Shown: piece after piece, positions 1-64,000 of the stretch
How the letters are laid out: each line of letters starts with the position of its first letter
Position numbering within the stretch: position 1 is the first letter of the stretch
Assembly: GCA_014239155.1 (NCBI GenBank)
Contig: JAAZZQ010000085.1
Coordinates: 248,001 to 312,000, forward strand
Source of the DNA: Lachnospiraceae bacterium
GTDB taxonomy: Bacteria > Bacillota > Clostridia > Lachnospirales > Lachnospiraceae
Direction: 5' to 3'
Length of the DNA: 64,000 nt
Position numbers and translations under genes: made by a program
Notes under the pieces: model-generated
Told to the model about the DNA's origin: nothing
The model's database searches: none
The model's input: the letters and a program-made list of their open reading frames with translations, nothing else

Positions 1-903
1 GAGCTTGTGGAAAAGCATGGTCCAGAGCTGATAAAGATTGCAGAAAAACATCAGTGTAGTTATCTGTTTGAAGCAAGTGTGGGTGGCGGCATACCGATTA
101 TTAGACCGCTGCGGACATCTCTTGCGCAGGAGGAAATTCTTTCCATAACAGGGATTCTAAATGGTACTACCAATTATATACTGACTAAGATGGAGACAGA
201 GGGACTTGCCTTTGACACTGTGTTAGCAAGAGCACAGGAGAAAGGATATGCAGAAAAAAATCCAGATGCCGATATTCTTGGGTATGATGCTTGCAGAAAA
301 ATTTCAATTCTCACATCATTAGCGTATGGAAAAAAGGTTGATTTTCAGGATATTACCACAGAAGGAATTACAGCAATCACAGATATAGATTTTGCCTATG
401 CAAAAAAAATGGGTGCAACCATCAAACTTTTTGCAAAGAGTGTTAAGAAAAATGGAAAGTATTATGCCATTGTAGCGCCGTTTATGGTAAAACCGGAGAA
501 TCCGCTCTATGCAGTAAAAGGAGTGTTTAATGCCATTTTAGTGAACGCGAATATGGGCGGAGAAACAATGTACTATGGCAAAGGCGCAGGAAAGCTTGCA
601 ACGGCGAGTGCAGTTGTGGCAGATGTTCTGGATTGTGCAAGGCATATTGGCAAACATTTGGATATTAAATGGGAGGATGAGAGACTTGAGATTTCTCCGA
701 TTGATGGTGCTGTGAGAAAGTTTTTTGTGCGTGTCTCCTTGACAGATGAAGAACAGATTAAAAAGGTGTTTGGCGAGGTTGAAATGTTTACAGGAGTGGC
801 AAAAGGTGAGTGCGGATTTGTTACAGAAGAGATGACAGAGGCAGCGTATAGGGAAAGAGCAGCGAAATTTGACAATGTATTGTCTATGATTAGAGTCGAT
901 TAG
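1..903 (+). CDS. hom: Homoserine dehydrogenase, 3' part (5' end outside window)
   Basis: The frame is open from the first base, so the gene begins upstream of the window; the GTG near base 7 is internal. Homoserine dehydrogenase reduces aspartate semialdehyde to homoserine with NAD(P)H, the branch point toward threonine and methionine. The visible 300 residues hold the catalytic-domain signature GILNGTTNYILTKM, the DADILGYDACRK segment and the GKGAGKLATASAVVADVL segment. The last 60 residues or so (FFVRVSLTDEEQIKKVF onward) look like a C-terminal ACT regulatory domain, which in this family mediates threonine feedback. Aspartate kinase follows after 92 bases on the same strand, so the two probably form an aspartate-pathway operon. 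The N-terminal NAD-binding domain is not visible. Confidence 0.95.
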   Translation, partial: ELVEKHGPELIKIAEKHQCSYLFEASVGGGIPIIRPLRTSLAQEEILSITGILNGTTNYILTKMETEGLAFDTVLARAQEKGYAEKNPDADILGYDACRKISILTSLAYGKKVDFQDITTEGITAITDIDFAYAKKMGATIKLFAKSVKKNGKYYAIVAPFMVKPENPLYAVKGVFNAILVNANMGGETMYYGKGAGKLATASAVVADVLDCARHIGKHLDIKWEDERLEISPIDGAVRKFFVRVSLTDEEQIKKVFGEVEMFTGVAKGECGFVTEEMTEAAYRERAAKFDNVLSMIRVD

Positions 904-995
904 AACAGAACACGTACTATATTTTTGAATAATAATATAGAGATAGAGAAAAATGTAATGTATCGACATTGCTTGTGGGAAAGGAATTGTATAAG

Positions 996-2315
996 ATGAA
1001 AAAGGTAGTGAAATTTGGCGGAAGTTCACTGGCGAGTGCAGAACAGTTTGTGAAAGTTGGAAATATTATTCATGCAGATGAGGGCAGAAAATTTGTTGTT
1101 CCATCGGCGCCAGGGAAACGATTTGACAAAGATACAAAAGTGACAGATATGCTCTACACATGTTATGCGCTGGCGGAAAGGGATCATAATTTTAACGCGG
1201 AGATGGCACAGATTGAGCATCGTTATCAAGAGATTATTGATGGATTAAAGCTTGAGCTAGATCTTTCTTCTGAGTTTGATAAGATTATTGATAACTTTAA
1301 GCGGAAAGCAGGCTCAAATTATGCCGCCAGCCGCGGTGAGTATCTGAATGGAATCATTATGGCAAAGTATCTTGACTATGAGTTTATTGACTCAGCGGAA
1401 TATATTCGCTTTAATGAAGATGGAGTATTTGATGCGATAAAAACACAAGAGTTACTTTCACAGAGACTTACAGGCGTGGAGAAAGCTGTTATTCCGGGAT
1501 TTTACGGTGCAAAGGAAGATGGAACAGTTGTGACTTTCTCAAGAGGCGGATCGGATATTACAGGTTCCATTGTGGCAAAAGCGATACAGGCGGATGTCTA
1601 TGAGAACTGGACAGATGTGTCTGGTGTCCTTGTTGCAGATCCACATATTATTGAGAACCCTAAGGTGATTGACATTATCACCTATGGCGAATTGCGAGAA
1701 CTTTCTTATATGGGATTTAATGTTTTACATGAGGATGCAATTTTTCCAGTTCGCAAAGAAGGGATTCCAATCAATATTAGAAATACAAACCAGCCGGAAG
1801 ATGAAGGGACATGGATTGTTGGTCATACATGCAAGAAGGCTAAGTATACGATTACAGGAATTGCAGGGAAGAAAGGATTTGCTTCTATTAATATAGAGAA
1901 GGATATGATGAACTCTGAGATTGGATTTGGAAGAAAGGTACTTCAAGTATTTGAAGAGTATAATATTTCCTTTGAGCATATGCCTTCGGGAATCGACACA
2001 TTGAATGTGATGGTGCATCAGTCAGAGTTTGTTGACAAGGAGCAGAATATTCTATCAGGAATTAATAAGGCAGTCAGCCCAGATAATGTTGACATTCAGT
2101 CGGATTTGGCATTGATTGCTGTGGTGGGGCGTTGTATGAAGTCGCAGCGCGGAACAGTGGGCAGAATTTTTGCAGCGCTTGCCCATGCAAATGTGAATGT
2201 GCGGATGATTGATCAGGGTTCGAGTGAACAGAATGTTATTATCGGTGTAGCGAATGAGGATTTTGAGACCGCAATCAAAGCAATCTATGCAATTTTTGTA
2301 GATACAAAACTATAA
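996..2315 (+). CDS. lysC: Aspartate kinase
   Basis: Aspartokinase phosphorylates L-aspartate, the first step toward lysine, threonine and methionine. The start is placed at ATG 996 rather than an upstream TTG because an AAGGA site sits about 10 bases before it and the protein then opens with the family signature MKKVVKFGGSSLAS. The 439 residues show the amino-acid kinase domain (SRGGSDITGSIVAKA near the middle, followed by the ENWTDVSGV and DP segments). Two C-terminal ACT domains follow, one starting near ITGIAGKKG and one near VAVVGRCMKSQRGTVGR. The length is normal for a monofunctional, feedback-regulated enzyme. It lies directly downstream of homoserine dehydrogenase. Confidence 0.96.
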   Translation: MKKVVKFGGSSLASAEQFVKVGNIIHADEGRKFVVPSAPGKRFDKDTKVTDMLYTCYALAERDHNFNAEMAQIEHRYQEIIDGLKLELDLSSEFDKIIDNFKRKAGSNYAASRGEYLNGIIMAKYLDYEFIDSAEYIRFNEDGVFDAIKTQELLSQRLTGVEKAVIPGFYGAKEDGTVVTFSRGGSDITGSIVAKAIQADVYENWTDVSGVLVADPHIIENPKVIDIITYGELRELSYMGFNVLHEDAIFPVRKEGIPINIRNTNQPEDEGTWIVGHTCKKAKYTITGIAGKKGFASINIEKDMMNSEIGFGRKVLQVFEEYNISFEHMPSGIDTLNVMVHQSEFVDKEQNILSGINKAVSPDNVDIQSDLALIAVVGRCMKSQRGTVGRIFAALAHANVNVRMIDQGSSEQNVIIGVANEDFETAIKAIYAIFVDTKL

Positions 2316-2496
2316 TCTGACACAACGATACAAAGGAATAGAAAATTGTATGCATAAGCGGTGAGCGTTATACTAAAAATATGTATGATAACAATAAAGC
2401 AGGGTCATATCTACCATTGCGGAAGATATGAGCTTGCTTTTTGGGTGTACATAGGATAAGATAGACAAGCAGAATTGGGGAATTGGAGGAGAACAA

Positions 2497-3888
2497 ATGA
2501 GTCGTGAAATAAACACAAAAACACAGGAAAATAAGATGGGTGTAATGCCTGTGGACAAGCTATTGTTAAATATGTCTCTGCCAATGATGGTTTCCATGTT
2601 GGTTCAGGCACTTTATAATATTGTGGACAGTATTTTTGTGGCAAAACTTAGCGAGAATGCTTTGACTGCTGTATCGCTGGCGTTTCCACTACAAACGCTA
2701 CTGATAGCGCTTGGCACAGGAACTGGAGTCGGTGTCAATTCACTTCTTTCCAAGCAGTTAGGAGAGAAAAACTATAAGCAGGTAAGTATAACTGCCATGA
2801 ATGGAATTTTTTTGGCGGTTATGAGTTACCTTGTATTTGTGATAATTGGAATTGTAGGAGTCAGACCATTTTATGCGAGTCAAGTAAAGGACGCAGATTC
2901 AGAGATTCTTAAATTGGGAGTACAATATCTGACCATTGTGTGTGTATGCTCTTTTGGATTGTATGCACAGCTTATCTTTGAGAAACTTTTACAATCTACG
3001 GGAAAGACATTGTATTCCATGATTACACAGGCAGTTGGCGCTGTGATTAATATTATACTGGACCCAATTTTAATTTTTGGACTTTTGGGTATGCCAAAAC
3101 TTGGTGTTATAGGTGCAGCGGTTGCGACCGTTATTGGACAGATTGTAGGGGGAATACTCGGACTGTATTTTAACATTAGAAAGAATGAAGAAATAAAGCT
3201 TTCTGTGAAAGCATTCCGACCAGATATGCGCACGATTGCAAATATTTACAAGGTTGGCGTGCCGTCTATTATTATGCAGGCGATTGGCTCTGTGATGACC
3301 TATGGAATGAATATGATACTGATTACTTTTTCCTCAACAGCCACCGCGGTATTTGGTGTTTATTTTAAGCTTCAAAGCTTTTTCTTTATGCCAATATTTG
3401 GACTGAACAATGGTTTGATACCGATTGTGGCGTACAATTATGGAGCTGGAAAAAGAAGTCGATTAATTAAGGCTATAAAGTGTAGTCTTATTTATGCGTT
3501 TCTCTTGCTTTGTGTGGGATTTATTGTGTTTGAGACAATACCAGAGGTATTGCTTGGCATGTTTGAGGCATCAGAAGAGATGCTCGCAATTGGTGTGCCT
3601 GCGCTGCGCGTTATCGGGATTCATTTTTTGGTTGCCTGGTTCTGCATTATTGCAGGCTCTGTGTTTCAGGCGCTTGGAAATGGAGTGTACAGTCTTATTG
3701 TATCCGTTGCCAGACAACTTGTAGTACTGTTGCCGGTTGCCTTTATTCTTGCAAGACTTGGAGGACTACATGCAGTATGGTGGGCATTTCCAATTGCAGA
3801 AGTGATGTCATTTTGCTTTTCAGCACTCTTTATGATTTTAATTAATAAGAAAGTAATACAAAATATCCCTGATAATATAACCTCTTAG
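2497..3888 (+). CDS. MATE family multidrug efflux transporter
   Basis: An integral membrane protein of 463 residues with the two-fold MatE architecture and about 12 hydrophobic segments. The N-terminal half opens LLLNMSLPMMVSMLVQALYNIVDSIFVAKL, matching the usual first helix of MATE proteins; the second half begins near IYKVGVPSIIMQAIGSV. MATE pumps exchange Na+ or H+ for cationic drugs or metabolites; the substrate cannot be read from sequence. ATG 2497 has a good GGAGGAG ribosome site 8 bases upstream. It is one of three MATE genes in this window (the others start at 18183 and 19667) and is followed by a clear hairpin terminator, so it is probably monocistronic. Confidence 0.93.
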   Translation: MSREINTKTQENKMGVMPVDKLLLNMSLPMMVSMLVQALYNIVDSIFVAKLSENALTAVSLAFPLQTLLIALGTGTGVGVNSLLSKQLGEKNYKQVSITAMNGIFLAVMSYLVFVIIGIVGVRPFYASQVKDADSEILKLGVQYLTIVCVCSFGLYAQLIFEKLLQSTGKTLYSMITQAVGAVINIILDPILIFGLLGMPKLGVIGAAVATVIGQIVGGILGLYFNIRKNEEIKLSVKAFRPDMRTIANIYKVGVPSIIMQAIGSVMTYGMNMILITFSSTATAVFGVYFKLQSFFFMPIFGLNNGLIPIVAYNYGAGKRSRLIKAIKCSLIYAFLLLCVGFIVFETIPEVLLGMFEASEEMLAIGVPALRVIGIHFLVAWFCIIAGSVFQALGNGVYSLIVSVARQLVVLLPVAFILARLGGLHAVWWAFPIAEVMSFCFSALFMILINKKVIQNIPDNITS

Positions 3889-3894
3889 CGCGAA

Positions 3895-3939
3895 AAACAA
3901 ACCACTTGATGTAAAGCTATTTACATCGGTGGTTTGTTT
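3895..3939 (+). terminator. Rho-independent terminator after MATE gene
   Basis: Inverted repeat with arms AAACAAACCACTTGATGTAAA and its near-complement flanking a 4-base loop (gcta), ending in GTTTGTTTC. Both arms contain A/T-rich ends, so it could also work on the other strand. It lies 7 bases after the MATE stop codon. Confidence 0.85.
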
Positions 3940-4074
3940 CATTATGATAGAAGAAAGTTCAGTAGAACTATAAAAATTCTTTTGGATTGAATGATGGAGA
4001 AATATGATATTAGAAAAAAATTATTTTCAAATAGTTGATAGGCATGTGTGCCAGAGTGCGCAAGAGGTATAGAG

Positions 4075-4536
4075 ATGAAGGTAAAAATTGAGATTGAGGA
4101 AGCACTAGAAGAGGATGAAGTGTTGATTCGTTGTCATGGACTGACGGAGGAAATTGCAATGATCCAAAAGGCGGTGCTTGAAATCGCAGGGGCAAAACAG
4201 AAGTTTGTATTTTATAAAGGGAACACAGAGTACTATCTTGTTCTGGATGATATTTTATTTTTTGAGACAGATGAGAAAGGAATTAGTGCACATACAAGAA
4301 CAGACATCTATCAAAGCAAATACAGACTTTATGAGTTAGAAAATATCTTGCCGGGATTTTTTATAAGAGTATCTAAATCGACAATTTTAAATATAAATCA
4401 TATTTACTCTATTGACCGAGATTTAGCTGCGTCGAGTGTGGTAGCGTTTTCTGGCACGCACAAGCAAGTTTATGTTTCTAGGTATTATTACAAACCATTG
4501 ATTAGCAAATTGGAAGAAAAGAGGTTATATCGATGA
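4075..4536 (+). CDS. LytTR-domain transcriptional regulator without receiver
   Basis: A 153-residue cytosolic DNA-binding protein. After about 45 variable residues comes a LytTR domain: YYLVLDDILFFETDEKGISAHT, then a segment ending FFIRVSKSTILNINHIYSI, the typical R(V/I)SKS-ILN core. There is no receiver domain, unlike AgrA-type regulators. The start at ATG 4075 follows an AAGAGGT site; the longer frame from 4048 lacks one. The stop overlaps the start of the next gene by four bases (ATGA), so the two are translationally coupled. Receiver-less LytTR proteins paired with a small membrane protein form LytTR regulatory systems (for example HdrRM and BrsRM of Streptococcus mutans), where the membrane partner restrains the regulator. 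That role is inferred here from gene order. Confidence 0.9.
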   Translation: MKVKIEIEEALEEDEVLIRCHGLTEEIAMIQKAVLEIAGAKQKFVFYKGNTEYYLVLDDILFFETDEKGISAHTRTDIYQSKYRLYELENILPGFFIRVSKSTILNINHIYSIDRDLAASSVVAFSGTHKQVYVSRYYYKPLISKLEEKRLYR

Positions 4537-5237
4537 AAAATAGAAAAATATTTTGGGGTATCTTTTTTATAGTGATGGCGGTTATTGTTGTTATCAGCAG
4601 GTTTGATATTTTGCCTAATATAAGTGTATTTACTTTTCTTGCAACAGTGATTTTTGGGTGGGTTTTGCTAGATGGTATACGACATAGAAATTTTTATGAA
4701 ATTCTGTTCCCCATAGCATTTTTGTATATTCTCTATGATGAACCGCTGGGAATTGAGTTGTTGACACCTTGGACTGTTCTTGTCGCTGCTTTGTTTCTTA
4801 GTATTGGATTAACGCTATTGTTTGGCGGTAAAAAGCATCATAAACACGCGATTGAGTTCGAGTGGAATAGCAATGGTATTGGCAAAAACAATGAGCAGTG
4901 CGGCGGTGAATCGATTCACTGTGAAAATAATTTTGGCGCTGCAATACGATATATTCATTCAGATTGTTTTGCCAAAGCGCATCTTGAAAATAATTTTGGC
5001 ACTATGACAGTCTATTTTGACAATGCCATAATTCAGGGAAATATTGCCAATGTAAAAGTGGATAACAATTTTGGTGAGATGATTCTCTATCTGCCAAAGG
5101 AATGGCGCATTCAAAATAATTTACAACACTGTTTTGGAAGCGTCAATGAGCATGGAAAACCAATTGAGACAAGCAATGCTACATTGCATCTATATGGTGA
5201 CACAAGTTTTGGAAATGTGGAAATCTATTATGTATGA
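4533..5237 (+). CDS. LiaF-like membrane protein (4 TM plus cell-wall-stress C-terminal domain)
   Basis: The 234-residue protein has four N-terminal hydrophobic segments (about residues 5-23, 28-48, 52-70 and 78-98), then a soluble domain with three evenly spaced NNFG motifs (HCENNFGAA, LENNFGTM, VDNNFGEM) and a fourth degenerate one (HCFGSV). This is the layout of LiaF/YvqF-type proteins, whose C-terminal domain forms a beta-helix-like fold and which repress cell-envelope stress kinases in Bacillus. Here there is no LiaRS pair; the partner is the overlapping LytTR gene. It ends 13 bases before the downstream DUF4097-like gene. The best inference is a membrane inhibitor or sensor in an autoregulated LytTR circuit. 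Confidence 0.82.
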   Translation: MKNRKIFWGIFFIVMAVIVVISRFDILPNISVFTFLATVIFGWVLLDGIRHRNFYEILFPIAFLYILYDEPLGIELLTPWTVLVAALFLSIGLTLLFGGKKHHKHAIEFEWNSNGIGKNNEQCGGESIHCENNFGAAIRYIHSDCFAKAHLENNFGTMTVYFDNAIIQGNIANVKVDNNFGEMILYLPKEWRIQNNLQHCFGSVNEHGKPIETSNATLHLYGDTSFGNVEIYYV

Positions 5238-5250
5238 AGGGAGATTGATT

Positions 5251-6015
5251 GTGGGTATGGAAGTAAAAAGGAATACGTTCACAACGGACGCTATTAAGGA
5301 TCTTGAAATTCGAGTGGCAGTGGCGAGTGTAGAAGTCAGAAGTTCAGAAGATGCGTTGATTCGAGTGGAAGCAGAAAATCTACAAGACATGGATTATACC
5401 TGCGAAGTACGAAATCAAAAGCTTGTAGTGATTTATGGCTTGGAGGGTAGAAAACATCTTGTCAATTTTAACTTGAAGGAGGCGGAAATTATCTTGTACC
5501 TTCCTCAAGGAAAAACATTTGAACATATTGAATTAGAAATCGGCGCAGGTAGTATTAATATGAAAGATGTTCCTGTTTTATGTAAGGATATGGAAGCAGA
5601 AATTGGTGCGGGAAAATGGCGTGTTGCATATCTAAAAGTATCAGAAAGGCTTGATTTGCAGATTGGTGCCGGCGAGGTAAAGATGAAATCGGCTACTGTT
5701 GGTACATTGAACTTGGAATGCGGTGTAGGTTCTTATATGTATAAAGGCTGTGTCACGAAAGATATTAAAGTGGACTGTGGCGTAGGAAACTGTAAATTTG
5801 AGTTGGAAAATAAAGAGAGCGATTTTAATTATGACGTTTTTTGTGCGTTGGGCAATGTTAAAATTAACAAAAGCAGTATTCGCTGCATGGGTTCCAAAAA
5901 AATATATTCTGACAGGAAAGCAAAGGGAACAGCGACGCTAAAATGTGGGCTTGGCAATATTGAACTAGATACAAACGAAAAAGAAGAGAAGGGCAAAGTG
6001 GCACTAGAAAAATAA
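5251..6015 (+). CDS. DUF4097-type beta-helix protein
   Basis: The protein has about 254 residues and no clear signal peptide or membrane segment. It carries a series of strand-turn repeats with the motif (E/Q)IGAG or (E/D)CGVG roughly every 20 residues: EIGAGSINM, EIGAGKWRV, QIGAGEVKM, ECGVGSYMY, DCGVGNCKF, ALGNVKI, CGLGNIEL. This is the pattern of the DUF4097 or putative-adhesin family, predicted to fold as a beta-helix. GTG 5251 is chosen because an AAGGGAGA site ends 7 bases before it; ATG 5257 is also possible, and the long upstream extension would overlap the preceding gene by 100 bases. Such proteins often sit beside LiaF-like and PspC-like envelope-stress genes. No enzymatic role is apparent. 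Confidence 0.78.
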   Translation: MGMEVKRNTFTTDAIKDLEIRVAVASVEVRSSEDALIRVEAENLQDMDYTCEVRNQKLVVIYGLEGRKHLVNFNLKEAEIILYLPQGKTFEHIELEIGAGSINMKDVPVLCKDMEAEIGAGKWRVAYLKVSERLDLQIGAGEVKMKSATVGTLNLECGVGSYMYKGCVTKDIKVDCGVGNCKFELENKESDFNYDVFCALGNVKINKSSIRCMGSKKIYSDRKAKGTATLKCGLGNIELDTNEKEEKGKVALEK

Positions 6016-6042
6016 TTAGTAATTAAATTTGTAATAAAATGG

Positions 6043-6071
6043 TTGACTTTTGTGTTTTTATCTGATAGAAT
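6043..6071 (+). promoter_or_regulatory. Sigma-A promoter of tRNA-Leu
   Basis: TTGACT (6043-6048), a 17-base spacer and TAGAAT (6066-6071) lie about 30 bases ahead of the mature tRNA 5' end. Spacing and hexamers are near consensus. Confidence 0.8.
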
Positions 6072-6100
6072 ACAGAAGTATGTTTGAGAGAATATAAGTT

Positions 6101-6180
6101 GCGGATATGGCGGAATTGGCAGACGCGCCAGATTTAGGTTCTGGTGGGAGACCGTGCAGGTTCAAGTCCTGTTATCCGCA
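6101..6180 (+). tRNA. tRNA-Leu (anticodon UAG)
   Basis: Cloverleaf with acceptor arms GCGGATA / TATCCGC plus discriminator A, a D-arm containing GGCAGACGCGCC, anticodon stem CCAGA-TCTGG around loop TTTAGGT (anticodon TAG), a class II long variable arm (GTGGGAGACCGTG), and the T-loop GGTTCAAGTCC. The CCA end is not encoded. A promoter lies just upstream and a hairpin terminator directly follows, so it is a single-gene unit. Confidence 0.96.
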
Positions 6181-6183
6181 TTG

Positions 6184-6212
6184 AAAGAACGCTTAAAATA
6201 AGCGTTCTTTTT
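6184..6212 (+). terminator. Terminator of tRNA-Leu
   Basis: AAAGAACGCTT / AAGCGTTCTTT stem with a 5-base AAAAT loop followed by a T-run, starting 4 bases after the tRNA. Confidence 0.92.
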
Positions 6213-6409
6213 ACTTTGTGTTGTATAATTGAGGATGTAAATAGTTTTTGGGGATCATATCAAATCTTCGAAAGCCTGTAAAGGATGGAATATTTACCTT
6301 CATAGGTTTCTGAGGATTTAAGGACAGCTTCTAAGTAGTTTTAAGGGACAGTTTTTTGAAAGCAACGTACACTTTTAATCGGACACACCCTAAAAATTAT
6401 ACATTTTAC
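6213..6409. other. Gene-free stretch, possible insertion scar
   Basis: No start codon with a ribosome site and no RNA fold stands out. Two short phrases, GGACAGCTTCTAAGT and GGGACAGTTTTTTGAA, share a GGACAG(C/T)TT core. The stretch directly abuts the truncated end of the GNAT gene at 6410, so it may hold what remains of the mobile element or deletion that truncated that gene. This is inference only. Confidence 0.3.
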
Positions 6410-6781
6410 TTAACAAATCCAATGTAATGGTGATATATCTGCTTCATTCACTACTTTATCAAGCACAAACTTAACGATTCCTTTTCTTCTGTATTCTTTA
6501 ATAACATACATACTTGATGGCAATCCGATTTTTCCAGAAGGACAACTATAATAAGGTGGTTTTTCAACAAACGACATATCGCTTGTTCCCACAATTCTAT
6601 TCTCATCAACTGCAAGCCATGAAACAAAAGTATTATCATCTAAATGCCTTTTGTAATAATCTTGAAGGTATGGCTTTAAATCAAATGTTGCTTCAGCTCC
6701 TTCTTCCTGCAGTTGCAATATACGTATTTCTATAAATATATGTAAATCCTTATCTACCAACTTTCTATAGTGAACTGCCAT
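6410..6781 (-). pseudogene. GNAT N-acetyltransferase, C-terminally truncated
   Basis: The 123-residue frame starts at ATG 6781 with an AAGGTGATGG ribosome site. It has the N-terminal GNAT layout (YRKLVDKDLHIFIEIRILQLQEEG, then WLAVDENRIVGTSDMSFVEKPP) and the acetyl-CoA pyrophosphate-binding region MYVIKEYRRKGIVKFVLDKVV. A few residues after this motif it ends in the unrelated tail DISPLHWIC. Intact members need about 30-40 further residues (strands 5-7 with the Tyr and the C-terminal beta arm). The fold is therefore incomplete and the gene is probably dead, although the ribosome site and first 110 residues look undamaged. Confidence 0.7.
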
Positions 6782-6843
6782 ACCATCACCTTATTTATTT
6801 TAGCTTAGTCAAAATTATAACTACACAAATTCAATACACATAA

Positions 6844-7253
6844 TTATTTATAAAACGCAAAGGCAAAAAGCAATGTCAGGATAGAAACTCCACATTTTGT
6901 TTCATTATTTTTTAACATCTCTAAGACACAGTCTTTTGAAACCCACTTTTTCATTTTTACTTCATTTTCATCAAAATTCATAGATTCTGTATCAATCTTT
7001 ACAGCAAAAACATGACATATACAATCAGACATTCCATTAGATGGATTTTGGCTACATAAAACTTCAAATTTTTAACTGTACACCCTGTTTCTTCTATGCA
7101 TTCCCGACGTGCAGCTTCTTCTTTTGATTCTCCATCTTCAACACGTCCCGCAGGAATTTCCCACTCTATACGCATTATGGTATATCTTTTAGATTGAAAT
7201 TTCATCAGAAATCCCCAAAAGCCTTGATGAATCCGCTTCATCCATAACTGCAA
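6844..7253 (-). pseudogene. Nudix hydrolase remnant, frameshifted and 5'-truncated
   Basis: Two overlapping minus-strand frames make one protein when joined. The first (7253-6999) has EIPAG followed by a complete Nudix box, G-x5-E-x7-RE-x2-EE-x-G (GRVEDGE, then RECIEETG). The second (7032-6844) continues with DCICHVFAVKIDTE, the strand that normally follows. A one- or two-base indel near 7020-7032 separates them. The N-terminus is missing, because the frame runs back into the 3' end of rmuC, leaving only KRYTIMRIEWEIPAG. Nudix enzymes hydrolyse nucleoside diphosphate derivatives; EIPAG is typical of ADP-ribose pyrophosphatases. The gene is very unlikely to be functional. Confidence 0.75.
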
Positions 7254-8430
7254 CTTTTGAAAGCCTTTTTTGTATCATTTCATTTCTGCTTTGCAAATCA
7301 TCAGCAGCGGTTTGTGCTTCTTGGAGCTTTTTTTGCGTCTTAGAGATTAGTTGCCCAAACTTTTCGTACTGTGTTTTTACAGCACTTAAAGTTTTTAATA
7401 TTTCCTTGGAATTTTTATTTACAGTCAGGTATCGAAACCCTATTGATAAACTGTTGAGTAGTGCAACAAGCGTTGTCGGACCAGATATAACAATCTTACA
7501 TTCATTTTGACACCATTCTGTTAATCCGACAATACGTATTACTTCTGCGTATAATCCCTCTGTGGGAAGGAACATAATAGCAAAGTCTGTAGTGTTTGGA
7601 GGGTCTATGTATTTGTCTCTAATGGTTCTGGCTTCTGATTTGATTCTCTGCTCCAACTCTTTAACTGCTTGTTTTAAATTATCAGAATCCGCATTGTTTG
7701 AAGCATCTATTATTTTATTATATATATCAGACGGAAACTTAGAATCAATAGGTAAATAAATAAAAGCTCTTGAATCATCTTTATCAGGTATTTTAATCGC
7801 AAATTCAACTCTATCAGATGATTTGTTCTTTGTTGCAACATTTTCCTCATACTGTGAAGAATCCATGATATCCATCAAGATATTTTTCAATTGAAATTCT
7901 CCAAAAATGCCACGCGTTTTTACATTTGATAAAGTTTTTTGCAAATCTGAAACTCCCGCCGAAAGAGATTGCAGTTCTCCTAGACTTTTATACAATGTTG
8001 AAAGCTGGTCTCCAATTTGCTTAAAACTGGAATCAAGCCTTTCGTTTAAAGACTTGTCTAATTTTTCGTTAACATTATGTTGAATCTCATTTAACCGCTT
8101 ATCATTTGTATTTTGTATTTCTTTTAATGCTTGAATAATTGTTTCCTGCATCTTATTTTGCGCGTCAGAATTATTCTTGAGCACTTCTATACCCATTTTG
8201 TGAAGAGAATCTTTTAAAGCTGATGATAAATCAAGCGTAGATTCATTTTGTATCTTTTGCTGCTGCATAATTATTTCACGAATCATTTGGTTTTCGGGTT
8301 GAATTTTTTCATAAATTTGCTTAACAATATCCTTTGATATAGAAGCTTTTGATATCCGAATTACCAAATACAAAAGTGCAAGTAAAAATATTAAAATTAC
8401 TATCTCTAATGCAATAAATAATGTTTCCAT
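7189..8430 (-). CDS. rmuC: DNA recombination protein RmuC
   Basis: A 413-residue protein with an N-terminal membrane anchor (about residues 4-25), a long Gln/Glu/Lys/Asn-rich coiled coil (about residues 35-170), then the RmuC core. The core includes RGIFGEFQLKNILMDI, the IPIDSKFP-like phrase LPIDSKFPSDIY, YIDPPNTTDFAIMFLPTEGLYAEV, and VVISGPTTL-like KIVISGPTTLVALLNSLS. RmuC is a predicted nuclease that limits recombination at inverted repeats. The C-terminus ends in the family's LLGI motif plus six residues, so it is probably complete although its last 65 bases overlap the Nudix remnant. It is the only intact gene of the minus-strand block 6.4-8.4 kb. Confidence 0.93.
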   Translation of the reverse strand: METLFIALEIVILIFLLALLYLVIRISKASISKDIVKQIYEKIQPENQMIREIIMQQQKIQNESTLDLSSALKDSLHKMGIEVLKNNSDAQNKMQETIIQALKEIQNTNDKRLNEIQHNVNEKLDKSLNERLDSSFKQIGDQLSTLYKSLGELQSLSAGVSDLQKTLSNVKTRGIFGEFQLKNILMDIMDSSQYEENVATKNKSSDRVEFAIKIPDKDDSRAFIYLPIDSKFPSDIYNKIIDASNNADSDNLKQAVKELEQRIKSEARTIRDKYIDPPNTTDFAIMFLPTEGLYAEVIRIVGLTEWCQNECKIVISGPTTLVALLNSLSIGFRYLTVNKNSKEILKTLSAVKTQYEKFGQLISKTQKKLQEAQTAADDLQSRNEMIQKRLSKVAVMDEADSSRLLGISDEISI

Positions 8431-8879
8431 GTCATTTCCTCTCTATTCTTCTTTTTCCAAAATTATACCATAAAATTATTGAGATTACGACTACATTATT
8501 TCAATCTCTGCATGTAGAAAAATCTTTTATGTTCTTTTTTGGTCATTTTCCTATCAGCGGTAGGCTTCGGGATTTTGCAGAAAAGCCTTTTATGCTTTTT
8601 TTAATTGCAAATAGTTGTATTGTGGTAACAGAATTATATAAAAGGTGCAAAAAGTAAAAGCCCGCCTATCAGCTTCTGGTATTTTCTTAGGGACTTTTGA
8701 TAATACATTATTATACGACTGTGCTTATTCTTTTGGTTTGACAACTCTGTTATATCTTACTTTATTGGCATTATATTATTTTTGATTTTATAAAAATATA
8801 TTTTATAGAAAATGATAGTTTCTTCTGTTATAATATACTATATTTTAATAATAATACAAATATTTATGGAGGAAATAAA
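8431..8879. other. AT-rich divergent intergenic region
   Basis: No coding sequence or RNA is supported. A TATAAT at 8829-8834 with a poor -35 may be the promoter of the GNAT gene starting at 8880. The 78-residue plus-strand frame at 8421-8657 lacks a ribosome site and overlaps the rmuC start. Confidence 0.4.
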
Positions 8880-9467
8880 ATGAATACACCTACAATTGAA
8901 ACAAAACGGTTACGATTAAGAAAATTTACAGAAGATGATATGGAAGCTTTATATAAAATTTATAGTGATGAAGAAGTGAACAAGTTTTTGCCGTGGTTTG
9001 CATTAAAAAATATGGAAGAAGCATATCAGTTTTTTTTGGAACGATATGCGGCAAAATATTCTGAACCGCAAGCATATGCTTATGCAATCTGTCTAAAAAA
9101 CGATAATTATCCGATTGGCTACATAAAAGTTGATATGGAAGAGCATCATGATTTTGGCTATGGACTGCGAAAAGAATTTTGGCATCAAGGTATTGCTACG
9201 GAAGCTGGAGAAGCCATAATAACACAGGTGCAAAAAGATGGACTTCCATATATCACGGCTACTCATGATAGAAATAATCCTAGAAGTGGTGGTGTAATGA
9301 AAAATGTAGGAATGCAGTATCAATATTCCTATGAAGAACAATGGCAGCCCAAAGATATATTAGTTACATTTAGAATGTACCAGCTCAACCTCGATAAAAA
9401 TACAGAGCGGGTTTACAAAAAATATTGGGATACATCTTCTGTACATTTTATAGAAACAGATATATAA
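8880..9467 (+). CDS. GNAT N-acetyltransferase (RimJ/RimL type)
   Basis: A 195-residue protein with the RimJ/RimL opening IETKRLRLRKFTEDDMEALY, the acceptor-side strand YPIGYIKVDMEEHHDFGYGL, the acetyl-CoA motif RKEFWHQGIATEAGEAII, and the closing VMKNVGMQ segment. The family acetylates N-terminal or side-chain amines of proteins or small molecules with acetyl-CoA. The ATG is preceded by GGAGG with 8-base spacing. A methyltransferase gene follows after 24 bases, so the pair is probably co-transcribed. Both could be small-molecule or antibiotic modification enzymes, but the sequence does not settle the substrate. Confidence 0.88.
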   Translation: MNTPTIETKRLRLRKFTEDDMEALYKIYSDEEVNKFLPWFALKNMEEAYQFFLERYAAKYSEPQAYAYAICLKNDNYPIGYIKVDMEEHHDFGYGLRKEFWHQGIATEAGEAIITQVQKDGLPYITATHDRNNPRSGGVMKNVGMQYQYSYEEQWQPKDILVTFRMYQLNLDKNTERVYKKYWDTSSVHFIETDI

Positions 9468-9491
9468 AATCAATTATTTTGAGGGATTAAA

Positions 9492-10241
9492 ATGAGTGAA
9501 TTAAAACAAAATTATTATGGTAGTTTATGCACCGAAATGTATGAAATTTTACATGAACAAGCACCCCAAGACGAATTAAATTTTTATCTTTCTTATGCGG
9601 AAAAAGGAAAGAAGATTTTAGAGCCATTGTGTGGTAGTGGGCGTTTTCTTGTTCCGTTTATGGAACGCGGATTTGACATCTGTGGAATAGATTTATCTGG
9701 TGAAATGTTAAATAAGTTAAAACAAAAAGTGCCGAATGCAAAAATAGTTCAGGCAGATATTTTAGAGTATTCCTCCAGAGAGCTGTATGATTATATTTTT
9801 ATTTCTTCTGGTTCGATGTCGCTATTTACAGATATGAATTTATGTAATAGAATTTTGGAGAAGATGAAAGATATGTTAGCCCCAAAAGGGAAATTTGTTT
9901 TTGCTGTTGATACAGTGGCAAATAGGTGTTTAGATAATAAGGATTACAAAACATCTGTTTCTGTAAAAACAAAGGAAGGCTTTGACCTAATATTAAAAAG
10001 TAAAAATTATTATGATGAACAGAGTCAAACACAATTTTCTCCAACAATATATGAATTATATAATGGAACACAACTGTTACAAAGTGAACCAATGGATTTT
10101 CAAACGCATCTTTACAAGTTTGGAGAAATAGAACAACGTCTAAGAGAAATTGGATTGAAACATATTGCAACGTATTCCTCTTTTCAGAAAGAGATAGCTT
10201 TTGATGATAAATGTGAGATGTTCTTACTAGAGTGCAGTTAA
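9492..10241 (+). CDS. Class I SAM-dependent methyltransferase
   Basis: A 249-residue cytosolic protein. Motif I is ILEPLCGSGRFLVPF (Gly-rich SAM loop), followed by the acidic strand FDICGIDLSGEMLNKLKQK, the motif II region AKIVQADILEY and the motif III-like YDYIFISSGSMSLF. This is the Methyltransf_25/11 type. The substrate is unknown. It begins 24 bases after the GNAT gene with a GAGGGA ribosome site and is followed 6 bases after its stop by a strong terminator, closing a two-gene operon. Confidence 0.88.
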   Translation: MSELKQNYYGSLCTEMYEILHEQAPQDELNFYLSYAEKGKKILEPLCGSGRFLVPFMERGFDICGIDLSGEMLNKLKQKVPNAKIVQADILEYSSRELYDYIFISSGSMSLFTDMNLCNRILEKMKDMLAPKGKFVFAVDTVANRCLDNKDYKTSVSVKTKEGFDLILKSKNYYDEQSQTQFSPTIYELYNGTQLLQSEPMDFQTHLYKFGEIEQRLREIGLKHIATYSSFQKEIAFDDKCEMFLLECS

Positions 10242-10291
10242 TAAAAAGGTGCTGGAAGCTTTATGAAATGAAAGCCTCCAGCACCTTTTTA
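10242..10291 (+). terminator. Terminator closing the GNAT-methyltransferase operon
   Basis: Stem GGTGCTGGAAGCTTT (10248-10262) with AAAGCCTCCAGCACC (10271-10285), one internal mismatch, loop ATGAAATG, then TTTTT. A copy of repeat family 1 begins immediately after the T-run. Confidence 0.93.
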
Positions 10292-10420
10292 TGCGCAGAC
10301 CTGCGCAGAGGAAATATGCCACTAACGTGGCGCGACCTGCACAGAGGAAATATGTCACTAACGTGGCGTACAGGGCGCGACAAGGAGGGGAAAAGTTCTT
10401 TTACTCGATTGTATATAAGC
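10291..10420 (+). repeat. Dispersed repeat family 1, tandem copy (two units)
   Basis: Unit a (10291-10334) and unit b (10335-10420) both carry GCAGAGGAAATATG or ACAGAGGAAATATG, then (C/T)CACTAACGTGGCG. The inner part folds as GCCAC-TAAC-GTGGC. Unit b continues into CAGGGCGCGACAAG and a G-rich/T-rich arm pair (GGAGGGGAAAAG / TTCTTTTACTC). Related copies lie at 44943-45035 and 61178-61265. All three begin directly after a terminator T-run. Confidence 0.75.
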
Positions 10421-10494
10421 ACCCAAAGAAAGATAAATCTTTCTACCCAATTGCGTATATAAATGATTTCGTAAAGTTTCTAAGACTTGTAAAG

Positions 10495-10584
10495 CGGAGA
10501 CGGAGGGATTCGAACCCTCGTATCAGTAAATACCGATAAACTGATTTCGAGTCAGTCCCGTTATGGCCTCTTCGGTACGTCTCC
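10495..10584 (-). tRNA. tRNA-Ser (anticodon CGA)
   Basis: On the minus strand: acceptor GGAGACG / CGTCTCC with discriminator G, D-arm CCGAAGAGGCC, anticodon stem ACTGA-TCAGT around loop CTCGAAA (anticodon CGA), a long class II variable arm, and the T-arm GAGGGTTCGAATCCCTC. CCA is not encoded. It stands alone between repeat family 1 and the ECF sigma gene. Confidence 0.96.
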
Positions 10585-10751
10585 AGAAAACATAATATTA
10601 TACTTCGCTTATGTGGTCTGTACAACGGATACAGAAACAAAGTTTATATTATAAATGGATTATAGCAGAAAATATACCATATGACAACGGTAATTTTAGT
10701 GGATTAGAATCTGTTAGTAACAGTGCTGTTTGATAGGGATTAAGATTTTTA

Positions 10752-10798
10752 TACAAAATACAAAAAAGTGTAGCTTTTTTGCGTTTTGTGTTGTATTT
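10752..10798 (+). other. Hairpin in leader of the ECF sigma gene
   Basis: ACAAAATACAAAAAAG pairs with CTTTTTTGCGTTTTGT around a 5-base loop (tgtag) with one mismatch. It ends just before the AAGGAGGT ribosome site of the sigma gene. It could be a terminator of upstream transcription or an mRNA structure; no clean T-run follows. Confidence 0.55.
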
Positions 10799-10817
10799 GT
10801 AACGAAGGAGGTACAAA

Positions 10818-11429
10818 ATGAAAGCAATCAATAGAAAACTTGTAGAAAAAAATTTGCTATCAGAAAGTTTAGGGGAAGGAGAACCGAAGCTAGACTTGTC
10901 TGGTTCTTCGTATGAAGAAGTGATTTGGAAAAATTCAGAGATGGTCTACAGATTGGCGTACTCTCTTGTTAGAACTCGCGCTGATGCAGATGATATTTAT
11001 CAGGAGGTCTTTTTGCGTTATATACAGAAAGAACCAATATTTGAAAGTGCAGAACATGAAAGGGCATGGTTTCTGCGGGTGACAATCAATTGCAGCAAGA
11101 ATTTTTGGAAATCGCCTTGGTTGCAGCGAAAAGTTGTAATGGAGATGGAAGACATAGAGGAGGCCGCGGCAAAAAATATAGAAGGAAAAACAGAACTGGC
11201 ATATGGAATGTATGCGGAAACTTCTGCTCTGATTGATACAGTTAAGCAGCTACCGAACAAGTATCGTGTTGTTATACATCTATTTTACTATGAAGAATTA
11301 TCTGTTGAGGAGATTGCAAAGATTACGGGGGCGAAGGAATCAACTGTGCGAACCAGATTGACAAGGGCGAGGCGTCAGTTGAGAACTCTGTTAAATAAAA
11401 ATCAAGAATGGATAAGGGAGAGGATTTAA
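10818..11429 (+). CDS. RNA polymerase ECF-type sigma-70 factor
   Basis: A 203-residue alternative sigma factor. Region 2 lies at about residues 40-100 (MVYRLAYSLVRTRADADDIYQEVFLRY, then RAWFLRVTINCSKNFW), and region 4 at about 140-195 (LPNKYRVVIHLFYYEELSVEEIA, then the helix-turn-helix KITGAKESTVRTRLTRARRQLR). Group 4 sigma factors direct polymerase to a small regulon and are usually held by a membrane anti-sigma. ATG 10818 has an excellent AAGGAGGT site. Its stop TAA shares a base with the ATG of the next gene (TAATG), so the two are translationally coupled, as expected for a sigma/anti-sigma pair. Confidence 0.93.
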   Translation: MKAINRKLVEKNLLSESLGEGEPKLDLSGSSYEEVIWKNSEMVYRLAYSLVRTRADADDIYQEVFLRYIQKEPIFESAEHERAWFLRVTINCSKNFWKSPWLQRKVVMEMEDIEEAAAKNIEGKTELAYGMYAETSALIDTVKQLPNKYRVVIHLFYYEELSVEEIAKITGAKESTVRTRLTRARRQLRTLLNKNQEWIRERI

Positions 11430-12517
11430 TGTTCAAGAGTAGATATAAGGAAGCATACAACACCATTCGTCCATCAAAGGAGCTTATTTCAGATGTGATA
11501 AGACAGGCGAGGATAGAAAAAAGTCATGATAGAAAAAAAATTAAAAAGAACAGGTTTGTGCACAAGATAGCCCTTATTGCAGCGGCGGTTGTTGTCTGTT
11601 TTGTGATAGCAGTTCCGGTTTGCGCAGCACATATCCCAGCATTTTACAAAATTGTAGAATTTCTTTCTCCTGCATTGGCAGATCAGCTTATTCCAATTGA
11701 GAAGAGTTGCACTAGCCAAGGGATTACAATGCAGGTGGAAGCGATTCATTTAGTGGGCGATCAGGCGGATATTATTCTATCGCTGCAAGATGCAGAAGAC
11801 AGTGGACAAGATTTGGTGCATGGTGTGATGGATTTGTATGACAGCTATGGATTGTCTGATTACACCAATGACAGTGTAATTGGAGGATGTCATTTTTTAA
11901 CTTATGATGTGGTGGAGGATAAGGCATATTTTCAGGTGACAGTTCAGGCGGAAAAAGCGTATCAGGCAGATAAACTTCAATTTCGAGTACGCTCTGTTTT
12001 GTGTAATAAATACAAGGAAACAAAAGATGTCGATTTGTCGGGTGTTGCCTACACGGCGGACACAAAATGGGTGGAGTTGAATGGTAGTGGTGGGATTTTA
12101 CCAGAAAAGGAGCTGCCAGATTCCATGAAAGGGGATTTTGGCACAGCAGAGGACCCGCTGCCTAGAACCAAAGTTTTGGATGAATTAAAAGTAGCGGACT
12201 GTGCAGCAGATGATTTTACTGTGACAGGTATTGCATATATGGATGGCGTGTTACGCGTTCAGATGTGTATGGGGGATAACTGGCGTTCGGATAGACATGT
12301 GGAACTATTTTTGCGGGATTCTGATGGAAATGAGCGATATTCGGACCGCAGCGTAAGTTGGTATGAGGAGGTTGGAGATACCAGTTATGACTTTTATGAA
12401 TTTTGGTATATTGAGGATATTGCGCAAATTGAAGATTATTCCATGTATGGTATTTTTCATGATTCTGGAGAATTGATTGAGGGAGACTGGACTGTAACAT
12501 TTCGTGTAGGGGATTGA
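11429..12517 (+). CDS. DUF4179-type membrane protein, probable anti-sigma factor
   Basis: A 362-residue protein: about 48 cytosolic residues with a basic region (KSHDRKKIKKNR), one transmembrane helix (about residues 50-70, IALIAAAVVVCFVIAVPVCA) and a roughly 290-residue exported domain. The layout N-in, single TM, DUF4179 domain outside is standard for genes coupled to ECF sigma factors in Clostridia. ATG 11429 has a GGGAGAGGA site inside the sigma gene; the in-frame ATG at 11408 would overlap more and lacks one. It probably binds the sigma factor through its short cytosolic N-terminus; no zinc-binding anti-sigma motif is seen there. The extracellular ligand is unknown. Confidence 0.8.
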   Translation: MFKSRYKEAYNTIRPSKELISDVIRQARIEKSHDRKKIKKNRFVHKIALIAAAVVVCFVIAVPVCAAHIPAFYKIVEFLSPALADQLIPIEKSCTSQGITMQVEAIHLVGDQADIILSLQDAEDSGQDLVHGVMDLYDSYGLSDYTNDSVIGGCHFLTYDVVEDKAYFQVTVQAEKAYQADKLQFRVRSVLCNKYKETKDVDLSGVAYTADTKWVELNGSGGILPEKELPDSMKGDFGTAEDPLPRTKVLDELKVADCAADDFTVTGIAYMDGVLRVQMCMGDNWRSDRHVELFLRDSDGNERYSDRSVSWYEEVGDTSYDFYEFWYIEDIAQIEDYSMYGIFHDSGELIEGDWTVTFRVGD

Positions 12518-12541
12518 CAAATAAATAGAAAGTGGTAGAAT
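12514..12541 (+). promoter_or_regulatory. Promoter of the small Cys-rich peptide gene
   Basis: TTGACA (12514-12519), a 16-base spacer, and TAGAAT (12536-12541). The -35 overlaps the stop codon of the preceding gene. The same TAGAAT -10 is used by the tRNA-Leu promoter. Confidence 0.72.
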
Positions 12542-12566
12542 AAATAAAAATATAGGAGGGCGCAGT

Positions 12567-12674
12567 ATGAACGGATTAGGTTATATGCCAGTTTGTAGCA
12601 GCAGTTCAATATCGAAAACATGTAAAAAATTGTGTTTATGGGATTATTGCGCCTTTTTTGAGATTGTTTTATAA
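12567..12674 (+). CDS. Small Cys-rich peptide, 35 residues, unknown function
   Basis: The ORF starts at ATG 12567, 6 bases after a perfect AGGAGGG ribosome site. A near-consensus promoter (12514-12541) and a terminator (12714-12751) frame it, so it looks like a complete tiny gene. The peptide starts MNGLGYMPVCSSSS, continues ISKTCKKLCLWDYC and ends AFFEIVL. It has four cysteines (positions 10, 19, 23, 28), a Ser run and a hydrophobic C-terminus. It has no double-glycine cleavage site, signal peptide or recognised modification enzyme next to it. It could be a ribosomally made peptide precursor, a metal-binding microprotein, or a leader peptide. I do not recognise the family. Confidence 0.6.
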   Translation: MNGLGYMPVCSSSSISKTCKKLCLWDYCAFFEIVL

Positions 12675-12713
12675 ACACTTGTTTAGAAATAATAGTGCCG
12701 CAGTAATTCCACA

Positions 12714-12751
12714 ACAGTTTGACTGATCTGAGAAGTTGAGCTGTTTTTTTT
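12714..12751 (+). terminator. Terminator after the small peptide gene
   Basis: An 11-base stem with G-T wobbles (ACAGTTTGACT with AGTTGAGCTGT) followed by eight T residues. Confidence 0.75.
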
Positions 12752-12781
12752 ATGTGCATGGGCACCCAAAGAATATTGATT

Positions 12782-12918
12782 CCTATTCACGAGCGCATAA
12801 ACTGCGTATTCCGCGAGAACATGATTTAAAAGTGAGGGGCGATTTTTGCAAAGCAAACTTTTAATATCGCCTTGAATCATTGTTATGAGCAATCCTCTAT
12901 GCCGTGAATAATAACGAA
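12782..12918 (+). repeat. Dispersed repeat family 2, copy A
   Basis: Core landmarks are CGCATAAACTG, GAGAACATGATT, GTGAGGGGCGATTTTTGC, AAAGCAAACTTTTAATATCG, AATCATTGTTATGAG, and CCGTGAATAATAAC at the end. The last part forms a hairpin GTTAT / ATAAC. Other copies are at 14375-14506, 37607-37741 (reversed) and 58332-58452. Confidence 0.8.
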
Positions 12919-12946
12919 TATTGCCAACGAAGCTGACGGGTACCAG

Positions 12947-12984
12947 CACGGCAAGTAGGAGAAAAGTTTTTCCCCTACTCGATT
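12947..12984 (+). repeat. Partial copy of repeat family 1 (terminal hairpin part)
   Basis: CACGGCAAGTAGGAGAAAAG followed by TTTTTCCCCTACTCGATT matches the 3' half of repeat family 1 (compare GCGGCAAGTCGGGAAAAA at 44993). The arms GTAGG-GAAAA / TTTTCCCCTAC form a stem. It directly follows repeat family 2 copy A. Confidence 0.6.
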
Positions 12985-13049
12985 TTGCTCGCGATACTGA
13001 TAGAATTGTATTGTGGGAGACTATTTTATAGAAAAAAGAGGGATTACAG

Positions 13050-14273
13050 ATGACATTTCAGATAGAAGAAAGTGAAACAATAAATGGAATAAAGGCAAGA
13101 CAAAAGAATAAATTGCTGCGCAATATTCCATTAGATTATATTAATACATTGATAACAAACCTGAATATGCAGAGTGCAATATGGGTGCTCTATCTTGGAT
13201 ATTGTGGGCTGAATCTGGCACAAATTGGACTTGTCGAAGGAATTTATCACGCGACAAGCATTGTGTTTGAGATACCATCTGGCGCAGTGGCAGATTTGCT
13301 TGGCAGGAAAAGGAGTATGATTTTAAGTAAAATATGTATTGTTATTTCTTGTATAATCATGCTTTTTGCTAGAAGTTTTTGGTTTTTTGCTTTGAGTTTT
13401 ATAATTCAGGCACTTGGAAATAATCTTAATTCTGGCTCAGAGGAAGCACTTGTGTATGACAGTATGAAATTTGCCGGGCAAGAAGAGCGCTATATGGGTG
13501 TGTGTGGTAGAATAAATATGCTAGTTGAGGTGTCGCAGGGGATTGCGACTGTTGTGGGTGGCATTCTTGCGGAATTTTCGTATGTCTGGTGTTATAGCAC
13601 ATGTCTGGTGATTGCGTTGCTTGCACTTATTCCCGTAATTTTAATGACAGAAGCACCATATACAAGTACACAGAATAGTCAATTATCCATCTGTGAAATG
13701 GTGGTGGGCCATTTTCAAAAATGTTTTGTGATTTTGCAATCAGATAGCCGGATACTAAAGATTATTGTGTGTTATTCTGCTATTTTTGCGTCAGAAACGT
13801 TACTGTTTTTTTATAGTCAACAGTACTATTATGAAATGGGATACAACAAAATTCAAATAAGCTTCATTTTGTTGGTGGTAGGATGTGTTTCTTGTGTTGG
13901 AGCGGCTATCAGTGAAAAGCTTTCTAAAAGGATTGGAAAGGGGACTGCGCAGGTAGGGGCATTTGTGATTGCAGTGGCATTTGTGGTATATGGATTTCAC
14001 AATCTTTTTGTGTCTGTTGTGGCGTTTTCAGCGGCGGGATTTTTTAATGCGATGCTTTATCCGCTTCAGTCAAAACAGCTTAATTGTTTGATACCATCTG
14101 GGCAGCGGGCGACTCTAATTTCTGTGAACAGTATGTTTTTTTCGGTTGCGATGATTTTGTTGTTTCCGCTTGCCGGTATGTTGGCAGATTGGTGTGGACT
14201 TAGGACAATTTTGGTGACTGTCGGTGTAATACTACTTATATTATTGTTTTTCACGTCCTTGCATAAGGAGTGA
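13050..14273 (+). CDS. Major facilitator superfamily transporter
   Basis: A 407-residue protein with about 12 hydrophobic helices. The loop between helices 2 and 3 carries the MFS motif A variant GAVADLLGRKRSMI, preceded by FEIPSG. The second half repeats the pattern weakly (GAAISEKLSKRIGKG). The FEIPSGAVADLLGRK phrase is typical of drug or unknown-substrate MFS permeases of Firmicutes. It has a modest GAGGGA ribosome site. It stands alone between copies of the intergenic repeats; there is no neighbouring regulator. Confidence 0.88.
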   Translation: MTFQIEESETINGIKARQKNKLLRNIPLDYINTLITNLNMQSAIWVLYLGYCGLNLAQIGLVEGIYHATSIVFEIPSGAVADLLGRKRSMILSKICIVISCIIMLFARSFWFFALSFIIQALGNNLNSGSEEALVYDSMKFAGQEERYMGVCGRINMLVEVSQGIATVVGGILAEFSYVWCYSTCLVIALLALIPVILMTEAPYTSTQNSQLSICEMVVGHFQKCFVILQSDSRILKIIVCYSAIFASETLLFFYSQQYYYEMGYNKIQISFILLVVGCVSCVGAAISEKLSKRIGKGTAQVGAFVIAVAFVVYGFHNLFVSVVAFSAAGFFNAMLYPLQSKQLNCLIPSGQRATLISVNSMFFSVAMILLFPLAGMLADWCGLRTILVTVGVILLILLFFTSLHKE

Positions 14274-14374
14274 AAATCATATGTCAAAATAGTTGCTGTT
14301 TTTACCAACAATCCTTAAAATTTTGCTAAAACAGACGGAAATAAACAGCAATTTTGGATACTATTTGCGGGATA

Positions 14375-14506
14375 GGAATGCACATAAACTGCACATTCCG
14401 TGAGAACATGATTCAGAAGCGAGGGGCGATTTTTGCGAAGCAAAACTTTTAATATTGTCCAGAATCGTTGCTATGAGTGGTTTTCTAGAACGTGAATGGC
14501 AACGAA
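14375..14506 (+). repeat. Dispersed repeat family 2, copy B
   Basis: GGAATGCACATAAACTG with CACATTCC forms the first hairpin. GAGAACATGATTCAG, GCGAGGGGCGATTTTTGCG and AAGCAAAACTTTTAATATTG follow. The final hairpin is CGTTGC / GCAACG. Relative to copy A the last stem changes from GTTAT/ATAAC to GTTGC/GCAAC, so pairing is kept. Confidence 0.82.
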
Positions 14507-14600
14507 TTTTGCGCTTACATAAGGATAGAAATAGAAAAGGATTTCTTATTGACGAGTTTTTCAGTGGATGATAAACTAAAATATAATTGAGAAAGTTAAG

Positions 14601-14652
14601 GATAGCCTCCCAGCGTCTCCCATTTGGTACAATGGGATTCTGAGAGGCTATC
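14601..14652 (+). other. Long stem-loop in leader of the PepSY protein gene
   Basis: GATAGCCTC (14601-14609) pairs with GAGGCTATC (14644-14652), and an inner CCCATT / AATGGG stem (14619-14624 with 14630-14635) lies between them. It ends 10 bases before the AAAGGAGGA ribosome site of the gene starting at 14677. It has no T-run, so an mRNA structure or protein-binding site is more likely than a terminator. Confidence 0.6.
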
Positions 14653-14676
14653 ACGCAGAAAAAGGAGGATGTTTTT

Positions 14677-15780
14677 ATGTATGAGCAAATTAGAAAGCAA
14701 GCAAAACAATTGGTGGGAGCATTATTGTGCGCAGTGCTGCTGATTGGTTTGTTGCCTTTGCATGTTTTAGCAGCAGAGACTGTCAATGCTTTTATTTGTC
14801 CTAATATTATAGTTACAGTAGATGGCACTGGCTGGACCTTTTTTTCTGCATCTGGTACACAGATACACCCAATATTATATAACAATACAGTATATTTGCC
14901 TTTGCGTGGAGTTAGTGAGCTGATGGGTAAAAATTTAAATTGGGACCAATCCACATTGACTTATAATCTTTCTGGTACTAGAACCGCGGCGACAGTGACA
15001 GGTACTATGGATACCAACCCAGTACAACAGACTGTTCAGATTCAACTTTGCCCAGAGTTTATTATTGCGTTGGATGGTGTGCCTTGTACATTTTTAAATG
15101 AACAGGGCAATTTGCTTTGTCCAGTGTTTTACAATGGTGCAACTTATTTGCCTCTGTGTGCGGTCGGCCAGTTGATAGGGAAGACGGCAATGTGGGACGA
15201 AAAAACATATGCAGCCAGCCTTATTAGCGGGGACGGAATTTTTGTTGCAGATGCAGACAGTTTTGTCCAGATACCTGACAAAACGCAAGTTCCGTCTGCA
15301 CAATCGGAAAATGGAGTCTATATTGGGGAGGAGAAGGCAAAAGATATCGCATTAGATCATGCCGGATTGATGGCGACGCAAGTTCATTTTATTAAGAGTA
15401 AGCTGGATTATGATAATGGTCGTTGGGAGTATAAGGTGGAATTTTACGCGGATGCTTATCAGGAATATGATTATGAGATTGATGCTGTTACAGGAGCAAT
15501 CTTAAAATTTGACCAAGATGTGGAGAACTGGGCTACGCCAACACAGAACCAAAATACAAATAATTTTCAGATTGGAATGGAGAAGGCAAAAAGTATTGCA
15601 CTTAGTCACGCGGGGTTATCTGGTAACCAGACTCGTTTTACGAAAGCCAAACTGGATTACGATGATGGTCGCTGGGAATACGAGATGGAGTTTATAAGTG
15701 GAGAGATGGAGTACGAAATTACAGTTGACGCGTACAGTGGTGCAGTTTTAGATTACGAAGTAGAATCAATCTATGATTAA
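14677..15780 (+). CDS. Secreted protein with copper-amine-oxidase-like repeats and two PepSY domains
   Basis: A 367-residue exported protein. The signal peptide is about residues 1-32 (LVGALLCAVLLIGLLPLHVLA followed by AET). Two N-terminal repeats resemble the copper amine oxidase N-terminal (stalk) domain: NNTVYLPLRGVSELMGKNLNWD and NGATYLPLCAVGQLIGKTAMWD. Two PepSY domains follow, each about 70 residues: EKAKDIALDHAG then KLDYDNGRWEYKVEF, and EKAKSIALSHAG then KLDYDDGRWEYEMEF. PepSY domains often inhibit proteases or bind at the cell surface. There is no sortase signal, so it is probably secreted or held loosely. The ribosome site AAAGGAGGA is strong and is preceded by an unusual leader hairpin. 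Confidence 0.85.
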   Translation: MYEQIRKQAKQLVGALLCAVLLIGLLPLHVLAAETVNAFICPNIIVTVDGTGWTFFSASGTQIHPILYNNTVYLPLRGVSELMGKNLNWDQSTLTYNLSGTRTAATVTGTMDTNPVQQTVQIQLCPEFIIALDGVPCTFLNEQGNLLCPVFYNGATYLPLCAVGQLIGKTAMWDEKTYAASLISGDGIFVADADSFVQIPDKTQVPSAQSENGVYIGEEKAKDIALDHAGLMATQVHFIKSKLDYDNGRWEYKVEFYADAYQEYDYEIDAVTGAILKFDQDVENWATPTQNQNTNNFQIGMEKAKSIALSHAGLSGNQTRFTKAKLDYDDGRWEYEMEFISGEMEYEITVDAYSGAVLDYEVESIYD

Positions 15781-15810
15781 TTCAATACGTTGGAAAAGAG
15801 GAGAACCCAA

Positions 15811-16755
15811 ATGAAAAAAATATTTATTGATGGAAGTGAAGGAACGACAGGGTTGCGTATTTTTGAGCGCTTTGAGGGAAGGGACGATATTGAGATTTTA
15901 AAGATTCCGTCAGAGCTGAGAAAAGATGCTGTGGAAGTTAGAAAATATATCAATGCTTCGGATATCACGTTTCTATGTTTGCCAGATGCGGCGGCAAGGG
16001 AGGCGGTGGCGATGGTTGAGAATAATAAGACAATTATTATTGACACGTCAACGGCGCATCGTACAGAGCCTGGTTGGGCGTATGGATACCCAGAACTTTC
16101 CAAAGCGCATCGTGATGCCATTCGGACAGGGAAGCGCATTGCGGTGCCAGGATGCTACGCAACGGGATTTATCACTATTGCATATCCAATGGTAGCGGAT
16201 GGAATGCTGCCAAAGGATTATCCAGTTGCGGCGTTTGCGATGTCGGGTTACAGTGGTGCAGGCAAAAAAACGATTGCAGTGTACGAGGCAGAAAATCGGG
16301 ATGAGGAACTGGATGCACCGCGAGAATATGCCCTAAGTCAGAATCATAAGCATTTAAAAGAGATGCAAGCGATTACAGGATTAGAAAGAATGCCATTGTT
16401 CTCACCGCTAATTTGTGATTATTATAGTGGAATGATAGTAACACTGCAGTTTTATACAGAGCTTTTGCGAAATAAACCGACTCCTGAGCAAGTACATGCC
16501 ATGTTTACAAAATATTATGAGGGTGAGCAGTTTGTCAGAGTGATGCCATTTGGAAAAGAAACAGATTACAATGGATTTTTAGCTGGAAACACTTGTTCAG
16601 GTTGGGATGGCATTGAACTTTATGTGACTGGAAATGTTGATAGAATGCTTGTTAGCACGCGCTTTGACAATCTTGGAAAGGGTGCATCAGGCGCTGCGAT
16701 ACAATGTTTAAATATCATTCTTGGATGTGAGGAGAACAAGGGATTAGTACTATAA
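15811..16755 (+). CDS. argC: N-acetyl-gamma-glutamyl-phosphate reductase, short type
   Basis: ArgC reduces N-acetylglutamyl phosphate to the semialdehyde with NADPH in arginine synthesis. The 314-residue protein starts KKIFIDGSEGTTGLRIFERF (Rossmann strand with the GxxGTTG loop). It carries the active-site cysteine in VPGCYATGF at about residue 115 and SGYSGAGKKT after it. Length and the EGTTGLRI opening match the short type 2 ArgC rather than the 345-residue type 1. The start is ATG 15811 with AGAGGAG 9 bases upstream. No other arginine gene is adjacent; an rRNA methyltransferase follows after about 30 bases. Confidence 0.93.
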   Translation: MKKIFIDGSEGTTGLRIFERFEGRDDIEILKIPSELRKDAVEVRKYINASDITFLCLPDAAAREAVAMVENNKTIIIDTSTAHRTEPGWAYGYPELSKAHRDAIRTGKRIAVPGCYATGFITIAYPMVADGMLPKDYPVAAFAMSGYSGAGKKTIAVYEAENRDEELDAPREYALSQNHKHLKEMQAITGLERMPLFSPLICDYYSGMIVTLQFYTELLRNKPTPEQVHAMFTKYYEGEQFVRVMPFGKETDYNGFLAGNTCSGWDGIELYVTGNVDRMLVSTRFDNLGKGASGAAIQCLNIILGCEENKGLVL

Positions 16756-16785
16756 CAGTCCTTTTGGATGGAGGTTTCGTATTAT

Positions 16786-18186
16786 ATGATACAATTGCCA
16801 CAGGATTTTATGATTCGGATGCAGGATATGCTTGGGGAAGCGTATCCTGCTTTCCTGCGTAGTTATGAAGAAGAAAAGGTTCAAGCGCTGCGAGTGAACA
16901 CATTGAAGGGAACAAGAGAAGATTGTCTAAAAAAAGCACCTTTTGTTAATCTGAACGTGGTTCCGTGGGAAGAAAACGGATTTTATTTTAATAATAAGGA
17001 CAATAATATTGCGCTCGGAAAGTATCCATTTCACGAAGCGGGGGTTTATTACATACAGGAGCCAAGTGCAATGGCGCCTGCAGCGTATTTAGAGGCACAA
17101 CCTAATGAGTATGTACTTGATTTGTGTGCTGCGCCCGGCGGAAAGACAACACAGATTGCTTCTTATATGAAAAATGAAGGGCTTCTTGTCTGTAATGAAA
17201 TTCACCCGACACGGGCAAAAATACTCTCAGAAAATGTGGAGCGTATGGGAATTTGCAATGCCCTTGTCACAAATGAGACTCCACAGCATCTAACAGAGAT
17301 ATTTGGTACCTATTTTAACCGTATTCTAGTGGATGCGCCCTGTTCTGGCGAGGGCATGTTTCGGAAGAATGAGGAGGCGTGTAGTGCATGGAGTCTCGAG
17401 AATATTCAACTCTGTGCAGACAGGCAAGATGAAATTCTTGACTGTGCAGATCGTATGCTTTGTCCCGGCGGCAGATTAGTGTACTCAACTTGTACATTTG
17501 CCCCTGCTGAGAATGAAGGGAGTATTGCGCGCTTTTTAAAACGCCACTCAGAGTATCAGATTTTGGAAGCACGCAAATATGATGGAATGGCATCAGGTGT
17601 TCCTTTATGGGCGCATTCTAATATAGAAGCGTTAAGACAGACCATTAGATTATATCCACATCTAATTTGCGGAGAAGGGCATTATGTTGCTGTGTTACAA
17701 AAACAGGGCGAGGTGCAAAACGGTTATCAAAATTTTCCGGCAATTGGCTTACAAAAAGGGATACCAATAAAGGAAGCAAAAGAGTTTTTACAGTTTCAAC
17801 AGGAGACGTTGCAAATAGATTTAACAATAGAAGCGCAAGAGTGTCTGTTAAAGTTTGGTGATCAACTGTATCTAATGCCACAGAAGATGCCGTCTATAAA
17901 AGGTCTAAAAGTCCTGCGTGCGGGATTGCATCTTGGCACGCTTAAAAAAAATCGTTTTGAGCCATCGCATGCGTTGGCGCTTGCCTTGAAAAAAAGTGAT
18001 GTGCAGCGGACAATGGAGCTTGGGACAGTTGAAGCTGCGAGAGCCTATCTGGGAGGAATGACATTGAATTATAGTGGAGAAAAAGGCTGGCATTTGATAA
18101 CTTTTCAGGGTTATAGTATTGGCTGGGGAAAGCTTGCAGGTCAGACTATGAAGAACCATTATCCAAAAGGGTTAAGGAAAGTGTGA
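16786..18186 (+). CDS. rRNA cytosine-C5 methyltransferase, RsmF-like (NOL1/NOP2/Sun family)
   Basis: A 466-residue SAM-dependent enzyme expected to make m5C in 16S or 23S rRNA. It has the SAM motif VLDLCAAPGGKTTQIAS, the motif IV cysteine in VDAPCSGEGMFRKNEEA, and the motif VI catalytic cysteine in VYSTCTFAPAENEG. The C-terminal third (from about residue 300) is a PUA-like RNA-binding extension as in RsmF/YebU relatives. ATG 16786 lies 10 bases after GGAGGT; the in-frame ATG at 16768 precedes that site. The stop overlaps the GTG start of the following MATE gene. Confidence 0.9.
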   Translation: MIQLPQDFMIRMQDMLGEAYPAFLRSYEEEKVQALRVNTLKGTREDCLKKAPFVNLNVVPWEENGFYFNNKDNNIALGKYPFHEAGVYYIQEPSAMAPAAYLEAQPNEYVLDLCAAPGGKTTQIASYMKNEGLLVCNEIHPTRAKILSENVERMGICNALVTNETPQHLTEIFGTYFNRILVDAPCSGEGMFRKNEEACSAWSLENIQLCADRQDEILDCADRMLCPGGRLVYSTCTFAPAENEGSIARFLKRHSEYQILEARKYDGMASGVPLWAHSNIEALRQTIRLYPHLICGEGHYVAVLQKQGEVQNGYQNFPAIGLQKGIPIKEAKEFLQFQQETLQIDLTIEAQECLLKFGDQLYLMPQKMPSIKGLKVLRAGLHLGTLKKNRFEPSHALALALKKSDVQRTMELGTVEAARAYLGGMTLNYSGEKGWHLITFQGYSIGWGKLAGQTMKNHYPKGLRKV

Positions 18187-19556
18187 AGCGTATGAAAACA
18201 TCAAAAATTGCATTGAATCTTACTGAAGGCAAACCGATTAAGTTGATATTGCGATTTGCTATTCCAGTATTTTTGGGAAATCTGTTTCAAATTTGCTATA
18301 GCCTTGTTGACACAAAGATTGTGGGTAGTATTTTAGGGGAGGATGCGCTTGCAGCGGTAGGGTCAGTCTCCATTCTGTACACACTTTTGACAGGATTTTT
18401 TAATGGCTTAAGCCTTGGATTTAGCGTGATAACGGCGCGTTTTTACGGGAGTGGCGAGGAGCGGAAATTAAAGGAGAATGTGGCGGGGGCTATATTGCTT
18501 GGATATTTGACCGCTACTGTGCTTATTACGACAGTAGCAATATTTATTCGACCAATATTGACGCTTCTAAATGTGCCGCCGCAGCAAATGGATATGGCAC
18601 TATCTTATATTACGCTGTTGGTATGGGGGATGTTTGTGACATTAGCATACAATCTCTGCGCTAATACACTCCGCGCGATTGGAGACTCAATTACGCCATT
18701 GATTTTTTTAGTGATAGCAGCTTTGACAAATGTCGCAATGGATTATTTGTTTATACTTGTCTTTCATATGGGAGTGAGAGGGGCAGCAGTGGCGACTATG
18801 CTTTCCCAGCTATTGTCCGTCGCACTCTGCCTAAACCGGATTCGACAGGGATTTCCAATATTACATCTTTCCAGAGAACATTTTGCATTGTCTAAAAAAC
18901 AAGCAATTCTTCTATATGAGAGCGGGTTGTCTATGGGATTGATGTCCAGTTTGGTGAATTTTGGCTCACTTGTACTGCAAAGTGGCATTAATCAGCTTGG
19001 AACAAATATTATTGTGGCGCATACTGCGGCGCGGAAAATGTTTGAAATATGGGGACTGCCAGTGAGCGTACTCGGCTCCTCAATGGCGACGTACTGTGGA
19101 CAGAATTATGGTGCAGGTAGGTATGACAGGATCCGACAGGGCATGAAAAGCGTGTTGATACTGGGCGCTGTGTGGGATGGGATTGTGTTTGTTCTGGCAC
19201 ATACAATTTCGCCTTATTTAATCCGTTTTCTCACAAGTTCAGACAATGAGGAAATTATCTATTGGGGGACAACTTATCTGAAAGTGGACATGTCTTTTTT
19301 GCTGGTGTGTCTGTTTATTGTAATTTTAAGGAATTGTATGCAAGGCTTTGGAGATCCAAAGACCCCGATTTTATCCAGTTTTATTGAGTTAGTGGGAAAA
19401 CTAGTGTTTACCTTTGTGTTTGTGCGGTTGTTTGGATATTGGGGGATTATATGGACAGAGCCAGTGATCTGGTTTTTTATGGTGATACCATTAATTGTTA
19501 TGACGCTTCGGAATCCTGTTATACTGGAGGCTAAAAAGACTGACCACTTGGTATAA
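18183..19556 (+). CDS. MATE family efflux transporter (second)
   Basis: A 457-residue multi-pass protein, about 12 helices in two repeats: LILRFAIPVFLGNLFQICYSLVDTKIVG opens repeat 1 and YESGLSMGLMSSLVNFGSLVLQSGINQLG opens repeat 2. The GTG start at 18183 overlaps the preceding methyltransferase stop, with AAGGA just upstream; ATG 18192 is an alternative. It is 40% or so similar by eye in layout to the next gene, suggesting paralogues. Substrate unknown. Confidence 0.9.
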   Translation: MKRMKTSKIALNLTEGKPIKLILRFAIPVFLGNLFQICYSLVDTKIVGSILGEDALAAVGSVSILYTLLTGFFNGLSLGFSVITARFYGSGEERKLKENVAGAILLGYLTATVLITTVAIFIRPILTLLNVPPQQMDMALSYITLLVWGMFVTLAYNLCANTLRAIGDSITPLIFLVIAALTNVAMDYLFILVFHMGVRGAAVATMLSQLLSVALCLNRIRQGFPILHLSREHFALSKKQAILLYESGLSMGLMSSLVNFGSLVLQSGINQLGTNIIVAHTAARKMFEIWGLPVSVLGSSMATYCGQNYGAGRYDRIRQGMKSVLILGAVWDGIVFVLAHTISPYLIRFLTSSDNEEIIYWGTTYLKVDMSFLLVCLFIVILRNCMQGFGDPKTPILSSFIELVGKLVFTFVFVRLFGYWGIIWTEPVIWFFMVIPLIVMTLRNPVILEAKKTDHLV

Positions 19557-19666
19557 AGGAATGCATAAAGTTGCACAAGGAAGTATGTCGCTTTGCGATA
19601 ACCGAGTGATAAGAATGAAATTAGCAACAATAAGACTCTGGGAATCTATAAAAGAAAGGATTTGAC

Positions 19667-21019
19667 ATGAACAAGAAATATGAGATTGATATGTGCAGTG
19701 GTTCTGTGCTTGGAAGAATGCTGCTTTTTGCGTTACCGTTAATGTGTTCAAGCATTTTGCAATTGTTGTTTAACGCTGCGGATATTGTTGTGGTAGGGCG
19801 TTTTGCCGGTGATAATGCGTTGGCAGCAGTTGGTTCCAACACAGCATTGATTAATCTAATAACCAATATTTTTGTAGGGTTGTCTGTTGGAACAAACGTT
19901 CTAACGGCGCAGTATTATGGTGCTAAAAAAGACAGTGATTTAAAACAGACAGTACATACTTCAATGCTGTTAAGTCTATATTGTGGTTTGTTGCTCACTG
20001 TAATTGGATTGATTGGCGCGCCAGAACTTTTAAAGCTAATGCAGGCGCCTCCTGAAGTAATTGGTCTTGCAGTGCTTTATTTGAGAATTTATTTTCTTGG
20101 AATGGCATCCATGATGGTCTATAATTTTGGCAGTGCAATTCTAAGAGCAATTGGAGATACAAAGCGGCCATTGTACTATCTATTAAGTGCAGGAATTGTG
20201 AATGTATTGTTAAACCTGTTTTTTGTTATTGTCTGTCATTTGGGAGTGGCAGGAGTTGCGATGGCAACAGTAATCTCGCAGACAATCTCAGCATTTTTGG
20301 TGGTGCGCTGTCTTATCAAAGAGCAGGGTAGCATTCATCTTGAGTTGAAAGAACTTGCGATTTCTAAGGAAAAACTGGGAAAAATTATGCAGATTGGACT
20401 TCCGGCAGGTTTTCAAGGAACCATATTTTCACTGTCGAATGTTGTGATTCAATCAGCTGTTAACTCTTTTGGAAATATTGCGGTTGCAGGAAATTCTGCG
20501 GCAGCAAATATTGAAGGGTTTGTCTACATGGCAATGAATGCATTTCACCAAGCGACAATATCATTTACAAGCCAGAACTATGGGGCGCGGGAGTATAAGC
20601 GTATCTATAAAATACTGTTTGCGGGAGAATTTTGTGTGATAGTGACAGGTGTGGTACTTGGTAATTTGGCAGTATTTTTTGGGGAGGCATTGCTTGGAAT
20701 CTATTCGCCAAGTCCGGATGTTATCACAGCTGGAATGGAACGTGTTAGGATTATATGTACACTCTATGCGCTCTGTGGCATTATGGATGTGCTGGTAGGC
20801 TCACTGCGCGGAATTGGCTATTCCATTATTCCAATGATTGTCTCTTTGGTTGGCGCCTGTGGACTGCGCTTGGTGTGGATTGCAACCATATTTCAGATAC
20901 CAGAGTATCATAGCCTCACAACTGTGTATCTGTCCTATCCAATTACATGGACAATCACGCTGTCTGTACATGCAATTACGTTTTGGCTGGCAGCGCGCAA
21001 GGTATTAAGAAACTGTTAA
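19667..21019 (+). CDS. MATE family efflux transporter (third)
   Basis: A 450-residue multi-pass protein. Repeat 1 starts MLLFALPLMCSSILQLLFNAADIVVVGRFAG and repeat 2 starts MQIGLPAGFQGTIFSLSNVVIQSAVNSFG, with the phrase TSQNYGARE at the family's conserved QN(Y/F)GA position. The same phrase occurs as GQNYGAGR in the preceding MATE. It lies 110 bases downstream of that gene with its own AAAGGA ribosome site, so it may share the transcript. Confidence 0.92.
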   Translation: MNKKYEIDMCSGSVLGRMLLFALPLMCSSILQLLFNAADIVVVGRFAGDNALAAVGSNTALINLITNIFVGLSVGTNVLTAQYYGAKKDSDLKQTVHTSMLLSLYCGLLLTVIGLIGAPELLKLMQAPPEVIGLAVLYLRIYFLGMASMMVYNFGSAILRAIGDTKRPLYYLLSAGIVNVLLNLFFVIVCHLGVAGVAMATVISQTISAFLVVRCLIKEQGSIHLELKELAISKEKLGKIMQIGLPAGFQGTIFSLSNVVIQSAVNSFGNIAVAGNSAAANIEGFVYMAMNAFHQATISFTSQNYGAREYKRIYKILFAGEFCVIVTGVVLGNLAVFFGEALLGIYSPSPDVITAGMERVRIICTLYALCGIMDVLVGSLRGIGYSIIPMIVSLVGACGLRLVWIATIFQIPEYHSLTTVYLSYPITWTITLSVHAITFWLAARKVLRNC

Positions 21020-21302
21020 TAAGAAAATAACAGACACATCTTGATTTATCTGTTTCTTTGATAGTACAAGTTATTTTAAAACAGTTCCTAAATTATGGTG
21101 CACGTTTGGCAGAAAATATTTTTTAAACGCGCTTTAGAATAAAAAATGTAAAAATTTGTGCAGAAGGCCATATATAGCCCAAAAAACAAATACAAATTTT
21201 GTAAGATAATAGTAAGTAACGCTGCTGAAGACAAAGTAAAAATTTAGCGTAGTATTGTTGCATGACATATTGTTAGAATTTATGAAATTTGTATTGGGGT
21301 GA

Positions 21303-21551
21303 ATGGTATTGAAGACACAGGAAGCCGTGGTGGCGAGAATAAAAAACTTATGCAGCGAAAAGAATATGAAAATATCGCAGTTGGCATATGTCTCAGGAAT
21401 GCCGCCTTCAACACTCAAAAACATTATGAAAGGAAACAGTAAGAACACGGGGATTGTCACAATTAAGATGATTTGTGATGGATTAAATGTTTCCTTGGAA
21501 GATTTTTTCCACAACGGGGTGTTCCGAGACTTGGAACAGGAGATTAAGTAA
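21303..21551 (+). CDS. XRE-family helix-turn-helix protein
   Basis: An 82-residue Cro/C1-type DNA-binding protein: RIKNLCSEKNMKISQLAYVSGMPPSTLKNIM covers helices 1-3, followed by VTIKMICDGLNVSLEDFF. It is only a DNA-binding domain. It starts 27 bases before the agrA-like gene on the same strand, so it is probably part of the agr-type operon. The ATG follows a GGGGTG site. Confidence 0.85.
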   Translation: MVLKTQEAVVARIKNLCSEKNMKISQLAYVSGMPPSTLKNIMKGNSKNTGIVTIKMICDGLNVSLEDFFHNGVFRDLEQEIK

Positions 21552-21578
21552 GTACTTGACTACAAAAGATAATGGAAA

Positions 21579-22298
21579 ATGAAAAGAAATGTGTTGATTA
21601 TAGAGGATAATGAGGCATGCAGAAATGCACTGGCGGAAATAACACAAGAGTGTGAGTCTGCCGGTGCTGTTTTTTGTGTTGACAATTGTGCAGAAGCTTA
21701 CAGATATGCAATTGAGGAGGAAATTCATCTGTTTGTGGTCGACATAGTACTTGAGCCATCAAAATCGGGAGATGTTTCTGGCATGATTTTTGCAGATAAA
21801 ATCAGGAAGATGGAGCAATATCAATATACACCGATTATTTTTGTGACAAGCCTTGTCGATGAGAAATTATTTGCGTATCAGAATTTGTACTGTTCGAGTT
21901 ATATTGAGAAGCCGATTGACTTTGTGCGGGTGAAACATGAGATTTCCAGAGCATTGGGACAGCCAGTGCGCGGTGAGAGCGAGATTAAATTTTATTACTA
22001 CAGGAAAGATGGTGTTATTTATAGCTTGGAGACAGATAAAATTATTTGTATAGAATCAGTCCATAGGCAGTTGACTGCATATACAACAGAACAGGAAGCC
22101 CGAATGCCGTACAAGACGTTGAAGAAAGTGATGCGTGAATTGCCACAGAGCTATTTTATACAGTGTAGCAAAAGTATGATTGTTAACAGGAAATACATTG
22201 ACAATATTGATAACACAAACTGCTATCTCACAATGAAGGATGGAAGAAAGATTGAGATTGGTAGCAGTAGAAGGAAGCGCTTTTTGGATGAGTTATGA
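21579..22298 (+). CDS. AgrA-like response regulator (REC plus LytTR)
   Basis: A 239-residue cytosolic regulator. The receiver (residues 1-120) has the acidic pocket VLIIEDNE, the phospho-acceptor Asp55 in LFVVDIVLE, the Thr/Ser in FVTSLVDE and the Lys in YIEKPIDF. The LytTR DNA-binding domain (about 140-239) reads YYYRKDGVIYSLETDKIICIE, then FIQCSKSMIVNRKYIDNI. This architecture is that of AgrA, ComE and VirR. The stop overlaps the following kinase start (ATGA). It faces a convergent agrB-agrD pair, which supports a quorum-sensing role. Confidence 0.93.
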   Translation: MKRNVLIIEDNEACRNALAEITQECESAGAVFCVDNCAEAYRYAIEEEIHLFVVDIVLEPSKSGDVSGMIFADKIRKMEQYQYTPIIFVTSLVDEKLFAYQNLYCSSYIEKPIDFVRVKHEISRALGQPVRGESEIKFYYYRKDGVIYSLETDKIICIESVHRQLTAYTTEQEARMPYKTLKKVMRELPQSYFIQCSKSMIVNRKYIDNIDNTNCYLTMKDGRKIEIGSSRRKRFLDEL

Positions 22299-23575
22299 TA
22301 GTTACTTTTATTGAAGTGTTTTTGGAATATTTGGGCATTGTAATGTTTATGTACAAGGCTGCAGGGAAAAAATTTACAGTCAGCAAAGAATTTTTAATAA
22401 CTGCATTTGCTGAATATATAGTGGTGATACTATCTGGCAGATATATAGACAATAGATTGGGAATGATATTTCTATATGTTATGCTGTTTTTGTTTGCAAA
22501 AATTAGACTCTCCAATAACTGGAAAACTGCTGTAAGAGTATTTGGAACAATGCTAATTGGTATTCCAGTAATGGAGATATTGATATACTATTTGCTGAAA
22601 GATTTTATGATAGAACTGGAAGATTATAGATGGTATGGTATTTTTGTAAACTGTATTATTTGTGCTTTAATTCTGCTTTGGAAAGAAAAATATATTTATA
22701 AACTTGGAACAAAGATTACCCGATTTAAAGAAATATTTCTTGTCATACTATTTGTCCTATTTTTCTTTGAGCTATTGCTTCTGTACAAAAAAGATGGATA
22801 TATTACAACGCAAGTACAAATACAAGCACTTGTTAGTGTTGGTGGTCTAGTTCTTGTAATGGTTTTATGGATGAGTTCTGAAATGGAAAAAGAAGAGAAG
22901 CAGGAAGAACTAAAAATGTATGAACTGTATACAAAAACTTTTGAAGATTTAATAACTGCAATTAGAATTAAACAGCATGAGTTTAACAATCACATTAATG
23001 CTATTAAATGTCTGCCCTACACAGTTCAAAGTGCAAAAGAATTAATTGCAGAGCAAAATAGATATTGTGATGCAGTATTAGAGGACACAGAGATTGTAAA
23101 ACTTTTAAAGTTGGAATCTTCTCCAGTGCTATGTGGATTTTTGTATTCCAAACTAATTTTTGCCCAATCTTTAGATATTAATGTTACCTATGAGGTCGAT
23201 CCTATTCATGTTGAGCGCTATATAACAATACATCATTTTATAGAAATAATAGGTGTTTTGTTTGACAATGCAGTGGAGGCATTGGTGAAAGATGGGAGAG
23301 CAGACAGTAGTTGTAATGAGATTATTTTGAAACTGTCTTCTTATAAGGATACAAAACTTTTGCTGGAAATTGCAAATATTAGCAGAATTTATACCAATGA
23401 GGAGATAGAAGAATTTTTTGTGACAGGAAAAAGCAGTAAAGGTGATAACAGGGGTATAGGATTATCGCGCATGAAATTGTTAATACAAAAATATAAAGCG
23501 GAACTTTATGCTGCCAATCAACAATATTATGGAGAAAATTATTTGAGTTTTAGAATTATATTTCCATTGAAATAA
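22295..23575 (+). CDS. AgrC-like GHKL sensor histidine kinase
   Basis: A 426-residue membrane kinase. Six or seven hydrophobic segments fill residues 1-205, as in peptide-sensing AgrC/ComD kinases. A short linker with charged coiled coil (EMEKEEKQEELKMYELY) leads to the H-box RIKQHEFNNHINAIKCL (phospho-acceptor His), the N-box LFDNAVEALVKDG and the G-box GDNRGIGLSRMKLLIQKY of HATPase_c_5 (GHKL) domains. It is translationally coupled to the AgrA-like gene. The likely signal is the cyclic peptide from the agrD found at 23975-24136, but specificity is inferred from proximity. Confidence 0.92.
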   Translation: MIVTFIEVFLEYLGIVMFMYKAAGKKFTVSKEFLITAFAEYIVVILSGRYIDNRLGMIFLYVMLFLFAKIRLSNNWKTAVRVFGTMLIGIPVMEILIYYLLKDFMIELEDYRWYGIFVNCIICALILLWKEKYIYKLGTKITRFKEIFLVILFVLFFFELLLLYKKDGYITTQVQIQALVSVGGLVLVMVLWMSSEMEKEEKQEELKMYELYTKTFEDLITAIRIKQHEFNNHINAIKCLPYTVQSAKELIAEQNRYCDAVLEDTEIVKLLKLESSPVLCGFLYSKLIFAQSLDINVTYEVDPIHVERYITIHHFIEIIGVLFDNAVEALVKDGRADSSCNEIILKLSSYKDTKLLLEIANISRIYTNEEIEEFFVTGKSSKGDNRGIGLSRMKLLIQKYKAELYAANQQYYGENYLSFRIIFPLK

Positions 23576-23974
23576 CGTGATCACAATCCCATTCACTTTA
23601 GACAATAGCACCTTGTTAAGCTGCTGTTAGACTAAGAACTGAAAATAACTATACGCACCAATTTCTAAAATAATGAATTACAAAACTTGCTTATTCCTGC
23701 AAGCAATAAGCCAAAAGGCTGCAAAGCAGATGCTTAGGGAATGTCGCGAGGGTCTAATACCCCGCAGCTTGCTGTGTTGCAGGTTTGATACCTTGTCAGC
23801 TTGCTGTGGGGTCGTTGCCTTCTTTGATAACACAAGACAAAAAACTTGTTGCAGGCCACTATACCAATGCCTTTTTAATGCACATTCAAAAAATATTTTG
23901 TGTTGTTAGTATTATTTTTGTTAAACGTTGTAATAGTGATATAAAAATGTGCATCGTTATTTTCAGAAGATCTA
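23576..23974. repeat. Intergenic region with degenerate GCAGCTTGCTG hairpins
   Basis: No gene is supported between the convergent kinase and agrD. Around 23757-23812, two imperfect units read TAATACCCCGCAGCTTGCTG and TGATACC..CAGCTTGCTGTGGGGTCGTTG. The phrase CCCCGCAGCTTGCTGCGGGG, of which these look like decayed forms, is a frequent intergenic hairpin in gut Clostridia as I recall it. A weak inverted repeat ATGCACATT / AATGTGCAT (23879 and 23947 regions) may end agrBD transcription. Confidence 0.4.
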
Positions 23975-24136
23975 TTACTCTTCGTCTAAGTTAGGATACT
24001 CTGGCTCCCCAAAGAAAAAGATACTTGGACCACAATGAGGCATTCCGTCTAAGGCGCCAAACAATACAATAGCTGCCAGAGAAAGGACAGCAAACATAAT
24101 TTTATCAACAGCATTTTTTGTGAAGTTCTGAATCAT
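23975..24136 (-). CDS. agrD: AgrD-like autoinducing peptide precursor
   Basis: An unannotated 53-residue ORF with an AAAGGAGA ribosome site on the minus strand, 90 bases downstream of agrB. It has the three AgrD parts: an N-terminal amphipathic leader with hydrophobic core (MIQNFTKNAVDKIMFAVLS then LAAIVLFGALDG); a core with a single cysteine, MPHCGPSIFFF (Cys35); and an acidic Pro-containing tail GEPEYPNLDEE that resembles the staphylococcal DEPxxPxEL recognition tail. AgrB would cut before the tail and join the new C-terminus to Cys35 as a thiolactone. If cleavage falls before GEP, the ring would have eight residues, larger than the usual five. Exact processing is inferred. Confidence 0.85.
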   Translation of the reverse strand: MIQNFTKNAVDKIMFAVLSLAAIVLFGALDGMPHCGPSIFFFGEPEYPNLDEE

Positions 24137-24226
24137 TTTAAAAATCTCCTTTTGATGTAAAGTTTTATAAAGGTTCTTCCCAATATTTAAGAATTATAGG
24201 AAAATAACGAAAAGGTAAGAAATAAA

Positions 24227-24790
24227 TTACCGTGTTGTATTGAGTCGAACCAAGTTTCGTTTTCCTATTATTAACTGCATTGTATGCAGAATAATGGACC
24301 AATAAAGAATAGGTGCAAAATTTGTCTGATAAATTAGAATTGCAATAATAGCCTCGCAACCCGCCGCAATAAGTGCCGCGCGTTTGTGATGAAGCAGTTT
24401 TGCATCAGAAAGGCTGGGTCTTGAAGGAGATCGCACCTGTCCAATTTGATAGATAATTATAATACAGAGCACAAGCAAGATAATCCCAATTTTAAATGGA
24501 ATAAGAATTTTGCTAAGCAGTGCAACAATCAAAAACAGATATACAAAAGAGAATGCAAAGCACGACCAATAATGTCGAAAATGAAGTCCACCAGAAATTG
24601 TGCGCAGTGGAAATTGTACGATAAAGGTAAGCAAAAATTCTGGTAACATGTGTAACATACTAAAGATAAATAAAAATAATACGAGTTTACTAACATCATA
24701 TAAAATACATTTCAGATAATATATAAAAAGTTTTTGTTCTCGAACGGTTAAGTTCATATTTTCCCGAATATAATTATTGATGTAATTCAA
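24227..24790 (-). CDS. agrB: AgrB-family peptide-processing membrane protease
   Basis: A 187-residue integral membrane protein of the accessory gene regulator B family (cysteine endopeptidase that cuts AgrD and forms the thiolactone). The catalytic pair is His70 and Cys77 in ISGGLHFRHYWSC, with the same seven-residue spacing as His77/Cys84 of Staphylococcus AgrB. About five or six hydrophobic segments surround it. The soluble loop QVRSPSRPSLSDAKLLHHKRAA is typical. It is transcribed before agrD on the minus strand. Length is normal. Confidence 0.93.
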   Translation of the reverse strand: MNYINNYIRENMNLTVREQKLFIYYLKCILYDVSKLVLFLFIFSMLHMLPEFLLTFIVQFPLRTISGGLHFRHYWSCFAFSFVYLFLIVALLSKILIPFKIGIILLVLCIIIIYQIGQVRSPSRPSLSDAKLLHHKRAALIAAGCEAIIAILIYQTNFAPILYWSIILHTMQLIIGKRNLVRLNTTR

Positions 24791-24902
24791 TATTGGTATC
24801 TCCTCTTGTATGACTGATTGCTATATCAGTTTGTTTGACTTTGCAATAACTATCCATAGTATATTGCAAAGAAGCGCCAACATCATATTTTCAAAACAAA
24901 CA

Positions 24903-24909
24903 TGTCGAA
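24903..24909 (+). promoter_or_regulatory. Possible 0A box upstream of the XRE-spoVA cluster
   Basis: TGTCGAA, the core of the Spo0A binding site, lies about 150 bases before the XRE gene that precedes spoVAA. The same ATGTCGAAAA phrase occurs inside agrB near 24572, so chance is possible. Confidence 0.3.
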
Positions 24910-25055
24910 AATTGTAATAAACGGACAGAATTGACCAAAATATGGAAGTTGGATGCAAGATATACATACTTCATTTGCAAAAACAATATTTTCTTTTAAA
25001 ATGCATTAACCTGAAAAAAAGTGATAGAAGATATTGCAATGTAAGGAGGTCGTTT

Positions 25056-25316
25056 ATGGAAGCAGAACGAATGAGATTGTACAAGGAGATAGGAGCAAGA
25101 ATTAAAGCGCTTAGATTAGAAAAGGGATATACAAGGGAAAGTATGGCAGCGCATATAAAACTTTCGGGTAAGTTTTTGTATGAAATTGAGTTTGGAAGAA
25201 AAGGATTTTCGGTGGATGTGCTTTTGCGCATTGCCAATTATCTGGAAACTGGTTGTGATTATATTATGACAGGAAAGGAATACATCATAAAAGAAAGCGT
25301 TATGAATAAAAATTGA
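25056..25316 (+). CDS. XRE-family transcriptional regulator
   Basis: An 86-residue protein with a Cro/C1 HTH: IGARIKALRLEKGYTRESMAAHIKLSGKFLYEIEFGRKGFSVDVLLRIANYLETGCDYIM. The start is ATG 25056, 7 bases after AAGGAGGT; upstream in-frame extension lacks a site. It lies divergent to agrB and about 80 bases before spoVAA. It may regulate either side; nothing in the sequence decides. The HTH with the phrase LSGKFLYEIE is common in Lachnospiraceae. Confidence 0.88.
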   Translation: MEAERMRLYKEIGARIKALRLEKGYTRESMAAHIKLSGKFLYEIEFGRKGFSVDVLLRIANYLETGCDYIMTGKEYIIKESVMNKN

Positions 25317-25395
25317 ATAGTTACAAATAATGACCATGTATATTAAGAAGCGATTTTAAGTTTTTAAAAGCACTTTGGAAAGGCATGGTTTTTTT

Positions 25396-26040
25396 GTGGC
25401 AAATATTGTATTGTATTTAATGGCAAAACAAAATGTAGCTTTATCGAAATCTGATGTGGAGCTGAGCGATGTGGCAAGTGTCTACTGTGAGGATGAGACT
25501 GTCAAGGCAAAAGTGGAAGCATTAAAAATCCATCGATTTCGGCAGGATGGGCAACCGCGGGTAGTGGTTAGCATCCTAAAGATTATTGAGCAGATTACAA
25601 AGCTCTGCCCGGGGATTACCGTGGAAAGCATTGGTGAGACAGACATTATTATCCAGAAGGCATCTTTAGAACACGACAAACCTGAACAGAAGTATAGTTT
25701 GTGGTCATATATAAAAATTGGTATTGTAGCGCTAATTTGTTTTTTTGGCTCGGCATTTACAATTATGGCATTTCACAATGATGTTGGGCTTTCTGACGTG
25801 TTAAGCCGAATTTATGAGTTGGTGATGGGGGTGGAATCCGACGGATATACAGCGCTTGAGATCTCCTATTCCATTGGACTTGCTGTGGGAATTATTGTAT
25901 TTTACAATCATGTTGGAGGCAAGCGTCTTACTTCTGATCCAACACCGCTTGAGGTTGAAATGCGCAATTACGAGCGGGATGTCAATCAGGCAATTGTGGA
26001 GATGGCAGACAGGCAGAAACTGGAAGAGGATGTGGATTAG
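25396..26040 (+). CDS. spoVAA: Stage V sporulation protein AA
   Basis: A 214-residue protein. The N-terminal half is the SpoVAA soluble domain (KSDVELSDVASVYCEDETVKAKVEALKIHRF, then VVVSILKIIEQITKLCPGITVESIGETDIII), and the C-terminal half has two transmembrane helices. SpoVA proteins take up and release dipicolinic acid across the inner spore membrane. The start is placed at GTG 25396, 12 bases after GAAAGG; a TTG at 25375 gives a longer form without a ribosome site. The stop abuts the ATG of spoVAB. Confidence 0.88.
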   Translation: MANIVLYLMAKQNVALSKSDVELSDVASVYCEDETVKAKVEALKIHRFRQDGQPRVVVSILKIIEQITKLCPGITVESIGETDIIIQKASLEHDKPEQKYSLWSYIKIGIVALICFFGSAFTIMAFHNDVGLSDVLSRIYELVMGVESDGYTALEISYSIGLAVGIIVFYNHVGGKRLTSDPTPLEVEMRNYERDVNQAIVEMADRQKLEEDVD

Positions 26041-26490
26041 ATGATAGGGAAACTAATTTTGCTGTGGGTGATTGGCATTAGTTCGGGGCTTATGGTTTCG
26101 GCAGGTGTTTTTACTGTACTTTTTGTAGTGGGTTTGGTTCCGCGATTTGCAGGGAGAACAGATACTGCGTGGTGTGAAATTTTCTATGAAGAGTGCTTGA
26201 TTGGCGGCGCAATATTGGCAGATGTACTCAGTGTTTTTCCAATTGAGGGTTCATTTGGAAATGAATCGAATATATTGCTGACAGGGCTGCTTATTGTAAT
26301 TGGTATCTTTGCAGGGATCTTTGTGGGGTGTCTGTCGATTGCGCTGTCGGAGGTGCTTGACGGATTGCCGATTTTTGCTAGAAGAGTGCGGCTTAAAATG
26401 GGGGTAAGTATCACAGTTTTTGCAGTGGCAATTGGAAAGGTTGCGGGGGCAATTGTGTATTTTATAAATGGCTTTTATGAAGGAATTTAG
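26041..26490 (+). CDS. spoVAB: Stage V sporulation protein AB
   Basis: A 149-residue, four-helix membrane protein beginning immediately after the spoVAA stop. Family landmarks are the N-terminal SSGLMVSAGVFTVLFVVGLVPR, the central FPIEGSFGN region, GIFAGIFVGCLSIALSEVLDGLPIFARR, and the closing VAIGKVAGAIVYF. The GCLS-ALAEVL-V-PI-RR pattern is highly characteristic of SpoVAB. It is part of the DPA-transport operon; the ORF ends 13 bases before spoVAC starts. Confidence 0.9.
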   Translation: MIGKLILLWVIGISSGLMVSAGVFTVLFVVGLVPRFAGRTDTAWCEIFYEECLIGGAILADVLSVFPIEGSFGNESNILLTGLLIVIGIFAGIFVGCLSIALSEVLDGLPIFARRVRLKMGVSITVFAVAIGKVAGAIVYFINGFYEGI

Positions 26491-26503
26491 GGAGGATACA
26501 TTG

Positions 26504-26965
26504 ATGGCATCAGAACAGAAAAAAGAAGCATATCAGGAGTATGTGAAGCAAAATTCACCAAAGACAAATCTGCCATTACAGATGGGAAAAGCATTTATTA
26601 TGGGAGGCATTATCTGTTGTGTTGGACAGTTTATTGTCAATACGGCAATAAATCAGTTTGGCATTGAGAAAGAGACTGCGGCGGGATGGTGTTCCATGAT
26701 TCTAATTCTTTTGAGTGCGGTGCTGACAGGATTTAATTTATATGGAAAATTAGTGAAATGGGGCGGTGCGGGTGCACTTGTACCAATTACTGGATTTGCC
26801 AATTCCGTTGTGGCATCTGCGATTGAATACAAAACAGAAGGACAAGTGTATGGTATTGGATGCAAAATTTTTACAATTGCTGGTCCTGTAATTTTGTATG
26901 GAATTGTTACAAGTTGGGTGTTAGGAATTATTTACTGGATGGGAAAAATAATAGGATTTATGTAA
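26504..26965 (+). CDS. spoVAC: Stage V sporulation protein AC
   Basis: A 153-residue, four-helix membrane protein, in Bacillus a mechanosensitive channel for dipicolinic acid. Landmarks are the soluble N-terminus YQEYVKQNSPKTNLPLQMGKAF, GGIICCVGQF, and GGAGALVPITGFANSVVASAIEYKTEG, then GIGCKIFTIAGPVILYGI. ATG 26504 is chosen for the GGGAGG site 8 bases upstream. The operon ends here: spoVAD and spoVAE, which normally follow, are absent and a terminator and the convergent amylase gene come next. Confidence 0.92.
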   Translation: MASEQKKEAYQEYVKQNSPKTNLPLQMGKAFIMGGIICCVGQFIVNTAINQFGIEKETAAGWCSMILILLSAVLTGFNLYGKLVKWGGAGALVPITGFANSVVASAIEYKTEGQVYGIGCKIFTIAGPVILYGIVTSWVLGIIYWMGKIIGFM

Positions 26966-26968
26966 AAG

Positions 26969-26996
26969 AGTAGGGGAAGTGTTATCTTCCCCTACT
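26969..26996. terminator. Bidirectional terminator between spoVAC and the GH13 gene
   Basis: Perfect stem AGTAGGGGAAG / CTTCCCCTACT with a 6-base loop. It lies 4 bases after spoVAC and 7 bases after the convergent amylase stop. On the minus strand it is followed by CTTTTAC. Its stem matches hairpins at 55618-55648 and 12947-12984. Confidence 0.8.
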
Positions 26997-27003
26997 TGCC
27001 TTG

Positions 27004-28755
27004 TCAACGAAAACTTTTAATCCAATTAATGAGAGAATCGTGATACACATTGTCAGTTACATCTTTGCGCATTTGGTCGGTAACAGGTCCATTTTTCTCC
27101 ATAATGGCAAGTATCGCTTCCTGTAATCCCGCAATTTTGCCTTTTTCAAAATCTTCTGAAGTATCAGAGAATTTCTTGTCTGTGTTGGCAGCGCTCACAG
27201 AAACGGTTTTTTCAGCTGCAACAGGAGTTGTGGCTGTTTCAGAGGTTTTTTGAACTTCTGTGTTGTCCTGAGGAGTAGCTTTTTCGGAGATTTTTTGAAC
27301 TTCTGTGTTGTTATGAGGAGCAGCTTTTACTGAGGAAACAGATTTTGTAGTGTCCTCCACATGAAGTTCAACAGGGGTAATTGTGGGCTGTTTTTCACAA
27401 GTGCTATCTGTTATAGGCAGCCAGATATCGCCGGAATTTGCTTTTACGTTGACACAAATATTACCATTTTCAACACGAACTTTCTGACCAGAAAGCGCAC
27501 CAATGTACTCTGCAACATTTCCAGCAGGAAGTGTCATTGTAAAGTCGCTGTCGTCGTTATTGACAGTGATAACAACACTTTCTCCTTCAAAGTTCCGCGA
27601 GAAAGCATATTGACGATTCATTAGTTTCAGCTCTTTGTAGTCTCCATAGGACAGTGCTTTCGATTGTTGTCTGGTGCGTCCTAGAGCAGCAATAAGCGCT
27701 GTAAAAGAGTTGTCTGTCAAAGCGTTCTTGTAATCTTCAAGGTTGAGTGCAGGGCGGAGAGAATCGTCGGAGAATCTTTCCTTTCTGCCCTCAATGCCGA
27801 ACTCAGAACCATAGTACAGCGATGGAATACCCGGCAAGGTGTACATTAGAATGTGCACTGGCATAAAGTGGGCTTTGTTGTTCAGCTTTGTGTAGATGCG
27901 CTCCACATCATGGTTGTCCACAAAATTATAGAGTTTGAAGCCGTTTGGATTGTTGTTGCCCATATCATACAGACGTTTTACAGTGTGCGCAATCTCAAAG
28001 AAATTGTGATCGTTATGGCCTGAATAAAGTGCTTTGTGCAACTGATAATTGGTGACAGAGTGTAAAGTTCCTTCGTTGACCCAGCGCGAGTAATCTCCAT
28101 GAATCACTTCTCCCATAAGCCAGAAATCCGGTTTGACTTCGTTTGCTACGTGGCGCAGAGCCTTCATAAAGTCGAAGTCAAGTACGTCCGCCGCGTCGAG
28201 ACGAATACCATCCACGTCAAACTCGCTTACCCAGAAGCGAATAACATCGCAAATATAGTCTTTCACTGCGGGATTTCTTTGATTGAGCTTTACCAATAGG
28301 TTGTAGCCACCCCAGTTTTCATAGCAGAAACCATCGTTATACTCGTTGTTGCCGCCAAAGTTTACATTGCAATACCAATCTCTGTACGAAGAGCTTTCGC
28401 GTTTTTCTTTAATGTCTTTAAACGCAAAAAAATCGCGTCCGGTATGGTTAAAAACACCATCAAAAATTACTTTAATTTCTTTTTTATGACATTCTGCCAC
28501 AAAATTTTTTAGGTCTTCATTGTCACCAAGGCGGCTGTCAAGTTTTTTGTAATCTGTTGTTTCATAACCGTGACCTACAGATTCAAACAGCGGTCCAATA
28601 TAGATTGCGTTGCAGCCAATGCTTTTGATGTGATCAATCCACGGCAATAGCGTATTTAACCGATGTTCTGGTTTCCCATAAGCATTTTCCTTTGGTGCGC
28701 CAGTCAGCCCTAAAGGATAGATGTGGTAAAAGATAGCTTCATCGTACCAAGCCAT
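27004..28755 (-). CDS. GH13 alpha-amylase-family glycosidase with repetitive C-terminal tail
   Basis: A 583-residue, apparently cytosolic enzyme (no signal peptide). The (beta/alpha)8 barrel fills about residues 1-380. Region I is VIFDGVFNHTG; the nucleophile Asp is in DVDGIRLDAADV (about residue 187); the general acid Glu is in WLMGEVIHG (about 216); and the transition-state Asp is in NFVDNHDVERI (about 281). A small C-terminal beta domain follows. Residues about 470-530 are a Thr/Glu/Lys-rich linker with the repeated phrase NTEVQK(I/T)SE, then a short helical domain (KGKIAGLQEAILAIMEKNGPVTDQMRKDV). It probably cleaves maltodextrins or related intracellular glucans. The tail is unusual for the family. 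Confidence 0.9.
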   Translation of the reverse strand: MAWYDEAIFYHIYPLGLTGAPKENAYGKPEHRLNTLLPWIDHIKSIGCNAIYIGPLFESVGHGYETTDYKKLDSRLGDNEDLKNFVAECHKKEIKVIFDGVFNHTGRDFFAFKDIKEKRESSSYRDWYCNVNFGGNNEYNDGFCYENWGGYNLLVKLNQRNPAVKDYICDVIRFWVSEFDVDGIRLDAADVLDFDFMKALRHVANEVKPDFWLMGEVIHGDYSRWVNEGTLHSVTNYQLHKALYSGHNDHNFFEIAHTVKRLYDMGNNNPNGFKLYNFVDNHDVERIYTKLNNKAHFMPVHILMYTLPGIPSLYYGSEFGIEGRKERFSDDSLRPALNLEDYKNALTDNSFTALIAALGRTRQQSKALSYGDYKELKLMNRQYAFSRNFEGESVVITVNNDDSDFTMTLPAGNVAEYIGALSGQKVRVENGNICVNVKANSGDIWLPITDSTCEKQPTITPVELHVEDTTKSVSSVKAAPHNNTEVQKISEKATPQDNTEVQKTSETATTPVAAEKTVSVSAANTDKKFSDTSEDFEKGKIAGLQEAILAIMEKNGPVTDQMRKDVTDNVYHDSLINWIKSFR

Positions 28756-28835
28756 TTTTATGTCCCCCTTTAAATTAAAAATTATTTATAACTATGAATG
28801 GTACATGTTTCTGTAGTTATAAATTTCCAAAACCA

Positions 28836-28864
28836 AGTATAACACAGAATTGAACAGTGGTCAA
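28836..28864 (-). promoter_or_regulatory. Promoter of the GH13 gene
   Basis: On the minus strand: TTGACC (28864-28859), a 17-base spacer and TATACT (28841-28836). It lies about 80 bases before the ATG, which has an AAAGGGGG ribosome site. Confidence 0.7.
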
Positions 28865-28883
28865 ATTATACAAATGTACAAAC

Positions 28884-28902
28884 TTGGTAACACTGTTACC
28901 AA
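28884..28902. promoter_or_regulatory. Operator-like palindrome upstream of the GH13 promoter
   Basis: TTGGTAACACTGTTACCAA is a perfect inverted repeat with 8-base arms and a 3-base centre. It sits 20 bases upstream of the -35 box of the GH13 promoter, and is followed by a half site (TATGTAACAG). It is the right size for a LacI- or GntR-type activator or repressor. Confidence 0.6.
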
Positions 28903-29066
28903 TATGTAACAGTTCAGCCATGCTATTCATAAGTTGCCAGAATATATATTTTCACCAATGATATTAAGCTTTTGCTGGCAATTTGTTTCATGATGGGGAT
29001 CCTCCCTATAGAATTAATTGTATAAATTGTCCTTAGTGAGCAAATTTCCACGTATAGTTTGCACAA

Positions 29067-30929
29067 TCAATTCTGCATGGCAGAACTGTTACACCAATAT
29101 ACTTCATATAACTGGCGATACGCTTCCTTTCGCGCAGATGCAAACGTTTGTTTAATATTTTCTAAAACAAACGGGTCGCGGAGGCGAGCCGTCAGAAGCG
29201 GAGAGAATCGTTTTCCTTCTAAAGAAAGTGCCTCTTGAATAATTGCATCAAAGCTCTTTTTGGGGCGGCCGTAGAGCCACGGACGATTTAGAGAATTATC
29301 AATCCAATCTATCAATCCAACTACATCAACCATCTGGCGGCAGGGACATGCTAAACGTTTGTAGGTTTCGGGATAGCCGTGAGAGCCATCATACCAACTG
29401 TGATGTCCCAGTGCTGCCGCAGCGTAGGCGTGGGTTGATGCGCAGGTGTCAAGACGTTTGCAGCCAACAATTGTATGTAAATGTGTAATTTCATACTCCT
29501 CATCAAACCATTGTCTTGCCGTCCGAGTAAACAGGTTAATAAAATTAATTTTGCCAACGTCATGAAGCACACCACAGTTCATAGCAAAGTCGTGCACCGT
29601 CTGCCGTTTAGCGGTGGGATTTGTTATTTTTTTAATCTGTTCAATGTCATCAAAAAAGTCTGACTCTTCGCGTAAAATAATATCACAGAGAACCGCGGCA
29701 GTTTCACCTACAACTTGTGAATGAACATAGACATCTGGAGCAAAGTGTATCATAATGTTTTGCTGAAAGTCACCGTAGGAGATACTATGTGGCGTCTCGA
29801 TAAAGGTGGTCGAGAGCTGGCGAAGATAGAAAAAGATTTGTTCATTTGCCTTGTTTTTGGGAAAAGCCTCCGCATAGGAAAGTACTTTGAGATATAGGCT
29901 TTCCAGATATTTTTCGCGTTTTGATAACTGTTCTGGATATTCGCGCAGATACTGGCAGTAGAATGCCGGAAGGGAAATGGCAGCATATATATTTTCGGAT
30001 GAAAAGCTTGAGATGTCTGCCTGATCCATAAGTTTTTCTATTTTTCCAAGCAATTCTTCAAGTGTGAGCAGTCCGCAGTAGTATTCAATCGCATGACAGG
30101 AGAAGGCAGAACGAATGGGAGGTGTCTCCCTCTTGCTGAGTGCTTCTGCTATCCGCTGTTGGTGGACAAGATGGGCAGACTCCATAATTGTTGTGACATC
30201 CTGTGCAGTCATATCATTATCGCGGCTATAGGAAATGCTGGAAGCCATTTGCTGGTGCGTCATATAAATGTATTTGTTCCATGAAAGTTCTGGTGCATTT
30301 TCCCGATATCCCTCATCTTGTAAAATTTGAAGAGTTTGTCTGATTACACGGATTTTGGCACTGGCAGATTTAAATTGTCCGAGTGCTGTATTGGCGCGTG
30401 AGCGCAGAATATATCCTTTGGTTTCTGTGTCATCAATCTCGTCAAAATATTTAAGATATGCTGCCGCTTCGGCAAAACATAAGCGCATCTGTGACATATA
30501 GTACTCGCTGTCTGTCAAATCAATACCAACCATTTTGGTGCACATATTATGACGTCCTATTCCTAACCAATACAAGCAGCGTATAATTGTGTTGCGATCC
30601 TTGGTGTGCCGTGCCCGACTTAACAGTGCCTGATAAATTTGGCAGAACAATCCGCTGTCTAATTCATCTTTTCCATTTAATAGTGCATTCGCAAACTCTT
30701 CTAGCTCTGCTAACTCCTCGGGCTGCGCTTCAAAAAGTCTGTCAAATAAAGGAAATAGTCCATCGCGCAGCAGTTCAATATTACGACTAATTTTTTTTTG
30801 TAACAGATGACGGTCATGCTGTAGTTTTTCTTGAAAGGCGGCTAAAGAGTGAACGGGGGGATGACTACATAAAGTTAATAAAGTGATATCTTTTAGGTTT
30901 GCGATATATTCTTCCTGATAGGCCTGCAT
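29067..30929 (-). CDS. HD-GYP-type phosphohydrolase domain protein
   Basis: A 620-residue cytosolic protein. The first 380 residues are helical and TPR-like, without a recognisable named domain. The C-terminal part is an HD domain: the metal-binding LHDVGKINFINLF (about residue 455), then TIVGCKRLD, and HHSWYDGSHGYPETYKRLACPCRQMVDVVGLIDW, which resembles the HHExxDGxGYP signature of HD-GYP c-di-GMP phosphodiesterases. The Glu of HHE is replaced by Ser. It starts 52 bases downstream of a hybrid histidine kinase on the same strand, with a GGAGGGA ribosome site. It is likely the output of that kinase. Confidence 0.85.
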   Translation of the reverse strand: MQAYQEEYIANLKDITLLTLCSHPPVHSLAAFQEKLQHDRHLLQKKISRNIELLRDGLFPLFDRLFEAQPEELAELEEFANALLNGKDELDSGLFCQIYQALLSRARHTKDRNTIIRCLYWLGIGRHNMCTKMVGIDLTDSEYYMSQMRLCFAEAAAYLKYFDEIDDTETKGYILRSRANTALGQFKSASAKIRVIRQTLQILQDEGYRENAPELSWNKYIYMTHQQMASSISYSRDNDMTAQDVTTIMESAHLVHQQRIAEALSKRETPPIRSAFSCHAIEYYCGLLTLEELLGKIEKLMDQADISSFSSENIYAAISLPAFYCQYLREYPEQLSKREKYLESLYLKVLSYAEAFPKNKANEQIFFYLRQLSTTFIETPHSISYGDFQQNIMIHFAPDVYVHSQVVGETAAVLCDIILREESDFFDDIEQIKKITNPTAKRQTVHDFAMNCGVLHDVGKINFINLFTRTARQWFDEEYEITHLHTIVGCKRLDTCASTHAYAAAALGHHSWYDGSHGYPETYKRLACPCRQMVDVVGLIDWIDNSLNRPWLYGRPKKSFDAIIQEALSLEGKRFSPLLTARLRDPFVLENIKQTFASARKEAYRQLYEVYWCNSSAMQN

Positions 30930-30981
30930 TGATACACTCCCTCCATTATAATCGTTTCTAAAATAATTTTATTATAAAATT

Positions 30982-32844
30982 TCACAAATTGGTATGTGAA
31001 AGGCGCTTGTGCAGGATTTCATGCAGGCGGTCTGCATTCACTGGCTTAGAGCAATGTTCATTCATTCCAGCCTCTTGTGATAGTCGGATATCTTCCACAA
31101 AGGCATTTGCAGTCATTGCGACAATCCAGACGGTTTGTGCATCTTTTCGGGGAAGCTGCCGAATTTTTTTTGCAGCATCATAACCATTCATAAGAGGCAT
31201 CTGAATATCCATAAAAATCAAATCAAAATATCCCTCTGGGGAATGACTGAAAATCTCTACAGCGCGAAGTCCATTTTCTGCCGTCTCTACCTGCACGCCC
31301 GTCAACGATAGCAGCTCCAAGGCAATTTCACGGTTTAGTTCATTATCCTCAACCAGCAAGAGACGATAACGACTGTAGTCAAAATCAATCTCTAGGGAGT
31401 CACTATGCTTTTGCTGTATTTTGGCAGTCAATTCGGATAAAGTTGCAAACAATCTACTTTGAAATAGCGGACAAGGGACAAAGCCATTGATGCCCGCTCT
31501 GGTCGCACGATATTCAATCTGTACCCAGTCTGCATCTGCAACCATGATGATTGGAAAATCTTTTCCGGCAAGTTGACGTACATGAGATGCCATGTCTAGA
31601 GCGGACATATCCGTAAGTTGTTGACCAACGAGTAGTGCGCAAGGCATACGGTTTTCGTATTGTGCCTCAGTCAGCCATGTCACAGTTTCGATACCACTTT
31701 TTAGATGTATGACGTTCATTCCACCATCCTTTAGATAATCAATAATCTGTTGTGCTAAATTGTCTAAAGATTCTGCGATCAACACAGTCTGTCCTGTGGG
31801 AAGAGGGTATTGGTCTTGGTTTACAGAGGCCACATTTAATGGAATGGATAAGTGGAAGCAACTTCCTTTTCCTTCGGTACTTTCGACGGTTATCTCACCA
31901 CCCATGCGTTCGAGCAGGTTTTTGACAATCGACATACCAAGTCCTGTACCTTCTATTTTATTGATAGTGGAGTTGTTGACACGCTCGAAGGGAATAAATA
32001 TTCGTTTTAAAAATTCTGGACTCATACCAATGCCATTGTCCTCGCACACAAAATCTAGCCATACTTTCTGTTGTTTTTCTTGCTGTTTGCTCTCAATGTG
32101 TTGCGCAAAACTTACATAGATACTGCCTTCTTTTTGGGTGTATTTCACGGCATTTCCAATAATGTTTACTAGAATTTGACGCAGATGAAGCGGATCTCCA
32201 ATTAAATTTTCCGCATAAATTTTTCCAATTTCCATCTGAAAGAATTGATGTTTCTGGGCTGCTTGTGGTCGAATGATAATTGTGATATCATGCACCATGT
32301 CCGCCAGCGAGAAAGTTTCCTCGCTCAGTGTCATACGCCCGCTGGCAATTCGTGACATATCGAGCACATCATTGACAAGGCTCATCAGATGGGAAGAGGC
32401 TGTCTGAATTTTTTGCAGACAGTCGAGCACGCGTGGTTTTTCATCAATGTGTGACAGACCGATGGAAGTCATACCCATAATTGCATTCATTGGGGTGCGG
32501 ATATCATGAGACATATTGGATAGAAATTTGCTTTTGGCTTGGTTTTCTTCCTCACATGCGCGCAGGGCCTCCGAGAGTTCTGCATTCTGGCGTTGGAGCT
32601 GATCGAGTATCGTTTGGTATTGCGATTTGCTGGTGCTTTCAAGTATCCAAAGTTCATGCAGAGTGTCTAGCATGATGCGTCTAATGTCTTGATTTTCTAC
32701 AATATATTCTGGATTGGTGCGCAACAACTGTTCTAAATTAAGATTTGTGAGCGCACATGCGGCATTGTCTGCAAACAGGATTTGCGGTTGTTCACCTAGA
32801 TGGCACTCAACAATAAGATATCCATTAGTTTTTTCGCTTTCCAT
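30982..32844 (-). CDS. Hybrid sensor histidine kinase with two receiver domains
   Basis: A 620-residue protein without clear membrane helices, so probably cytosolic. The N-terminal 100 residues may be a PAS-like sensor (GYLIVECHLGEQPQILFADNA). The HisKA H-box is FLSNMSHDIRTPMNAIMG (about residue 114). HATPase_c carries ILVNIIGNAVKYT, CEDNGIGMS and GTGLGMSIVKNLL. A first receiver-like domain (about 370-480) lacks the phospho-acceptor Asp (CALLVGQQLTD). The second (about 490-610) is canonical, with LLLVEDNELNRE, IFMDIQMPLMNG, AMTANAF and SKPV. It is followed by the HD-GYP gene. Regulation through phosphorelay to an external HPt is implied. Confidence 0.93.
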   Translation of the reverse strand: MESEKTNGYLIVECHLGEQPQILFADNAACALTNLNLEQLLRTNPEYIVENQDIRRIMLDTLHELWILESTSKSQYQTILDQLQRQNAELSEALRACEEENQAKSKFLSNMSHDIRTPMNAIMGMTSIGLSHIDEKPRVLDCLQKIQTASSHLMSLVNDVLDMSRIASGRMTLSEETFSLADMVHDITIIIRPQAAQKHQFFQMEIGKIYAENLIGDPLHLRQILVNIIGNAVKYTQKEGSIYVSFAQHIESKQQEKQQKVWLDFVCEDNGIGMSPEFLKRIFIPFERVNNSTINKIEGTGLGMSIVKNLLERMGGEITVESTEGKGSCFHLSIPLNVASVNQDQYPLPTGQTVLIAESLDNLAQQIIDYLKDGGMNVIHLKSGIETVTWLTEAQYENRMPCALLVGQQLTDMSALDMASHVRQLAGKDFPIIMVADADWVQIEYRATRAGINGFVPCPLFQSRLFATLSELTAKIQQKHSDSLEIDFDYSRYRLLLVEDNELNREIALELLSLTGVQVETAENGLRAVEIFSHSPEGYFDLIFMDIQMPLMNGYDAAKKIRQLPRKDAQTVWIVAMTANAFVEDIRLSQEAGMNEHCSKPVNADRLHEILHKRLSHTNL

Positions 32845-33194
32845 ATCTTTCTATATCCTTTTTATTGTTATATGAGGAGTTGTTAAAATTGTAGCAGTTT
32901 ATCCTTACGAAATTGTCTACAAATCAAGCGATGCGTGCAGAGGGTTTTCCCTACACGATTGTGAATTTAGTATATCATATCAGGGTTTGATGCGCAATAA
33001 AATCCAAAGTATTTTCGCGGGTTAGTGAATCTAATAGGTTACTATTCATAAACAATGTCATTCCGTTAAAAAGATTTTCCAAACTATGGTCCCATAAAAA
33101 GTTTGAGAACAAAACCAAAACACAGAAGAACTCCAAACTTATTTTCAGCTTGTTTTTTGGAATTTGGTCTTAACTAATTGACATTGTGACAATT

Positions 33195-33390
33195 ATGATG
33201 CGTTTGTTTGACAAAGAACAGATTTTAAAATCATTTATTTAGAAGTGAAAGGAATGATACAGATAGAGAAACAGCAGAGAGGATGATTAGAAAAGGAAGA
33301 TTATCATTGGAAGAAATTGCAGACTATGTTCCAGCATTATCAATGGAAAAATTAAAGGAAATTGAGGATGAGGTTATGCAATTGATATAA
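33195..33390 (+). pseudogene. C-terminal remnant of an Rpn/PD-(D/E)XK nuclease-type transposase
   Basis: Only the tail is left. One frame reads MMRLFDKEQILKSFI, then after a one-base shift near 33235 a second reads RSERNDTDRETAERMIRKG and continues LSLEEIADYVPALSMEKLKE. The (A)x2MI(K/R)xGxLSLEEIAxY...L(S)xExL(K)xLE pattern is the usual C-terminus of the recombination-promoting nuclease / putative transposase family that is abundant in Lachnospiraceae. The nuclease domain is missing. Confidence 0.6.
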
Positions 33391-33420
33391 TTCAGATGTA
33401 GAAGATAGTAGTAATAGCAA

Positions 33421-33460
33421 TGCAACAAAACCATGACACACGTGTCATGGTTTTGTTGCA
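33421..33460. terminator. 40-bp near-perfect palindrome, probable bidirectional terminator
   Basis: Arms TGCAACAAAACCATGACAC and GTGTCATGGTTTTGTTGCA are exact complements with only AC in the middle. The T-rich outer arms (GGTTTTGTTGC) suit a terminator on either strand, and it lies about 50 bases past the stop of the convergent mannanase gene. Confidence 0.8.
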
Positions 33461-33509
33461 TAAAAATTATTAGTGAGGAAAACTTTTGTCCATGAATGTC
33501 CTTCTACAT

Positions 33510-34955
33510 TTAATATGCAAAGCGTGAAGTATCTTTTATGCCAATGTTATCTGCATAAAATACATAATTTCCCCATTCAGTAAGACTGCTTCCCTGCCAG
33601 TCATTTGCGATATCCAAAGAAAGATCAATGCCGCTATTTCCGTTCCATGACCATGCAATGTAGCCGATTCCTTTATCAGTGCAGTGTTGCATAATTGTTG
33701 TCTCATCCACATCTGCGCCATTTTGCCAGTTACCAAATTCACCGATACAGAAGCAGACGCCAGTAGAAAGCATGGAGTCAATGTTGCTTTTTACTGTTGC
33801 AGAATCTTTTCCGGCAACAGAATACATATGGATTGAAATCATAGTGTTTCCAGTTTTATCTGCGGATACAACACGTTGGCTGTTGTTGATACAAGTTGAT
33901 GTTTCCTGCCCATAGCCGGAGGTATCAATCATAATAACATTTTCAATGCCAGCATCTCTAAGGGTGCAAATAGCCGATTGGTAAGCACTTGTCCAAGTGG
34001 ATGCATTATTCCACGTCCCAAGCCACTCATTTGCAATATTTAATATTACATATTTTTTGTGTGCATTAATCAGATCCTTGATTTCAAGCCAGTAGTTTAC
34101 AGCATTGTTCAGACGACTGACATCGTCATAGCCTGTGTGGTCGTGCACTTCCAGAATACAGATTAAGCCTCTTGACTCACACCATGAAATGATATTTTCT
34201 ACTTCTGAGCGCTGTGTTTTATTCCACTGTGTTCCGTCTGCTAGTACTACACGAACACAGTTTGCGCCGCGGTCTGCGATTGCGTTGATGGAAGTTTGTG
34301 TTTCATTAGGATACCATGCATGGGCTACATTGATGCCACGCATAAGAAATTCTTTTCCATCTGCATCATAAAGTCTGCCGTCACGCACATACATGCCATT
34401 AGAGGAAGAAGTACTTTCTGGTTCTACTATAACATAATCAAGTGCTGTATGCCCCCAATCTGTTGATACACCATATTTATGCTCGCCGGGTGTAAGATAG
34501 ACAGTTTGTGTGAATGCTTCCCATTTGTTTCCGCTTGTATAGAGAGTGCCTGCGCTATTCTCATCAAGATACAAAAAGTTTTCCTTATAGGAATCTGCGT
34601 TGGTTATAATGGTAAGCTTATAATTGCCCGAAGTGGCAACATTGAAAGACACTTCGCCCCATCCAGATTCAAGGTATAGGTAGCCACTGCCAGAATATCC
34701 GGAAAAAGTGGAATTTTCAATTCGGTTTTTTCCGTTTTGTTCATAGCGATTTGCATACTCAAACTCGTAACGATTACCAGATTTTATATTCGTTTCTGAG
34801 CTTGCAGTAGTTTCAAAAGCAGTCGTCTGTTGGTTTGAAGTTACCGCAGCGTGTGCCTTTTGTCCTGAAAAAGCAAAAACTGAGGCAAAGGTCATAGACA
34901 CAAAGGCAGCAGTACTTGCTGCAAGGGATAAAATTTTCTTGTAATTTTTTCTCAT
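33510..34955 (-). CDS. Secreted GH5 (GH5_8-like) beta-mannanase with N-terminal CBM
   Basis: A 481-residue exported enzyme that should cut beta-1,4-mannan. Signal peptide: residues 1-37 (KKILSLAASTAAFVSMTFAS, then AHA). Residues about 60-180 form a beta-sandwich carbohydrate-binding module of CBM35/CBM6 style (YEFEYANRYEQNG to LDYVIVEP). The catalytic domain begins GMYVRDGRLYDADGKEFLMRG. The acid/base Glu is in LNIANEWLGTW (about residue 309) and the nucleophile in FCIGEFGNW (about 405). NVAHAWYPNETQ, EVHDHTGYDD, LNNAVNYWLEI and SIHMYSVAG match the Bacillus subfamily 8 mannanase pattern. There is no sortase or dockerin motif. Confidence 0.9.
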   Translation of the reverse strand: MRKNYKKILSLAASTAAFVSMTFASVFAFSGQKAHAAVTSNQQTTAFETTASSETNIKSGNRYEFEYANRYEQNGKNRIENSTFSGYSGSGYLYLESGWGEVSFNVATSGNYKLTIITNADSYKENFLYLDENSAGTLYTSGNKWEAFTQTVYLTPGEHKYGVSTDWGHTALDYVIVEPESTSSSNGMYVRDGRLYDADGKEFLMRGINVAHAWYPNETQTSINAIADRGANCVRVVLADGTQWNKTQRSEVENIISWCESRGLICILEVHDHTGYDDVSRLNNAVNYWLEIKDLINAHKKYVILNIANEWLGTWNNASTWTSAYQSAICTLRDAGIENVIMIDTSGYGQETSTCINNSQRVVSADKTGNTMISIHMYSVAGKDSATVKSNIDSMLSTGVCFCIGEFGNWQNGADVDETTIMQHCTDKGIGYIAWSWNGNSGIDLSLDIANDWQGSSLTEWGNYVFYADNIGIKDTSRFAY

Positions 34956-35328
34956 GTAAAACCTCCATTTGCGTGAGATCGTCTCTTAGAAGTTTTTTGT
35001 ATCTGTTTTTTTGTGGCAGATTCTGCAATAGATGTACACAAATACAAAAGACTTCAAGCGTCTATAAAATATCCATTCGGTGTAATAGGGATTGATAGAA
35101 CAGTGTTGGCGCCAAAACAACTGGTAATCTATCTGATTATTACGCCTTGAAACTAAAATACATTAAAAACTAAAGAAAAACAATGGTTAAAATATAAACT
35201 TAATTTAGCTAATTGTTGTATGAATCTACTACGTACAAAGTGATGTTTATTGATATGTAATAAATAAAATAAGTAAATATAAGTTAAAAATGACAAAAGT
35301 ATATAAGAAGTAGCAAGGAGAAGTGGAA
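34956..35328. other. AT-rich region between divergent mannanase and hydrogenase-like genes
   Basis: Holds the mannanase leader (AATGGAGGT ribosome site at its start). TTGGCGCCAA near 35106 is a short palindrome. No gene is supported here. Confidence 0.4.
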
Positions 35329-35481
35329 ATGATAGATTCTAAAAGGAAACTTTGTAGAATTAAAACTAAACGCACAAAAGAATGCGAAATAAATTACATA
35401 AAAAGCGTTATTTTAAGGCGATTTTTAAATATTAACTGTTTTGTAGGGCAATTTCATAAAAAAAGTGGTTTTTTTATATAG
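35329..35481 (+). CDS. Possible small basic protein, 50 residues
   Basis: ATG 35329 is preceded by AAGGAG with 8-base spacing. The peptide is Lys/Arg-rich (MIDSKRKLCRIKTKRTKECE) and ends FHKKSGFFI. The composition of this AT-rich region makes a chance frame possible. No family is recognised. Confidence 0.35.
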   Translation: MIDSKRKLCRIKTKRTKECEINYIKSVILRRFLNINCFVGQFHKKSGFFI

Positions 35482-35578
35482 AAAATAGGTAATATTATAT
35501 ACTCCATAAAAACTTTGTGGTAAAATATAATAAGCTTTAAAACAAACAGGATTCAATAACTGTAGGAAGCAAAACTAT

Positions 35579-35621
35579 TATTTATAGAAAGAGGCAAAGA
35601 TTTTGTAGCTTTCTATAAATA
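35579..35621 (+). other. 13-bp stem-loop in leader of the hydrogenase-like sensor
   Basis: TATTTATAGAAAG (35579-35591) pairs exactly with CTTTCTATAAATA (35609-35621) around a 17-base loop. It ends 11 bases before the GAAGGGGG ribosome site. It lacks a T-run, so it could be an operator or an mRNA structure. Confidence 0.7.
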
Positions 35622-35649
35622 GAACTTATGAGAAGGGGGCATGTTCATC

Positions 35650-37605
35650 ATGTACGAAAACCAGAAGGGACTGATTTTTACAAATGACAGGTGCATTGGT
35701 TGTAATAAATGTATTTCAGTCTGTCCGGTCATTGTTGCAAACAGGGCTGTTAAGACAGAAGAAGGACTTCAGAGAATCGAGGTAGACGGCAATAAATGTA
35801 TCGCATGTGGTGCCTGTTTTGATGCGTGTGAACACAATGCAAGAGAATTTGTGGATGATACGGAAGAATTTTTTATGGCACTTGCAAAAGGAGAACGGAT
35901 ATCTATTTTATGGGCGCCTGCATTTGCTGCCAATTATCCAAATGAATATAAAAAAATCCTTGGCGGCTTAAAAAAGATGGGAGTAAATCGTATTATCAGT
36001 GTAAGTTTTGGCGCAGATATTACAACGTGGGGATATATTAAGTATATTTCGGAACACAATTTTACAGGAGGGATTTCCCAGCCTTGCCCAGCGATTGTAA
36101 ACTATGTGGAACACTACATACCAGAGTTGATACCAAAGCTTGTTCCAGTGCAAAGCCCACTTATGTGCGCTGCAATCTATGCAAAAAAATATCTGAATAT
36201 TACAGACAAATTAGCATTTATCAGCCCTTGTATTGCCAAAAAAGATGAGATTAATGATCCCAAAAACAAGGGTTATGTAAGTTACAATGTTACATTTGAC
36301 CATCTAATCCAATACGCGAGAAAGCATCATATCAAGGCAGAACCAGCACCAAATGAGATTGAATATGGGTTAGGTTCGATTTATCCTATGCCTGGCGGGC
36401 TGAAAGAAAATGTATACTGGTTTTGTGGTGAGCAAGTATTTATTCGCCAAATTGAAGGGGAAAAACATGCCTATGAATTTTTGGAAGACTACAAAAATAG
36501 GGTGCTCGGAGGAAAGAAGCTTCCATTTATGGTTGATGCGCTAAACTGTGCAAAGGGGTGTATTTATGGCACCGGGATAGAGGAGGAAAAGACAAAGACG
36601 GACGATATTCTCTATGAGCTTCAAGTAATCAAGGAGGCGAGCAAATCCAATAGAAGGGGCAGTGCATGGGCAAGGAGAGCGACGCCAGCACAAAGGTTAA
36701 GAAACCTCAATAGGCAGTTTGCACGGCTTGACATTAAAGATTTTATGCGTGAATATACAGATAAGTCAGATGGAAATAGGATACAGGTGCCAAATCAGTC
36801 AGAACTAAATACGATTTTTGCCGATATGAATAAGAATAATACAATACAACAGCATATTAATTGTAGTGCTTGTGGCTATAATACTTGTGTTGAAATGGCG
36901 ACTGCGATTCATAATGGGTGTAATAATAAAGACAGTTGTGTTCACTACATTAAAAATGTAGCGGAGGAGGAGAAGGAGCGCATTCAGGAAATCTCCTATG
37001 AGGTCGAAGCGAAGAATGAGGAGATGGCAAAGAAGAATGCGACAATTGAAGAGATGGTTGCAGAGGCCTACGGTGAATTTAACACATTGAATATTTCCAT
37101 TGATGAGATGATTGATGGTAATAATAACAATGCTGATGAAAGTACTAATATCAGTATGGCAATGTTAGAGGTCGTGAATTTCTGCGAGGATATGAGAAAA
37201 TCGTTTGGGGAGATTCATGAACTTTTGGAGCAGCTTGGAGGGAACAATGAGAATATTACAAAGGTAGCTGCCAAGACAAATCTTCTTTCTCTCAACGCTT
37301 CGATTGAAGCGGCAAGAGCTGGTGAAGTTGGAAAAGGATTTGCAGTAGTCGCGCAGGAGATTAAGACATTGAGTGATGTCAGCAGAAGTGCTGCGGACGA
37401 TAGCAGTAAGAATAAAGATCACATTGTGACAGCAATGACAAGGTTAATGGAGAGTTCAGAAAATCTAATGAAGATTGTAGATAATGTAAATGAACGGATA
37501 ACGAACCTAGCAGCAAGCACAGAGGAAATTGCCGCGTCTGCTACAATGATTGGGCAGGTGGCATCTGAGTTACATATGAAATTTGACCGAATTAAGGCAC
37601 TGTAA
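35650..37605 (+). CDS. [FeFe]-hydrogenase-like sensor fused to a methyl-accepting signalling domain
   Basis: A 651-residue cytosolic protein with four parts. Residues 10-65: a two-[4Fe-4S] ferredoxin ([26 protein letters not shown]). Residues 75-340: an [FeFe]-hydrogenase domain whose H-cluster motifs are altered: [12 protein letters not shown] (L1, usually TSCCP), [10 protein letters not shown] (L2) and [14 protein letters not shown] (L3). Residues 385-430: a Cys cluster [10 protein letters not shown] then CVHYIKN. The rest is a coiled-coil MCP signalling domain with [30 protein letters not shown]. This resembles putative sensory (group C/D) hydrogenases. Start ATG 35650 fits the GGGGG site; ATG 35641 is too close. 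Confidence 0.9.
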
Positions 37606-37606
37606 A

Positions 37607-37741
37607 TTGTTACTATTCACGGTATGGAAATCGCGAATAGTAATGATTTGGAGCGGTATTTGAAGTTTTGCTTCGCAAAAATTGCCCCTCATTTCTCAAT
37701 CATGTTCTCACAGAATGCACAGTTTATGCGCATTCCTGACT
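37607..37741 (-). repeat. Dispersed repeat family 2, copy C (reverse orientation)
   Basis: Read on the minus strand: GGAATGCGCATAAACTG, GCATTCTGTGAGAACATGAT, GGGGCAATTTTTGCGAAGCA, AAACTTCAAATACCG, then the terminal hairpin TTACTATTC / GTGAATAGTAA. It starts two bases after the hydrogenase-like stop, so the hairpin may also terminate that transcript. Confidence 0.82.
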
Positions 37742-37851
37742 CATGAAAAATAACCTGTAAATCTTTCAGTTTGATGGTTGAAGTTCCTAGGAATAAAGCG
37801 TATAATCAAAATGATATATTAAATTAAATCAAGGAAAGTGAGACAAAAATT

Positions 37852-39228
37852 ATGAGCAGTAAAATACCATACAAAATATATCTAGAAGAGAGTGAGATGC
37901 CAAAACAGTGGTATAATGTCAGGGCAGATATGAAAAATAAGCCGGCACCAATACTAAATCCCGCGACAATGAAGCCGGTCACTGTAGAAGAGTTGGCACC
38001 TATTTTTTGTGAGGAACTGGCAAAACAAGAGTTGGATGATACCACGCCATATTTTGATATACCGCAGGAAATTAGAGATTTTTATAGAATGTACCGTCCG
38101 TCGCCACTCACGCGTGCATACTGCCTTGAGAAGAAATTGGATACCCCAGCACATATTTATTATAAGTTTGAGGGAAATAATACATCGGGAAGTCATAAAC
38201 TTAACTCGGCAATTGCACAGGCTTACTATGCAAAACAGCAAGGGTTAAAGGGTGTTACCACAGAGACTGGAGCAGGTCAGTGGGGAACAGCGTTATCGAT
38301 GGCATGTTCTTACTTTGAGTTGGATTGTCAGGTGTATATGGTGAAGGTGTCCTATGAACAAAAACCTTTTCGACGCGAGGTTATGCGGACTTATGGGGCA
38401 AAAGTGACACCGTCGCCGTCTATGCTCACAAATATTGGCAGAAAAATTAACGAAGAATTTCCGGGAACGACGGGAAGCCTTGGCTGTGCAATTTCAGAGG
38501 CGGTTGAGGCTGCCACGACACAAGATGGCTATCGCTACGTGTTGGGTTCCGTGTTGTCTCAGGTATTGTTGCATCAGACAATTATTGGTCTTGAGACAAA
38601 ATCTGCGCTCAATAAATATGGTATCAAGGCAGATATGATTATAGGCTGTGCGGGTGGTGGTTCTAACTTAGGCGGATTGATTTCTCCATTTGCGGGAGAG
38701 ATGTTGCGCGGAGAAGCAAAGTATGACATTATTGCAGTGGAACCTGCTTCTTGCCCTAGTCTTACCAGAGGTGTTTATGCATATGATTATTGTGATACAG
38801 GAAAAATTTGCCCACTGGCAAAGATGTACACATTGGGAAGCGGATTTATTCCATCTGCAAACCATGCAGGAGGATTGCGTTATCACGGTATGAGTTCGAT
38901 TGTATCACAACTATATGAGGACGGTATTATTTCTGCGCGCAGTGTAGAGCAGACAGAGGTGTTTAAGGCTGCACAAACTTTTGCAAAAGTGGAGGGAATT
39001 CTGCCAGCACCTGAGAGCAGCCATGCAATCAAAGTGGCGATTGATGAGGCTTTGAAGTGTAAAGAGACAGGAGAAGCGAAAAATATTGTGTTCGGTCTTA
39101 CTGGAACAGGATATTTTGATATGGTTGCATACCAGAAATTCAACGACGGTGAAATGTCAGATTATATTCCTACGGATGAGGAACTCGCAAAGAGCATTGC
39201 ATCTTTGCCGAAAGTTGAGGAGAGATAA
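37852..39228 (+). CDS. TrpB2-type tryptophan synthase beta-like PLP enzyme
   Basis: A 458-residue PLP enzyme of the TrpB2 subgroup, which lacks the TrpA contact loops and has an N-terminal extension (here about 70 residues up to YRPSPLTRAYCLEKKL). The PLP lysine is in TSGSHKLNSA (Lys116). The phosphate loop is GCAGGGSNLGG, with TGAGQWGTALSMA between. TrpB2 enzymes can condense indole and serine; their cellular role is often unsettled when no trpA is adjacent, as here. The ribosome site is weak (AAGGAAAG). Confidence 0.92.
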   Translation: MSSKIPYKIYLEESEMPKQWYNVRADMKNKPAPILNPATMKPVTVEELAPIFCEELAKQELDDTTPYFDIPQEIRDFYRMYRPSPLTRAYCLEKKLDTPAHIYYKFEGNNTSGSHKLNSAIAQAYYAKQQGLKGVTTETGAGQWGTALSMACSYFELDCQVYMVKVSYEQKPFRREVMRTYGAKVTPSPSMLTNIGRKINEEFPGTTGSLGCAISEAVEAATTQDGYRYVLGSVLSQVLLHQTIIGLETKSALNKYGIKADMIIGCAGGGSNLGGLISPFAGEMLRGEAKYDIIAVEPASCPSLTRGVYAYDYCDTGKICPLAKMYTLGSGFIPSANHAGGLRYHGMSSIVSQLYEDGIISARSVEQTEVFKAAQTFAKVEGILPAPESSHAIKVAIDEALKCKETGEAKNIVFGLTGTGYFDMVAYQKFNDGEMSDYIPTDEELAKSIASLPKVEER

Positions 39229-39235
39229 GAAAGCA

Positions 39236-39272
39236 GAAAAAGGGCTGGAAGAAAGACCAGTCCTTTTCTTCA
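39236..39272 (+). terminator. Terminator after trpB-like gene
   Basis: AAAAAGGGCTGG / CCAGTCCTTTTC stem (one wobble) with a short loop, followed by TTC and A-rich sequence. Confidence 0.8.
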
Positions 39273-39287
39273 AAAAAATATAAAAAA

Positions 39288-39360
39288 TGGGGCCTACAGG
39301 GCTCGAACCTGTGACCCTCTGCTTGTAAGGCAGATGCTCTCCCAGCTGAGCTAAGACCCC
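39288..39360 (-). tRNA. tRNA-Val (anticodon UAC)
   Basis: Minus strand: acceptor GGGGTCT / GGCCCC with discriminator A, D-arm TAGCTCAGCTGGGAGAGCA, anticodon stem TCTGC-GCAGA around CTTACAA (anticodon TAC), T-arm CAGGTTCGAGCCCTG. Class I length, CCA not encoded. Confidence 0.94.
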
Positions 39361-39526
39361 AATTTACACAGTTACTTCAACTGACTCGTTTATTATATTC
39401 GTTTTAAATTTAAATGTCAATACTTTTATATAAAAATTTATATTAGGAATAGGTCTTTTTTAATCAAAAGATATATGATAAAATTAGATAGATATTTAGC
39501 GAAGGATTAGGAAAGGGAATTATGGA

Positions 39527-39991
39527 ATGAAAGTGATTGTGCATGACCTACAAGAAAAGTCATGGCAGGTACTCGGAATGCAGTTTCATGAGAAGGATAT
39601 TGTCATTGGGGAAAGCATGGAGACAGCTGAGAAGGATATAGAAAAATTGATTGGAAGTTGTCGTCAATTGGTGCTGATTAGTCGTTGTGTATATGGTGGA
39701 TTCAGTCCTTTTATTCAGGGGGTGCTCAATAAATGCAGAAGGCATTTTGGACCGTTTCTTGAGATGCGGCATGGTCAGACACACTATCAAGTACACAATG
39801 GAAATAAAAATGAATTTGGTATGGTTTGTTGCTTTTATGGAGACCAGATTACGGCGAAAGAGGAGCAGTCAGCAAGGATACAGTCTGTGTCTGATGGGAT
39901 TTCTCTTCAGGCAAGGGGAGTAAAGATTGTCTTTTATAATACTGTTGATGAGTTAAAAAACTGTAAGGAGCTGAGCAGTTTTTTTGCATAG
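39527..39991 (+). CDS. Flavodoxin / FMN-reductase-like protein (first of pair)
   Basis: A 154-residue protein with the NADPH-dependent FMN reductase pattern in the second strand: CRQLVLISRCVYGGFSPFIQGVLNKCRRHFGPF matches the common D-(I/V)V-aSPvYwG-sspqlKafiDR segment. The phosphate loop at the N-terminus (usually GSPR) is not obvious, so flavin binding is uncertain. ATG 39527 is 8 bases after GAAAGGG. The next gene begins 18 bases after it and is similar; they are probably a heteromer or consecutive duplicates. Confidence 0.7.
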   Translation: MKVIVHDLQEKSWQVLGMQFHEKDIVIGESMETAEKDIEKLIGSCRQLVLISRCVYGGFSPFIQGVLNKCRRHFGPFLEMRHGQTHYQVHNGNKNEFGMVCCFYGDQITAKEEQSARIQSVSDGISLQARGVKIVFYNTVDELKNCKELSSFFA

Positions 39992-40009
39992 TTGAAGGAG
40001 GTGGGCAGC

Positions 40010-40630
40010 GTGGTTCTGTTTCTGGATGGAGGGTGTGTATTGGCAAGAAATCAGGACTTCAGTGTGAGCAGTATGCGAAGTTATTTGCAACAAGAAGAGC
40101 TGATCACAGCTAAGATTACAGAGAACATGGACTGGAATAAAGTGTGTAGGTATCTGGAAGAGGCACAAGCGATAGTGTTGGCAGCAGATGTTTATCTGGA
40201 TAGTGTATCTTCAGAGGTTTTGAGATTTTTGGAGAAGGTTGAGCAGGCGGTGATTGACGGAGAGAGTATTGGAGCGACTTTCTATGCAGTTCTCTATACA
40301 GAACTGTATGAGGGAGAACAGACTTGCATCGCGATGGAAATCTTAAAAAACTTTTGTTTACGTGCAAATATTACATGGGGTAGAGGGTTGGGGATCGGGG
40401 GAAATAATCTGGAGACTGATTCTGATAAAAGCAGTTTGTGGAAACGGATGAGAAAACAAATGGTCGATTTTCGATTGGGTTTTTTACAAGAGCAAGCATT
40501 GTTTGTCCGAGAACGAATACAGGGAACTGATGTTTATATTCATCCTAAGGAGGTGTCAAGAAAAGCGTACATTCGGAAAATAAACCGTCGCGCAAAAAAA
40601 ATTAATCGCGTAAAAATCGCGCAAAATTAA
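40010..40630 (+). CDS. Flavodoxin-family-like protein (second of pair)
   Basis: A 206-residue protein. The segment EEAQAIVLAADVYLDSVSSEVLRFLEKVEQ again matches the second flavodoxin/FMN-reductase strand-helix, and ATFYAVLYTELYEGEQTCIAMEILKNFC the third. The C-terminus is very basic (KAYIRKINRRAKKINRVKIAQ). GTG 40010 is chosen for the AAGGAGGTG site 7 bases before it; the TTG at 39992 precedes the site. No reaction can be assigned. Confidence 0.65.
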   Translation: MVLFLDGGCVLARNQDFSVSSMRSYLQQEELITAKITENMDWNKVCRYLEEAQAIVLAADVYLDSVSSEVLRFLEKVEQAVIDGESIGATFYAVLYTELYEGEQTCIAMEILKNFCLRANITWGRGLGIGGNNLETDSDKSSLWKRMRKQMVDFRLGFLQEQALFVRERIQGTDVYIHPKEVSRKAYIRKINRRAKKINRVKIAQN

Positions 40631-40766
40631 AAAAATCGAGGAAATTATCATAAAAATATCAGCTCTTTCAACAAGAAAGAACAGCCATTTTTACGGGATT
40701 TTAACGGAATATGTGGAATTTTGACAGATGCTGTATTTTAAACGCAAAAAGTGCGAAAAGTAACTG

Positions 40767-40796
40767 TTGCAAGATAAATTGACATTCTTATATAAT
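40767..40796 (+). promoter_or_regulatory. Possible promoter of the truncated spo0A
   Basis: TTGCAA (40767-40772), an 18-base spacer and TATAAT (40791-40796). No other gene lies between this and the ORF at 40940. Confidence 0.5.
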
Positions 40797-40939
40797 GGAC
40801 ATTGCCAAATCCTGCTAGAATTTGTAAGTATACGTAAATTGGGAGTGATGTTTATAAATTCTTTAAGCCATGATTATGATTGGGAGACGTGATTTGGGTG
40901 GCATTTGGCAGTCAAATGATTGGAATGGAGGAGAAGTTA

Positions 40940-41485
40940 ATGGAACAGTTGAACGTAATGACACAGCAGGATAACGAGAAAATATTCAGAATTCTCAGCG
41001 ATTTATTAACGAAAGACAAGGAATTCCAAATAATGATCACAGTTCCGGCAGGTTCAAAGCTTACAGACAGTGACAATAGTTTGGTACAGAAGAAGACAGA
41101 TAGCAGATCCGAATTAAGCTTAGGGGAAAATGCGCATGATCTTGAGAAAGATGTTACAGATATGATACACGAAATCGGTGTACCTGCGCATATTAAGGGG
41201 TACCAGTATCTTCGTGAGGCGATTATGATGTCGGTGGAGGATATTGAGATGTTAAACTCTATCACTAAGATTCTTTACCCATCAATTGCAAAGAAATACC
41301 AGACAACACCAAGCCGTGTCGAGCGTGCGATCAGACACGCGATTGAGGTGGCATGGAGTAGAGGAAAAATGGAGACGCTCGACTCTCTGTTTGGATATAC
41401 GATCAATATCGGTAAGGGCAAACCGACGAACTCTGAGTTTATCGCCCTGATTGCAGATAAGATCAGACTTCATTACAGAGCATAG
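40940..41485 (+). CDS. spo0A: Spo0A-like regulator lacking most of its receiver domain
   Basis: A 181-residue protein; intact Spo0A has about 260. The last 120 residues are an intact Spo0A C-terminal DNA-binding domain: [40 protein letters not shown] then [13 protein letters not shown], and [20 protein letters not shown]. The first 37 residues ([20 protein letters not shown] onward) align with the start of the receiver, but the acidic pair is changed to QQD. The rest of the receiver, including the phospho-acceptor Asp and the Thr and Lys, is gone. ATG 40940 follows GGAGGAG. The usual neighbour spoIVB is absent; glgA follows. It may bind 0A boxes without phosphorylation. Confidence 0.9.
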
Positions 41486-41597
41486 GTACAGAGCAATAAT
41501 GGGACAAATTCCTTTACATTCCTGCTGCGGTTGGTGTATAATAATTATATAAATAATTCGCGAACTCTGGGATTCGTGTAGAAAGGGATTTGATAGT

Positions 41598-43046
41598 ATG
41601 AAAAACATTTTATTTGTGGCTTCAGAAGGTGTACCATTTATTAAAACGGGGGGTCTTGCAGATGTTGTAGGTTCCCTTCCCAAATATTATGATAAGCGGT
41701 ATTTTGACTCGAGGGTGATACTGCCAAAATATATGTGTATGTCAGACAACATGAAATCACTGATGCAGTACAGAACACATTTTTATATGGATTTTATGGG
41801 ACAGAGCGAGTACGTTGGAGTACTTGAGGCACAGTATGATGGTATCACATATTACTTTATTGACAATGAGAAAATGTTCGGCGGATTTAAGCCATACAGT
41901 GATGACCATGTGGGTGAGATTACAAAGTTTGTATTTTTCTCAAAAGCAGCGTTATCGATTTTGCCAGTCGTTGGATTCCGGCCCGATATTGTACATTGTC
42001 ATGACTGGCAGGCAGCGATTATTCCAGTTTATTTAAAGGAACGGTTTGCGCAGGGTGAATTTTATAGAGGTATGAAGTCAATTATGACAATTCATAATCT
42101 TAAGTTTCAGGGAATCTATGACATCAAGACAATTCAAAATATTACAGGGCTTGATGGTTCGTATTTTGCACCCGACAAACTAGGATACTTTAAAGACGGA
42201 AATCTATTAAAGGGTGGGTTGACCTACGCAGATGCGATTACAACAGTGAGTGCGACCTATGCGGAGGAGATTAAGACAGATTTCTACGGAGAGAAGCTCA
42301 ACGGGCTTCTGACTGCGAGAACACATGATTTGAGAGGAATTGTAAATGGTATTGATTACAATGAATACAATCCAGATACAGACCAATTTATCGTACATCA
42401 CTACAATGCTTCCAATTTCAGGAAGGAAAAGGTTAAGAATAAGCGGGATTTGCAGAAACAGATTGGTCTTGAAGAGAATGACAAAAAGATGATGATTGGC
42501 ATTGTATCAAGACTTACAGATCAGAAGGGTATGGATCTTGTTGCATATATTATGGATGAGCTTTGCAGTAAAGATGACATCCAGTTGGTGGTGCTCGGCA
42601 CAGGAGAAGAGCGCTATGAAAATATGTTCCGTCATTTTGACTGGAAATATCACGGCAAGGTTTCCGCACATATCTATTATTCTGAGGAGCTTTCACATAG
42701 AATTTATGCCGCTTGTGATGCGTTTTTAATGCCATCTCTATTTGAGCCTTGTGGACTCAGCCAGTTGATGTCACTGCGTTATGGTACAGTTCCTATTGTG
42801 CGTGAGACAGGTGGACTGAAAGATACTGTGGAACCATATAATGAGTATGAAAATAAAGGTACAGGATTCAGCTTTGTAAATTATAATGCGCATGAGATGC
42901 TCAATACAATTCGCTACGCAGAACAAGTATATTATGACAGAAAGCGTGAGTGGAACAAGATTGTAGACAGAGGAATGGCAGTGGATTATTCTTGGGGTAT
43001 GTCTGCGATGAAATATCAAGAAATGTATGACTGGATGATAGGTTAG
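41598..43046 (+). CDS. glgA: Glycogen synthase
   Basis: GlgA transfers glucose from ADP-glucose to growing alpha-1,4-glucan (GT5). The 482-residue protein starts NILFVASEGVPFIKTGGLAD with the KTGGLADV motif binding ADP-glucose. It carries HCHDWQAAIIPVYLK, TIHNLKFQG, GIVSRLTDQKGMDLV and the C-terminal EPCGLSQLMSLRYGTVPIVRETGGL (E-x7-E nucleotide-sugar motif). Full length. The ribosome site AAAGGG lies 10 bases upstream. It is followed four bases later by rqcH, a likely read-through pair. Confidence 0.96.
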   Translation: MKNILFVASEGVPFIKTGGLADVVGSLPKYYDKRYFDSRVILPKYMCMSDNMKSLMQYRTHFYMDFMGQSEYVGVLEAQYDGITYYFIDNEKMFGGFKPYSDDHVGEITKFVFFSKAALSILPVVGFRPDIVHCHDWQAAIIPVYLKERFAQGEFYRGMKSIMTIHNLKFQGIYDIKTIQNITGLDGSYFAPDKLGYFKDGNLLKGGLTYADAITTVSATYAEEIKTDFYGEKLNGLLTARTHDLRGIVNGIDYNEYNPDTDQFIVHHYNASNFRKEKVKNKRDLQKQIGLEENDKKMMIGIVSRLTDQKGMDLVAYIMDELCSKDDIQLVVLGTGEERYENMFRHFDWKYHGKVSAHIYYSEELSHRIYAACDAFLMPSLFEPCGLSQLMSLRYGTVPIVRETGGLKDTVEPYNEYENKGTGFSFVNYNAHEMLNTIRYAEQVYYDRKREWNKIVDRGMAVDYSWGMSAMKYQEMYDWMIG

Positions 43047-43050
43047 TACA

Positions 43051-44790
43051 ATGGCATTTGACGGAGTAACGATTGCAGGAGTCGTCAGTGAACTGAAAGA
43101 AACGCTGATTGGGAATCGGATTTATAAGATTGCGCAACCCGAAAAAGATGAGCTTCTTCTGACGATAAAAGGAAGTTGCGGGCAGGTTCGAGTGCTGATG
43201 TCAGCAGACGCATCGCTGCCGCTGCTTTATCTGACAGAGAAGAATAAGACGAGTCCAATGACAGCACCAAATTTCTGTATGCTTTTGAGAAAGCATTTGC
43301 AGAATGCTCGAATTGTATCCGTGATGCAGCCAGGACTAGAGCGTATTGTGCGATTTGAGTTAGAACATTTAAACGAACTTGGGGACTTGTGTAAGAAATA
43401 TCTAATTATAGAATTGATGGGAAAGCATAGCAATATTATATTTTGCGATGAAAAAGATATGATTATTGACAGTATTAAGCATATCTCGGGAATGGTAAGC
43501 TCTGTCCGGGAGGTTTTGCCGGGACGCGCGTATTTTATTCCAAAAACACAGGAAAAGGCAGAGTTGTTGGAATGCACACCAGAGCAGATTATGGCAGTGT
43601 TAAAGGCGCGAAATATGCCAGTATTTAAAGCGATATATACTGGCTTTACGGGAATATCGCCCTGTGTTGCGCATGAGCTGTGTGTCAGGGCAGAGATTGA
43701 CGCGGACTGGTCTTCTTCAGAATTGGACGAGGAGGCGCTTTCACGGCTGATGGTTGTACTTTGCAGCTTGGCAGATGATGTGCGAGAGGGAAGATTTTAC
43801 TATCATGTTGTATATGAGAATCATCTGCCAGTTGAATATGCTGCCACAAGACTAAGTTCCTATTCACAGGAGCAGAGTAGAAAATTTGCGCGGGTTTCTG
43901 AGCTTTTGGAATATTATTATGCCGAAAAAAATACCATCACGCGTATCAGGCAGCGCTCCGCAGATTTGCGCAGAATTGTTCAGACCGCGCTTGAGCGGAA
44001 TGTCAAGAAATATGACTTGCAGAGAAAGCAGCTTGAGGATACGAAAAAGCGGGAAAAATATAAGGTGTATGGTGAACTTTTAAATACGTATGGTTACGAG
44101 GTGGAGATTGGCGCAAAGTCGATGGAGGCTTTCAATTATTATGATGGTCAGAAGATAACCATACCGCTTGATCCAACCCTCTCCGCAGGAGAAAATGCCA
44201 AAAAGTATTTTGACAAGTATCAGAAATTAAAGCGTACTTGTGAGGCATTGACAACATTGACAAAGGAGACAAAAGAGGAAATCGAACATCTTTCCTCCAT
44301 TAGTACAGCGCTTGATATTGCACTTCGAGAAGAAGATTTGGTCCAGATTAAGGAGGAGCTAATCGAGAGCGGTTATATTAGGAGAAAGGGTAATACAAAG
44401 CGGGAGAAAGTAACGAGCAAGCCATTTCACTATATTAGCAGTGATGGATACCATATCTATGTCGGCAAAAATAATTATCAGAATGAAGAACTTACTTTTA
44501 AGCTTGCCACTGGAAATGACTGGTGGTTTCATACAAAAGGGATACCTGGTTCGCATGTGATAGTAAAAGCGAATGGAGATGAACTTCCAGATAGTGTATT
44601 TGAGGAAGCTGGAAGGCTTGCAGCGCACTATTCGCAGGCAAGAGGACAGGAGAAGGTAGAGATTGACTACACACAGAAGAAGAATGTCAAGAAACCAAAT
44701 GGTTCCAAGCCCGGTTTTGTGGTATATTATACCAATTATTCACTTGTAATCAACTCGGATATTACAGGGATACAACAGGTGGAAGATTAG
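43051..44790 (+). CDS. rqcH: Ribosome quality-control protein RqcH (NFACT family)
   Basis: A 579-residue protein. The NFACT-N part (1-260) starts AFDGVTIAGVVSELKETLIG, followed by the middle coiled coil (about 280-420). The NFACT-R part begins near YISSDGYHIYVGKNNYQNEE, with LATGNDWWFHTKGIPGSHVI. RqcH adds alanine tails to nascent chains on stalled 50S subunits. The same family is annotated as fibronectin-binding protein A. The start lies 4 bases after glgA stops. Confidence 0.95.
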   Translation: MAFDGVTIAGVVSELKETLIGNRIYKIAQPEKDELLLTIKGSCGQVRVLMSADASLPLLYLTEKNKTSPMTAPNFCMLLRKHLQNARIVSVMQPGLERIVRFELEHLNELGDLCKKYLIIELMGKHSNIIFCDEKDMIIDSIKHISGMVSSVREVLPGRAYFIPKTQEKAELLECTPEQIMAVLKARNMPVFKAIYTGFTGISPCVAHELCVRAEIDADWSSSELDEEALSRLMVVLCSLADDVREGRFYYHVVYENHLPVEYAATRLSSYSQEQSRKFARVSELLEYYYAEKNTITRIRQRSADLRRIVQTALERNVKKYDLQRKQLEDTKKREKYKVYGELLNTYGYEVEIGAKSMEAFNYYDGQKITIPLDPTLSAGENAKKYFDKYQKLKRTCEALTTLTKETKEEIEHLSSISTALDIALREEDLVQIKEELIESGYIRRKGNTKREKVTSKPFHYISSDGYHIYVGKNNYQNEELTFKLATGNDWWFHTKGIPGSHVIVKANGDELPDSVFEEAGRLAAHYSQARGQEKVEIDYTQKKNVKKPNGSKPGFVVYYTNYSLVINSDITGIQQVED

Positions 44791-44804
44791 AAACTATAAA
44801 AATT

Positions 44805-44946
44805 CAAGAATACCATCGACATTCTTGCTGCGGCGTGCGGGTCAGCTCTGCTGACATATTACAGATTCGCACGCCTGTAATAAAAGAATATGGTAACCGC
44901 ATAGTGTGCATAAAAAATCATCGGAATTCCGGTGATTTTTTTATGC
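44805..44946 (+). terminator. Stacked hairpins after rqcH
   Basis: Three stem-loops in series: CAAGAAT / ATTCTTG (44805-44827); GGCGTGCG / CGCACGCC (44832-44875) enclosing GTCAG-CTCTG-CTGAC; and GCATAAAAAATCA with TGATTTTTTTATGC (44908-44946), whose T-run makes it the likely terminator. Repeat family 1 follows at once. Confidence 0.8.
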
Positions 44947-45035
44947 ATAGACCTGTGCAGAGGAAATATGCTGCTAACGTGGTGCACGGGGCGCGGCAAG
45001 TCGGGAAAAATTTTTCCCGACTCAATTATATATAG
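44943..45035 (+). repeat. Dispersed repeat family 1, copy 2
   Basis: CTGTGCAGAGGAAATATG, then CTGCTAACGTGGTGCACGG: the outer stem CTGTGC / GCACGG and the inner GCTGC / GTGGT keep pairing through wobbles. Then GGCGCGGCAAG and the exact arms GTCGGGAAAAA / TTTTTCCCGAC. It lies directly after a terminator, as do the other full copies. Confidence 0.8.
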
Positions 45036-45182
45036 CATTCCAAGGAAAATTGTTAGTAAAGTCTATATGAATAATTCGTTGAAATAGTACTAAAGCTCTA
45101 TACATAACAGGTTTGTTAAAAAGTATGATAAAGCAATATGACAGAAGATTTTATTCTTAAATAAAATAATAGGAGAGATGCA

Positions 45183-48100
45183 ATGAAGAAAAGACTTAAA
45201 ACAATAGCTTTTATCGTATTATTTATGATGGTATTTTGTGGAGTTACTCCTGTAAATCTCGCAAAAAATACTAATAATAGTAACAATCATCAAACGATGC
45301 AAATCAAACCTGATTTAGAAGTCAAGAGCGCAGAGAAAAAAAATACTATAAAATCTAAAATGGATTTGTTTGTTGTAGGAAAATATAAAGAAGAACTTAC
45401 TGCGCAAATAGAGATAGGGCAACTTAGCACAGAGAATGAGGAAAAATGTATTATAAAATCAAAACAAACGCAATCAAATGTAGCCAGTGGCGGGCAAGAA
45501 AGCATTGCAGAACCAAGAGAAGAACAGATAATAACAGAGAGTCCTACAGAAGTTGAGTCAGAAAATATTACAGAAGCGGAATCAGAAAAAGAAGAATCTA
45601 CAGAAACGGAGTCAGAAAATATTACAGAAACAGAATCAGAAAAAGAAGAATTTACAGAAACGGAGTCAGAAAATATTACAGAAACGGAATCAGAAAAAGA
45701 GGAATCTACAGAAACGGAGTCGGAAAAAGTTACAGAAACCGAAACGGAAAAAGAAGAGTTTACAGAAACCGATCCAGAAGAGCCAGAACGATTTATTGAT
45801 GAAATAATGGTTCTTGGGGATTGCAACTGGAATGACAGTAAAAATTATTACTACACAAAACAAAACTATTTAGAAATTGAAGTTTGCATTATAAAAGAAT
45901 TTAATACTGCCAAAGAGATGACCGTGCAGATTGGCAAGAATGATTTGTATCTTTCTAATGATAAAAAGAATACCTATATAGGAGAAATTACATTGTTAGA
46001 AGGATGCAATAAAATTGAAGTTTCTTTCATGCTGGAGGGAAGAGAAAAAGACAGAAGCGAATTCACCATTATTAAGGATAGTGTTTTGCCTGTGATTACA
46101 AAGGTCGATAATAAAGAAATTGACAGTGGAAAGATTTATCAAAATAGAATAATTAAAGCAGGCGAAACAATTGTGTTTGAAATTAATGAGGAGGAATATC
46201 AAGCATCAGGAATTAGAGGAGTTAGAATATTAGACGCAAATGAGAAAGAAATAGGTTATTATATCAATATTAATGTAAATAAAATAACGTGTACTTTTAC
46301 AGAACCGCTCGCAAATATGATTCTGCAAGTTGTTGCAATAGATAATGCTGGAAATATAAGTGACAAACTGATGATTTTTTTAGACACAGAACCGCCAGAT
46401 ATTCAGATAACACCTTTTATTGTGGAGGATGTACACAGACGACTACTTTATAAAGAAACAACAGAAAATAACATTTGTAGAATTTACACAAACAAAGAAC
46501 ACATTTCTGCGGAGCTTGAAGTACAGGATAAAATTTCTGGAATTGTGACAGTGGAAGCAGTAATTGATGGAGTTATTATAGAGCCTGTTATTATGTCAGA
46601 TAATAGGGAAGAAATCATATCTTATCAATTTGATTTTGAGGTTAGAAAATCAGACACAATAACATATCTTATTACTGATTTTGCAGGAAATTGTACAGAG
46701 GCAGTATATGAAGTCTTTTTGGACAAGATAGCGCCAACATGGCGAATAGAAAAGAATGAGATAGAAACGATACAAAACAGAACATTTCAGATTCCTGTCT
46801 GTGAGAAAGAATCTGGAATTTGGAAAGCATATATTGAGAGAGAAGGAAAGAAGTTCTTATTGACACAAGGCGAAGAGGGATATGGATATACGTTTTCAGA
46901 GGAAGAAATTGATAAAAGTACAGAAAAAGTTGAGTATACATTGTATTTGATGGACAAGGCAGGGAACACTTTTACAGATTATTTTAGTCTGTTATTTGAT
47001 TTTACTGCGCCACAAATAGAACTTTCTGTTTATAAAAGTCAGGAGGATGGTGGAAATCCATTTTCTTGTGAGTTGTCTGGAACAATAGAACAATACTACA
47101 CAAATACAGACTGTAGAGTAGTTATTGCTGTTACAGACAAGACAAATGGTGGCTGTTTGTCAGAAGAAATTGCACTGACATTGTTGACAAAAGAAAACAA
47201 TGGAACACATTACTCAAAAAATTTAGAGTTAGTTGATGGTGTATGTGAATTTGTCGTGATGTTTTCCAAAAAGGAGTATATTCATAATAGGTATATATTG
47301 CGGGCTTGTGATGCTGTTGGCAACTATAGTGAATATACATTTGAAATAATATATGATTCGGCGAAACCTGTAATTTCGATAATAGAATTGGAGGGGGGAC
47401 TTGATAAAATATATCAAAACAGGCGACAGTTCCGTCTGCTTATAGAGGAACCTTATTTTTCTAAAAGTGATCTTGTATTTTTGCCAATTGGTTCCCAAAA
47501 AGAAGAAGTTCCAAAGGTTATCGGTTGGAGTACAGAGGGGATAAAGCATAGCGCAACACTTACTTTCTCAAATGATGGAGTATATTGTTTTGAAATAGTG
47601 TGTACAGATAAGGCAGGAAATAAATCTATTTATAAGATGGACAAGCTGGTGATTGATACCATTGCGCCTGATGTGACAATCTCTTATGAAAAAGAGGGGC
47701 AGGAACAAGGAATCTATTATAATCAACTGGCAACAATCACAGTGATAGATAAGAATTTTGACATTACACAAAATCCCGAATTGATTGTAATGCCAAAAGG
47801 TAAAAGTTCGGTTATTAGCAAATGGAAAAGGGCAAAAAATGCAGATGAATATACTTGCACAGTTCAGTTTGCAGAAGACGGTATATATCAGTTTCAATGC
47901 GCTTACAAGGATAAGGCAGGCAATATGTCCAGTATTGTAACTAGTGATATTCTGGTGATTGACCATACAGTTCCATTTATTCAGGCTTCCTATATAGATA
48001 AAAAAAGCAAAACAGGAATGAATCTAAATCCTTCGGGAATGTTGCGCCTTGAAATAACAGAAGAAAACTTTTCTGGAGAGTTTGTTGAGGTATTACTGTA

Positions 48101-50750
48101 CAACCAAAAAAATGCAAAGAAAACAAACTTAAAAGTTTCTTGGAAAAAAGCACAAAAGCATACATATAAAGCGACATACTGGATACAGGAAGATGGAATA
48201 TATCGTTTTACAGTAAGATGCAAAGACAAGGCAGACAATGAAGCAGAAGTTTATCAGAGTGAAATTTTTCTTGTTGACAGAAACAAACCAATTGTGGATA
48301 TCTATTATGAGGGAATAAAGCGGACAGACGATTGCTATAATGGTTCAAGAACAGCAAGAATCACAGTGCGAGACGTCTCTTTTAATGAAAATTGTACTAC
48401 AAATTTTAATATTACTCCTAAAAATATTCCTGTGACAATCAGTACATGGACAAAGAAGAGTATAGAACACACAAATGAATATGAGTATTCTTGTACGGTT
48501 ACTTTTGAACAAGATGGAGCGTACAGATTTCAATTTTCTTGTATGGATCAGGCTGGAAATTTATCGGATATTGTTCAGGGGGACAGGTTTATAATTGATA
48601 ATACTGCACCTGTTATTCAAATAGAGTTTGCTCATACAGAAATAAAAGATGGAAAAACTTATCATAGAACAAAGACAGCAGTTGTTAAAATAACAGAGCA
48701 GAATTTTGTCAAGGAAAATGTTTTTATTGAGCCAATTGGTTTAGCGGCAACCCATGTATTACCAACAGTGGGAGAATGGTCGTCGGATGGAACCATACAT
48801 AGTGCGACAATCGATTTTGCGGAGGATGGTCTTTATGGATTTCGTATTCAGTGCAGAGACAAAGCAGGCAATGAAGGAAAAATGGAATTGGAAAATGGAG
48901 GATTTTTTATTATTGATAGCACAGCGCCATCTGTGAAGATTGTATACAATAAGGATACTTTAAAAAATAATACATATTACAATGTGCCGCGGACAGCGAA
49001 AGTGATTGTGACAGATGTTAATTTTGATGAGCATTGTGAGGTAAATTTTGATTTTGGTGCAGAGAACATAAGACCAAAAATTGGTAAATGGAGACAGGAG
49101 GGAACAGACTATATTTGTGAGGTGTTTTTTGAAAAAGATGGGGAGTATCATTTTGAATTTTTTTGCAAAGATAAGGCAGGTAATCTGTCAAATACCATAG
49201 ATGGTGGTAGTTTTGTCATTGATTTAATAGAACCACAAATTTCAGTGTCTTTTGACAACAACAATGTCAAAAATGAAAAATATTACAATGATTCGAGAAC
49301 CGCAACCATTACAATTGTGGAAAGAGCTTTTTCAGAGCAACTTGTCCAGATAAAGGCATTAGATATAGCAAAAATAGATAGGGTTCCTGTTGTAAGCCAA
49401 TGGAAGACAGACGGGAAACAACATACTGCTACAATAAATTTTACCGAGGAAGGGGTCTATGGATTTCAGATAGTTTGTAGGGATTTGGCAGGAAACAGTG
49501 CAAAGAATTATATAAGTACAGTTTTTGTTATTGATAAGACAGCTCCGCAAATTACTTTTGAGGGGGTGCGCGCAAACTCTGCCAACCGTGGTGTTGTAAT
49601 GCCAGTGGTAAACTATACGGATTCTTTTTTAGATGAGTCAGCGACAACAGTGACGCTTACAGGAACAAATCACAGTGACCAGACAGCAAATGCACAAAGA
49701 AGTGTGATTGCAGATGGGATACGATTGTCTTATCCCGATTTTGCACATATAAAAGAGATGGATGATGTTTATACATTGAAGATAAAAGCAGTAGATTTGG
49801 CAGGAAATGAGAAAGAGGAGGAGATTAGTTTTTCTGTTAATAGATTTGGATCAACCTATAAAATTAGTGTAGATACCCAACAACTAATTGACAATTATTA
49901 TACAGCAAAAGCGCCTGTGATAACAGTTACAGAAGTTAATATTGATGTGTTGGAATATGGAGAAGTTACTGTTAGCAGAGATGGGCAAATTAGAACCCTT
50001 GTACGTGGAAAAGACTATAATATTACCAAAGAAGGTGTGGATACGGACTGGAAATCTTATACATATAAGATAAAAACGGATAATTTTTCTTCGGATGGCA
50101 TCTATTCAATAGGATTTTATTCTGTTGATAAAGCCCGGAATGCATCAGACAATCGTATTAAGGGTAAAGAAATAGAGTTTGTATTGGATACAACAGCGCC
50201 TAGCATTGTGGTTGATGGCATAGAATCGGGTGGGATTTATACAGAACGGCAGAAAAAGGTTACATTGGATGTAAAGGATAATCTGTGTCTTGCAGATTTG
50301 CAGGTCACAGACAATGGGGAAACTATACTAAGTATGTCAGGGAAAACGCTGTCAGAGAAAAATGGCATTGTTACGTTTCTTTTGCAGGAGAAGGATGCAG
50401 AGCGGGAGATTGTTATTACAGCTAGAGATAAAGCAAAGAATGAGCAGAAACAGATGTTTGATGGAGTGTTAATATCTTCAAGAAAGGAAGTTATTCACAA
50501 GAATGCCGTGAAAAAAACAAAAAATATTAGAAAAGGAATGGCAGAAAAAAATATAGAAGTCGATACGGCAATGGAGTCTGCGACAGAATATACGGATGGC
50601 CTAACAATGCCAATTTATGAAAAAGAGAACTATCTGTTGTATGGTGTCAGTACTGTTATGATAGTTGCAGTATTGATGACAGCAGGGATTGTTCAAGTGA
50701 GAAAGAGGCGACAAAAGAAACAGAAAAAATCAGGAGGAAGCAATGCTTGA
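45183..50750 (+). CDS. Giant Ig-repeat surface protein, 1855 residues
   Basis: Signal peptide about residues 1-27 (TIAFIVLFMMVFCGVTPVNL). Residues about 120-205 are a Thr/Glu/Ser-rich stalk built from 18-residue units (ESENITETESEKEESTET). The rest is about 14 Ig-like beta domains of 90-100 residues. Each ends with a strand (Y/F)xFxxxCxDxAGN (for example FEIVCTDKAGNKS, FQFSCMDQAGNLS) and enters the next with (V/I)IDxTAPxI. A C-terminal TM helix (YGVSTVMIVAVLMTAGIVQV) and a basic tail (RKRRQKKQKK) anchor it; there is no LPXTG motif. Its stop overlaps the start of a Ser/Thr kinase gene by 8 bases, suggesting a joint function such as adhesion sensing. Confidence 0.85.
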   Translation: MKKRLKTIAFIVLFMMVFCGVTPVNLAKNTNNSNNHQTMQIKPDLEVKSAEKKNTIKSKMDLFVVGKYKEELTAQIEIGQLSTENEEKCIIKSKQTQSNVASGGQESIAEPREEQIITESPTEVESENITEAESEKEESTETESENITETESEKEEFTETESENITETESEKEESTETESEKVTETETEKEEFTETDPEEPERFIDEIMVLGDCNWNDSKNYYYTKQNYLEIEVCIIKEFNTAKEMTVQIGKNDLYLSNDKKNTYIGEITLLEGCNKIEVSFMLEGREKDRSEFTIIKDSVLPVITKVDNKEIDSGKIYQNRIIKAGETIVFEINEEEYQASGIRGVRILDANEKEIGYYININVNKITCTFTEPLANMILQVVAIDNAGNISDKLMIFLDTEPPDIQITPFIVEDVHRRLLYKETTENNICRIYTNKEHISAELEVQDKISGIVTVEAVIDGVIIEPVIMSDNREEIISYQFDFEVRKSDTITYLITDFAGNCTEAVYEVFLDKIAPTWRIEKNEIETIQNRTFQIPVCEKESGIWKAYIEREGKKFLLTQGEEGYGYTFSEEEIDKSTEKVEYTLYLMDKAGNTFTDYFSLLFDFTAPQIELSVYKSQEDGGNPFSCELSGTIEQYYTNTDCRVVIAVTDKTNGGCLSEEIALTLLTKENNGTHYSKNLELVDGVCEFVVMFSKKEYIHNRYILRACDAVGNYSEYTFEIIYDSAKPVISIIELEGGLDKIYQNRRQFRLLIEEPYFSKSDLVFLPIGSQKEEVPKVIGWSTEGIKHSATLTFSNDGVYCFEIVCTDKAGNKSIYKMDKLVIDTIAPDVTISYEKEGQEQGIYYNQLATITVIDKNFDITQNPELIVMPKGKSSVISKWKRAKNADEYTCTVQFAEDGIYQFQCAYKDKAGNMSSIVTSDILVIDHTVPFIQASYIDKKSKTGMNLNPSGMLRLEITEENFSGEFVEVLLYNQKNAKKTNLKVSWKKAQKHTYKATYWIQEDGIYRFTVRCKDKADNEAEVYQSEIFLVDRNKPIVDIYYEGIKRTDDCYNGSRTARITVRDVSFNENCTTNFNITPKNIPVTISTWTKKSIEHTNEYEYSCTVTFEQDGAYRFQFSCMDQAGNLSDIVQGDRFIIDNTAPVIQIEFAHTEIKDGKTYHRTKTAVVKITEQNFVKENVFIEPIGLAATHVLPTVGEWSSDGTIHSATIDFAEDGLYGFRIQCRDKAGNEGKMELENGGFFIIDSTAPSVKIVYNKDTLKNNTYYNVPRTAKVIVTDVNFDEHCEVNFDFGAENIRPKIGKWRQEGTDYICEVFFEKDGEYHFEFFCKDKAGNLSNTIDGGSFVIDLIEPQISVSFDNNNVKNEKYYNDSRTATITIVERAFSEQLVQIKALDIAKIDRVPVVSQWKTDGKQHTATINFTEEGVYGFQIVCRDLAGNSAKNYISTVFVIDKTAPQITFEGVRANSANRGVVMPVVNYTDSFLDESATTVTLTGTNHSDQTANAQRSVIADGIRLSYPDFAHIKEMDDVYTLKIKAVDLAGNEKEEEISFSVNRFGSTYKISVDTQQLIDNYYTAKAPVITVTEVNIDVLEYGEVTVSRDGQIRTLVRGKDYNITKEGVDTDWKSYTYKIKTDNFSSDGIYSIGFYSVDKARNASDNRIKGKEIEFVLDTTAPSIVVDGIESGGIYTERQKKVTLDVKDNLCLADLQVTDNGETILSMSGKTLSEKNGIVTFLLQEKDAEREIVITARDKAKNEQKQMFDGVLISSRKEVIHKNAVKKTKNIRKGMAEKNIEVDTAMESATEYTDGLTMPIYEKENYLLYGVSTVMIVAVLMTAGIVQVRKRRQKKQKKSGGSNA
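45555..45770 (+). repeat. Four tandem 54-bp units in the surface protein stalk
   Basis: Units start at 45555, 45609, 45663 and 45717 and each encodes ESE(N/K)(I/V)TE(T/A)E(S/T)EKEE(S/F)TET. The first three are nearly identical, so the copy number could change in frame. Confidence 0.85.
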
Positions 50751-52502
50751 GATTGGTTCTATTATTGATGGAAAATATAAAATATTGAATCAGATTGGTC
50801 AAGGGGGAATGAGCGTTGTATACCTTGCAATGAATGAGCGTGCGAATAAGCAGTGGGCAGTAAAAGAAGTACGAAAAGATGGTGTACGAGATTTTGCGTT
50901 TGTGCGGCAGGGATTGATTGTGGAGATGGAGATGCTCAAAAAATTAAGACACCCATATCTTCCGACAATTATTGACGTAATTGATTTAGAGGACAGTTTC
51001 TTGATTGTTATGGATTATATAGAGGGGATACCATTTCGCAAGGCACTCGAAGAGTATGGCGCACTGCCTCAGGGGGATGTGATAGAGTGGGCAAAACAAC
51101 TTTGTGAGGTTTTAGGGTACCTTCACAGTAGACCATTTCCAATTATTTACAGAGATATGAAACCTGATAATATTATGCTTAAACCTGATGGCAGTATTGC
51201 ACTGATTGATTTTGGTATTGCGCGGGAATATAAGCCATATGCGTTGCGGGATACCAGAGCATTAGGAACACAGGGATATGCAGCCCCTGAGCAATTTGGC
51301 GGGCAAGAACAGACTGATGCAAGAACAGATCTCTATGGTCTTGGAACAACATTGTATCATCTTGTGAGAATTTGTTAAAGAGAAGATTTGAAAAGGCGGT
51401 TAAATGTCTTGGAACAACATTGTATCATCTTGTGACAGGACATAATCCAGCACAACCTCCATATGAAATATTTCCAATTCGACATTGGAATCCAGCGTTA
51501 TCACAAGGTCTGGAAAAAATTATATGGAAATGCACGCAAAAGAATCCGAATGAACGTTATCAATCTTGCGCGGAAATGCAATATGATTTGGAGCATTTTC
51601 AGGAATTGGACAGCAGGTATTCTCTGAGACAGAAATTCCGATTGGTATTCTTTTTGGGAGTGTGTATTCTTGCTATTGTTTTTTCCTTGATAGCAGTGTG
51701 GGCACATCAAACAGAATTTGCAATTATAGCGCAAAAGTATAATGATTATATAGAAGCTGCAAAAAGCAGTGCAACTGCCAATGAGCAATTTGCATTCTAT
51801 GAGAAAGCATTGCAGCTAATGCCCGGTGAAGAGCGTGCCTATCTGGAACTGATCGATAAGTTATATTTAAGGGATGATATTCTGACAGCAAAGGAGGATC
51901 AACAATTACGTTCTTTATTAATTCGACATGCAAACACAGGAAAAACATATGAGGAAGAACTAAGAGAACATATTTCAGGGTATGAGGAATTGGCATACAA
52001 GCTTGGAATGGCTTATTTTTATTGTTATGAAGAGCATGGAAATAAAGCTTTATCAGCCAAATGGTTGGCAATTGCAGCAAATGCTACAACATTGGATGTG
52101 CGCCAGATTCAGAGAGCATCGAAACTTGGCAGGATTGCAGAATACTATGCCCGGCTAGGTATTGAGAGCAAATCTGGAGACGCTTATATCAGTTATGCAG
52201 AGTACTGGCAAGACCTCTGTGAAGTTACCAGAGAAAATATAACAGCACTTGATAATGCAACGACGGCATTGATGGTATACCGGGAGATGGTATATCAGAT
52301 TTATGCAAATGCAATAAAGTTTGAGCAGGCAGGAATCTCAAAAGAAACTTTACAAAGGCAATTAATCGACATTGGAAATCATTTGGATAAAGAGATTGAT
52401 ATTGATTCCAAGCAGGAGACAGATAGAATAAGACAGCTTGTGCAAGAGTTAAGAGTTAATATTGCACAGGCACAAAGAGTGCTGGAAAGTGGGGAATTGT
52501 AA
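50743..52502 (+). pseudogene. Ser/Thr protein kinase interrupted by a 68-bp frameshifting insertion
   Basis: Two frames together encode one kinase. Part 1 (50743-51378) has the glycine loop IGQGGMSVVYLA, Lys in WAVKEVRK, Glu-helix, IIYRDMKPDNIML and LIDFGIAREY, the activation loop LGTQGYAAPEQFG, and TDLYGLGTTLYHLV, where it is cut to end RIC. Part 2 (51372-52502) resumes LGTTLYHLVTGHNPAQPPYE, with the last kinase helices (KCTQKNPNERYQS), a TM helix (LVFFLGVCILAIVFSLIAV) and a helical outer domain. A 30-bp sequence (51338-51367) recurs at 51406-51435; removing 68 bp restores the frame. It might be phase-variable or coupled by the overlapping TTG start at 51372. Confidence 0.82.
51338..51435 (+). 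repeat. 30-bp direct repeat around the kinase frameshift
   Basis: GTCTTGGAACAACATTGTAT and ten further bases are identical at 51338-51367 and 51406-51435, separated by 38 unrelated bases (51368-51405). The 68-base offset shifts the frame by two. Confidence 0.93.
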
Positions 52503-52888
52503 TGGACAACAATATTTTAATAGCAGACATTGTACAAGTTCAAGAACGAATAGTACATTATCATCAGATATTTTATTGTTGCCAACTTATTGCGATTTTA
52601 TGTAGTGGGGGAGCAGCAATCCTTTTTCTGATATTTGAAATTCCAAAAGTATTAGGAGAACTTACAGGTATAACAGCGAAAAAGAAAATTAAGGAGTTTG
52701 AGAGAAAAAATGCATCTGCTGTACAATATACGCAAAAAAAAATTTGCAGGACAACTGCATTGCAGGAGACAAAAGATAGCTATGAAACAATACTGTTAGA
52801 GGAGGAATTTAGTACAAAACGATTGAAAGGCTTTGATTCCTGTCACAAGGACAGCATAAGTTGCAAAAGAAATTGTACTCTGCTATAA
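52502..52888 (+). CDS. Small membrane-anchored protein of the surface/kinase operon
   Basis: A 128-residue protein with one TM helix (about residues 24-46, IFYCCQLIAILCSGGAAILFL), then the cytosolic phrase VLGELTGITAKKKIKEFERKN. The C-terminal tail has Thr-rich spots (RTTALQET, SYETILLEEEF, RNCTLL). Its ATG shares a base with the kinase stop (TAATG). It might be a substrate of the kinase, since Glu-Thr-hydrophobic motifs are typical bacterial Ser/Thr kinase targets. I do not recognise a named family. Confidence 0.65.
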   Translation: MDNNILIADIVQVQERIVHYHQIFYCCQLIAILCSGGAAILFLIFEIPKVLGELTGITAKKKIKEFERKNASAVQYTQKKICRTTALQETKDSYETILLEEEFSTKRLKGFDSCHKDSISCKRNCTLL

Positions 52889-53018
52889 TGTGGTTGCATA
52901 ATTCTATAATAGAACCTTAAAAGTATTTACTAAAAAGCAAGTTTGGGATTATGATATAACAAAGCGTGGATGGACGCGCACAAAGAGTAGATAAAAGATA
53001 CACAAGGGAGATGACATC

Positions 53019-55376
53019 ATGACATTAAAAGAATTACCGATTGGAAAGGCGGCAGTTGTTGCTTCGGTAGGAGGCGAAGGTGCGTTGCGGCAGCACTTTT
53101 TAGACATGGGTATGATACCGGGTGTGGAAGTAGCAATGGTGAAATATGCACCAATGGGAGACCCAGTGGAGCTTCGAATTCATGGTTATGAGCTTACTTT
53201 AAGATTAGCGGATGCTGAGAAAATTACAATTGAAAAGGTACATGAAGCAAGGCACGAATCTCTAAAGGATACACTAAAGCAGGTGGGGCATAAAACACAT
53301 CATCCCGGATTAGGTGAGGGCGGTAAATACCATACAAAGAAAGATGAGAATCCACTACCAGAGAGAGAATTGCTAACGTTTGCGCTGGCAGGAAATCAAA
53401 ACTGTGGAAAGACGACGCTTTTTAATCAGTTGACAGGTTCAAATCAACATGTGGGGAATTTTCCGGGTGTGACAGTGGACAGGAAAGATGGCAGCATTAA
53501 AGGCAGACCCAATACACTTGTGACAGATTTGCCGGGCATCTATTCGCTCTCGCCCTACACAAGTGAGGAGATTGTCACTAGACAGTTTGTTTTGAATGAA
53601 AATCCCAAAGGAATTATTAATATTGTGGATGCGACCAATATTGAGCGGAATCTATATTTAACAATGCAGCTTTTGGAGTTAGATATTCCAATGGTGCTTG
53701 CGCTCAATATGATGGATGAGGTGCGGGAAAATGGTGGTTCTGTCAGAGTGAATGAGCTTGAGGAATTGCTGGGGATCCCTGTCATACCAATATCGGCGGC
53801 AAAAAATGAGGGAATTGACGAGTTGATTGACCATGCAATGCATATAGCAAAGTATCAGGAACGACCTGACAGACAGGACTTTTGTGACGCGCAAGATCAT
53901 GGAGGAGCAGTGCATCGATGTCTTCACAGCATTATGCATCTAATTGACGATCATGCGTTGGCAGCAGGAATTCCAGTTCGTTTTGCGGCTGCTAAACTTG
54001 CAGAGGGAGATATGCGTGTGCTCGAGCGGCTGAATCTGGATAACAACGAACAGGAGACATTAGAACATATTATCTGCCAGATGGAAAAGGAACGAGGATT
54101 AGATAGAGCGGCTGCCATAGCAGATATGCGATTTTCATTTATTAGCAAAATCTGTAAAGAGACTATAATTAAGCCGCATGAGAGCAAGGAACATATACGC
54201 AGCGCTGCAATAGACCGAATTTTAACAGGAAAATATACGGCAATACCAACTTTTATTATTATTATGGCGACTGTTTTTTGGTTGACTTTTAATGTAATTG
54301 GCGCATGGCTTTCTGGGCTTTTAGAGATGGCAATTGGTTCTTTGACGGATGCTGTCACAATTGCGATGAAGGCAGGGCAGGTAAATGGTGTGCTTCAGTC
54401 ACTTATCATTGATGGAATTTTTAATGGCGTGGGGAGCGTGTTGAGTTTTCTGCCAACAATAGTGACGCTGTTCTTTTTCCTGTCTATGCTTGAGGACAGT
54501 GGATACATGGCGAGAGTGGCGTTTGTTATGGATAAGCTTTTGCGCAGAATTGGATTGTCTGGCAGGAGTATTGTGCCAATGTTAATTGGATTTGGCTGTA
54601 CGGTTCCCGGTGTTATGGCAAGTAGGACATTGCCATCAGAACGTGATAGAAAGCTTACAATTTTGTTGACACCATTTATGAGCTGTTCGGCAAAGCTTCC
54701 TATTTATGCGTTTTTCACCGCAGTATTTTTTCGTGGGAAGGGTGCTATTGTCATGGTAGGTCTTTATTTTGCAGGTATTTTTGTTGGAATCCTGGCAGCG
54801 TTAATTATGCGCAGGTTTCGCTTTAAGGGAGAGGCGGTTCCGTTTGTGATGGAGCTGCCAAATTACCGTATGCCGGGGGCGAGAAATGTCGCGCAACTTT
54901 TGTGGGAGAAAGCCAAAGACTTTTTGCAAAGAGCATTTACCGTGATTTTTGCTGCCACGATACTAATCTGGATTTTACAGAACTTTGATTTGCGTTTGAA
55001 TGTGGTAAAGGATTCTCAAGATAGTATTCTGGCAATGGTTGCCGGAGTTATTGCGCCGGTATTTGCGCCTTTGGGATTTGGTGATTGGCGAATTTCTACC
55101 GCATTAATAACAGGATTTATGGCAAAGGAAAGCGTGGTGTCAACAGTGTCCGTTCTATTTGGAGATACGGCGAATCTTCTTGCTTCTATTACGCCGCTTG
55201 CTGTGGTCAGTCTCTTAATATTCTGTCTGCTCTATACGCCATGCGTGGCAGCAATTGCTTCCGTGAAGCGAGAACTGGGCGGAAAATCTGCAGTGATTAT
55301 GGTGTTTGGTCAGTGTGCAATTGCATGGATATGTGCATTTGGGGTTAGATTGGTTGGCTTGATGTTTGGTTTTTGA
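53019..55376 (+). CDS. feoB: FeoA-FeoB fusion, ferrous iron transporter
   Basis: A 785-residue inner-membrane Fe2+ transporter. Residues 1-75 are a FeoA SH3-like domain (MTLKELPIGKAAVVASVGGE, LDMGMIPGVEV). A His-rich linker (GHKTHHPGLGEGGKYHTKK) leads to the FeoB G domain: G1 AGNQNCGKTTLFN (about 125), G2 NFPGVTVDRKDG, G3 DLPGIYSLSPYTSEE, G4 LNMMDE. The C-terminal membrane domain has two Gate motifs (LIGFGCTVPGVMASRT, LLTPFMSCSAKLPIYAFF) and TALITGFMAKESVVST. Fusion of FeoA with FeoB is known in Clostridia. The ribosome site is GGGAG. A 76-residue gene follows. Confidence 0.96.
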   Translation: MTLKELPIGKAAVVASVGGEGALRQHFLDMGMIPGVEVAMVKYAPMGDPVELRIHGYELTLRLADAEKITIEKVHEARHESLKDTLKQVGHKTHHPGLGEGGKYHTKKDENPLPERELLTFALAGNQNCGKTTLFNQLTGSNQHVGNFPGVTVDRKDGSIKGRPNTLVTDLPGIYSLSPYTSEEIVTRQFVLNENPKGIINIVDATNIERNLYLTMQLLELDIPMVLALNMMDEVRENGGSVRVNELEELLGIPVIPISAAKNEGIDELIDHAMHIAKYQERPDRQDFCDAQDHGGAVHRCLHSIMHLIDDHALAAGIPVRFAAAKLAEGDMRVLERLNLDNNEQETLEHIICQMEKERGLDRAAAIADMRFSFISKICKETIIKPHESKEHIRSAAIDRILTGKYTAIPTFIIIMATVFWLTFNVIGAWLSGLLEMAIGSLTDAVTIAMKAGQVNGVLQSLIIDGIFNGVGSVLSFLPTIVTLFFFLSMLEDSGYMARVAFVMDKLLRRIGLSGRSIVPMLIGFGCTVPGVMASRTLPSERDRKLTILLTPFMSCSAKLPIYAFFTAVFFRGKGAIVMVGLYFAGIFVGILAALIMRRFRFKGEAVPFVMELPNYRMPGARNVAQLLWEKAKDFLQRAFTVIFAATILIWILQNFDLRLNVVKDSQDSILAMVAGVIAPVFAPLGFGDWRISTALITGFMAKESVVSTVSVLFGDTANLLASITPLAVVSLLIFCLLYTPCVAAIASVKRELGGKSAVIMVFGQCAIAWICAFGVRLVGLMFGF

Positions 55377-55393
55377 AAGGAGAAGATAAAATT

Positions 55394-55624
55394 ATGGATT
55401 ATAATGATAGTATAATTGAAGAAGTTTTAAAACATCTGGATGGTGAGCTGGCACATGGGGCAGTCCGTATGAGTGTTATTTTTGATGATACGGCAAAGGA
55501 AGCAAAGACAGTGTCTCACAAGTGCTGCCACAGTTATGGCAGACCTGCTACAGAGACAGTAGGGTTGCTTGATATGTATACGGATATCAGTGCGGGAACT
55601 TCAGATAAAGAATTTATCGAGTAG
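55394..55624 (+). CDS. Small FeoB-linked protein, 76 residues
   Basis: Starts 18 bases after feoB with AAAGGAGA 8 bases upstream of ATG 55394. The protein is acidic and has one Cys-Cys-His cluster (SHKCCHSYGRPATET). The genomic position is that of FeoC or FeoB-associated proteins, but there is no winged-helix signature. It may bind iron or an iron-sulphur cluster. A strong terminator follows, closing the feo operon. Confidence 0.7.
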   Translation: MDYNDSIIEEVLKHLDGELAHGAVRMSVIFDDTAKEAKTVSHKCCHSYGRPATETVGLLDMYTDISAGTSDKEFIE

Positions 55625-55648
55625 GGAAGATTTTTCTTCCCTACTCGC
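55618..55648 (+). terminator. Terminator of the feo operon
   Basis: CGAGTAGGGAAGA / TCTTCCCTACTCG stem with TTTT in the loop, overlapping the stop codon of the preceding ORF. The arms resemble those at 26969-26996. A further small palindrome GTCAG-TCTAG-CTGAC follows near 55660, like the one after rqcH. Confidence 0.85.
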
Positions 55649-55693
55649 GTATTGGCTACAGGTCAGTCTAGCTGACAATTTTCTCTATGCGAT

Positions 55694-58129
55694 TTAACCC
55701 ATTGTAACAACAACATTTACATCAGATTTTCTGGTTTCTAATGGTATGACACAGCCATCTATCTTTACGCCATCTACTATCATAGAGACAACACCTTTCT
55801 GCACATTATTTGGATTTTTGACTGTAATATGATAAAGGACATCACGAAAGCGCCGTGTCAGTTTAAAATCGCCAAAATCCGCAGGTATACAAGGATCCAC
55901 GCAGAGTCCTTTGTGTGTGGGGTATACACCAAGAATATACTGAGAAATATTGGTGAAAGTCCATGCGGCTGTTCCTGTGAGCCAGCTATTTTTTGCTTCT
56001 CCATGATACTTTGCGTCACGCCCAGCGACCATCTGTGAGTATACATAAGGCTCTGTTCTGTGGATTTCACTGATTTCCTCCACATAAGCGGGGCATGTTT
56101 TCTGATAAATTTCAAACGCTCTGTCACCGTGCCCAAGCACCGTTTCTGCAATGGAAACCCAAGGGTTGTTGTGGCAGAAAATACCAGCATTCTCTTTGTA
56201 TCCGGGCGGATAGGAAGAAATTTCACCTAACTCGACATGATACTTTGTATAGGCAGGTTGTAAAATCATAATACCATATTTGGTGTCTAGTTTTTCTTTT
56301 ACAGAGTTTAATGCTTTTTCTGCAAGCCCTTCTTTTACACCAATACCTGCAAGTACACAGAACCCTTGTGGTTCAATATAAATCTGTCCTTCCTCGCATT
56401 CTTTGGAGCCGACTTTGTTGCTATACGCATCGTATGCCCGCACAAACCAGTCACCGTCCCAGCCATCTTTAAGTACTGCATCATACATGACAGCAACTTC
56501 GTTTCTTGCACGGTTTGCCTCTGCCTCATCGCCAAGCAGTTCTGCAAGTTGTGCATACTCTTCACCATATTTAACGAACATTCCAGCAATAAATATGGAT
56601 TCTGCCACGGGACCTTCACTTGGACCAAACGTCTGAAAGGACTCTCCGGGATGCTCGGAAAAGCAGTTGAGATTTAAACAATCGTTCCAGTCTGCACGCC
56701 CAATGAGTGGAAGATTGTGTGGTCCTTTGTGCGTTACAATATAGTCAAAGGAGCGTTTTAAATGTTCCATCAGTGGTGTTGCTACATGCATGTTATTGTC
56801 ATAAGGGACTATTTCCTTTAAGATGGACAAGTCGCCTGTTTCACGAATATAGGCGCTTGTTCCAGCAATTAACCAGAGTGGGTCGTCATTGAAGCCACTT
56901 CCAATATCGGAGTTGCCCTTTTTCGTGAGTGGTTGATATTGATGGTATGCACTGCCATCTTGAAATTGCGTGGAAGCAATATCAATAATGCGTTCTCTTG
57001 CGCGGTCAGGAATTAAATGTACAAAGCCCAACAAATCTTGGCAGGAATCCCGAAAACCCATTCCGCGTCCAATGCCAGATTCATAGTAGGAGGCAGACCG
57101 ACTCATGTTGAACGTTACCATACATTGATATTGGTTCCAGATGTTGACCATTCTATTTACTTTGTCGTTGGAGGATTCTACGACATAGCGGCTAAGTAAA
57201 TCGCTCCAGTATGCATTTAACTCTGCAAATGCCTCGTCCACAGCAGCATCAGAATTATATTTCGCAATCATTGCGTTGGCGGGTTTTTTGTTTACTATAT
57301 TTGGCGCTTCAAATTTTTCTTTAACAGGATTTTCCAGATAACCAAGAAGAAATACATAAGATTTTTCCTCTCCAGCGGCTAGTGTGATATCAATCTGGTG
57401 AGCCGCAATTGGAGACCAGCCGCTTGCCATAGAATTTGTACATTTGCCAGCTATCACAGCTTTAGGTTTGTCAGCGCCATTGTATGTGCCAATAAAGCTA
57501 TCACGAATGGTATCAAATCCATCTACGTTTGTATTGACTGTGTAAATAGCATAGTGATTGCGGCGCTCACGATACTCTGTCTTATGATAGATGGTTGCAC
57601 CGTCGACCTCCACTTCGCCAGTGCTCAGATTTCGCTGAAAATTTCTGGAATCATCATCAGCATTCCACAGACACCATTCCACATAAGAGAATAAAGATAT
57701 TTTCTTTTCTACAGTGTCGTTATTTTTTATCTTTATCTGGGAGATTTCACAATTATCATTCATTGGGACAAAAGTGAGGACAGACGCCTGCACACGATTC
57801 TTGGCGGCAGTAAAGCGGCTGTAGCCAATTCCATGACGGCATTCATAGGTGTCAAGTGTTGTCTTGGTTGGTTGCCAGCCCGGATTCCAGATTGTGTCAC
57901 CATCTTTTATGTAAAAGTATTTTCCGTTGGTGTCATAGGGTACATCATTATAGCGATAACGTGTCAGACGCAAAAGTTTTGCATCCTTATAAAAAGTATA
58001 ACCACCACAAGTGTTTGAGATTAGGGAGAAAAAGTCCCTACATCCCAGATAATTAATCCACGGAAGTGGTGTTTTGGGTGTTGTGATGACATATTCTCGG
58101 TTCGTATCATCAAAATATCCAAATTTCAT
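55694..58129 (-). CDS. Cellobiose phosphorylase (GH94)
   Basis: An 811-residue cytosolic enzyme that splits cellobiose with phosphate into glucose-1-phosphate and glucose. It begins [20 protein letters not shown], the standard cellobiose phosphorylase N-terminus. It has the substrate-binding [21 protein letters not shown] region, [18 protein letters not shown] and the catalytic Asp in [13 protein letters not shown] (about residue 480), with the typical [11 protein letters not shown] near the end. No signal peptide. The ribosome site is AAGGAGGA. It is divergent from a LacI-family regulator 425 bases away, which probably controls it. Confidence 0.95.
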
Positions 58130-58204
58130 CGTATGTTCCTCCTTTTTAATTTATAATTTTAATAAAAAGCTTTGTAGTGACAAGTAGCAATCTCAAGAAT
58201 CAAT

Positions 58205-58240
58205 GATTCAAAAGATTTACGAAAACGATTAAGTTAACCT
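58205..58240. promoter_or_regulatory. Possible LacI-type operator upstream of the phosphorylase
   Basis: The stretch TTTACGAAAACGATTAAG has a central AAAACG element of the type bound by LacI-family proteins, but is not a clean palindrome. It lies about 75-110 bases before the phosphorylase start. Confidence 0.3.
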
Positions 58241-58331
58241 GATATGCATAATTTAGCATAGAATAAAACAGAAAGCAAGATAATTTTTTCGTTTCCTGTT
58301 ACATAATTGTTTCTTTGTTTACTTTTCACAA

Positions 58332-58452
58332 GTCAGGAATGTGTATTTCGTGAGAACATGATTTAGGGGGAGGGGGCGACTTTTGTGCAGCAAAACTTTA
58401 AATATCGTTTCAAATATTACTATGAGCGGCTTTTTGGCTGTGAATAGGAACC
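58332..58452 (+). repeat. Dispersed repeat family 2, copy D
   Basis: CAGGAATG is joined to TGTATTTCGTGAGAACATGA with a short deletion in the first hairpin, then GGGGGCGACTTTTGTG, CAGCAAAACTTTAAATATCG, ATTACTATGAGCGGC and the terminal TGTGAATAGG. It lies between the divergent phosphorylase and LacI regulator genes. Confidence 0.78.
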
Positions 58453-58554
58453 TTATTTGCAAAAAAGCAATTCCTATTGTATGATTAGAAAAAGTTTTAC
58501 ATAAAGAAATTCCAAACAGGCTAAAAGATTATGATAAGAGAAGAGGTACAATAT

Positions 58555-59577
58555 ATGGTTTCTATGAAAGATATCGCTGTCGCATGTGGCGTGTCGGTCG
58601 CTACAGTTAGTAAAGCATTGAATGATCAGAAAGATATTGGGGAGGAGACCAAAAAGCGGGTGAGAATTATAGCAAAAGAGCTCGGTTATCATCCAAATGC
58701 GTCAGCTCGAACATTGAAGACAAATCGCTCTTATAATCTCGGGGTTTTGTATAAGGAGAAATCTGGCAGCGGACTGACACACGATTATTTTTCGCAAGTT
58801 TTGGAACATTTTAGGTATACGGCAGAAAACAGTGGGTATGATATCACTTTTTTGTCCAACTCAAAGACCAGGAAAGATAAAATGTCCTATCTCGAGCATT
58901 CTGTTTACAGGAGAATGGATGGTGTGATGATTGCTGTTGCGGATTATAGTGACCCTGAAGTAGTGGAGCTTTTGTGTAGCGACCTCCCGGTTGTCACTGT
59001 TGATTATTGCTATCATGGAAGGATATCCATAATGTCAGACAATGTTTCTGGTATGGAGAAATTGCTTTCTTATGTTTATGCACAAGGGCATCAGGAAATT
59101 GCCTATATATATGGAGAGGATTCTATGGTGACAGCAAGTAGAATTTCCACATACTATCGTTTTATGGAAGAAAAAAAATTAAAAATTCGAGAGGATTTAC
59201 TGTATAAAGGCCGATACAGGGATTCCGGCATTGCGGGAGTGATTACAAACAGGTTGTTGGATTATAATCAACCGCCGACATGTATCTTATATGCAGATGA
59301 TTTCTCGGCGATTGGTGGCATGAATGCAATTAAAAGCAGAGGACTTCGAGTGCCGAAGGATATATCAATTGCAGGATATGATGGGATTTTGATGGCCTCT
59401 CAGTTAGAGCCGCAACTTACAACATATCGGCAGAATACAAAAGGGATTGGGTGTATGGCAGCAGAGGAACTAATCCATTTGATTGAAAATCCGCAGGAAA
59501 CACCTATTTGTGAGCATACAATGAGCGGAGAATTGATTTTGGGCAATTCTGTTGCGCAAGTTCCACAAAAAATTTAA
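58555..59577 (+). CDS. LacI-family transcriptional regulator
   Basis: A 340-residue repressor. The N-terminal HTH SMKDIAVACGVSVATVSKALN and the hinge region GYHPNASARTLKTNRS are followed by a periplasmic-binding-like sugar domain (YNLGVLYKEKSG to LTTYRQNTKGIGCMAAEEL). ATG 58555 follows AGAGG by 7 bases; the upstream ATG 58531 has no site. The divergent GH94 gene suggests it senses cellobiose or a related sugar; the ligand is not decided by sequence. Confidence 0.93.
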   Translation: MVSMKDIAVACGVSVATVSKALNDQKDIGEETKKRVRIIAKELGYHPNASARTLKTNRSYNLGVLYKEKSGSGLTHDYFSQVLEHFRYTAENSGYDITFLSNSKTRKDKMSYLEHSVYRRMDGVMIAVADYSDPEVVELLCSDLPVVTVDYCYHGRISIMSDNVSGMEKLLSYVYAQGHQEIAYIYGEDSMVTASRISTYYRFMEEKKLKIREDLLYKGRYRDSGIAGVITNRLLDYNQPPTCILYADDFSAIGGMNAIKSRGLRVPKDISIAGYDGILMASQLEPQLTTYRQNTKGIGCMAAEELIHLIENPQETPICEHTMSGELILGNSVAQVPQKI

Positions 59578-59729
59578 TATTTCGTTAATTTACCTTATTC
59601 GTTTTGTATGATATGATGAAATTATTCAATAGTTTATACTAAATTATTTGAGTTACGTTTATATATTACAACAATTATTTAGTATTTTTAGAAATGTGTT
59701 ATACTATGGCGAAAAGGTGAGGCAGTGAG

Positions 59730-60116
59730 ATGGCAGGGATATTGTATGATGCTAGGCGTATTAAAGTCTATGAGGGACTTATGGCACTTGGGGAGCTTGC
59801 GTGTGAGTCAAGGCAGTGGTGTGATGCACTCTGGGAAGAATTGGTATTTGATTCACAACTGACAGAGGAATTGGTATTTTATTTAGAACATCATTATCTG
59901 ATGGATAAGGTGCATTGTGAGGGATATGGATTGACAGATTTGTATATATGGCAGATGAATCGATACAATCTTATCAGAGAATCGGGTAAAAATACAGCAA
60001 CCTGCAATAAGGACAGAATGGTGCTTCACGCATTTAGAGATATGATTGATATGAAAAAGGAACCTGCAATATATGTGAAAAGGTTAACAATGGGCAGAGG
60101 AATGGATCAGGCGTAG
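59730..60116 (+). CDS. Conserved hypothetical protein, 128 residues
   Basis: A soluble, mostly helical protein opening MAGILYDARRIKVYEGLMAL and carrying two aromatic Cys/His-rich stretches (ESRQWCDALWEEL, HHYLMDKVHCEGYG). It has no signal or membrane segment. The start follows GTGAGG. A DUF1700-like gene follows after 21 bases, so they may be co-transcribed. I do not recognise a domain. Confidence 0.7.
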   Translation: MAGILYDARRIKVYEGLMALGELACESRQWCDALWEELVFDSQLTEELVFYLEHHYLMDKVHCEGYGLTDLYIWQMNRYNLIRESGKNTATCNKDRMVLHAFRDMIDMKKEPAIYVKRLTMGRGMDQA

Positions 60117-60137
60117 ACAGATACTTGGGGGTTATTT

Positions 60138-60602
60138 ATGAACTGTGAAGAATTTTTAAGGCAATTTCATGATGCGTTAGAAGGCAAAGTCTCAGAGAGT
60201 CTGATACAGGAGAATATAAATTATTATAGGTCATACATCGATAGTCAAACTGCAACTGGCAGAAGTGAATCTGATGTGCTTTATTCGCTTGGAGATCCTA
60301 GGCTTTTGGCAAAGACAATTGAAGAGAGTAGGAAGTTTGCGTCTGAGAGTCGGAGTGGAGCTGATTATAGAAATTTTAGTTCATCACACACATACACTGA
60401 AAATGACAGGTATACGGATGATAATGGTGAAAAACTTAATAGGATTCCAAGGTGGCTTATAACCTGTATCGTTGTGGTAGTGGTATTGCTGATACTCTCA
60501 GGAATATTTCGGATGTTTGTATTTTTGGCGCCGTACATTATCGTCTGTATATTGACTATTTTTTTATTTCGGGCTGTTCGCAATTGGTGGCAGGGAAAAT
60601 AA
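60138..60602 (+). CDS. DUF1700/HAAS-type membrane protein
   Basis: A 154-residue protein: an N-terminal helical domain CEEFLRQFHDALEGKVSESL to ESDVLYSLGDPRLLAKTIEES, resembling the HAAS/DUF1700 module that usually couples to PadR-type regulators, a polar linker, and two C-terminal TM helices (LITCIVVVVVLLILSGIFRM, FLAPYIIVCILTIFLF). No PadR gene is adjacent here. A terminator follows directly. Confidence 0.78.
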   Translation: MNCEEFLRQFHDALEGKVSESLIQENINYYRSYIDSQTATGRSESDVLYSLGDPRLLAKTIEESRKFASESRSGADYRNFSSSHTYTENDRYTDDNGEKLNRIPRWLITCIVVVVVLLILSGIFRMFVFLAPYIIVCILTIFLFRAVRNWWQGK

Positions 60603-60606
60603 AGTA

Positions 60607-60638
60607 GAAAAACGACCTTTTACAAAAGGTCGTTTTTC
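60607..60638 (+). terminator. Terminator after the DUF1700-like gene
   Basis: GAAAAACGACCTTTT / AAAAGGTCGTTTTTC around a two-base loop. Confidence 0.93.
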
Positions 60639-60964
60639 ATTAAGGGGAGTATAAATAATTAATATATAAGGGTTGTAAAGAGGATTGAAGGAGTATCTCT
60701 TTACTAATATTAGTATATCAAGTATGTTTGGAAAGGTCAACTAATTTCTGAAAATAAAACTTAACAAACAATAATTGTCAGATTTGGGCAGTGTATCCAA
60801 AGTTAACATGATATGTAAATAAAAATTCTTGAATAAAAAAGTGCATTTGTGCAAATCATATCTGTGTAGCATGAAACAAGTGCTGATGGCATGCAAAATA
60901 AACGCGAAAACAGTTGTATGTCAAAAGAAAGGGATATGAATCCCAAATAATTGGAGGTATCATT
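60639..60964. other. AT-rich leader region
   Basis: No gene or RNA is supported. It presumably contains the promoter of the small Asn/Ser-rich protein, but no consensus -35/-10 pair stands out. Confidence 0.4.
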
Positions 60965-61126
60965 ATGTCTGGAACAAACAACAACGATCAGAACAAGTCA
61001 AATAACAGCTATCAGAATTCTCAGAATTCTCAGAACTCACAGAATTCTCAGGGTTCTAACAGCACAAACAACAGCAATTCTGAGAATAATCAGAAGAACT
61101 GCAAGAACAGCAATAACAACAAATAA
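60965..61126 (+). CDS. Small Asn/Ser/Gln-rich protein, 53 residues
   Basis: ATG 60965 follows TTGGAGGT by 8 bases. The peptide begins MSGTNNNDQNKSNNSYQNSQ and is then almost entirely N, S and Q, with a (QNS)n run that includes five tandem QNSQNS triplet units; the only other features are one Cys and a few Lys. It has no hydrophobic segment, so it is likely intrinsically disordered. A strong terminator follows 18 bases after its stop, so it is a real single-gene unit. The function is unknown; the composition resembles some small spore or coat-associated proteins of Clostridia, a weak hint. Confidence 0.72.
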   Translation: MSGTNNNDQNKSNNSYQNSQNSQNSQNSQGSNSTNNSNSENNQKNCKNSNNNK

Positions 61127-61143
61127 TTGTTACTGGGACTCGA

Positions 61144-61177
61144 AAAGGCAAGGCTTGATTGCAAGTCTTGCCTTTTT
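61144..61177 (+). terminator. Terminator after the Asn/Ser-rich protein
   Basis: AAAGGCAAGGCTTG / CAAGTCTTGCCTTTTT stem with an ATTG loop. Confidence 0.92.
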
Positions 61178-61265
61178 GTGTGCAAACTTGTGCAGAGGAA
61201 ATATGCTACTAACGTGGCGCACAGGTCGCGCGGCGAGTGGGGAAGATGAGAGTCTCTTACTCCAT
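61178..61265 (+). repeat. Dispersed repeat family 1, copy 3
   Basis: CTTGTGCAGAGGAAATATG, then CTACTAACGTGGCGCACAGG. The outer stem CTTGTGC / GCACAGG and inner GCTAC / GTGGC pair fully. Then GTCGCGCGGCGAG and the arms GTGGGGAAGATGAG / TCTCTTACTC. It again follows a terminator T-run. Confidence 0.8.
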
Positions 61266-61458
61266 TGCACAGACCCGTGTATATGGGTGTTTAAAGGAAA
61301 TTAATATTTGTATCGGAATCTAAAGAGATATAAATAGTAAGTTTTATAACGCAAGTTATACGCGAAATTCTATTTGACAGATAAGGCGAATGAATATAAT
61401 ATATTAAAAGTAAACGTGATTTAGGAATCCTTGAAAAAGAAGGGGCGTAAAATAAAAG

Positions 61459-62646
61459 ATGAAGCGATATGAATTGATTGCACCTTGTCATTTTGGAATG
61501 GAAGCATTATTAAAGAGGGAAATTATAGAACTTGGATATGATGTGTCTCATGTGGAAGACGGAAGAGTGACTTTTATCGGTGATGATGAAGCGATATGTC
61601 GTGCCAATATAGGATTGAGAATTGCTGAACGAATTTTAATCAAAGTAGGAAGTTTTCATGCGGAGACTTTTGAGGAATTGTTTGTGAATACCAAAGAACT
61701 TCCGTGGGAGGAGTTTATTCCTGTGGATGGGAAGTTTTGGGTGGCAAAGGCTGCCAGCATAAAAAGCAAACTTTTTTCTCCTTCAGATATACAATCCATT
61801 ATGAAAAAGGCAATGGTAGAGCGGTTAAAGCAGATCTACCATGTAAACTGGTTTGCGGAGGAAGGACAGAGCTTTCCAGTTCGTGTTTTTCTAATGAAAG
61901 ATATTGTGACAGTGGGATTAGACACCACAGGCGAGTCGCTACATAAAAGAGGATACCGCAAATATACTGCAAAAGCACCAATTGCGGAGAATCTTGCTGC
62001 GGCGATGATTTTGTTGACGCCGTGGAAAAGCAATAGGATACTTGTGGACCCGTTTTGCGGAAGCGGAACCATACCAATTGAGGCGGCATTGATGGCGGCA
62101 AAGATAGCACCAGGTATGAAAAGAGGTTTTACAGCACTTCGCTGGAAGCATCTTATTGAGAAGAAAATGTGGGATGACTGTTACGAGGAGGCAAGAGAAT
62201 TAGTTGATTTATCCGTTCCTGTCACAATAGAAGGGTATGATATTAACCCAGAGATGGTAAAAATTGCAAAACAAAATGCTCATCTTGCCGGAGTAGAACA
62301 CATGATTCAGTTTGCCGTAAAGGATGTGGGACAGCTTGCACATGAAGGGAAATATGGTTTTATTATAACAAACCCTCCCTATGGCGAGCGACTTGAGGAA
62401 AAGGCAGCGATTCCAGCCCTCTATAAGAAATTGGGGGAGCGGTTTCGCGCTTTGGAGACATGGTCTCTTTATCTAATTACCTCCTTTGAGGATGCGCAGC
62501 AAAATATTGGAAGGAACGCAGATAAGAACAGAAAAGTATACAATGGCATGATGAAAACTTATTATTATCAATTTATGGGACCGCGTCCGCCAAAAAATAA
62601 TAAAGATGAATTTAAGTGGAAGAATAAGTCTGAAACAAAGGAGTAG
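61459..62646 (+). CDS. THUMP-domain RNA N2-guanine methyltransferase (RlmL N-half / YpsC-like)
   Basis: A 395-residue enzyme. The N-terminal THUMP region (1-160) opens KRYELIAPCHFGMEALLKRE and leads to a Rossmann methylase with DPFCGSGTIPIEAA (about residue 195) and the catalytic N-PP-Y motif ITNPPYGERLEEK (about 305). This is the layout of bacterial RlmL/YpsC enzymes that methylate the exocyclic amine of 23S G2445. The C-terminus is charged (KNNKDEFKWKNKSETKE). It ends before the IS110 remnant. Confidence 0.9.
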   Translation: MKRYELIAPCHFGMEALLKREIIELGYDVSHVEDGRVTFIGDDEAICRANIGLRIAERILIKVGSFHAETFEELFVNTKELPWEEFIPVDGKFWVAKAASIKSKLFSPSDIQSIMKKAMVERLKQIYHVNWFAEEGQSFPVRVFLMKDIVTVGLDTTGESLHKRGYRKYTAKAPIAENLAAAMILLTPWKSNRILVDPFCGSGTIPIEAALMAAKIAPGMKRGFTALRWKHLIEKKMWDDCYEEARELVDLSVPVTIEGYDINPEMVKIAKQNAHLAGVEHMIQFAVKDVGQLAHEGKYGFIITNPPYGERLEEKAAIPALYKKLGERFRALETWSLYLITSFEDAQQNIGRNADKNRKVYNGMMKTYYYQFMGPRPPKNNKDEFKWKNKSETKE

Positions 62647-62726
62647 TGGATATAGAAAAAGTAAATTGCATAGCAAACGAGTCATCTTACAGTGGGTGAA
62701 AAATTAAATATAGACGAAACACCTAA

Positions 62727-63369
62727 TTAGGAAACAGGAAAAGCATCAGTAATGATATAACCTCGTTGTCTTAATAGATTAAGTGCCTGTGCTGTGGTTA
62801 GTTTTTTAGATTCGTTCACAGGATGGGATTCAAGAAAATCTTCTGCTGTATAGGGTTTTAAATCTGCAAGTACATGGGAGATAGCGTCAGGAGTATGTGG
62901 TGGCAAATAGCAATGACAGCTTTCCTGTGACCACGGTGCGCTTTTATGCGATGGTAATGGTCTGTTATTTGAGGATGCTTCTTCGATTTGATTAAAGCAT
63001 TTGCAATCTGCACTAGTATTCCATCCAGTTAGAAATTAGACTCGTGGACTACCTGTTTCGCACCATTAAGCCATTAAAATTTCTAGACGATGCCACCACA
63101 TTGACCGCATCGCCGTCAAAATTTCGCTTAGCACTGGCACGAAACATACAACCCACAATTCTGATTTCTGACTGGATGCAGCACTAGAACTGGTTTAAAA
63201 TAAGAATCAGTACGGGAAATCTGAAGTGTTATACCTTTGGTAAAGGAAGAAAAGCGGGTCTGCTTATTTCAGTACGATTATTGGAATCCGCAATGCCAAT
63301 ACAGGCAAAGCGCTATGTTTTGTGGACATCAAGCCCACAGTAGTTTTTACGAAGAATTTTAAAAGACAA
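62727..63369 (-). pseudogene. Decayed IS110-family transposase with inserted fold-back
   Basis: Read on the minus strand from a TTG at 63369 (with AGGAGG 9 bases upstream): SFKILRKNYCGLDVHKT, then a stop, then RFACIGIADSNNRTEI, the N-terminus of the IS110 DEDD transposase (usually YVGIDVHK). The C-terminal end is at 62727-62990 in two frames: HRIKAHRGHRKAVIAICHHI, and after a shift LADLKPYTAEDFLESHPVNE and QALNLLRQRGYII. The catalytic middle is largely missing, replaced by an inverted-repeat element (63013-63186). The gene is dead. Confidence 0.75.
63013..63186. repeat. Large imperfect inverted repeat (two arms of about 80 bp, 14-base loop)
   Basis: Arm 1 (63013-63092) starts CTAGTATTCCATCCAGT and ends TAGACGATGC. 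Arm 2 (63107-63186), read in reverse complement, starts CTAGTGCTGCATCCAGT and ends GACGGCGATGC. Shared words along the arms include CATCCAGT, AGAAAT, GTGG, TGTTTCG, TAAGC and AAATTT. It sits within the IS110 remnant. Confidence 0.78.
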
Positions 63370-63590
63370 AAAGATAACCTCCTAACTAAAATTTATATTA
63401 TAAGTTGACAGTGACTGGCTATCCGGCAAAATCGAGTCGACTTTGGAAGAGATCAGTTTACAGGCTATGGTATGCGTCATTCATTGATGCCTTGATGGAT
63501 GACCGACAACACATAAAAATGTGGGGGTGCCACTATACACCCCTGCCACTCCTTCCATGTGTTCTGTAGTGTGTCGGTCTTATAAAGAAA
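63370..63590 (-). ncRNA. IS110 left-end leader, candidate bridge RNA remnant
   Basis: The 5' non-coding part of the IS110 element (minus strand). A stem GACCGACA / TGTCGGTC closes 63501-63579, and a G-rich/C-rich pair TGTGGGGGTGCCA / ACCCCTGCCACT lies inside. IS110-type elements are known to encode their target-recognising RNA between the left end and the transposase. I only see position and hairpins, not a defined RNA. Confidence 0.3.
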
Positions 63591-63682
63591 TTTTAATGGG
63601 AGGAGGATGGATTAGAAAGCGAAAAGTAACCAACAAGTTTTATGACGCATTGGTGCCTTTTGCAGAAAGGTGGACTATAAAA

Positions 63683-64000
63683 ATGAAAGTGAATCGAATT
63701 ATATTTGCAACAGGAAATGCTGATAAAATGAAAGAAATACAAATGATTTTGGCAGATCTTGGACTTGAGGTACAATCTATGAAGGAGGCAGGAGTAGACA
63801 TAGATATTGTGGAAAATGGAAAAACCTTTGAGGAAAATGCATTTATTAAGGCAACAGTTATTGCAGAGAAACTGAAAAAAAGTAATCTGAAAGCAATTGT
63901 GCTTGCAGATGATTCTGGGCTTGAGATTGATTATCTGAATAAGGAACCGGGAATTTATTCTGCGAGATACCTTGGCGAGAACACTTCCTATACAGTTAAG
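63683..64000 (+). CDS. rdgB: Non-canonical purine NTP pyrophosphatase (RdgB/HAM1), 5' part
   Basis: The first 106 residues of a cytosolic house-cleaning enzyme that hydrolyses XTP and dITP. It starts with MKVNRIIFATGNADKMKEIQ, the family's ATGN-(A/K)-KxxE motif, continues with IVENGKTFEENAFIKA and has the metal-site LADDSGLEIDYLNKEPG and SARY. The frame is open at the window's end, about half of a normal 200-residue protein. The ribosome site is GAAAGGTGG. Confidence 0.95.
   Translation, partial: MKVNRIIFATGNADKMKEIQMILADLGLEVQSMKEAGVDIDIVENGKTFEENAFIKATVIAEKLKKSNLKAIVLADDSGLEIDYLNKEPGIYSARYLGENTSYTVK

Follow-up and report, generated by a model that had tools for sequence, protein, structure and literature searches.

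In the sad67 allele of Bacillus subtilis, the receiver of Spo0A is deleted in frame. This laboratory allele is described as constitutively active: it turns on early sporulation genes, while efficient sporulation needs a second condition (PMC4689505). Phosphorylation of Spo0A is regarded as the key sporulation switch in bacilli and clostridia (PMC3533761). The isolated DNA-binding domain of C. difficile Spo0A binds DNA of abrB, spo0A and sigH in vitro, and DNA of spoIIAA, spoIIE and spoIIGA with low affinity (PMC3485338). Furthermore, truncated Spo0A homologues consisting of an effector domain without receiver have been reported from phages (Schwartz et al. 2023, PMC10294663). The presence of spo0A has served to classify gut genomes as sporulating or not (PMC8340488, PMC11536998), and surveys of sporulation loss scored the gene as present or absent (PMC8340488, PMC11170972, PMC11536998).

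We analysed a window of 64,000 nucleotides from a Lachnospiraceae genome, which carries a short spo0A gene of 181 amino acids (40940-41485, + strand). The open reading frame starts with ATG at 40940, preceded by GGAGGAG, and its stop codon ends at 41485. The encoded protein has three parts, all on the + strand: a conserved N-segment (residues 1-36, beginning with MEQLNV; 40940-41047), a variable linker (residues 37-66; 41048-41137) and the Spo0A DNA-binding domain, which includes a 21-residue helix (residues 67-181; 41138-41482). In the Pfam search, residues 72-175 covered the Spo0A_C profile completely (PF08769, positions 1-104 of 104, 7.4e-47), and the crystallised Spo0A C-terminal domains 1fc3 and 1lq1 aligned end to end with residues 67-181. 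The protein also scored above the cut-off of the Spo0A model TIGR02875 (207.8 versus 200 bits), with a match spanning only profile positions 129-260 of 262.

The short form shares its DNA-binding domain with full-length Spo0A of Bacillus and Clostridia, and is orthologous to it by synteny within the Lachnospiraceae, but it differs in the receiver. Only the start of the receiver, about 36 residues before the linker, could be aligned; the later strands and helices are missing, and so is the stretch with the phospho-acceptor Asp56, which is invariant across the 12 full-length receivers in the alignment. The N-segment comprises the remains of receiver beta1-alpha1 and a 10-residue core, which may be a remnant of receiver beta2 or may have arisen by fusion to beta4. 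These results bear out the sequence-only reading, which had described a nearly textbook C-terminal domain in a protein without the phospho-acceptor Asp. An in-frame TTG at 40880 would give a possible frame of 201 amino acids; the added residues are leader-derived and not part of a receiver. In the AlphaFold model, most of the DNA-binding domain was confident, a helix at residues 12-24 was of low confidence, residues 38-63 were disordered (pLDDT <50), and no confident fold was obtained for the N-segment.

The short form is widespread among the relatives of this bacterium. Within its genus, 37 of the 38 genomes had a Spo0A_C match whose open frame measured 174-247 amino acids, the longest ones extending into the leader; the remaining genome (G020, 85% complete) had only the small Spo0A_C protein described below. 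No receiver was found in the proteins from 30 of these 38 genomes. In the family, Spo0A_C was found in 171 of 250 genomes (249 genera). Among the family matches listed, at least 19 other genera had frames of 179-223 amino acids, and most others had frames of 260-380 amino acids. The number of 19 genera is a lower bound, because the best-scoring matches were listed and weaker ones were not. Loci were compared for 30 of the 38 genus genomes (one locus per genome) and for the 19 other genera, whose loci were picked for their short frames. The standard N-segment was present in 18 of the 19 other-genus proteins, and none of the 19 had a receiver. The remaining one (genome G266, locus L032) has a different deletion, in which a beta5-alpha5-like stretch is retained. 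A scan of GTDB r220 with the N-segment alone yielded at least 187 relatives, of which 80 were retained; all 80 were short forms, which says nothing about frequency because the scan selected for the N-segment. They include the type strain Kineothrix alysoides KNHs209, Lachnospiraceae A4, D16-50, IMSAGC_011 and MAGs labelled Acetatifactor; the genus Kineothrix may be one of the 19 other genera. A sequencing or assembly error hiding a receiver was rejected as an explanation, since the gene is receiverless in 30/30 genus loci and in the 19 loci of 19 other genera. The comparison of orthologues at the glgA locus, as proposed in the sequence-only reading, thus found the short form to be common to the relatives.

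The gene downstream of the short spo0A, at a distance of 112 bp, is the glycogen synthase gene glgA (41598-43046, + strand; NF001898, 608.6 bits), which synteny identifies as the ancestral downstream neighbour of spo0A in Lachnospiraceae. In the full-form loci of 20 genera, glgA was found downstream of spo0A in all 20 and directly downstream in 19; in the remaining locus (L062, genome G191), a second full-length spo0A lies in between, giving two adjacent copies ahead of glgA. Upstream of full-length spo0A, we found recN-spoIVB in 14 and nadK-argR-recN-spoIVB in 10 of the 20 loci. Among the short loci of other genera, glgA lay downstream in 18 of 19 and directly downstream in 17; two open reading frames intervened in L047, and L037 had no glgA. 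For the 80 GTDB short loci (80 of at least 187), these arrangements were seen directly downstream for glgA in 76, with a contig end as one of the misses, and just upstream for spoIVB and recN in 7. The complete order recN-spoIVB-short spo0A-glgA, with an intact upstream spoIVB, was found in G261, G233 and Kineothrix, and recN-spoIVB also in six more GTDB loci. The names of the recN and spoIVB neighbours were checked for G261, Kineothrix and the full-form locus L042. Judged from this gene order, the short spo0A is the native spo0A, and its adjacency to glgA is ancestral in Lachnospiraceae.

To the left of spo0A, the genus often has two genes without Pfam or NCBIfam match in place of spoIVB. In the window, two such consecutive genes (154 and 212 amino acids) occupy 39527-40630, and they are found upstream of spo0A in many congeners; the second of them had a dN/dS of about 0.14, on 7 pairs only. 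The spoIVB gene of this genome is located elsewhere and is intact (417 amino acids). It had been noted from the sequence that spoIVB is absent beside spo0A, which is correct and reflects the rearranged left side. The suggestion of a second copy that had been attached to this absence is not supported, since the gene occupies the ancestral spo0A-glgA site and the only other Spo0A_C gene found in the genome encodes a small isolated protein.

A six-frame Spo0A_C search of the assembly (4.57 Mb, 98.4% complete) gave matches in two places, the short spo0A and an isolated Spo0A_C protein of 122 amino acids, and no full-length Spo0A. This genome-wide search had been recommended in the sequence-only reading. 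In the assembly of K. alysoides that was searched, a full-length Spo0A was likewise not found. We also searched with a Spo0A-receiver profile derived from the receivers of 12 full-length Spo0A proteins of Lachnospiraceae. In four full-form genomes, this profile reached 194-218 bits, and the best other matches in these genomes reached 67-82 bits. The best match per genome in eight short-form genomes was 64.7-85.3 bits. Because these scores are at the level of ordinary response regulators, no split-off Spo0A receiver is evident from the profile search in any of the eight short-form genomes.

The protein of 122 amino acids (L051:6352-6720, minus strand of contig C78) has no receiver, carries a diverged recognition helix TTDKQVERAIRNAIETAW and adjoins a family-2 glycosyltransferase. 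A small Spo0A_C gene is present in 37 of the 38 genus genomes, and in Kineothrix (L157) a small Spo0A_C gene likewise lies beside a similar glycosyltransferase. It appears to encode a second Spo0A paralogue with a DNA-binding domain only. In three congeners (G012, G013 and G017; loci L003, L008 and L027), the receiverless form is duplicated: each has an additional short Spo0A whose N-segment differs, and no glgA was found beside it within the 3.3 kb examined.

In the GlgA tree, the standard short form constituted a single clade (26 of 47 rows, SH-aLRT 98), with G266 apart from it. A single clade of all short forms was not rejected by the AU test (p 0.53), and in the tree of SpoIVA and GlgA combined all 20 short-form rows fell in one clade (SH-aLRT 99). 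These 20 rows represent 17 other sampled genera (G266 included), two genomes of the same genus, and Kineothrix. The AU test and the combined tree were run without the long-branched full-form genomes G142 and G191, and the combined tree also lacks G210, which had no SpoIVA match, and G132, whose locus has no glgA. In view of the AU test and the combined tree, we do not claim two independent receiver losses on account of G266. A shortened SpoIIE marks the same genomes as the short Spo0A.

Selection within the genus was estimated by pairwise Nei-Gojobori comparison of 26 loci; of the 30 genus loci, a near-copy (L017) and the three extra short copies (L003, L008, L027) were left out. The dN/dS ratio was lowest in the DNA-binding part (0.008), followed by GlgA (0.018) and the N-segment (0.034), and highest in the linker (0.53). 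Pairs were restricted to 0.1 < dS < 1.2 region by region, so the set of pairs differs between regions (86, 68 and 54 for the regions of short Spo0A and 26 for GlgA, out of 325 possible). Hence, the relaxed selection of a pseudogene was not seen outside the linker. The selection test that had been suggested for the DNA-binding part points to purifying selection, and the low values of this part and of the N-segment speak against a "decaying" regulator. Neither is the N-segment "vestigial", as had been proposed: apart from its low dN/dS, its 10-residue core was exactly conserved in 24 of the 30 genus loci and in 11 of the 19 other-genus loci. QIxI was present in 17 of these 19 loci, and KEFQIM in none of 20 full-length Spo0A proteins. 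Given these counts, we dropped the idea of an invariant core; the core was invariant in 20 sequences, among them 19 of 71 other distinct short proteins, but the patterns of the source scan ([DN]KEFQIM and DN[EK]...IL) select for it.

The likely promoter of the short spo0A (40752-40796, + strand) consists of an upstream element TGCGAAAA (40752-40759), 7 bp, TTGCAA (40767-40772), 18 bp and TATAAT (40791-40796); no chance estimate is attached to it. In most congeners, the upstream element is replaced by TGCGATAA. The arrangement TGCGATAA-N7-TTGNAA-N17/18-TATAAT was found upstream of spo0A in 11/11 genus loci; allowing up to four mismatches, 13/19 loci of other genera had it. It also occurred in 5/20 full-form loci (L052, L055, L058, L066 and L068). 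Because these five full-form loci carry the same arrangement, it is partly ancestral, and we rejected it as a control site peculiar to the short clade.

In B. subtilis, the spoIIG promoter carries 0A boxes and its spacer is unusually long. Action of Spo0A at spoIIG is indicated by the titles of references cited in the literature. Within 300 bp upstream of spoIIGA, a promoter of the form TTGACA-N21-TATAAT, with at most two mismatches in all, was present in 14/14 short-form and 4/6 full-form genomes. Chance would give this 21-bp spacing in 0.39 of 14 genomes, and each other spacing in the range 15-24 bp occurred in 0-2 of 14. Inspection by eye showed a GTCGA core in 12/14 short-form and 3/6 full-form genomes, placed 25-42 bp upstream of TTGACA; these counts come with no chance estimate. 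The exact 0A box TGTCGAA was found near the spoIIGA starts of 6/14 short-form and 4/6 full-form genomes, and was absent upstream of both spoIIGA and spoIIAA in the genome under study. At spoIIAA, where several starts were set by eye, a single exact box turned up among 17 short-form regions, located 17 bases into the gene from the start used; 3 full-form regions had none.

Many sporulation genes are retained alongside the short Spo0A, some of them shortened or scoring below cut-off. Across 32 short-form genomes (the genome under study, 11 congeners, 19 other genera and Kineothrix), SpoIVA, SpoIVB over its cut-off, a shortened SpoIIE and SASP were each found in 31; the misses for these four proteins fell in G210, G035, G222 and G120. 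SpoIIIAE and SpoVAC were each present in 27/27 short-form and 6/6 full-form genomes. The number of SASP copies was one in short forms versus 1-3 (mostly 2) in full-form genomes. SpoIIIAE scored 70-163 bits in short forms (104 bits in the genome under study) versus 127-196 bits in full forms, and none of the 37 genomes searched had a match reaching its cut-off. The SpoIIE cut-off was passed by one of 52 genomes, a full-form one, and the SigF cut-off by 6 of 30 (1/18 short forms and 5/12 full forms). Judged from these counts, the models of these three proteins are strict for Lachnospiraceae, and short forms score lower. The SpoIIE match started at profile positions 410-429 in 31/31 short forms (frames of 388-495 amino acids). 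Among 20 full forms, 19 had starts at position 6 or at 271-315, and one (G271) at 417 in a frame of 595 amino acids. Short-form SpoIIE (e.g. L164:3655-4908) thus comprises the phosphatase end and part of the middle, whereas most full forms keep about 100 more profile positions.

In the genome under study, we read and named spoIIAA-spoIIAB-sigF, spoIIGA-sigE-sigG, spoIIE and yabQ. Its SpoIIAB, SigE, SigG (NF006071), YabQ, SpoIIGA (Pfam) and SpoIVB passed Pfam or NCBIfam cut-offs; SigF, SpoIIAA, SpoVAC and SpoIIGA stayed under those of NCBIfam. The window itself contains, on the + strand, spoVAA (25375-26040; PF12164, 6.1e-26), spoVAB (26041-26490; PF13782, 2.1e-30) and spoVAC (26468-26965; PF03862, 2.7e-42; TIGR02838, 156.8 bits, just below the cut-off of 164). 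The proposal of a lineage losing sporulation finds no support in these gene sets: the tested spore genes appear to be retained in this genome and in the short-form clade, some of them shortened or diverged. The shortened SpoIIE, the single SASP and the low scores could represent either partial loss or a remodelled programme.

We favour, with a probability of about 0.65, the interpretation that the short protein is a native, phosphorylation-independent Spo0A that still addresses sporulation genes, and whose control has moved to the level of Spo0A or to a partner of the N-segment; its action on DNA is taken by analogy from isolated C-terminal domains. Most of the phospho-receiver would have been deleted long ago in a large clade of Lachnospiraceae that retained the DNA-binding domain and the N-segment. 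The isolated Spo0A DNA-binding domains of C. difficile and B. subtilis bind 0A boxes unphosphorylated, but they are artificial fragments whereas the short Spo0A is a natural product (PMC3485338). If it behaves as they do, the short Spo0A would always be competent to bind 0A boxes, and the idea of phosphorylation-free action, raised from the sequence, is plausible. A similar activity is known from sad67, a laboratory allele rather than a natural, clade-wide form. The short Spo0A would still switch on early sporulation genes such as spoIIG, and it might be controlled through its abundance, its turnover, or contacts of the N-segment with a partner or in a dimer. Because it lacks Asp56, the decision to sporulate would be set elsewhere, and the clade probably takes this decision by a route not yet described. 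Whether sporulation entry as a whole has been rebuilt is evenly balanced in our judgement: the output of the phosphorelay would have been abandoned, the receiver replaced by an N-terminal module, SpoIIE cut back, and control transferred to transcription or to a new partner of Spo0A.

The strongest competitor, though an improbable one, is a loss of sporulation in the clade, under way or complete, with a receiverless Spo0A serving other regulation and the remaining spore genes as relics or an incomplete set. It would account for the shortened SpoIIE, the single SASP, the low scores of SpoIIIAE and SigF, and the displaced spoIVB in the genus. It also agrees with a predictor that called all 24 Lachnospirales MAGs of one host set, the genus Acetatifactor included, non-sporulating (PMC12536801); the same article cites the description of K. 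alysoides for sporadic sporulation in certain strains. However, spore genes are retained in the genus, in 19 other genera and in Kineothrix, the spacing of the spoIIG promoter is kept in 14/14 genomes, and SASP, SpoIIIAE and SpoVAC are each absent altogether from four of four Spo0A-negative Lachnospiraceae. Moreover, since the short-form rows form one clade, loss of sporulation would require many recent events.

Spo0A controls storage polysaccharide in clostridia. This role, together with glgA as the close downstream neighbour here and in most GTDB loci, would suit a short Spo0A that now acts mainly as a glycogen regulator on glgA. We consider this quite unlikely, because full-length spo0A also adjoins glgA and the adjacency is therefore uninformative about a new task; a direct link between short Spo0A and glgA is possible. 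Somewhat less likely again is a split Spo0A gated by a separate receiver protein, perhaps through the N-segment. The strongly selected N-segment could be a docking element for such a receiver, but all eight short-form genomes gave only scores of ordinary response regulators, with a profile that could miss a diverged receiver. Hardly credible is a second copy or a phage-derived Spo0A_C gene inserted at glgA. Receiverless Spo0A is indeed carried by phages (PMC10294663), and 14 phage records matched the short protein. However, the closest three of these matches, at 82-87 percent, are confined to residues 66-181 and thus lack the N-segment; one phage record, at 33 percent, extends into it. The short spo0A, unlike these phage genes, sits at the native spo0A locus of its host, with glgA and an NFACT/RqcH-type gene in the neighbourhood, and the conserved synteny, with recN-spoIVB in relatives, contradicts an insertion. 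Nor was a full-length copy of Spo0A found elsewhere in the genome.

Receiverless Spo0A is already known from phages and laboratory constructs, and a natural native form conserved across a clade is apparently new. In the open-licence PMC papers searched, we came across no description of such a gene at the native spo0A locus of these bacteria. If our interpretation of a native, phosphorylation-independent Spo0A is correct, its co-occurrence with retained spore genes would imply that the phospho-input is dispensable in evolution. The clade would then offer a natural experiment on the re-wiring of a developmental decision, and Kineothrix alysoides, which is in culture, could serve for tests. Among gut bacteria, calls based on the presence of spo0A may lump together two Spo0A proteins that differ in function.

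Two other genes of the window are worth recording. At 35641-37605, a [FeFe]-hydrogenase-like domain is fused to the signalling domain of a methyl-accepting chemotaxis protein, possibly a hydrogen or redox sensor. Furthermore, positions 45183-50750 encode a protein of 1855 amino acids that, read by eye, looks like a large surface protein: repeats rich in Glu, Ser and Thr lie near the N-terminus, and the C-terminus may hold a membrane anchor.
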